From Bdellovibrionales bacterium (lineage in GTDB: Bacteria; Bdellovibrionota; Bdellovibrionia; Bdellovibrionales; UBA1609): a stretch of 32,762 bases of DNA. The stretch's first letter is position 1, and each line of letters opens with the position of its first letter. The position numbers and the translations under genes were made by a program. This document shows positions 1-32,762 of this stretch, piece by piece. Location of the stretch: contig JABSOQ010000030.1 in NCBI GenBank assembly GCA_013216195.1, positions 1-32,762 on the forward strand, in the 5' to 3' direction. The notes beneath the pieces were generated by a model that was given only the letters and a program-made list of their open reading frames with translations, was not told the DNA's origin and did not search any database.

Positions 1-248
1 GGTGTGGCGAAGTGCCTCTCTTCATGAAGGAGTTCATGCATGCAGTCTCTAAGTCTGATATGTTTGTAGCTCTTGGCACCTCGGGAGTCGTATACCCGGC
101 AGCGGGTTTGGTCTCTATGGCGCCTGAGAGCTGCGACAAGGTTTTGATTAACATGGATAGCAGCGAGAACGTGTCAGCCTTTGACAAGCAGGTTATTGGC
201 CCTGCATCAAAAAAGGTGTCTGAGTTTTTTGAATCTGTGCCCCTCTGA
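1..248 (+). CDS. Sir2-family NAD-dependent protein deacylase, C-terminal part (5' end outside window)
   Basis: Frame open from the window edge (CGEVPLFMKEFMHAV...); FVALGTSGVVYPAAGLVSMAP resembles the C-terminal Rossmann part of Sir2/CobB (GTS..V.PAA). Confidence 0.7.
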   Translation, partial: CGEVPLFMKEFMHAVSKSDMFVALGTSGVVYPAAGLVSMAPESCDKVLINMDSSENVSAFDKQVIGPASKKVSEFFESVPL

Positions 249-338
249 GCCGCTTTTACACTGTAGCCTAGCACCGAGTCTTAGAGGATCTCAGCTGTGG
301 GCTCGAGCCAGAGTGAGAAATCAAATAAACTCTAGATC

Positions 339-1901
339 ATGTCGATTGAAAACTGGGTATGGCTTAAACGAGATCTTAGAGCCTCTGACAATCAAGCGCT
401 CCTAAACGCCCGCAAGAACGGCCTTTGCGGCGCTTTTTTTGTCTACGAGCCTGAATGGCTTTCTCACCCCTCGACCTCTGACATTCACCTTCAGTTCGCT
501 ACAGAAAGCTTAGCTGAACTGGAGCTTAAACTTAAAAAACTAGGCATACCACTGTTGATATTTCAGGCCGATATTGAAACTGTTCTGAGTGAGCTAAAGA
601 ACAAATGTGGCCTCAAGCGCCTCTTTTCTCATGAAGAAACCGGGCTCGCCTGGAGCTACGCGCGTGACATTGCCGTAGGAAATTGGTGCAAAGCTCATAG
701 CATCTATTGGCAAGAGTCTCGCCAATTCTCAGTTATCAGAGGCCTAAAAGACCGCAACCGCTGGAACCAAGCCAGGTCAAAAATTATCGAACGACCAACG
801 CTTGCAAAACCTGAAGCACAACAGCCCCCAAAGCTCATCAAACTCAATGGGCAAATTGATCTTAGAGAAGTTGAGTTTCGATGCTTACCCGATCTACAAG
901 CTGGGGGCCGGCAAGCAGCTGATGACCTTTTGCAGAGTTTTTTAAGTGAAAGAGGCCACAACTACAGAACTGAAATGTCATCTCCGGTGACTGCGTATGA
1001 CAGCTGCTCTCGCCTCAGCCCACACATCGCGTGGGGGACTATTTCGATAACTGAAATTACAGAGGCCCTGAGAGGGGCTCGTGCGGAGCTTCAACACTTT
1101 GATGGTGAATTTGCTAAGACTTGGCGGCAGAGCCTGAAATCTTTCGAGAGCCGGCTTTGGTGGCATTGTCATTTTATTCAAAAGCTCGAGTCTGAACCCG
1201 ATATTGAGTTTCACAACATGAACCGTGGCTTTGACGGCATGAGAGAAGAGTCTTTTAACAACGATCTGTTTGAAGCCTGGAAAGCCGGTGAAACTGGGTT
1301 TCCGATGATCGATGCCTGCATGTTGGCGCTAAAAAAGTACGGCTGGATCAACTTCAGAATGAGGGCGATGCTAATTAGTTTTGCAAGCTACCAACTCTGG
1401 CTCCACTGGAAGAAACCCTCTCAGCATTTGTCGCGTCTATTTGTAGATTTTGAACCTGGTATTCACTACTCGCAGATTCAAATGCAGTCTGGAGTCACCG
1501 GCATCAACACGGTTAGAATCTATTCGCCTACAAAGCAAGGTCTCGACAAAGACCCTGAGGGTGAGTTCATTAAGCGCATGTTGCCGGCTCTTGAGGGTTT
1601 GGATGCTTCACAAGTGCATTCCCCAGAAAAGACGCCTCCTATGATGCAAACTTTGGCTGGCTGCCGCATCGGACTCGACTACCCTGAACCAATTGTCGAT
1701 CCTAAAAAATCATACCAAGAGGCAAAGTCAAAAATTTTCTCTTGGAGGTCAAAACCAGAGGTTCGGAGCAACAGCAAAAGGGTATATCAAAAACATGGCA
1801 GCCGAAAAAACCAATTCTTCCCTTCTCAACACCGCAGAGACTTCGGCAACTGGAACAAGGACTCAGACAGTGTTAACGTCGGCATTGAATCAGATAACTA
1901 G
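339..1901 (+). CDS. cryptochrome/photolyase family protein (alpha/beta photolyase domain + FAD-binding domain)
   Basis: WLKRDLRASDNQAL N-terminus; FAD-domain motifs TGFPMIDACMLALKKYGWINFRMRAMLISF...; C-terminal VYQKHGSRK. Confidence 0.88.
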   Translation: MSIENWVWLKRDLRASDNQALLNARKNGLCGAFFVYEPEWLSHPSTSDIHLQFATESLAELELKLKKLGIPLLIFQADIETVLSELKNKCGLKRLFSHEETGLAWSYARDIAVGNWCKAHSIYWQESRQFSVIRGLKDRNRWNQARSKIIERPTLAKPEAQQPPKLIKLNGQIDLREVEFRCLPDLQAGGRQAADDLLQSFLSERGHNYRTEMSSPVTAYDSCSRLSPHIAWGTISITEITEALRGARAELQHFDGEFAKTWRQSLKSFESRLWWHCHFIQKLESEPDIEFHNMNRGFDGMREESFNNDLFEAWKAGETGFPMIDACMLALKKYGWINFRMRAMLISFASYQLWLHWKKPSQHLSRLFVDFEPGIHYSQIQMQSGVTGINTVRIYSPTKQGLDKDPEGEFIKRMLPALEGLDASQVHSPEKTPPMMQTLAGCRIGLDYPEPIVDPKKSYQEAKSKIFSWRSKPEVRSNSKRVYQKHGSRKNQFFPSQHRRDFGNWNKDSDSVNVGIESDN

Positions 1902-1913
1902 AGAGCCACCTAT

Positions 1914-3137
1914 ATGAAAACCCTTTATTGGTTGAGAAATGATCTTCGAATTCACGACAACAGAAGCCTCTTATTGGCGTGCTCAGATTCAACTCATCTC
2001 GACCTCATCTTTTGCCAAAACAAGTCACTTAAACAAGCTGGCCCAGCTCGCAGAAATTACACCTACCAAACTCTGTTAGCTCTACAAGAAAGTCTTGGTA
2101 ATCTCGGACAACACCTTCACCTACACTCTGAATCAATTTTGCATTTCTTGAATCAAAACTCACAGTTCGACCGTATCATTTGCACTGCCAGCTACAATAG
2201 TATCGGCCGAGCTGAAGAGGCCGAGATCGAAGGTTGGTGCCGCCAAAATGGCAAGGCATTCGAAACCGTTGACCAATTGCCGCTTTATCTAAAACGACAA
2301 TTGCCATTCGAAATTGGCAAATTGAAGTCGTTCACTCCCTTTAGAAAAAAGATTGAGGCAGGCCCAGGCCCTGAGGAGTGTGTACCCACGCCTGAGCAGC
2401 TTCCACCACCTCAGCTGCCTGAGCAAATGAACTTTGATCTTCAAAGTGAGCCTGTAGAAAACCACGAAGCCGGTGAACTCGCAGGCTTTCAGAGACTCGA
2501 TCATTACCTCTGGGGTAGCCAGGCCGCACTAACATACAAACAAACACGCAATGGTATGATTGAGTTTGATGACTCTACAAAGCTTTCGCCTTTTCTCGCT
2601 CTAGGCAGCCTGTCTCCACGCCTAGTCTATCATCGCCTAAAGAAATTCGAAGCAGAGGTTACAGAAAACGAGTCGACTTACTGGATCTATTTTGAGTTGC
2701 TGTGGAGAGACTTTTTTAAGTTTTATGCATTGAAACACGGGCCCGCTCTTTTCTCATTAAGAGGGCCCAAAGATCGAGAGCTCGATTGGACCCAAGACCT
2801 AGAGAGAAACCGTCATTGGCACAAGTGGAGCAAGGGCAAAACGGGGCAAGACTTCGTTGATGCCAATATGAGGGAGCTTTATCAAACAGGCTGGATGTCT
2901 AACCGTGGACGTCAGAATGTGGCCAGCTATTGGGCAAAGCATATCTACTGCGACTGGCGGCTCGGAGCTCGCTGGTTCGAAAAACAACTGATCGATTATG
3001 ACACCGAAAGCAATTGGGGCAACTGGGCCTACAATTCTGGTGTTGGCCCCGACCCTCGCGATCGAAAATTCGATCTCGATCGGCAGGCTGAAATGTATGA
3101 CGCCGATCGAAGCTACAGAGATCTGTTTTTAAAGTGA
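1914..3137 (+). CDS. DASH-type cryptochrome / single-strand photolyase
   Basis: LYWLRNDLRIHDN; TGWMSNRGRQNVASYWAKHIYCDWRLGARWFEKQLIDYDTESNWGNWAYNSGVGPDPRDRKFD is characteristic of Cry-DASH. Confidence 0.88.
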   Translation: MKTLYWLRNDLRIHDNRSLLLACSDSTHLDLIFCQNKSLKQAGPARRNYTYQTLLALQESLGNLGQHLHLHSESILHFLNQNSQFDRIICTASYNSIGRAEEAEIEGWCRQNGKAFETVDQLPLYLKRQLPFEIGKLKSFTPFRKKIEAGPGPEECVPTPEQLPPPQLPEQMNFDLQSEPVENHEAGELAGFQRLDHYLWGSQAALTYKQTRNGMIEFDDSTKLSPFLALGSLSPRLVYHRLKKFEAEVTENESTYWIYFELLWRDFFKFYALKHGPALFSLRGPKDRELDWTQDLERNRHWHKWSKGKTGQDFVDANMRELYQTGWMSNRGRQNVASYWAKHIYCDWRLGARWFEKQLIDYDTESNWGNWAYNSGVGPDPRDRKFDLDRQAEMYDADRSYRDLFLK

Positions 3138-3171
3138 TCGTGGCAAACCTGAAGACTCGCACATATAGGCG

Positions 3172-4056
3172 GTGCACTTGAAACTTGAAGATGTCGACGT
3201 CATCGTGGGTGTTGATCAAACAGGTGCTGTTAAACCAAATGGCAAGGCCAAAACCCTGCCTACAGCGGTTTTACCGAGACGGGCCGACGGCAGCTGGACA
3301 CTCAAGTGCACCTCTAATAAAAAAGCACTCGGTCTTGAGAGCTTACAAATAGACAAGCTCACCGAACTATTAGCGCGACATGGCCACGACTTGCATAAAT
3401 CTCGCACCCTAGTCGTTGTCGACTCTGTGATCGGCTTGCCTGGCGAGCTTCAGAAGTCAGACGATGCTGAAGCTGAATTGAGATCAATAATGAAAAGGGC
3501 TGCCAAAAGGCCAAAATACGGGGCCAAAGAGGCTGAGGTTTTCTTCAACCAAATCTTGCAGACTCACTACAATGGCTCAGATGAGTACCCCAAACGTTCG
3601 GTCGAACAAAAGCTCAGAGCCAACTCTGTCTTTCGATCACGCCCTTATCAAAAGAACATTCAAACCGGCACCTACAGAATTTGGAAAGATCTGACCACAC
3701 CATTAGTGCCAACTGGCTCAGTCTGCAAAACCACACTTGAGCAAATTGAACTTTGGCCCTTTACAAAGGCTAGGAAGCCTAAAGTCGGCAGGCCAGTCAT
3801 AATCGAAGGCTATCCAAGCTTAGCCTGGCGCCTGCTGAATCAAACAACTCGAGGCAAACCATTGCAATTGCCTAAAGCGGTCTCAGCTGGGGTTAAGAAC
3901 TATAAAAGTTTGAATCAAGTCTCTGCTGATCACCAAGACGCAGCCATGCTGTGCTTGTTTGCCTGGAGCCTGCTTGTGGAGGCCAAATTTAGTAAGCCAA
4001 AACAATTGAGCCTAGAGGGAGACATTCTCGGTTCTCACTTGGTAAAAGCTGATTAA
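3172..4056 (+). CDS. DUF429-like predicted RNase H-fold protein (GTG start)
   Basis: Acidic motifs in DUF429 order: IVGVDQTGA, VVVDSVIGLPGE, IIEGYPSLAWRLL, DHQDAAMLCLFAW. 34 bp after the Cry-DASH stop. Confidence 0.55.
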   Translation: MHLKLEDVDVIVGVDQTGAVKPNGKAKTLPTAVLPRRADGSWTLKCTSNKKALGLESLQIDKLTELLARHGHDLHKSRTLVVVDSVIGLPGELQKSDDAEAELRSIMKRAAKRPKYGAKEAEVFFNQILQTHYNGSDEYPKRSVEQKLRANSVFRSRPYQKNIQTGTYRIWKDLTTPLVPTGSVCKTTLEQIELWPFTKARKPKVGRPVIIEGYPSLAWRLLNQTTRGKPLQLPKAVSAGVKNYKSLNQVSADHQDAAMLCLFAWSLLVEAKFSKPKQLSLEGDILGSHLVKAD

Positions 4057-4775
4057 AACATACCCATTCCACCGCCAGAGCCAGAAGAACTGGGTTTAGG
4101 CAAAAAAGCCCTGGCCTCGTCGTTCATGGGCTTCGCCTCTGAGGGTTCAATCTTTTGCTTTACCCCGGTCACAAGCTGGGTCATTTGCATGTCGTAGTTG
4201 TGTTTCATCTTCTGGCCTGACGACTTCAAGCGAACAAGCCCCATAGGCTTTGAATCATGATGGATCCAAAAGTCAACAGTCTGGCCCGCTCTCTCGATTC
4301 GGTAATGGTCGGCTGTGACTTCACCTGCCGGCACTTTAACTTTTTCAGAGGCTACGAAATGGCGCTTCAACTGATCTTTCGATGTCATCAGAAACTGACT
4401 CACTTGAACGCCATCGAAGCCCCTCAGGTACTCTGGGTCTAACTTTCGGGCTTTGAACTTCTCGGCATAGACATAGCCATCGTTCACATTGATCTGACCA
4501 GAGCCAGACTGCCCGAGGTGGAACTGTTGCCACAATTCGATTGGTAGTAATTGACCTGGAGATCTAAAAAAGATCTCAATTGCCTTTTGATTGGTGCCGG
4601 GTGCTTTGGCAAAGTAAAGCGCGACTTCAGTGGTGGCGCCACCAATTTTCATTGTGTACTGTGCACCTGCACCTGCGGGTGTCACGACATCGTCAAGTTT
4701 TCCGGCGATTTGAGAATGTGCAGCAAAACTCAGAAGAGAAGCGGCAATAAGCCAACTCACCCCAAGCCGAGACAT
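4053..4775 (-). CDS. secreted protein of unknown function
   Basis: N-terminal signal peptide (MSRLGVSWLIAASLLSFAAHSQ); the track start at 4778 is TTG and the ATG lies at 4775, overlapping the upstream stop as TGATG. Confidence 0.65.
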   Translation of the reverse strand: MSRLGVSWLIAASLLSFAAHSQIAGKLDDVVTPAGAGAQYTMKIGGATTEVALYFAKAPGTNQKAIEIFFRSPGQLLPIELWQQFHLGQSGSGQINVNDGYVYAEKFKARKLDPEYLRGFDGVQVSQFLMTSKDQLKRHFVASEKVKVPAGEVTADHYRIERAGQTVDFWIHHDSKPMGLVRLKSSGQKMKHNYDMQMTQLVTGVKQKIEPSEAKPMNDEARAFLPKPSSSGSGGGMGMF

Positions 4776-5089
4776 CAATGATCTTCTTCTTTGAGGAGCT
4801 TTTGCAAAGCATCGTTGCGTTTCTCAAACGACTTTTTGTACTCCTCAAGAACTTTCATCATTTCAGCCATCTGCTCTTCGCTAATCTGCGGCTGTTGACC
4901 AGCCGAGCTAGGCGATCTTGCACTGAGCTCACTCAAAGACTTCAGCTGCTCTGGAGTCAGGTTCATACTGCCTCCTGTGCCGAATGACTTGTTGTTCATA
5001 TTCGTAGACTTGAGCCCCTCAGCAGAAAGCGTTGAAGCAAAAACCAAACTTGCGACTATTGATAGGAACCTGATTGTTTTCATATTCAT
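4775..5089 (-). CDS. small secreted protein of unknown function
   Basis: Signal peptide MNMKTIRFLSIVASLVFASTLSA; translationally coupled to the downstream CDS. Confidence 0.6.
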   Translation of the reverse strand: MNMKTIRFLSIVASLVFASTLSAEGLKSTNMNNKSFGTGGSMNLTPEQLKSLSELSARSPSSAGQQPQISEEQMAEMMKVLEEYKKSFEKRNDALQKLLKEEDH

Positions 5090-5220
5090 CTTATCGGCTA
5101 GACCCCTGAATCAGAACAGTGTCTTGAAGCTAAATTTGGGGTCTCAGCTTGAGACTGTCTCCAAGTTTCTGTAATCTCACAGCTATCAACTATCAATTTG
5201 AGAAAGAGAGCCAAACCTCT

Positions 5221-5874
5221 ATGTGCTATTCAGTGATGATAAAGCAATCTGTAAACGCTTACGGTGCCCGCATGCAGATCTCATCTCGAACACAGGCTGT
5301 AGAGGAGCAACTTGAAATGCAAGTTTACCCGCATGGGGGCTTTCCGGTCGTCACCCAAAAGGCCGAGAGAAAAATCGAGATGATGAGGTACTCTCTAGTT
5401 CCGAGGTGGTCAAAGGTTGAAAAGCCAAAGTTTGCCACCTACAACGCGAGAATTGAATCAATGCCAGAGAAGCCAACCTGGGCAAAACCCTTAACCGAAA
5501 ACAGGTGCCTCGTCGCTTTCAATGGTTTTTTTGAGTCTTGCTACGAAGGCACACATGAGGGCCAGGTCGTTAGGTTCTTTGCACCTGAAGAAAAGCTCTT
5601 AGTCGCTGCGGGGGTCTATGAAACCTGGGTCAACAAAGAGTCTGGAGAGCTGATAGACAGCTTTGCAATTATCACCACTGAACCAAACGAATTCATTAAA
5701 CAAACAGGTCATGACCGATCTCCGCTATTTCTGCCCGACAGCACATGGGAGTCATGGCTTGAGCCTCGAGAACGCACGGCTACAGACTGGCAGCAATACT
5801 TGCAAGAGAGTCATACAACACCTGAGCTGCAGGTCGAAGCAGTCCGGCCGCTTAAAGCCTGTAAAAAGAAATGA
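5221..5874 (+). CDS. SRAP-domain protein (SOS response-associated peptidase family, YedK/HMCES-like)
   Basis: MCYSV start gives the catalytic Cys2; YNARIES, FNGFFES and TGHDRSPLFL motifs retained. The ORF track extends to 5149, but Met at 5221 is required for a Cys2 N-terminus. Confidence 0.85.
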   Translation: MCYSVMIKQSVNAYGARMQISSRTQAVEEQLEMQVYPHGGFPVVTQKAERKIEMMRYSLVPRWSKVEKPKFATYNARIESMPEKPTWAKPLTENRCLVAFNGFFESCYEGTHEGQVVRFFAPEEKLLVAAGVYETWVNKESGELIDSFAIITTEPNEFIKQTGHDRSPLFLPDSTWESWLEPRERTATDWQQYLQESHTTPELQVEAVRPLKACKKK

Positions 5875-5884
5875 TCGAAATCGA

Positions 5885-6289
5885 TTAGCTCAGCATTGTG
5901 ATGGGCTTCATAAAGAAGTCGCTGAACAAGATCACTAGGGTAAGAGTACCGAGAACAATCAAAAACGTGAACAGAAGCATCATCAAAACGAGAGCGTTGC
6001 TGACCCTCTCAAGGTTAGTGACCGACTCATTCTCGAGGTACAGTTTTATGATGTCATTAAGACCATTCAACCGAAACGCAGTGAAGAGCATGGCCCCACC
6101 ACCAATCACCGTTTGAGCCAATGAACCTTTAAAATCAAAGATCAAAATGACGAATAGATAGATGGCGAAAGAGAGCAGAAAACCCATTAAGAAACGGCTA
6201 ATTTTCAATAGCGTCTTTAGGTTTTCAAACACGGGCTTTGAAGTAAACCTAGGAATTTTGCGGCGATTTGGCTGGTCTCGTCTTTCCAT
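5885..6289 (-). CDS. integral membrane protein of unknown function
   Basis: Several hydrophobic segments (FLMGFLLSFAIYLFVILIF, ALVLMMLLFTFLIVLGTLTLVILF). Confidence 0.6.
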   Translation of the reverse strand: MERRDQPNRRKIPRFTSKPVFENLKTLLKISRFLMGFLLSFAIYLFVILIFDFKGSLAQTVIGGGAMLFTAFRLNGLNDIIKLYLENESVTNLERVSNALVLMMLLFTFLIVLGTLTLVILFSDFFMKPITMLS

Positions 6290-6527
6290 CTTGATCTCAT
6301 GATGACCAAATCTAGCTAGGCTGGCAAAGTCTTTTTATATCAACAGCTTAGCAGAGCTGATGCAGCCTTAATATCTAGACTTCAAGCCAGATGAAAGCAC
6401 CCAGCTACAGAGACCGAATCACCCCAAAAAAAGCTCATTTAAAGTTGTGGAACAGATTTCGCACACCCTATTTGTCTTTAAGAAACAAGACCTCAGATCG
6501 ATCAAAAGGAAGCTTGAGACTGCTCTC

Positions 6528-7628
6528 ATGAAATTATTTGCATATAGTGCCATCATTTTACTGATTTCAGCCGCAAACTCCGTGTTGGCAGCTGGCTTAA
6601 TCAGTCGAGACCAGCTCGAAAACACTGAGTACCCAACCGTCATTGAAGCAATGATCGAGCAAGTTCGGTCAAACTACCAACAGGCCTCTGACTCCCCTGC
6701 CGACTTTGACATCACTCAACTTGAGGGTCTGGTTGGCAAGCGAGCCCTGGTGCCAATGACCTCTACCCACCTGGGGCAACCAAATGTCGACTTTTACAAT
6801 TTCTACCTAAAAGCGCTCGAGGCTTACCAAAAAGGGCTAGTCACATGGAAGCCGAGAAAAAAGCTCTATCAGTTGGGCTCTGATGGTTCTGGCTTTCTAT
6901 TTGGCAAAGACAAGCCTGGCAAAGCCGTGGTTATTGGCGACAAGCTGTACCTGCATGATGGAAACACAAAATTTTTAACCTCTTGGTTCTTTGGAGCCAG
7001 CCAGTACTGGGTCACAGTCACAGGCTACTACCCCGATCGATCTATTGAAGACCAAGACTTCATCGAGCAGTTGCAGGCTGAAGGCAAGATATTGTTGCTG
7101 AATGCAAGAGGCGAGAAAGTTCATGCTCCCCCATCTGTCGACAAAGTCGAAGACATTCCAAATCGTGCTTTCATTCTGGCTCACCGTCTATCGGTTCAAA
7201 TACCAGCTTTGTTGGACCCAAATTTTGCGATGAACAAAGAGTTTTTCAGCACATTCAAAGATCAGCTTCAATACAAAGGAAGCCCAAACTTTGAATCAAC
7301 GATTTTTGCGAAAGTAAACGGAGACCCAAGTTTCTTAGAGGTTTTGCTCTCAATTGCTGCAGAAGTTGGAGGTTACCGGCCACCACAAGAGATTCACCTA
7401 TACGAACCAAAGAAAAGGCACACTGAATATCTTATGGACTGCATTCTTCGCGGTTTAGCAGAAGACCACCCAGCCTCGAGCCGTTTAGCCAGCTTGACGC
7501 AAGTGCCTTTAATCACTCGACACGGCCTCTACCCAGACGAGGCCAGCATGACCGATTTTTTAAAAAACCACTTAAAGCGGCAAACACGTTACGAAAATTT
7601 CAGTTGCAGTGAAGAAATCGACAAATAA
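6528..7628 (+). CDS. secreted protein of unknown function
   Basis: MKLFAYSAIILLISAANSVLA signal peptide; start at 6528 preferred over the longer ORF at 6447. Confidence 0.65.
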   Translation: MKLFAYSAIILLISAANSVLAAGLISRDQLENTEYPTVIEAMIEQVRSNYQQASDSPADFDITQLEGLVGKRALVPMTSTHLGQPNVDFYNFYLKALEAYQKGLVTWKPRKKLYQLGSDGSGFLFGKDKPGKAVVIGDKLYLHDGNTKFLTSWFFGASQYWVTVTGYYPDRSIEDQDFIEQLQAEGKILLLNARGEKVHAPPSVDKVEDIPNRAFILAHRLSVQIPALLDPNFAMNKEFFSTFKDQLQYKGSPNFESTIFAKVNGDPSFLEVLLSIAAEVGGYRPPQEIHLYEPKKRHTEYLMDCILRGLAEDHPASSRLASLTQVPLITRHGLYPDEASMTDFLKNHLKRQTRYENFSCSEEIDK

Positions 7629-7685
7629 CACAGTAACTTTTAACCCCATTGAGTTTGCTCAACTGCGGGCTTAACTCATAGGCCC

Positions 7686-7767
7686 GATTGTCAGATTGTC
7701 AGATTGTCAGATTGTCAGATTGTCAGATTGTCAGATTGTCAGATTGTCAGATTGTCAGATTGTCAGA
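7686..7767. repeat. perfect tandem repeat, 10 x GATTGTCA (8 bp) plus partial GA
   Basis: Read directly: units start at 7686, 7694, 7702, 7710, 7718, 7726, 7734, 7742, 7750 and 7758 with no mismatch. Confidence 0.97.
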
Positions 7768-7799
7768 CTCTGGGCGATTTGAACAGGGTTTGACCACAA

Positions 7800-7829
7800 A
7801 AAAACGAGCTCAGTGCAGAGCTCGTTTTT
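7800..7829. terminator. bidirectional intrinsic terminator between convergent genes
   Basis: AAAAACGAGCTC-AGTGCA-GAGCTCGTTTTT, 12-bp perfect stem with A/T tracts on both sides. Confidence 0.85.
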
Positions 7830-7855
7830 AATAAAATTCAAGGGTAACGCTTGAA

Positions 7856-8677
7856 CTAGTAGTCGTTCAGGTCTTCTAGAAGCCCCCAAGTGACTTGCTT
7901 TACTCTGCCTTCACGATCTTGAACTTTGTAAGAGCAAACTGCTTTTTTAGTCACATGACCAGGGATCGCTCTCAAACCGTAAGCACCATAAATCGAAGTT
8001 ACGAACTTGCCGTTGTTAACACCATCAGAAGTGTCTCTAAGAGCAAGCACTGGGCAAGCCTTACCTGGAACCATATGGTAAGCCTTCTCTGGAGTCTCAA
8101 GAGTCTTCTCAAGAGTTACAGAATTGATCATTCGACCACCAAGTGGCCCTGTTCCTGCTGCCCAACGAGTTTCATATCTGTCGTAAACTACACCGTTCAT
8201 TTCAAAAGAGTTCCAAGCAGAAACTGTTTTGTCTTCAACATCAACATGAGTCACGAACTGACCAAGTGAGTTTCTGAAAACAACGACAAATCTTTCTGAG
8301 TCGCCACCTTTATCCCACTTCTCTAGCTTTCCGCGAAGACCAGTTACGAACTGACCACCAACTGGAGTTTGGCTGGCTTCAAGCATTTGAACCAACACCA
8401 AAGAGTTCGCCTCCCAGTCGTAAACGGCAACTTCAACAAGATCGATAGTAACAAGGTCAGTGCCGGCGCTGAAACGCACATCGTAACCTGTCATTTCCTC
8501 ACCACTCCAAGTGGTTGGGAAAATCTGAGCAACTCCAAAGGCTTTGCCATCATCACCTTTGAGAACCATCTCAAGGCCGTTTTCAGTAAGTTGAACTTTC
8601 ATCTCGTCAGCTGTTAATGCCTGAGATGCAGATGAGAACATCATTGCCGTAGCGGCAAAGAAAGCTAGTAACTTCAT
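7856..8677 (-). CDS. secreted protein of unknown function
   Basis: MKLLAFFAATAMMFSSASQA signal peptide; SD-like GGGAGGG upstream; ends in TAG. Confidence 0.7.
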   Translation of the reverse strand: MKLLAFFAATAMMFSSASQALTADEMKVQLTENGLEMVLKGDDGKAFGVAQIFPTTWSGEEMTGYDVRFSAGTDLVTIDLVEVAVYDWEANSLVLVQMLEASQTPVGGQFVTGLRGKLEKWDKGGDSERFVVVFRNSLGQFVTHVDVEDKTVSAWNSFEMNGVVYDRYETRWAAGTGPLGGRMINSVTLEKTLETPEKAYHMVPGKACPVLALRDTSDGVNNGKFVTSIYGAYGLRAIPGHVTKKAVCSYKVQDREGRVKQVTWGLLEDLNDY

Positions 8678-8977
8678 TAAACCCTCCCAAGGTTTCCTCG
8701 TTTTTAACTGCTCATTTTGTTAGCACAATGAAAACGAAGTTTACAAAACTAAATTTGCGCTGGCGAAGGCAAGGTTCAATTATGGTAAGAAATCAAAAGT
8801 CTTGAAAGAACTCAGGAATTTAAAGTGTCATAAAGTAAAAACGAAGAAATTCGCATACCAAAAAAACTTGAGTCTGGTGAAAACTCATGCAAAACCTGCA
8901 TTGAATACATGACGATATCGAAATGTCACACCGCTTACGATGCAAAAAATGCCCACGGTTTTAAGCTTTAAAAACGA

Positions 8978-10024
8978 CTAGGCTACTTTCCCGTAAGATT
9001 TTAAGCCGTCGACCCTATGCATGATCCACTGAATTTCACTCTCTAGCAGCTTCCGTTCATTTGTCGGCAAACCCTTTGTCGACTCAAACATGTAGAACAT
9101 GAACTTCAGAGACTTTCTAACAAGGTCGAGGCTCTCTTTGTACTTCATTGCAGAGTAGATATGAAATTCGAGCTCCACTGGCTTTACTGGCTTCGACAAA
9201 ATTGCATAGGCACCATGCTCAAGAGCTACACGGTAGTCGGCATCCTCTAAGCGACCGCTCAACAGAGCAAAAGGTATGTTGTTGTTTCTAGAGCCCATCT
9301 CACCGAGAAGCCCAAGCCCTGACAAACCAGGAAGCTTCAGATCAGAAATAATCATCATGGGCTGCTCATGTAGAGGGGTTTTATCAAATTGCTTCAGAGC
9401 AGCCTCTGCTGAAGTGAAAGTGTGAATCGCAAGGTCTAGACTAAAATTCTCAATCGTGTCTTTCATTCCATCCAGCAAGTCTTGTTCATCATCGACAAGG
9501 TAGATAGAGCCGTCTGTGCCAGTGGTGGGGGCCTTACCCGCTGTTTTGCTTGTACTCAAGTCTCGCCCTTTTCCTTTCGAAGACCTAACAAAGTCTTCTC
9601 GAGCGCCCTGGCCCTCAAGATCTGCACCCACATTCAGTAAATCAGAACTTCCCTCAAAATTGTCTTGTCCAGCGGTGCGCTCTACCGGGTCATACAACTC
9701 AAAGTCCACCTTTTTGCCCACAATATGCTTATCAGCCACATCCACGCCTGCATAAAAGTAATCTACGAGTTCCGCGGGAAAGAAACTTCGCTCCTGATAG
9801 CGCGACATCAAGCCCTCAAAGTGGTGAAAGATCTGAACGACTTCTTTGATGCCAAACATGCCACTTAGACCCTTGATAGAGCGAAACAACAAAGAGGCCT
9901 CTTTGTAACCAGATTCAAAGGTCTCTGCTCTCTCCATTTTTAGAATTGCCCGTTCGCACTCTTCTAGACACTGGTGCCCCTCGAATTGAAAGTCTCGTAA
10001 TAGATCGTTCGAATCAAAAGACAT
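8978..10024 (-). CDS. HPt-like domain + receiver (REC) domain protein
   Basis: N-term LLRDFQFEGHQCLEECE...LFRSIKGLSGMFGI (HPt-like); central IYLVDDEQDLL...MIISDLKLPG...ALLSGR...ILSKPVKP (intact REC). Start MSFDSNDLL preceded by GGGAGAGGG. Confidence 0.8.
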   Translation of the reverse strand: MSFDSNDLLRDFQFEGHQCLEECERAILKMERAETFESGYKEASLLFRSIKGLSGMFGIKEVVQIFHHFEGLMSRYQERSFFPAELVDYFYAGVDVADKHIVGKKVDFELYDPVERTAGQDNFEGSSDLLNVGADLEGQGAREDFVRSSKGKGRDLSTSKTAGKAPTTGTDGSIYLVDDEQDLLDGMKDTIENFSLDLAIHTFTSAEAALKQFDKTPLHEQPMMIISDLKLPGLSGLGLLGEMGSRNNNIPFALLSGRLEDADYRVALEHGAYAILSKPVKPVELEFHIYSAMKYKESLDLVRKSLKFMFYMFESTKGLPTNERKLLESEIQWIMHRVDGLKSYGKVA

Positions 10025-10200
10025 AGCACCCTCTCCCTTACTACTTATTCTATCGGAAGCAGAAAAAGGCCTATGAGCCAAACTGGCTTAAGAGTTTGTG
10101 AAGATTGGGCATTATAAGTCTAGAGTAGATCGCACCAAAAACTTACAAGACAATGAAAGGTTGCTTGAATCGATCTGACCACAGGAGTGTTAAGAGTTTA

Positions 10201-10232
10201 TAAAAAAACCCCGAAGCCAATGGCGCCGGGGT
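10201..10232 (-). terminator. intrinsic terminator of the downstream-read porin-like gene
   Basis: Minus strand ACCCCG...CGGGGTTTTTTTA hairpin plus T-tract. Confidence 0.75.
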
Positions 10233-10280
10233 CTTTCAGCTTAATTAAAAGCTCTGGTTCAAGTCTAAGTGAACTTAAAC

Positions 10281-11462
10281 TTAGAACTGGTAGTTGAAAC
10301 CAACACGAGCAAGCAAGTTGTCGCCGTTGATTGTACCAGAAGTATCTGTACCAGTAGCGTTTGGATCGATTAGAGCAGCAAGCTGAGAGTCGATTCTCAA
10401 TCCGCCCCAAGTCATACCAACACCAGCTGCAACAGTAGTGTTTGAAACGTTGTTAGTTCTAGTTCTAGAAACATCAGCAGTAACGTCTTCTTGAGCAAAA
10501 GAATCAACAATTACGTTTTGGTTGATTGAACCACGGAAAGTTAGCCAATCTTCCATTTTAGTCTCAACACCGATAGTTACAGGAATAGCAAGAGTAGTTG
10601 CAGTTCCTTCGTCACCACCGTCAGGCTCAGTAGCAGCAGCAAGGTAACGAACACCGACTTTGTAGTAAGCCATAGTGCCTTCTTCGTTTTTCAACTTGCG
10701 GAAGTACTCAAGAATTAGGTCAGTGTCAGAGTACTCAGCCTCAAGAGAACCTTCAGCTTTCACTTGGTTCATCTGCAACAAACCACCGATAGTAGAGTTC
10801 TCGTCAAGGTTGTAGTAACCACCCAAACGCATTGTACCTGAAGCGTCTAGAGTCTCGTCTTCTCCACCAGCATCTTCTTCGTTTGAAGTCTGAGTAGCAG
10901 TGATATCGAAGTGAGCAACAACGTGCCACTTGTCAGTCATGTAACCAGCTTTCAAAGTCATGATGTCTGCAGCTTGGTCAATTTCGTTACCAGTTGCATT
11001 TGCAGCGTTGTCGTCAGTTGAGTTTACATAGTGCAAGCTCACACCCCAACCGCCAGAACCAGCAAGCATAAGCTCAAGAGAGTTCTGAGGAATAAGATTA
11101 GCTGTGTTCGCATCCCAACCAGTCAACTCACCAGCACCACGTGCAGCAAGGTTTTGAGCAGCAAAACCAGTTCTTCCAAGTTGAACACCATAGCTCAAGC
11201 TGTCGCCTGGCATAAGGAATCCACCTTCAGCAACAGGCTGAGTTGTGCCACCTTGGCCAGTACCCAATTCCATGTTGATGTTGTTACCGAAAGATCCAGC
11301 AAAAGCAGGACTCAAAAATACAGCCCGCTCATCTGCGATGAAAAAAGATCCATCAACAGCTCCTGCGCCTTCAAGTGCTCCCAAACGAGACTTACTTGCA
11401 TGGGCAGCTGGTGCCATCATACTAGCTGCAGCAACTAGTGCAGCAATGTGTTTTAATTTCAT
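10281..11462 (-). CDS. outer-membrane beta-barrel (porin-like) protein
   Basis: Signal peptide MKLKHIAALVAAASMMAPAAHA; alternating beta pattern; C-terminal ...ARVGFNYQF with terminal Phe; strong SD AAGGAG. Confidence 0.7.
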   Translation of the reverse strand: MKLKHIAALVAAASMMAPAAHASKSRLGALEGAGAVDGSFFIADERAVFLSPAFAGSFGNNINMELGTGQGGTTQPVAEGGFLMPGDSLSYGVQLGRTGFAAQNLAARGAGELTGWDANTANLIPQNSLELMLAGSGGWGVSLHYVNSTDDNAANATGNEIDQAADIMTLKAGYMTDKWHVVAHFDITATQTSNEEDAGGEDETLDASGTMRLGGYYNLDENSTIGGLLQMNQVKAEGSLEAEYSDTDLILEYFRKLKNEEGTMAYYKVGVRYLAAATEPDGGDEGTATTLAIPVTIGVETKMEDWLTFRGSINQNVIVDSFAQEDVTADVSRTRTNNVSNTTVAAGVGMTWGGLRIDSQLAALIDPNATGTDTSGTINGDNLLARVGFNYQF

Positions 11463-11671
11463 ATAGTGTTCTCCTTGTTGATCGTCTTAAGACGCTATCA
11501 TTTTCGTTGCGTTTCTAAGTCTTACAGGTGTTTCGTCTAGGTCAAGTTTGAAATTTATCGCAGTGCCGCAATACTGACCTTAGTAATGGCGCGCGCCATA
11601 GACAAATCAGGTTGAAGTCGCCTACAAAACCCGCACTAAAACAACAAAACCATCCATCCGGGGGAGGGATA

Positions 11672-12535
11672 ATGAACAAGCATTACCTAGTGGCAACGGC
11701 CGCTTTTCTTTTACTGGCGGGCTGTTCATAGTTTTCGAGCGATTCTTCAGACACAGACTTTTCTGGCAAAGGTTTTAAGAGTGACATTTTAGACACAAAT
11801 GAAAGTGAGAAAATGGCCTCTCAAGAAGAATTAGAGGACATGGAAGAGTTAGCACGCATTGCTCAAGATTTGCGCAACGATTTTGGCTTAGATTTACCTG
11901 CAGGAATGGGCCGAATCTCGAATATTAGTAACTCTAGCACTCGTATCGATGTCAGAAACGAACTCAGTTCAGGTCTTTCAAACTGCCAAGTAGTCAGCGC
12001 AACCAACCCCGATAACTCAAGCCGCGTTCGCTACTTCACAGTTGAAACTTCAGTGAGTGAGTTCTGTGATTTCGAAGTTGAAGGTGGAGCTAGAAGTGAA
12101 AGCAAAACCATTCAAGGTGCAACAATTGTTGAGAATCGCCAGAGCTTCGAAATCGTGCGAAAAGAAGGCCACTTCTCTGGTCAAAAGCAAATTGATTCGA
12201 TCGAAGTCACAGCTTCATCTATATCAAAGAACTACACTAGCCGTGAGATTGGTGCCATCAGCAAGTCTTCAGGCTCGAAGAAGTTTAAACTCGTAATCAA
12301 CATGACAGACGGCACAGCTTATAGCCTGAAAGCTATGGATAGCGGTCGCTCAAGAACGAAGCGAATCGAAGACAGTGGCAGACACAACAAATACAAGACT
12401 GTAAATGAGTTTATGGCCGCTGCTTCAATGCCCGAAGGCAAACTTACCTATCACTGGCAACGCATCGAAGGCTCAAGCATGGACAAAGCCGAAGAGCTCG
12501 TTCGCATCAACGGCCTCAGAGTAAAGTGGGAGTAA
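11672..12535 (+). pseudogene. lipoprotein gene with in-frame TAG at 11729-11731 (after lipobox); remainder open to 12535
   Basis: ATG AAC AAG CAT TAC CTA GTG GCA ACG GCC GCT TTT CTT TTA CTG GCG GGC TGT TCA TAG TTT TCG ... in frame with the 240-aa ORF 11813..12535; SD GGGGGAGGG upstream of 11672. Confidence 0.7.
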
Positions 12536-12580
12536 CAACCTCCAAAAAACTGTGACCCTATTTTTCACATATATATAGAC

Positions 12581-12613
12581 AAAGCCTCTCCAGCGAGAGG
12601 CTTTGTTGTTTTG
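12581..12613 (+). terminator. intrinsic terminator
   Basis: AAAGCCTCT-CCAGCG-AGAGGCTTT followed by GTTGTTTTGT. Confidence 0.8.
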
Positions 12614-12667
12614 TGCAATTAAAAATCTGGCCTACCCCTACCCCTCTGCGATCACTACTATTCAACT

Positions 12668-13852
12668 ATGAGCCAGGCCATGTCAGACAACCTACCCCTT
12701 CAAGCAAAAGACACTTTCGTTGAGCGATTGAGTGGCTCGCATCAATTTGAAGATGTCTTCGACCTTGAGCAGTACACCGACCTTCCTGAAGACTGGTTGA
12801 TTGTCGCCACTGACATTCAAGGCTCAACTAAGGCGATCGACTCGGGCCGATATAAAGAAGTGAATACCTTGGGTGCGACAGCCATCATCTCGGGCATCAA
12901 CGCTTGCACTCCTGAGCACATTTGCTTTCAGTTTGGTGGAGACGGAGCTCTTTTGGCTGCTCCAAAAAGTTGCCTTGATTCACTGGTGGCCTCGATGAAC
13001 GAACTCTGTGACATAGCTGAAGTTCAATTCGGAATGCCCATGAGAGTTGCGATCTGGGAGTCCAAAGAGTTTTTTGATCGGGGCCTACAGTTTCAGGTCA
13101 TGAAACATGATTTAGCACCAGGCCAACACATCTTTATGTTTAGCGGAAGCGGCGTAGACATCTCAGACTCATGGTTAAAAGACAGTTCTGAAGCTCCAAA
13201 CCTATTCTCAAGAACAGAATCCCAACTCTCTCTAGAGTACCTAGAAGGTTTAGAGTGTCGCTGGAACCCGCTCAAAGCAAAGCACGGCAAAATGATCACT
13301 GGAATGATCAAAGTCAGAAACCCTAAAAATGCTCAGACGATATTAACTCAGATCCACAAATCATTAGATAGCAAGCAAGACACCAGCCCTATACGCTACA
13401 GCACACTCCCCACAAGTTGGCCACCTGTGCACTACTACGCCGAGTGGAAAACCAAAACTGCAGGCCAAGCCAAAGCCTCAGCCTACCTTACATTTGTTTC
13501 AGTCATGAGCTTTTTACTTCTACTCACACCTATCGTTTGGTTTTTTAAATCAAAGATACCTTATGTGGGCGACTTGATCTTACGCTCTGATTTTCAAAAG
13601 TATGATGGCATGTACAGATTCGTTAGAGACCTCTCCACTGCCCAAGCCGATTCACTCACCCAGCTGTGTGAAGCGCTATATAATAAAGGTGAAATCTATT
13701 ATGGCCTACATGAGAGCTCTGAGGCACTCATGACCTGTATGGTATTCTCACAAAATGATCATGTGCACTTCATTGATGGTGGTGACGGAGGCTATGCCAT
13801 GGCAGCAAAGGGCCTGAAAGAGCAGATGAAACTGGCAAACGGAGCCAGCTGA
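12668..13852 (+). CDS. DUF3095 family protein (class III nucleotidyl cyclase-like N-terminus)
   Basis: LPEDWLIVATDIQGSTKAIDSGRYKEVNTLGA, FQFGGDGALLAAP, and C-terminal YYGLHESSEALMTCMVF...HFIDGGDGGYAMAAKGLKEQ. Confidence 0.75.
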   Translation: MSQAMSDNLPLQAKDTFVERLSGSHQFEDVFDLEQYTDLPEDWLIVATDIQGSTKAIDSGRYKEVNTLGATAIISGINACTPEHICFQFGGDGALLAAPKSCLDSLVASMNELCDIAEVQFGMPMRVAIWESKEFFDRGLQFQVMKHDLAPGQHIFMFSGSGVDISDSWLKDSSEAPNLFSRTESQLSLEYLEGLECRWNPLKAKHGKMITGMIKVRNPKNAQTILTQIHKSLDSKQDTSPIRYSTLPTSWPPVHYYAEWKTKTAGQAKASAYLTFVSVMSFLLLLTPIVWFFKSKIPYVGDLILRSDFQKYDGMYRFVRDLSTAQADSLTQLCEALYNKGEIYYGLHESSEALMTCMVFSQNDHVHFIDGGDGGYAMAAKGLKEQMKLANGAS

Positions 13853-13919
13853 CAATCAGCCAACCCCATCAAGACGTACTAACAATACGCGAAGCTCTGT
13901 ACTAGGGCAGTTTTAAAAG

Positions 13920-14264
13920 TTATGCACCTTTGTAGGTGGCTGGTCCGCTCTCGCAATTGCACTTTTTCTTAGCTTCACCTTTTTTGCCGTCGGTTTTTTT
14001 AGCTTCCACCTTGTGGTGGCCACAAGTGTGGCCTTCTTTACCGTGACCTGCACAATGGCATTTGCCTTCTTTGTGCATGCACTCATGGCCCTCATGGTGT
14101 TTATGATCGTGGTCTTTGTGGTGCTCGTGCCCAGCCTTATCATGGTGATGGCTGTGACCTTCGTGATCGTGATGCTTACTTCCCATGCTTTGAGCACATC
14201 CACCGATAAGCAATCCACACACAGCTATTAAGATGAGCGACGTCAACTGTTTCGCATTCAACAT
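13920..14264 (-). CDS. His-rich lipoprotein, likely metal-binding
   Basis: Lipobox LLIGGC; GSKHHDHEGHSHHHDKAGHEHHKDHDHKHHEGHECMHKEGKCHCAGHGKEGHTCGHH. Confidence 0.75.
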   Translation of the reverse strand: MLNAKQLTSLILIAVCGLLIGGCAQSMGSKHHDHEGHSHHHDKAGHEHHKDHDHKHHEGHECMHKEGKCHCAGHGKEGHTCGHHKVEAKKTDGKKGEAKKKCNCESGPATYKGA

Positions 14265-14368
14265 TTCGAACTCCTATCCTTAGGTTTACAGCTCAAAAGT
14301 CTATACTAGTTCGCCGGCTCATTACAATCCTTGAGAGGGCTTTGCCGCCCCCTCAATGTTCTTGAAAA

Positions 14369-14770
14369 TCAATTGGCGATCTTGACCGCATCGATCTCAC
14401 AGTCGATGTAGGATACGCCTTTAGCTCCCAATGACACAGTCGTTGGTCTCTCATCTCTGAGCATCAATTGAATGAAGCCCTTCGAACCATCAGCAGGTCG
14501 GCCTACGAACATTAACGTCTGAGCTGAAGAGAACACTTTCTCAACACCGTAGACTTGTTCATCAAATGCAGGCTCGTCTGCCCCAAGAACCTTTGTCATA
14601 ACAGTGATCAAATCAGACTCTTTATCCCAGGTAGCGCCCAAAATATTTAACTTGCCTTTTTTTGCAGCACTACAGCTAAAAGAGTTCACGTCGTACTGAC
14701 GGAAGTTGGTAATTCTGGCCTCTGCACTAAGACCAAGCAAAAGCCCCAAAAGCATGATTCCTCTCAACAT
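14369..14770 (-). CDS. small secreted protein of unknown function
   Basis: MLRGIMLLGLLLGLSAEA signal peptide; SD GGGGGA upstream; track start 14821 is probably too long. Confidence 0.6.
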   Translation of the reverse strand: MLRGIMLLGLLLGLSAEARITNFRQYDVNSFSCSAAKKGKLNILGATWDKESDLITVMTKVLGADEPAFDEQVYGVEKVFSSAQTLMFVGRPADGSKGFIQLMLRDERPTTVSLGAKGVSYIDCEIDAVKIAN

Positions 14771-15193
14771 AAATCCCCCTATCGTTGAAATTTGTTGAGA
14801 ATCTAGGCTGCTCGTATGCAATATGCAAAAAATACCGTCTAGTATGTAAACAATATCATTTGGCCCAATCTGCTAAACCCTAGTAGGTCTGGAGCGGGGC
14901 CTATCAACCAGTTGCTTGCTATTTATTTCAATAAGTATCTCACTCAAAGAGAACTCTACAGCAAAATCAAAACCTACGAGAAGCACCCCAAACTCTGGTC
15001 TATACGAAGGCCATCAATTCCTCTTATAGAAACTCTCAGTGCTTTTTTTTAAACACTATCTTTTTGTAATGGGTTGTTAACTGCAAACTTAAAATCGCTA
15101 GAAAAAAATGCATTCACTCGCTCCTCATTGATATTGTTCAACCCTGTCTGCTTTACTCGCAAACCAGTTCGAAGTCCTAGCCGGGGGGATAAT

Positions 15194-15895
15194 ATGAGAG
15201 TTCGCAAACTGGTTCTAGCCACATATGTGTGTGCAGGCCTAACTAGCCAATTGACGTTGGCGGCACCTAGTTGTTCGGGTGCTTTAAAAGATCCGTTGGT
15301 CAGCGCAAAGCAAGTGACCTTTGAATCCGAAATAAGTGTCGCGGCCCTGCAAGCCGCAGCCAAGTCATTGGTAAGCCAGCAACAACTGCCCAATATGATC
15401 AGGCAGGCCGAGGGTATAAGGGGCCAAAATGAAGAGGTTGCTCTCAAACTGGTAACAGATGCAGACATGGCCCTAACCATTATGACCATGTTCGAGCACA
15501 TGGCTCATATGCAGGCTGAACAGGTTGTACTGGGTAGCCAGGTGTTTTCAGATCTCGAAGTGCAAGATCAAATTGAACACTTAGCCAATCAGTTTCAGCC
15601 ACATCTTGACCCAGACTTCTTGATCAATCTTGCAGGAGCCGCTGTTTCAACTTTTCTAGAGGGCGAGATCGATACGATTGTGATTCTTGCTCGAGATATC
15701 AAAGCTGAGTCTTTGCAGCAAAAGCAAGACGAGTTCAATGCGCATTTAGCGGCGAAGCTATCAAATACAGCTAACGAAGAAATTCTCGCACAACGATCGA
15801 TACATCGAGACATAGTTGAGCTTTTCGAACGCACTTTGCGAGAGGCGCTCGGCGAGCAATTGCCAATGGGCTTTCAAACAACTGGTGGCAGCTGA
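15194..15895 (+). CDS. secreted protein of unknown function
   Basis: MRVRKLVLATYVCAGLTSQLTLAAP signal peptide; SD GGGGGGAT; helical body. Confidence 0.65.
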   Translation: MRVRKLVLATYVCAGLTSQLTLAAPSCSGALKDPLVSAKQVTFESEISVAALQAAAKSLVSQQQLPNMIRQAEGIRGQNEEVALKLVTDADMALTIMTMFEHMAHMQAEQVVLGSQVFSDLEVQDQIEHLANQFQPHLDPDFLINLAGAAVSTFLEGEIDTIVILARDIKAESLQQKQDEFNAHLAAKLSNTANEEILAQRSIHRDIVELFERTLREALGEQLPMGFQTTGGS

Positions 15896-15944
15896 TATCA
15901 AAAGTATTTAGGCGGCAGTCTGAATACCCTCGCAAACTAGCTGA

Positions 15945-16658
15945 CTATTTTCTCGTGCAGACAACAGCAACATCAAACTTGAGTTGCTCGTCTGCCACAA
16001 CACAATCAAAAGCGCCTTGCTCAAAGGCCAGGCGCACCTCTTCTGGAGCAACATGAAAATGTTTAGGTGGTGTCATGGCCGGGCGACCCGTCATCGTGTA
16101 GTCTGGCTCGACCACGGTAACTGTGCTACCTGAAGCGAGCTGTTTTGAAAGCTCACGCACATACTTTTGCTTCTTCTCCAAATGGTGCCAAGTCACTAGA
16201 AACAAGACTCGGCTCAAACCAAGACCGCTTACCATTGGGTTGTCGTAAGGCACCTTTTTCGTTTCGACGTTCTTAAGGCCCTTTTGATCAGAGTACTTAT
16301 TCATGTAATCTATTAGTGGTTGCTCAACATCTATTGCATAGACTTTGCCGTTCTCGCCAACCGCTTTGCTCAAGAAAGGCAACATGTAACCCGTACCAGC
16401 ACCAATTTCGGCAACGGTCTCACCAGGCTTCACACCCATCACCTCAATGATGCCATTAGGGTTTTGCCACTTTTCTCTTGCGGTATCATTGAATCTCTTG
16501 GCGTACTTCTCAGCATCAGAAAAGTCGTGATGATGATGCTTGTGGTGGGCTCGGTGATGGGCATGATGGTGCCTGTGCTGTTTTGAATCTTTGTGGCCGG
16601 CATGCGAACAGCCAATCACAAGAACGAGTGCCGATAAAATGAAGATGGTAAACCTCAT
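15945..16658 (-). CDS. lipoprotein with His-rich linker and class I SAM-dependent methyltransferase domain
   Basis: MRFTIFILSALVLVIGC lipobox; HKDSKQHRHHHAHHRAHHKHHHH; motif I VAEIGAGTGYMLPFLS, VYAIDVEQPLIDYM. Confidence 0.8.
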   Translation of the reverse strand: MRFTIFILSALVLVIGCSHAGHKDSKQHRHHHAHHRAHHKHHHHDFSDAEKYAKRFNDTAREKWQNPNGIIEVMGVKPGETVAEIGAGTGYMLPFLSKAVGENGKVYAIDVEQPLIDYMNKYSDQKGLKNVETKKVPYDNPMVSGLGLSRVLFLVTWHHLEKKQKYVRELSKQLASGSTVTVVEPDYTMTGRPAMTPPKHFHVAPEEVRLAFEQGAFDCVVADEQLKFDVAVVCTRK

Positions 16659-16899
16659 AACTGCTCCTTTGCAATTCACAAAGCCTCACTCGGTTCACGG
16701 TTTTTGGCAATCAGATTTGGCACTTCTAATTTTGAGATCAAATTCGATAATGGAGTAACAAAAAAAAACTGATCGGCTGGGTACCAAAGTCTGAGCCGAA
16801 AGTAGGAGGTCAAACTTTTTTTGATCTTAACGAAAAAAAGACTTGTGTTTTTTTTAGTTCGCGCCGATCCTGCATTCAGTCCTATGAAAGGAGGTCGCA

Positions 16900-17043
16900 A
16901 TGTTGATTATTACATCTTCAAAACTGCAGCACGCAGCAAAAGGCAATCTGAATGTATCGATTATGCCAGTGGCCTCTTATGGTTTTGGCAGAGTCTCTGT
17001 ACCTCAACCCAGTGATAGAGACGTCCTACAGACCGATTGTTAA
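16900..17043 (+). CDS. 47-aa small ORF upstream of ABC exporter operon
   Basis: AAAGGAGG-TCGCA-ATG near-perfect SD; MLIITSSKLQHAAKGNLNVSIMPVASYGFGRVSVPQPSDRDVLQTDC*. Below the length cutoff of the supplied ORF track. Confidence 0.5.
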   Translation: MLIITSSKLQHAAKGNLNVSIMPVASYGFGRVSVPQPSDRDVLQTDC

Positions 17044-17227
17044 AGTCACTTAGATTCCAGCACATATAAATCTTACGGTGGATGGGTGCGCCTTCGAGGC
17101 CCTCCGTGCCTTCTTGGCGTACTTTTCTCCGTTACTTTTTGTTTTTGAATTCAAAAATGTTAAAGCGCTCGCGCGCTTAAACCACTTGAAGATCACTCAA
17201 CCCATCATTTTTTAAAGGAGAAGAGAA

Positions 17228-17479
17228 ATGGGCGCAAAAAAACTGAATATCTATAACGAAGGTTTGGCTCTCGGTAATGAACGAAAGCTGAAGAACAAAC
17301 TCAACATACGCGAAGTATGGAAAAAGTTATGGAAACCGCTCTTAAGAGCCATCTTAGCGAGTCCCGCTGCCATCTTAGCTGTCCTCAACAGCAGAGTTGT
17401 CAGAGAAATCGCGCCAGGTCGCTATGAGGAGCTCAACAAAGAAAACTTGATCTCTGAGCAATTGCTTAGAGTGCTGTAA
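17228..17479 (+). CDS. 83-aa protein of unknown function
   Basis: SD AAAGGAG upstream; ends 11 bp before the ABC transporter start. Confidence 0.65.
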   Translation: MGAKKLNIYNEGLALGNERKLKNKLNIREVWKKLWKPLLRAILASPAAILAVLNSRVVREIAPGRYEELNKENLISEQLLRVL

Positions 17480-17490
17480 GGAGGTGGTCT

Positions 17491-19812
17491 ATGACTAAGA
17501 CCAAAAAAGAAAACGCAAATCTCAACGGGAAACAGCTAGGAGTGACAGCCACTCAGCTGATCGATCGCTATACTGATCAACCGGGAGAGCTGCCTTTTGC
17601 TTTAAGAAATGATTTACTCGGGCGAATGGCTCAGGATGAGTTTATTCAAGCCTACGCTTTTGTAGATCTCAATGCCAACTACCAACTTGGTGAAGGCTGG
17701 CTGCTTGTGACCAACAAGCATCTCATCTTTGCCAAGGGCTCCTGCGAGACCGGCTCTCATGAGTCGGCCGCTGGCTACCGCTTTAGGCAGGTGTCTCTAA
17801 AAGACATTGTCAAAGTGCGAGAGATTGGAGGCCTTTCGGTAAAGAAGTACGTCTTTGAAGACAATGAGGGCGATGCCCTGATGACTATCAAAGTCTCTTA
17901 CCGACAAGACCGAGCTCTTGCGACGGTCAAAGCCACGGTCGAAGCCATCATTGAAGGCGATGAGATCTTTGAAAGTGACGCCGACAAAATCTACCAGAAC
18001 GAGCTTCTGGCGGGCATAAAAGAAGCACAAGCTTCAGTTATGGGCTCACAGATGTCAGTGATCTGGCGGCTATTGAGCTACTTGTGGCCTTACCGACTGC
18101 AGGTGGGAGCGGGCTTTATCGCAGCGATGCTACTTACCGGAGTCAGCCTGATACCGGCCTACTTAACCGGCTATATCATCGACTCGGCAGTCAGGCCCTT
18201 TGAAAGCGGTGCTCTTGACAAAGAGCAAGCTCTCAACATGGCCTTCTGGGCGACAGGTGGTCTGGTTTTGATCTACGGCTTGCGAGAGTTGTTCGGTTGG
18301 GTTCGCCTGCGAACCATGTCAACTATGGGTGAGCTCGTGGCGAGAGACTTAAGAGATGAGGTGTACTCGCACCTCCACAAACTCTCTTTGAGTTTCTTTT
18401 CATCGAAGCAAACTGGCAGCTTGATCAATCGAGTGAGTGCTGACACAGACCGCATCTGGGACTTCGTTGCCTTTGGTGTTGTTGAAGTGACAACCTCGGT
18501 TTTGATGCTAACTGGTTTGTCGGCGGTACTGATAAGCCTCGACCCAGTACTGGGTTTGATGGTTTCAGTGCCGGTGCCGTTCTTGTTAATTGCGATTTAC
18601 TTGCACGGTGAACGCATGCAGAAGCTGTTTTTGAGAGCTTGGCGAAAGTGGTCGAATCTGACAGATTGCATCTCAGATGCGATCCCAGGGGTCAAAGTCG
18701 TCAAAGCCTTTCACCGCGGTGATGAAGAGGTTGAAAAGTTTCAGGTCAAAAACCAATCTGTCACTGGAGCCTTCAACAATATTCATGAGGTGTGGACATC
18801 TTTCTGGCCGGGCCTGATGTTGAGCATCCACGCGATCGTAATTGCGGTTTGGTTTTTTGGTGTCCCTAGAGTGTTCGAGGGCGATCTGACTGCAGGTGTT
18901 TTTGTGAGTTTTGTTCTTTATTTGACCATGTTCACTCAGCCGATTGAAGTGATTGGGCAAATGGCAAGAATGATCAACAGAGCCACCAGTTCAGCTCACA
19001 GAGTGTTCGAGATCATCGACACAGAGCCGAGCGCAGTCACAAGCACTATCGGCGACGAGGTGAAGCAGCTCGAAGGTCATGTTGAGTTTAAAAATGTGAG
19101 CTTTTCTTACGACGGCGTCAGAAAAGTGATCAAGAACATGAGCTTTGAAGCCAAGCCTGGCGAGATGATCGGTCTTGTGGGGCCTTCAGGGGGGGGCAAG
19201 TCGACAACGACTTCACTACTGGCCAGGTTCTACGACGTGAATCGTGGGCAAATATTGGTTGATGGTAAACCCTTGCAAGATCTCGATGTGGGCTCGTACC
19301 GCTCAAAGATCGGCATAGTTTTGCAGGACCCTTATTTGTTTCACGGCACGGTGCTTGAAAACATTCGCTACGCGCGACCTGAGGCTACGCTTGAAGAGGT
19401 CATGGAGGCAGCCAGAGTTGCTAACGCCCACGACTTCATCTGCAGACTCCCCTACGGTTACGAAACTGTGGTGGGCGAAAGAGGTCACACTCTTTCTGGT
19501 GGCGAGCGCCAGCGAATTTCGATTGCTCGAGCGGTGTTGAGAGATCCTCAACTTCTGATTCTGGATGAGGCCACAAGTGCGGTAGATACAGAGACAGAAA
19601 AGAAGATCCAAGACGCACTCGATAGGCTGATTGAAGGAAGAACCGTGTTCGCGATTGCTCACCGACTGTCGACGCTAAAGTCAGCTGACCGCATCCTCGT
19701 GATCAAAGAGGGTGAGATCACTGAAAATGGCACGCACTCGGAGTTAATGAACATCGAAGAGGGCATCTACAAAAACCTGGTGGGTCTGCAAAATGAATTC
19801 GCCAGAGTGTAA
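17491..19812 (+). CDS. ABC exporter (TMD-NBD fusion) with ~180-aa N-terminal PH-like extension; of the type associated with DUF1854 proteins
   Basis: Walker A GPSGGGKSTT, signature LSGGERQRISIARAVL, Walker B LLILDEATSAVD, H-loop AHRLST; N-term GWLLVTNKHLIFAKG...VSLKDIVKVREI. Confidence 0.9.
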   Translation: MTKTKKENANLNGKQLGVTATQLIDRYTDQPGELPFALRNDLLGRMAQDEFIQAYAFVDLNANYQLGEGWLLVTNKHLIFAKGSCETGSHESAAGYRFRQVSLKDIVKVREIGGLSVKKYVFEDNEGDALMTIKVSYRQDRALATVKATVEAIIEGDEIFESDADKIYQNELLAGIKEAQASVMGSQMSVIWRLLSYLWPYRLQVGAGFIAAMLLTGVSLIPAYLTGYIIDSAVRPFESGALDKEQALNMAFWATGGLVLIYGLRELFGWVRLRTMSTMGELVARDLRDEVYSHLHKLSLSFFSSKQTGSLINRVSADTDRIWDFVAFGVVEVTTSVLMLTGLSAVLISLDPVLGLMVSVPVPFLLIAIYLHGERMQKLFLRAWRKWSNLTDCISDAIPGVKVVKAFHRGDEEVEKFQVKNQSVTGAFNNIHEVWTSFWPGLMLSIHAIVIAVWFFGVPRVFEGDLTAGVFVSFVLYLTMFTQPIEVIGQMARMINRATSSAHRVFEIIDTEPSAVTSTIGDEVKQLEGHVEFKNVSFSYDGVRKVIKNMSFEAKPGEMIGLVGPSGGGKSTTTSLLARFYDVNRGQILVDGKPLQDLDVGSYRSKIGIVLQDPYLFHGTVLENIRYARPEATLEEVMEAARVANAHDFICRLPYGYETVVGERGHTLSGGERQRISIARAVLRDPQLLILDEATSAVDTETEKKIQDALDRLIEGRTVFAIAHRLSTLKSADRILVIKEGEITENGTHSELMNIEEGIYKNLVGLQNEFARV

Positions 19813-19932
19813 GCCGAACTGGGGCCGGCTGTGGGCTGGCCCCCATTTTAAGAATTTTGACAGGTGCTGCCGCCTGCAAAGGAAAGCAGGTTGTGAAAAA
19901 GAGCAAGCACTGATGAGAAAGGAATTGCTGTT

Positions 19933-20490
19933 ATGTTGCTACAAATACACTGCTCCTTAAATGAAGACAGGAGTCAGTTAAAAAACAGAAGAGAAAATGA
20001 TGAGCAGAACAAGTTGCCATTTGGTGGCTCGGGATTTCTGCTCAGCTGGAACGAAGACGAGGGCAAGCTGCTGTTTGTCAGAGACGAAAAGAAAATCACG
20101 GCCTTGGCAAAACCCTGCTTTCCCTGGAGTGAGCCTTTCGAGAAAATTTCGATTCGCGACCTCGAAAGCAATGAGCTCACTTTCGTGACAAGTGTGAACG
20201 ACCTGGAGGCCGAATCAAAACAGGCTTTGCTGTCAGCACTCAAAGAGGCTTGCTTCTACTTCGCAGTTGTTAAAATAACCGCCATCGAAGAGGACTTTGA
20301 GCTTCGCACCTGGAGTGTAGAGACTGAGCAAGGAAGTCGTCGTTTTCAAACCAAGCTAAATGCATGGCCATCTCAGGTCGGCGAAAACCGCTACATTGTT
20401 CGCGATGTGAACAAAGACCTGTATGTCATCGAAAACACGCTCGAGCTCGACACAAAAAGCCAAAAGCTGTTTTGGCCACTGTCGGACTAA
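19933..20490 (+). CDS. DUF1854-like protein
   Basis: C-terminal GENRYIVRDVNKDLYVIENTLELDTKSQKLFWPL matches the DUF1854 pattern (RY.irD..gd.y.I.d...LD..S); directly downstream of ABC exporter. Confidence 0.65.
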   Translation: MLLQIHCSLNEDRSQLKNRRENDEQNKLPFGGSGFLLSWNEDEGKLLFVRDEKKITALAKPCFPWSEPFEKISIRDLESNELTFVTSVNDLEAESKQALLSALKEACFYFAVVKITAIEEDFELRTWSVETEQGSRRFQTKLNAWPSQVGENRYIVRDVNKDLYVIENTLELDTKSQKLFWPLSD

Positions 20491-20569
20491 TACTGAGGCT
20501 CCCCCATAAGACCTCAGCTCGAGCTGCAAAAAACAAAAAGGCGAGAAACCGCCTTAAACCCAAGTGTTT

Positions 20570-20599
20570 CCAGGCGCTCGAAAGGGCGCCTGGTTTTTT
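20570..20599 (+). terminator. intrinsic terminator
   Basis: CCAGGCGC-TCGAAAGG-GCGCCTGG-TTTTTT. Confidence 0.9.
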
Positions 20600-20610
20600 A
20601 TCATGAGACT

Positions 20611-23600
20611 CTATTTCACGTACACTCGGTGCAAAGTGTCCTCACCGCTTCCACCAGGAAAATCATCACACTCCCAACGATTGCCGTTACCGCGTATACC
20701 CCAATGATTGTTTCCAGCTCTGTAGAATGGAAAGTTCGTCATGGCCTCATCGCCACGGTTACTAAAGTTACCTGTAGCCAACTGAGGCACACCAACGCCC
20801 GTGTGATTGGGCAGCAGCGTGTAATTCGAATCAATATTTGAACAACTCCCACTCCCCGACTCAAAGTAGCTTTTGCATGCACTGTCTGTAGTTTTGAAAT
20901 CTACAATTCGAGAGTGAGAACCAGAGACACAGTAAAAACGAGTCTCACTATATGTAAACTGACTCAACAAACTAGGAGCCGCATGCCCCCAGGTCGTACT
21001 GCTGCCAGACTCATCTACGCCAAGCGTGCTCGAGCCAACCACTGGCAAGGAGGTCGTCCGAAGTGAAACCGCTGGGTTGGCCCCGCCCTGGTGGAGATAA
21101 TTCAGTACCATCATCCAACCACCACCATCGGTAGTTTGATCACAGTACACAGTGATGTTACCCAGAGTTGAGTGACTAATCGTATACTCACCATCAGTCG
21201 TTGAACCTAAGTTGTACCAGTCTTCGCAACTCTCGGGATAACTGTAGCGAAGACTGTCAGCAGAGAAATTGTCAGATATTTCAGTGGCTCCACCTGCGGA
21301 GTAAACCTGAACTTGTGCAATCTCTCCATTCCAAGCCAAGCTGCCATCATCTCTAGCGCCCAGAGTGAAATCGCTTGCCGAACCTGAAGCCAGGCCCGTG
21401 ACATCAGCTGAACACAGCAAAACCCCGTCTTTGTAGAGGTGAGACTGGCTACCGTCAAAATAGCCAGCAACATGTGCCCAAGTGTCTTCTTCAAGCTGGG
21501 CTGAGCACCCTCCTTCGTAGACTTCTTGAATTTGAGCAGGCGTCAAAGCCGTCGGCCAGTAAGCAAAGTCATCAATATCACCCATAGACTGACCACCACT
21601 CTGGTAGTTTCCGACTGCGTAAATGTCATCTTGAACGATGGTCGAAAGCGGAGTTCCTACCTGTGCGCCATCCACGTAGAATGTGGCGTTGGTGCCATTT
21701 GCCACAACAGCTACATGGTGCCAGCCCGCAGAGAGGGTATCTGAGTCAAACCCTGTTGAATGAAATCCACCCTGATAAGAGCCGAGAATGTTTGTTCCCG
21801 ACTGAAAGAGCAGAGCGTGGTAGTTCTGGCCTCTGACAAGAGTCTTCCAACTGCTGTGATGATTAAGTGGGAATTTCGCCCAAACCATTATTGTATAAGT
21901 ATCTGTAATGTCGACCCTCGGATCGAACCTGAGATAACCACTGCCCGTGATATTGTAGGCCTTCGACGATCCATAGGCACCAGTCTGATTGTTACTGATG
22001 CTACCAGAGTTTATGTAACTCGCATCTTGCGCAAGAGATCCAGAGTTTATAGCCGTGCTGCCAGATGTTTCTTCAAGCTTCAGATAGATCGTAGGGCTAA
22101 GGGCGGTAACTGCAGTTTCGGAAGAACCACCTGTCGTTGAGCCAACACTGAACTCATAAGAGCCGTTGTCATTCTGCAGAAGACTCCAACCTGATGAACC
22201 ATCACCTCCATTACCAAAAACAATCGCCTTACCTGTACTTGTATCTTGTGGTTTGATCCAAGCGGTGAACGTTGGTTGTGTGAGAGAGTTGAGACCTGTA
22301 CCAGCAACAACACGATCAGCTGTTGCTCCCGAATTACCAGCGAAAGAAAGTCGATGCGGAGTGGTGATTCCTAAGCCATCACCTAGCCAGCCTGTGCCCC
22401 AAGTGCCTGAACTCAAATCGCCATCAAGAGAGGAACCTGAGCTAAGAAGGTTGATCCAGCTGTTCTGAAAAGGGCTATTACCTCCAGCAATTGTGATGCC
22501 CGCAAAATCTGCCTGGTAGTCAAAGACCAGGTTGCCATTTCGATTGTAGGTTGAGGCAACATTAACCACAATGATCTCGTTATCAGGGGTTCCTCCATCG
22601 GTACCTTGAACCCGAATCTCATAGATCTTACCCGACTGGTCATCACTTGGATTGAAGTCAAACCTTCCATTGCTTGAGAAACTGCCATCAAGCGTGATGA
22701 AGGTGACGCTTGAACAACTGCTTGCTGATCCAACGGAACCATCAACGACCGTGTCGTAAAAACACGTGTAGCTGATAGCAGAATCATTGCCCTCAGTCAC
22801 ATTGTCGAGATCAAATGAAACTGTAGTACCGCTTACTATAGGACCCGCCGCCGATGTAAATGTACGATCAGTAATATCGGTTAAGACGACAGGATCTTTT
22901 GTGGTCACATTTGCATCATTAGTGTTGAGTTCATAGTTGCCATAATAATCGATTGCCCTGACTCGAAAATCATAACTCGTCGACGGGCTCAAGCCATTCA
23001 CAGTGACTGTGGTTGAGTCTTTTGGCAATGAGCCCAAGAAAACGAGAGTGGGCCCCGGCTCAACTCGGAAGTAGACGTATCCGTTTTCATTCGCAACATC
23101 TGTCCAATTCAACCTGACAGAGCTAGAGGTCACACTGTCAAAGCTGTCAATACCCGCAAAGCTCAAGTTCGTAGTGGACACTCCTTCTATACTGCCAAAA
23201 GTTGAATACTCCGTAGAGCCGATCGAACTGCCAAAATTAATACCCATCGCCGACGACAACTCACCCACATCAGAAGGCGCAAACTGTATGGTAACTGTAC
23301 ACGAGCTTCCCGAGCCCAACTTCAACCCGTTGTTGAGAGGGCAATCCGTACTGAGCATCGAAAAATTATCTGAACTCGAGGTCACTGATGTTAGGTAAAT
23401 GCCTGCTGAGGCGTTATTGGTAAGTGTGAACACCTTACTGCTCGACGTTGTATTGACCGGGACTGGGCCAAAATCCCAAGTGACTGGTGAAACTCCGATA
23501 GCCGAGTTTCCAACCTCACCGAAAAGACCGTCTCCAGAGCTGTCGCCAGAAAATGCATCATCTATGGAGGAGTCTTCTTTGCAGCCTAGGGACACCAACA

Positions 23601-23694
23601 TGATGGCCACAGCCAGTGCGGCAGCAAGAGTCCTGAAATGCAGATTTAACACAAACTTATCAATCACTGTCTCTTTATCGGTTAACACCTTCAT
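20611..23694 (-). CDS. large multidomain surface lipoprotein: ASH/choice-of-anchor-like domain, FN3, cadherin-like, nested LamG domains, fibrinogen-like C-terminus
   Basis: Lipobox VSLGC; WDFGPVPVNTTSSSKVFTLTNN; FN3 SSSVRLNWTDVANENGYVYFRV; LamG motifs GWHHVAVVANGTNATFYVDG and TWAHVAGYFDGSQSHLYKDG; C-term CEDWYNLGSTTDGEYTI...VYCDQTTDGGGWMMVLNY. Confidence 0.85.
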   Translation of the reverse strand: MKVLTDKETVIDKFVLNLHFRTLAAALAVAIMLVSLGCKEDSSIDDAFSGDSSGDGLFGEVGNSAIGVSPVTWDFGPVPVNTTSSSKVFTLTNNASAGIYLTSVTSSSDNFSMLSTDCPLNNGLKLGSGSSCTVTIQFAPSDVGELSSAMGINFGSSIGSTEYSTFGSIEGVSTTNLSFAGIDSFDSVTSSSVRLNWTDVANENGYVYFRVEPGPTLVFLGSLPKDSTTVTVNGLSPSTSYDFRVRAIDYYGNYELNTNDANVTTKDPVVLTDITDRTFTSAAGPIVSGTTVSFDLDNVTEGNDSAISYTCFYDTVVDGSVGSASSCSSVTFITLDGSFSSNGRFDFNPSDDQSGKIYEIRVQGTDGGTPDNEIIVVNVASTYNRNGNLVFDYQADFAGITIAGGNSPFQNSWINLLSSGSSLDGDLSSGTWGTGWLGDGLGITTPHRLSFAGNSGATADRVVAGTGLNSLTQPTFTAWIKPQDTSTGKAIVFGNGGDGSSGWSLLQNDNGSYEFSVGSTTGGSSETAVTALSPTIYLKLEETSGSTAINSGSLAQDASYINSGSISNNQTGAYGSSKAYNITGSGYLRFDPRVDITDTYTIMVWAKFPLNHHSSWKTLVRGQNYHALLFQSGTNILGSYQGGFHSTGFDSDTLSAGWHHVAVVANGTNATFYVDGAQVGTPLSTIVQDDIYAVGNYQSGGQSMGDIDDFAYWPTALTPAQIQEVYEGGCSAQLEEDTWAHVAGYFDGSQSHLYKDGVLLCSADVTGLASGSASDFTLGARDDGSLAWNGEIAQVQVYSAGGATEISDNFSADSLRYSYPESCEDWYNLGSTTDGEYTISHSTLGNITVYCDQTTDGGGWMMVLNYLHQGGANPAVSLRTTSLPVVGSSTLGVDESGSSTTWGHAAPSLLSQFTYSETRFYCVSGSHSRIVDFKTTDSACKSYFESGSGSCSNIDSNYTLLPNHTGVGVPQLATGNFSNRGDEAMTNFPFYRAGNNHWGIRGNGNRWECDDFPGGSGEDTLHRVYVK

Positions 23695-23828
23695 AAACTC
23701 TTGAGGTATCTTAAGACCTGATGAAATTTAGATAATTTTGAGTCTTACTGAGACATTGCGGGGCTCAAAATGAGACCCTCCACCCACAAGCTCTCTTTCA
23801 TGGTCTCAAGCTGTGGGTGCTGGCAGTT

Positions 23829-24515
23829 TTAACTCTGAATAACCCACCAAAGGCGGCAATGCTGATTGAGCTGATTCAGCGCTGACGAGCTGCCATCGAT
23901 TGGAACGCGTTGATTATTCGTTATGATGAGTCGCAAAAATCGTTGATCTTCATGAGTGTAATCAATGAACGAGGTCACAACATCAACCCATGCATCTTGC
24001 CCAGACTTCAGCATGTAAAATCTGTAGTTCGAGGGTTCTATTCGTATCGAGGCAGCACGCTGACCGAGCACAAAATCATTTCGACTCGAGTGCTCATAGT
24101 AACTAGATGTGAGTCTTCCAAGCACTCCGTCGACCAGTATATGGAGATCCCATGAGAATGCCGTGTCGTGAAACTCACTGTTGGTCTCTCGGTAATACTG
24201 CTCATAGGAATCATAACCCCAGTTTGAATCGTGCATCGTCAAGAAGACTCTGGCGTCTCGACTGCTCTCGTAACAGTAGAAACCGAATCGATAATCTGTA
24301 TCGCCAAAGAACATATTGTAGGCCACATGCCTTCGTGCCCCACTGCCACTGTACTCAGTTGTGTAAACCCACCTTCTCTCTGACTCTTGATACCTTGATC
24401 CGCTAGTGATGGTGTCACCATTCCACTGACTTCGACTGGCCAAAGCCACTTCACTTTGGATCAGCGAGCTGATCAAAAACAGAACCAGAAATCCAAATTT
24501 CACCATGTCTGACAT
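23829..24515 (-). CDS. secreted protein of unknown function
   Basis: MSDMVKFGFLVLFLISSLIQSEVALA signal peptide; aromatic-rich beta body. Confidence 0.6.
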   Translation of the reverse strand: MSDMVKFGFLVLFLISSLIQSEVALASRSQWNGDTITSGSRYQESERRWVYTTEYSGSGARRHVAYNMFFGDTDYRFGFYCYESSRDARVFLTMHDSNWGYDSYEQYYRETNSEFHDTAFSWDLHILVDGVLGRLTSSYYEHSSRNDFVLGQRAASIRIEPSNYRFYMLKSGQDAWVDVVTSFIDYTHEDQRFLRLIITNNQRVPIDGSSSALNQLNQHCRLWWVIQS

Positions 24516-24736
24516 AGCAACCTTCCTTTCTAAGAAAATTGACACGTAACATTATTTAGTGAGTAATTACTAATTTTTTAGTGCAAGCTAAAATGAATTC
24601 AGCTATACCTGCCAAGCCAAACAGGCGTTCGCCAAGCCAAACATGACAATTGCGTCTCGTCAAAATCTATTTATTTTCAAATACTTATGGAACATCTCTC
24701 GAGCTGACCTAAGGTCTAAGTCGATACGAAATGAAC

Positions 24737-24767
24737 AAGCGATGAACCTAGTTGCAGGTCATCGCTT
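24737..24767 (-). terminator. hairpin, probable terminator for the 24807..25535 gene
   Basis: AAGCGATGAACCT-AGTTGC-AGGTCATCGCTT with one bulged A; no long T-tract. Confidence 0.5.
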
Positions 24768-24806
24768 AAAGTGTATTGCGGAAAACCTCAAATCGGCAGC
24801 TCTTGA

Positions 24807-25535
24807 TTACTCGTGATAACCCCAGCTTTCAACTGAAGAGGTGACCATCTCACCCTCTGCTGTGATCTTCACATCAACCGACATCTTGATGTCACCCTCT
24901 TCGCTCTCTGCCCACCCAGGCACGATATAGCCTAGCACTTTGCCTGACTCCGGGTGCTCTATGACTTTCCATTCATCTTCGGTGCCATCATCAAAAGAGA
25001 AATCGTCTTCGTTTTCGAAATCTTGTGTGTATATGAAGATCTCGTCAACCATCAGCCGACGAACTTTCGCCATTAGACCTTCATCTAGGCCACTTGGATC
25101 AAAGTGTTTCACGTGCTCACCGTACCAAGAGTTCTTCAGAATATTCTCGTCGCTGAAATTCACAGGATTGAGTCTTCTCAGCTCCCAACCTTCGCGAGTC
25201 ACTCGGCCTGAATCTGTAACCATCAGTTTTGCGACCAGCTTGGCATCGAAATCAATACCGCCAGTGCTAAATGCAACATCCATTACTGTGGTGATCTGCC
25301 GGCCACCATCAATGCTCACGGTTTGTGCATCCTCAGTGAAAACAAATGGCTCACCAATGCACGAATCAAGCTTCACGCCTTGTCGACCATAGTCCTGAGC
25401 CGCAACCTTGCAAATTTGTTGTTTGAGATTTTTAGCAAACATCAACTCACCTTTAGCGGGAGCCGCAAATGCTTGACCTGCACCAACAGTGCCGGCAATA
25501 ACTGTACTCGCAATCAGCTTTGATAATTTCATCAC
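24807..25535 (-). CDS. secreted protein of unknown function
   Basis: Signal peptide MMKLSKLIASTVIAGTVGAGQAFA; SD GGAGGGGG. Confidence 0.65.
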   Translation of the reverse strand: MMKLSKLIASTVIAGTVGAGQAFAAPAKGELMFAKNLKQQICKVAAQDYGRQGVKLDSCIGEPFVFTEDAQTVSIDGGRQITTVMDVAFSTGGIDFDAKLVAKLMVTDSGRVTREGWELRRLNPVNFSDENILKNSWYGEHVKHFDPSGLDEGLMAKVRRLMVDEIFIYTQDFENEDDFSFDDGTEDEWKVIEHPESGKVLGYIVPGWAESEEGDIKMSVDVKITAEGEMVTSSVESWGYHE

Positions 25536-25937
25536 CCCCTCCTCATATATATATAACGCGAAATATCATGAGGCCTGGGCTTCGGTGAAACATCGCCAGA
25601 GCATTTGTAAAATAACAGAGCTTTTCTGCATGAAAATTGGATAAACCGAGAAAGCCTTATCATTTTTAGCCCACTATTTATGCAAGTGTTGCAGATCACA
25701 AGCCTATCTATTCAACCCTCTTCGCCTGACCGCATTTCACAACGCCAGACCAAAATTCAGACACAGATTTATATCTGGTATTTTTAGATACTTAGCCAAC
25801 TTACCTAAAGCAAACCGGCAAACTAATCGAAAGACGTGTTGTGAAAGGCAAAGTTAGCTGGGAAGACTTAACTTCTTACTTTAGCTGCTGAGAGCAAAAT
25901 TAAGGCACCTTGAGGTTTAGCAACTCGTGTTTTTTGA

Positions 25938-27677
25938 CTACTGCATAACAGTGACTCGGCCGCCACCATCAACATTTACTCTGATTTCAACATTGGGATT
26001 CTGCTTAAAATTTAGCGACTGAACAGGCAGCTCATATGCGCCCGTCTTGGTAAAAATCCGACCCTTCACTGCCGCAGGCTGAGTGTTTCCGTTGGCACTT
26101 TGAAACCGGTAGCTGATTTTGTAAATGCCTATTTCGAGCTCACTTGTTTGCCAAACTTCTGAACCTGGCCCATTGGTCGAGTCTAATGTGAAGACTGCTG
26201 GGTTGCCTTTGTACTTTCTCATCTTGGCATCATATCTGTTGAGCGTTGGAGACTTCACAACCAAATCAACATTATGTCTCGCAGTTGGCCACTGAATGAT
26301 GATCGCCATAAAGTTCGCCGCCTCACCCGATGAAGGATACTGAGTTTTCAAAGCTTCGAGCTGTCTTTCTAACTGCTGCTTCTCCGCTTTCATTTTTTCG
26401 GTCTGCATCACGACTTTTGCTTGTTGCTGAACCTTTTGCTCTAGAGCTTGGTTTTTGACTTCAAGCGCCTGGGCCTTGGCCTGCATGGCCGCACTTGTGG
26501 AGCTCGCAGCCTTGCCCTGCTGATTCAAGTTCGAAACCTGAGCTTGAAGTGCCGATGCCTGGCTTTGGAGCTTTTGATTTTGTGAGCGAAGCTGCTGACT
26601 TTGCTGCTCATACTTTTGCAACTGCTGAACCTGGGCCTGAAGCGATTTCGCCTCAGTTTCAAGCCTCTTAGTTCTGGCCGCAAGCTGATCGCTACGCTCT
26701 TGATATTGCTTCAGCTCAGCTGAAAGCTTTTGGTTTTTCTCTTCTGCTGACTTCATGCGATCTATCGCCATTGACAGCTTCTTTTCGGTAGACTTCTTGC
26801 CAGAAGCTGCTGATTTCAGCTGTACTAGCTGATTTTGCAGCTGCTTGTTCTGACTTTGGGTGCGCTTTTGCTCGGCCACTGTCTCTTCAAGCCTTTTCAA
26901 CTTACTCTGAAGCAATTCATTCTGCTCTTGCAGCTGAGCCACTTGCGAATTTGACTGATTCGCCGAGTTCAATTGCTTTTTTAAGTTTTGAATCTCGACT
27001 TCTAATTCGGCACTGGCTCCCTGAGCGGCCTTTGCAGACTTAAGCTGCTGCTTTAGCTGGTCGACCTGAGCCTGAAGAGCAGCACTGTTTGCACTGGCAG
27101 CCGACTTGCTACTGAGTTTTTCAAACAGCTCTTGGTTGCGCTTTTGAAGTTGCGCATTGTTTTGCTGTGCCGTCGCCAAGTCTTGCGAAACCTGTTGATT
27201 TTTTTGCTTCAAATTCTCAAAGGCTTGCTTGGCTCTAGCATGAGTGGTCCTCAGCTTGCCTAACTTCTTAAGTGCGAGCTTGAACTTCTTTTGCAGCCGA
27301 GACTGGCCGCCCTTGCTAGTCTCGAGCTGGTCGAGAATGTCTTGCAAACTGTTCTTTTTTTCAGTCAGTGTGGCGATTTCAAGCTGTTTTGACCTGAGCT
27401 GCTCTTCAATGCGGTTGGTTTGAGCTTCAGCAACAGCCATACGTTTCTTCATATCCCTTACAAGATTCGCCATCTCTAGCAGTTGCTCCCTGAGATCTTC
27501 GATCACCTCAGGAGAGCCGGCTTGTATCGGAGGCATGGGTGCCAACACTTCAGACTTTTTGCCAAAGTAGGGAAACAAAATCATTACTAAAATAATGAAA
27601 ACACCTAGCGCCGAAGCGAACAGATCGATCGCTGAGGTGCTGAAGACATTTATTTCACGGCTTCGCTTTTTGCTCAT
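25938..27677 (-). CDS. ExbD/MotB-like single-TM protein with very long coiled coil and C-terminal beta domain (DUF2135/YfaP-like, tentative)
   Basis: INVFSTSAIDLFASALGVFIILVMILFPYF (Asp at start of TM as in ExbD INV..xxD); ~400 residues Gln/Leu/Lys heptad-rich; C-term VDLVVKSPTLNRYDAK...GPGSEVWQTSELEIGIYKISYRF. Confidence 0.65.
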   Translation of the reverse strand: MSKKRSREINVFSTSAIDLFASALGVFIILVMILFPYFGKKSEVLAPMPPIQAGSPEVIEDLREQLLEMANLVRDMKKRMAVAEAQTNRIEEQLRSKQLEIATLTEKKNSLQDILDQLETSKGGQSRLQKKFKLALKKLGKLRTTHARAKQAFENLKQKNQQVSQDLATAQQNNAQLQKRNQELFEKLSSKSAASANSAALQAQVDQLKQQLKSAKAAQGASAELEVEIQNLKKQLNSANQSNSQVAQLQEQNELLQSKLKRLEETVAEQKRTQSQNKQLQNQLVQLKSAASGKKSTEKKLSMAIDRMKSAEEKNQKLSAELKQYQERSDQLAARTKRLETEAKSLQAQVQQLQKYEQQSQQLRSQNQKLQSQASALQAQVSNLNQQGKAASSTSAAMQAKAQALEVKNQALEQKVQQQAKVVMQTEKMKAEKQQLERQLEALKTQYPSSGEAANFMAIIIQWPTARHNVDLVVKSPTLNRYDAKMRKYKGNPAVFTLDSTNGPGSEVWQTSELEIGIYKISYRFQSANGNTQPAAVKGRIFTKTGAYELPVQSLNFKQNPNVEIRVNVDGGGRVTVMQ

Positions 27678-28497
27678 ACGGATCTAGCCGGTTGATGAGG
27701 TGCTCAAAGGTGTACTGGTAGATCGAGTTGATGTTCTTCTCTTCAGCGGTCTCTACCACATTCATCAGATAGAGCAGAATGGAGCTTTGAACTAAGGCAA
27801 GAAGAGTTGTGTCGAAAGCGACAGCAAGGTTGGCTGCGACTGTCTGAAGAAGAGTTGGATCCGTTGGGTCTGACTGGCCGACTACAGCCACAGTTCCCGA
27901 AATCCCGTAAACCGTGCCGATAAAACCTAGAGTTGGAATCAACCAAGAGAGATATCTTAGACGAGAGTAGAATAGGTCGAGATTTTTCTCAAAGATCTCA
28001 ATAAAGTGCTTCAGAGTATTTGTTGCCTCTTCAATAGACTTATTTGACTGAAACTTAAACACGATTTGCTGAATCAACTTGGGCAAGAGAGCCGATTGGT
28101 TCTCAACCACTGGTGAAATGGTGCGCAAGATTCTAGCTAGGTCTTTCGAAGTGTAGATCTTGTCTGGGCTTTCATTGAGCAAGCCCTCTGTGAAATAAGT
28201 CTTAGATTCTTCGTACTCGAGATAGCGCTTAAACAGTTCATGTAAGCCGATAAAGAACGGCAACCACATAAACATCTGAAAGCTGTAAGGGTAGCTAGGC
28301 TCGTTCATGCCAAATAGTATGTTGGCAAAGAATGGGGACATCACTTTGCTGCAGGCTATGGCGAGAGCATAACCTATAGCAATCGTGATCGAATACTCCA
28401 AGATGACAGGCACTGTTCTTTGAAGCTGAAACAGGCTTTTCAACAACTCTACCAGAAGGCTCCCTATAGCTGTGAATGCTTTCAGTATATTCTTCAT
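27655..28497 (-). CDS. MotA/TolQ/ExbB proton channel family protein
   Basis: LSWLIPTLGFIGTVYGISGTVAVVG...VAANLAVAFDTTLLALVQSSILLYL is the ExbB/TolQ core; start MKNILKAF overlaps FHA stop as ATGA. Confidence 0.8.
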   Translation of the reverse strand: MKNILKAFTAIGSLLVELLKSLFQLQRTVPVILEYSITIAIGYALAIACSKVMSPFFANILFGMNEPSYPYSFQMFMWLPFFIGLHELFKRYLEYEESKTYFTEGLLNESPDKIYTSKDLARILRTISPVVENQSALLPKLIQQIVFKFQSNKSIEEATNTLKHFIEIFEKNLDLFYSRLRYLSWLIPTLGFIGTVYGISGTVAVVGQSDPTDPTLLQTVAANLAVAFDTTLLALVQSSILLYLMNVVETAEEKNINSIYQYTFEHLINRLDPYEQKAKP

Positions 28498-29105
28498 AAA
28501 CGGCCCTCGCAGTATGGGCACTGAGTCCAAGTCGAAAGCACTACAGACTTGCAATGACGACAACGGATTCGAGCCACATGGGTTTCAATTTGCGATTGAT
28601 TCATCTGCACAGCAGGCTCAACACCTGGTGCACTCTGCACTTGTGGGTTTAAAACTTGCTTGTTCGGCTTAGGCTTAAGCGGTTTACTTTTGGGTGACGT
28701 AACCTGGTCTTGGCTTGCCGACTTGACCTGAGAGCGTTTGGGCTTTCGTTGCACCTTCACAGTTTTAGCCGGGTCTGTTACTGGCCGATCCAGCTCAAAC
28801 TCTTCTTCTCTGGGTTGGCCCATGAAATTTGCTTGAGTGGAGTCTAAAATGGTCTCCACAATCTCTTGAATTGTGAGAGGAGCCGACTTTCCAAAAACGA
28901 TCACATCTTCTGGGTGAAGCATCACTTTGTCGACTTTTTGTGTCTCATCATTGCGAATCACATAAGTTCCATATTTTGAATCAAGATCGATAAGTTCAAT
29001 CGACTCTTCTGAATGAAAAATCAACTCGGCATGAGCGCGACTGACCGTGCCGTCTGGTATGCAATAAGTGTTGTTCTCAGATCTACCAATTTGAATTTTA
29101 CGCAT
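28494..29105 (-). CDS. FHA domain protein with C-terminal zinc ribbon
   Basis: IQIGRSENNTYCIPDGTVSRAHAELIF...DLDSKYGTYVIRN (FHA); C-term CRHCKSVVLSTWTQCPYCEG (CxxC...CxxC). Confidence 0.85.
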   Translation of the reverse strand: MRKIQIGRSENNTYCIPDGTVSRAHAELIFHSEESIELIDLDSKYGTYVIRNDETQKVDKVMLHPEDVIVFGKSAPLTIQEIVETILDSTQANFMGQPREEEFELDRPVTDPAKTVKVQRKPKRSQVKSASQDQVTSPKSKPLKPKPNKQVLNPQVQSAPGVEPAVQMNQSQIETHVARIRCRHCKSVVLSTWTQCPYCEGRL

Positions 29106-29394
29106 TTGGCCCTTCAGATTCGGAGTACTAATTTTAGAGTACTAAATAAGTGTGACTCATCTATATATTGAAGTCCACAACTTCACCACTGGACACGACT
29201 TGAGAAGGTGCCAATACCACTAATAATATTAATCCTTTGCCTAGTTACAAAGACAAAAGGCTAGGCCCAACATCAGCTAAGTTAACTGCTGGGTGCTGGT
29301 AGTTCAGACACTCTATTTGTTTGATGACTTTTGCAGCATAATCGGCTCAAAGCCATCACTTCAAACCTAATCGTTTTCATAGAATAGAAAAAAG

Positions 29395-29510
29395 AAAAGG
29401 CTCATCTCAGATTAGTTAAGTAAGGTAGGTTGTTAGGTAGGTTTTTTGGGACTTGGCGAGCGCCAATAGCTTTTTGACTATGAGCCTTTTTTACCTTCTT
29501 TAGCGAAGGT
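29395..29510. ncRNA. candidate structured RNA
   Basis: Outer stem AAAAGGCTCAT (29395-29405)/ATGAGCCTTTT (29480-29490), inner hairpin TTGGCGAGCGCCAA, followed by ACCTTC-TTTAGC-GAAGGT. Confidence 0.35.
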
Positions 29511-29605
29511 GCTTTCCCCTTTTGCTCCTGCAGCTAGTGCAAGTCCCCCCCCTGAAAGCAAAACTAGAATCTCAAAAATCAGCCTGATTTTCCACCAAAC
29601 TCACC

Positions 29606-29681
29606 GACAGTTCGACTCAAAAACTGTCAAAAAATCAGCTATTTAGACAGTTTTAAGGGGTAATTGTCAAATCTGACCCCT
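29606..29681 (+). promoter_or_regulatory. candidate leader with mutually exclusive hairpins
   Basis: GACAGTT (29606-29612), AACTGTC (29622-29628), GACAGTT (29646-29652); then AGGGGT (29656-29661)/ACCCCT (29676-29681). Confidence 0.35.
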
Positions 29682-29735
29682 CAACCTAGAATGAGAGACC
29701 AAGCATCGAGAAACGACACACCCCGGAGGCACAAC

Positions 29736-31883
29736 ATGCACCGCCGCTCACCTCAAAGGCTCAAAAGCTTGCGCAATTCTACCCTTCGCAAAACCAGTTT
29801 GATCAAACTCATGGCCTTTGCAATTGGCCTAATGATTTCTCTCGATGCTGGGGCCAATTCATGGGATGACTTTTTTGATGCCGCAAAGCTGAAGCGTGAA
29901 GATGTTGAATTCAAAAGCCACGACATGAGCCTATTTGGGGGCGCCTCACATGTTTCACCGCACTTCAAAAACCTAATGCTCAATCCTCTAGGCACCCCTA
30001 GCTACTTTCAAGTCACCAAGAATCAATTGAACGCAAAACAGAATGAAGTGGATCACCTGCTGATTCAAACCCTGGCTAAACAAGGTTTAGGAATCAGAAG
30101 AAACTTAGTCGGCAATTCCACGGCAGCCTACAAGGCCTTAAGCGAAAAGCGATATGCACTAAGAGATGCAATTGCCAAACTCTACTCTCTCAAAAGCAAA
30201 AAACTCACTGCCAAAGAAAAAAGTGATATTCAACACTTTGAAGACCAAGGGTCTCGCAGCTTCAACGAGAGCCTCGCCTACCTAGTTTATGTGGTACATG
30301 CGTCACAACTGCAGAGAAACAAATCGTTGAAGGCAATCAAAGGCTCAAGACTAAAGATCTTGGTAGCTGAGATTCTAAAAGAGCAACGCTACTCAGAAGA
30401 CATTTTTAAGCCCCTCTCCCCTGCCATTCGACAGGCCGCCGAGCAGACCGACATGAAGGCTTTGGCGGTTGGAGCAATTGACATGGCTATTGCCATTCAA
30501 AAGATCAAAGGCAAAATGTCAGAGCTCGGGTCTGAGATCGAGCAAGTCTTAAAACTCAAGACACCATTTGGCTGGCTGATCCTCGACACTCGGAAGAAGA
30601 GCTCGACTCATATGGGCCCGTTTTTCTTTGTCGTAGACACACACGGAGACGACACCTACATCGCCCAGCCTGGTCAGTTGGGAGCGCCAGAGGTCATTCT
30701 AGATCTCAAGGGTAACGACAAATACATTTACGAAAAAGCTTTGGCGAAAACCTCCGTGCAGAAGTTTGATAAAAGATCTGATCAAAGCACTCGTAGCTTT
30801 GGCTCTGGTTTCTTCTCTTATTCGTTTTTGGTCGACTTTGAGGGTAACGATCTATACCGCAGCACAAGCCTTTCTCAAGGAGCTGGGATGTTTGGTGTCG
30901 GTGTGCTTTGGGATCTCAGAGGCGACGACACTTATGACTGTTACAACTTCTGTCAAGCCGCTGCTAAGTTTGGCGCCGGCCTGCTGATAGACAATCAAGG
31001 GGCCAATCAACATTTTGTGTTTCGCGAAGGGCAGGCCTTTGCAAGCACTCTGGGCGCTGCCGCCCTACTCAATTTTGGCAACGAGCCTGACAATTACATA
31101 GCTCACAGGACTCCGACAGACTACCCGGCGTACTATGACAAGACTGTGAACTCGAGCTTTGCCCAAGGTGCTGCACTCGGCTTCAGAGCTGACTACATTG
31201 ATGGCAACTCGGCTGCAGGAGGCTTCGCTCTTTTGTTAGACGGTGGAGGCAATAACAAGTTTGAAGCCGGTTTTTATGCACAAGGCACGGCCTACTGGTA
31301 CGGTGTTGGAGCTCTGTTGTCGGGCTCAGGCGATGACGAATACTTGTCTTCTAAGTACTCACTCGGTAGCGGTGTTCATTTCGGCGTTGGCTTTGTCGAC
31401 GACTCAGGTGGTGACGACCAATACCAAGTCAAGCAAGAGCTCGGCATCGCGGCCGGCCACGACTTCTCACTTGGCTTTCTGATCGACCACGCGGGCAACG
31501 ATCGCTACTGGGCTGTGAACTTAAGCTTTGGTTGCGGCAGTGCCAATGGCATAGGCTTGTTCTGGGATATCAGGGGTAAAGACGAGTACACCATGACAGG
31601 TAAAGAAGGCTTTGGATGCGCAAGTGACCGAACCAGCAGGCACTCCATTCGTAACCGCAATCAGACCCTTGGCTTTTTTCTAGACAGCAAAGGCCGAGAC
31701 TCTGTAAATGCCGAAGACACAAAGATCAATGGCGAGCACCGGCGTAAATCATGGGTCAACGGCCCCATTAAGACTCCGAAACCGGCCTTTACCAAACCTT
31801 ACTACATTGGGATCGGTCGCTTCTCGCAAAGACCCCCGAAAGTGTTTCCCGATGGCTTCCCGTTAGTAAAAGATGAGCAATGA
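29736..31883 (+). CDS. secreted repeat protein, probable beta-solenoid with ~27-aa GDDxY repeats
   Basis: SD GGAGG 7 nt before ATG 29736; signal-like LIKLMAFAIGLMISLDAGANS; repeats GDDTY/GNDKY/GNDLY/GDDTY/GDDEY/GDDQY/GNDRY/GKDEY. Confidence 0.75.
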   Translation: MHRRSPQRLKSLRNSTLRKTSLIKLMAFAIGLMISLDAGANSWDDFFDAAKLKREDVEFKSHDMSLFGGASHVSPHFKNLMLNPLGTPSYFQVTKNQLNAKQNEVDHLLIQTLAKQGLGIRRNLVGNSTAAYKALSEKRYALRDAIAKLYSLKSKKLTAKEKSDIQHFEDQGSRSFNESLAYLVYVVHASQLQRNKSLKAIKGSRLKILVAEILKEQRYSEDIFKPLSPAIRQAAEQTDMKALAVGAIDMAIAIQKIKGKMSELGSEIEQVLKLKTPFGWLILDTRKKSSTHMGPFFFVVDTHGDDTYIAQPGQLGAPEVILDLKGNDKYIYEKALAKTSVQKFDKRSDQSTRSFGSGFFSYSFLVDFEGNDLYRSTSLSQGAGMFGVGVLWDLRGDDTYDCYNFCQAAAKFGAGLLIDNQGANQHFVFREGQAFASTLGAAALLNFGNEPDNYIAHRTPTDYPAYYDKTVNSSFAQGAALGFRADYIDGNSAAGGFALLLDGGGNNKFEAGFYAQGTAYWYGVGALLSGSGDDEYLSSKYSLGSGVHFGVGFVDDSGGDDQYQVKQELGIAAGHDFSLGFLIDHAGNDRYWAVNLSFGCGSANGIGLFWDIRGKDEYTMTGKEGFGCASDRTSRHSIRNRNQTLGFFLDSKGRDSVNAEDTKINGEHRRKSWVNGPIKTPKPAFTKPYYIGIGRFSQRPPKVFPDGFPLVKDEQ

Positions 31884-32163
31884 ACGCCCAATCGATGCTA
31901 CCTGGTCCGATCACGGCACAAATAAGAGCCGGTACAAACACCTTGGCAAGCAAGCTTCCCACGGCTGCATCCGAACCAAGCAAGGTGTTGCAAACAAACA
32001 CTATGAGCATATTCTCTCTGAAGATATGTACGACCCACTTTTGCTCGATTTCAATCAAGCCCAAAGACTGCCACGCGCTCCACTAAAAGATCCAAGAGCT
32101 GGCTACAAAGCCCTCTTCATATTCTTTTACGGCTATGATGGTAATAAGGGTTTAAACCTGTAG
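31873..32163 (+). CDS. short ORF with YkuD L,D-transpeptidase active-site motif (mini-protein or remnant)
   Basis: DHGTNKSRYKHLGKQASHGCIRTKQGVANKHYEHIL = HGT...LG..ASHGCIR; overlaps the 3' end of the upstream CDS by 11 nt. Confidence 0.5.
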   Translation: MSNERPIDATWSDHGTNKSRYKHLGKQASHGCIRTKQGVANKHYEHILSEDMYDPLLLDFNQAQRLPRAPLKDPRAGYKALFIFFYGYDGNKGLNL

Positions 32164-32294
32164 AAGCTGATTTGCTGCTTCAGGAGCCATCCAAGAAGTT
32201 GTTTCCCTGAGCTGTGAGACAGATCTCGCAGATAGGGAGTCTATTGATCAGGCCTAGGCCAGCCTTCACAGAGCAACTTGAAAACGGCAGTCTC

Positions 32295-32762
32295 TCATTT
32301 GGCTCCCGATGCCCAAGAGGGCAACACAGACATGAGCTGCGGCTTTCGAGGAGAGAGCCTCGAGAATGTCAGGCTCGAAACCCTTTGAGTCAAAAAATCT
32401 AGTCCGCAATACAGCACACCCGATGCAAATGGAGGGTTGGCTTGGCTAATGCTGCCTGTACCGAAGCGAAAGCTTTCCACCCAGACCCAATTGCCCATCC
32501 AGGTTCCGTAGATCTCCATGCTCAAAGCCAGCAAGAACATCACTGAGAACAAAGTGCGCAATCTTGGTATCAACAGCATAAGCGCAAACAAAGCATATAG
32601 AACTACGCTGAACCTATCAAAATCAAAACTCCAAGCAGCGAGAGCATAGGGAGTAAAAAGCAACAAAACCCAAATATAGAGATTGGCAGGAGCTCTTTTG
32701 GCCAACCACAAGCCCGTCGCATAAAGCATCACATGCCCTGGCCCAACGAATATGGGCAAGTT
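32295..32762 (-). CDS. integral membrane protein, 5' end outside window
   Basis: Multiple hydrophobic helices; IYGTWMGNWVWVESFRFGTGSISQANPPFASGVLYCGLDFL; frame open to the window edge. Confidence 0.6.
   Translation of the reverse strand, partial: NLPIFVGPGHVMLYATGLWLAKRAPANLYIWVLLLFTPYALAAWSFDFDRFSVVLYALFALMLLIPRLRTLFSVMFLLALSMEIYGTWMGNWVWVESFRFGTGSISQANPPFASGVLYCGLDFLTQRVSSLTFSRLSPRKPQLMSVLPSWASGAK

Follow-up and report, generated by a model that had tools for sequence, protein, structure and literature searches.

Three overlapping genes of a Bdellovibrionales bacterium probably code for an ion-driven envelope motor of the 5:2 type that is regulated by phosphorylation, and in which the product of gene 3 would be both the axle and the force-delivering arm. 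The genes lie on the minus strand of a DNA stretch of 32,762 nucleotides, which is called the window here. Ion-driven 5:2 motors are known from flagella, the Ton and Tol systems, gliding and Zorya. To our knowledge, the switching of bacterial envelope motors by phosphorylation is a largely open field, and a widespread motor clustered with kinases, phosphatases and FHA proteins makes this question directly testable in culturable marine bacteria. Moreover, the exchange of axle heads reveals the end at which the machine adapts to different loads in evolution, and the outsized coil in the window, as a variant in length, allows one to study the possible reach of a rotating axle.

Gene organization of the trio

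Gene 1 (28494..29105, 203 aa) encodes a protein with an FHA domain and a C-terminal zinc ribbon, gene 2 (27655..28497, 280 aa) a channel subunit of the MotA/TolQ/ExbB type and gene 3 (25938..27677, 579 aa) a protein consisting of a transmembrane helix (TM) with Asp18, a coiled coil and a beta domain. All three are on the minus strand, as are all features located within them below. Re-reading of the sequence agreed with the preliminary description in every coordinate: The stop codon of gene 1 and the start codon of gene 2 share an ATGA (28494..28497, 4 nt), and genes 2 and 3 overlap by 23 nt (27655..27677). The order and the overlaps recur in other lineages, for example as a 4-nt FHA/channel overlap in loci L081 and L079, and the operon is therefore beyond chance.

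The GC content of the trio equals that of the window (46.4 % versus 46.7 %), so that composition gives no sign of a recent foreign origin. The window contains neither tRNAs nor Rfam elements, and a Pfam scan of the neighbouring ORFs (24807-25535 and 29664-31883) returned no match. No TonB, TolA or Pal was seen near the trio and no kinase or phosphatase gene beside it in the window; adjoining flagellar genes and T6SS genes were likewise absent. The ORF at 29664-31883, divergent from the trio, encodes a secreted-looking protein of 739 aa with repeated G-N/D-D-x-Y motifs. Another protein, encoded at 20611-23694 and 1027 aa long, contains fn3 and three stretches of the LamG type, matches fibrinogen-C partially and is likely a surface or adhesion protein.

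Gene 2 has the fold of TolQ/ExbB/MotA channel subunits

Gene 2 matches the Pfam model MotA_ExbB (27727..28056; E 1.3e-9, 38 bits, cut-off 22.9) and is among the weakest of the 17 such matches in the host genome. Its AlphaFold model (pLDDT 94) ends after the pore helices, without a long cytoplasmic tail. Foldseek ranked TolQ, ExbB, ZorA and MotA at the top (probability 0.97-1.00) with TolQ as the closest PDB entry, at TM-scores of at most 0.71 by target length and E-values of only about 1e-3 to 1e-2; a single-sequence search of the PDB gave only weak ExbB and MotA matches. The MotA/TolQ/ExbB core assigned to gene 2 earlier is thus present in both profile and fold. Two pore threonines, T195 (27913-27915) and T231 (27805-27807), are invariant in 81 of 81 channels, a set whose retrieval patterns partly select for both. 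These threonines, the retained Asp of gene 3 and the TolQ/ExbB/MotA fold support the earlier proposal of a device powered by the proton motive force. Gene 2 lies far below every NCBIfam equivalog cut-off (TolQ: 18.4 versus 221 bits), and no curated subfamily fits.

ZorA profiles match gene 2 weakly (E 2.7e-5), and this match together with the common 5:2 theme speaks for a Zorya-like anti-phage system. We consider this reading very unlikely, as ZorC, ZorD and ZorE were not seen, the channel lacks the long cytoplasmic tail and the neighbours of its relatives are signalling genes; these relatives include a single clear plasmid member and no phage member. A PADLOC scan, which covers the trio only, gave no ZorC/D/E match, and the adjacent ORFs are those without a Pfam match. 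A ZorA1 profile found nothing in 291 genomes of the phylum, with an equally silent positive control.

Gene 3 combines an aspartate-bearing helix with a giant coiled coil

The single TM of gene 3 is N-terminal and carries Asp18 (codon at 27624..27626). This aspartate is invariant in 87 of 87 partner proteins, D18 included, in a set selected by a short profile. Residues 55-445 (26343..27515) form a coiled-coil segment of 391 residues with one Pro. Its heptad periodicity is pronounced, with a mean power over 98-aa windows of 10.7 compared to 2.1 +/- 0.6 for shuffled sequences, and none of 300 shuffles reached 10.7. In Pfam, only coiled-coil models match gene 3; ExbD (PF02472), MotB, OmpA and vWA do not. 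The C-terminal domain (25941..26330) was modelled by AlphaFold as all-beta with ten strands (pLDDT 89) and is distantly DUF2135-like: DUF2135 is matched by four of 19 homologues (best 7.4e-6), and a Foldseek search against the PDB yielded nothing significant (best E 5e-3, TM 0.54). Each part of the architecture described before, namely the Asp-bearing TM, a coiled coil of about 400 residues and a C-terminal beta domain without OmpA, was confirmed.

The linker between TM and terminal domain spans 407 residues in the window, compared to a median of 73 and a next longest of 166 in the class with beta domains. The giant coil is peculiar to the window member and does not characterize the family. 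A recent tandem expansion of the DNA was ruled out as its origin, since gene 3 contains no tandem repeat. If continuous, the coil has a contour length of about 58 nm. This exceeds a typical periplasm, and the coil must therefore bend, fold back or tilt. We place it in the periplasm because sister trios of the Bdellovibrionota carry OmpA at the C-terminus of gene 3. Of the two options in the preliminary description, a periplasmic or a surface stalk, the OmpA-bearing sisters thus speak for a periplasmic arm, and the surface stalk found no support.

The host genome also encodes an orphan paralogue of gene 3 (321 aa; L150:1495-2460, corresponding to G000:C264:3804-4769), which has a nearly identical TM, a close beta domain and a shorter coil. 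Neither a channel nor an FHA gene was seen next to this paralogue. As one family channel was found in the genome (profile search of 369 phylum genomes), a mixed axle of gene 3 and the paralogue is possible.

Gene 1 couples an FHA domain to a zinc ribbon

In gene 1, residues 5-72 (28890..29093) form the FHA domain (Pfam E 9.4e-15), and residues 180-203 (28497..28568) a CxxC..CxxC zinc ribbon with C182, C185, C196 and C199. Both had been recognized before; the four cysteines are visible, and the ribbon stays below the Pfam threshold (16.5 versus 27 bits). The ribbon motif is kept in 22 of the 54 homologous upstream FHA proteins, including all of those from Bdellovibrionota. At the phosphothreonine site, the window protein keeps GR and the VSRAH motif with its Ser, and the canonical NGT is changed to YGT with the Asn replaced. 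Some sister proteins (L104, L108, L116) have GS in place of GR. Given these imperfect motifs, some members of the clade could have lost the ability to bind phosphothreonine. Used as a single query against 369 genomes, the FHA protein matched only itself.

Gene 1 also matches the GltG profile weakly, with 26.8 bits. An Agl-Glt-like machine for gliding or focal adhesion, in which the FHA-zinc-ribbon protein serves as the coupler in the cytoplasm, would be in line with this match, with the interaction of AglR with the FHA-bearing GltG and with the gliding of Bdellovibrio (PMC3169522). It is nonetheless an improbable reading, because the match is far under the cut-off of 650 bits and reflects the FHA domain only, no glt-like neighbour was recognised among the window ORFs read, and the family occurs in many phyla.

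Distribution and phylogeny of the channel family

Clear homologues were found in three of 59 relatives. In G006 (45 %), an FHA-ribbon gene lies upstream and the contig ends inside gene 3. In G007 and G044, the channel is accompanied by a gene 3 that shares TM and beta domain and has a linker of some 130 residues; both lack an FHA gene. The distribution is patchy, with carriers in four of about 60 genomes from the family and the order, and the FHA gene is absent in two close relatives (L118, L129). When 369 genomes of the phylum were searched with a profile, 65 had matches. Five loci (L040-L044) contain the FHA-ribbon gene and the channel, and gene 3, where covered, ends in an OmpA domain (PF00691, 1.8e-9 in L040); in other phylum loci, the channel is paired with a TM-vWA protein, without FHA. 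Scanning 85,462 species genomes retrieved 401 relatives, 80 of which were kept. Altogether, the C-terminal domain of the partner is swappable between vWA, a DUF2135-like beta domain (as in the window) and OmpA, and tandem axle genes are common in alphaproteobacterial loci. In a further set of loci from Planctomycetota, Pseudolabrys and Chthoniobacterales (L115, L121, L126, L131, L098), a long axle carries a head without a vWA, beta or OmpA profile match.

In a maximum-likelihood tree of 106 channels, which has some joins on long branches, the family is split from the 26 other MotA_ExbB channels by a branch with support 100/98 and extends over many phyla. The window falls into a Bdellovibrionota clade of ten rows (99/99), together with the OmpA trios and L118/L129, and this clade is nested in a set of 13 rows that includes Gammaproteobacteria (97/94). 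The trio is thus conserved outside the window genome, and profiles as well as the separate clade place genes 2 and 3 outside the ordinary Tol/Exb and Zorya families; both findings leave the core of the preliminary description standing.

In two Bdellovibrionota relatives without FHA (L034:8893-11384 and L035:2926-5534), the channel/axle pair comes after a barrel-like protein and one that by eye resembles FecR-type domains, both without a supporting Pfam match, and then a divergent HAMP-phosphatase-like or GGDEF-like gene. On the Anabaena plasmid pANACY.03 (L148:7743-9143), type III-B CRISPR genes adjoin a distant MotA/TolQ/ExbB gene, and a viperin gene is located some 5 kb beyond; this channel is possibly linked to defence.

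Genomic linkage to FHA proteins, kinases and phosphatases

Linkage was counted using stop-to-stop ORFs and home-made profiles, with a same-strand FHA gene at most 900 nt upstream and a kinase or PP2C within 7 kb. Of 77 testable family loci, 54 have an FHA gene directly upstream of the channel, compared to none of 27 distinct other MotA_ExbB loci (Fisher p 1.7e-11, related loci being treated as independent). Among the 54 FHA-linked loci, 40 also contain a gene for a Ser/Thr kinase or a PP2C no more than 7 kb away, and 23 have both. The FHA-linked loci come from six phyla: Pseudomonadota, Bdellovibrionota, Thermodesulfobacteriota, Acidobacteriota, Verrucomicrobiota and Balneolota. An ordinary ExbBD/TolQR energiser that stands beside an FHA gene by chance, for which the generic MotA_ExbB match might be taken, is strongly disfavoured and hardly credible in view of this linkage in several phyla, the separate clade, the missing ExbD/TolR domain and the absence of TonB, TolA and Pal nearby.

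Examples are the cluster of Aliiglaciecola (L081), with the order FHA, channel, second FHA, PP2C, trypsin-TM-FHA, TM-vWA, Ser/Thr kinase and PP2C, and the comparable L101, whose domains (FHA, PP2C, trypsin-FHA, TM-vWA and kinase, all within one operon) were confirmed by Pfam. In Bacteroidota (L132-L134, L144), the axle gene precedes the channel, which is followed by an FHA gene encoding about 500 aa, along with kinase and PP2C; the head of this axle is unclassified. The placement of the window clade in the tree suggests that the kinase/PP2C linkage was lost in that clade; the host genome of the window still encodes five kinases and two PP2C proteins that pass the curated Pfam cut-offs. Phospho-regulation, at first guessed from the FHA domain alone, is strengthened by relatives whose clusters include kinases as well as PP2C phosphatases. 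The neighbourhood survey proposed for such trios uncovered a recurring cluster.

The main rival to a motor is an inward signal through the same hardware. Here, beta domain and coil would sense an envelope ligand, the state of the peptidoglycan or damage and gate the channel, and the FHA protein would relay the signal to kinases and phosphatases, making the complex a mechanosensor and not a force producer. The gene partners are indeed signalling proteins, including trypsin-TM-FHA and the FHA-PP2C-kinase sets, the vWA and beta heads resemble ligand-binding modules, and for Zorya it has been proposed that ZorB senses peptidoglycan and that the signal is carried by ion flux (PMC11890865). However, FHA domains generally act downstream of kinases as readers, an arrangement that is equally compatible with a regulated motor, and we regard the sensor as the less likely of the two readings.

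A model for the proposed phospho-switched motor

For the motor that we favour, gene 2 would assemble into a pentameric ring, through which two copies of gene 3, or gene 3 and its orphan paralogue, would thread their Asp18 helices. Ion flow would turn or pull this axle, whose geometry is also predicted by the TPH-vWA model (PMC12204202). Since the axle would extend directly into the coiled coil of the periplasm, gene 3 would deliver the force itself, with neither TonB nor TolA involved. At the tip, the beta domain might grip an envelope partner as the load, in the position taken by the peptidoglycan-binding OmpA domain in the sister trios. In the cytoplasm, the FHA-zinc-ribbon protein would recognize a phosphothreonine, carried by the ring or by a docked partner, and thereby turn the motor on or hold it. 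This switch would be under the control of a kinase and a phosphatase, which in the window would act in trans. Several observations speak against this model, namely the imperfect FHA motif, the missing FHA gene in L118 and L129, the fact that no kinase or phosphatase gene was seen beside the trio, a contour length of the coil beyond that of a typical periplasm and the patchy distribution. We infer the phosphothreonine gating from the linkage and from two precedents: Fha binds phosphorylated TssL in the T6SS (PMC3953482), and the TolQ-type AglR binds the FHA-bearing GltG (PMC3169522).

More tentatively, and with the chances slightly against it, the trio may belong to a class of motors in at least six phyla that is switched by kinase, PP2C and FHA proteins and carries interchangeable heads (vWA, DUF2135-like beta or OmpA). 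The window would then hold a stripped version with an arm of about 58 nm and possibly a heterodimeric axle that includes the shorter orphan paralogue.

Comparison with known systems

With the MotAB/PomAB stators, the trio shares the channel fold, the Asp helix and the single-TM axle, and the sister trios also the OmpA domain. In contrast, the axle in the window has a long coil instead of OmpA, an FHA partner and no adjoining flagellar genes. Similarity to ExbBD-TonB and TolQR-TolA lies in the channel fold, whereas the periplasmic ExbD/TolR domain and TonB/TolA are missing and gene 3 itself would be the transducer. Zorya ZorAB has the 5:2 theme and the Asp axle in common with the trio, but its long extension is the cytoplasmic tail of ZorA, while that of the window would be periplasmic and belongs to the B-type subunit; ZorC/D/E were not seen here. 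In Agl-Glt, the TolQ-type AglR contacts an FHA-bearing protein as well, but AglQ/S are of the ExbD type, GltG is a TM transducer and no glt genes were recognised at the trio. The threonine phosphorylation pathway of the T6SS (PpkA, PppA, Fha) also has a kinase, a phosphatase and an FHA protein acting on an inner-membrane machine, which in our case would be an ion-driven motor, without T6SS genes.

A literature search for the combination of FHA, PP2C, kinase and ExbB, with most subscription journals and preprints outside its range, found no describing paper. The closest system is that of the TPH-vWA/TolQ-like motors, reported in the computational study "Origin and Evolution of Bacterial Periplasmic Force Transducers" (msaf138, 2025), which starts from an Idiomarina homologue (PMC12204202). 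The trio, earlier taken as a candidate for an undescribed system, is therefore not wholly new, since that study already reported the vWA branch of its motor family. The channel family is apparently the same: Clusters of the same make-up occur in Idiomarinaceae (L088, L090), and their channels and that of the window are on the same side of the 100/98 branch. The TPH-vWA motors also share the Asp of the transpore helix, a threonine ring, an axle that is the force transducer, the lack of TolR/ExbD and frequent tandem axle pairs. The window differs by its DUF2135-like beta domain and its coil of 391 residues in place of vWA, and the sister trios by OmpA. FHA, kinases, phosphatases, PP2C and DUF2135 are not mentioned in the main text of that study, and relative to this text the link to FHA, kinase and phosphatase, the beta and OmpA branches and the giant coil are new.
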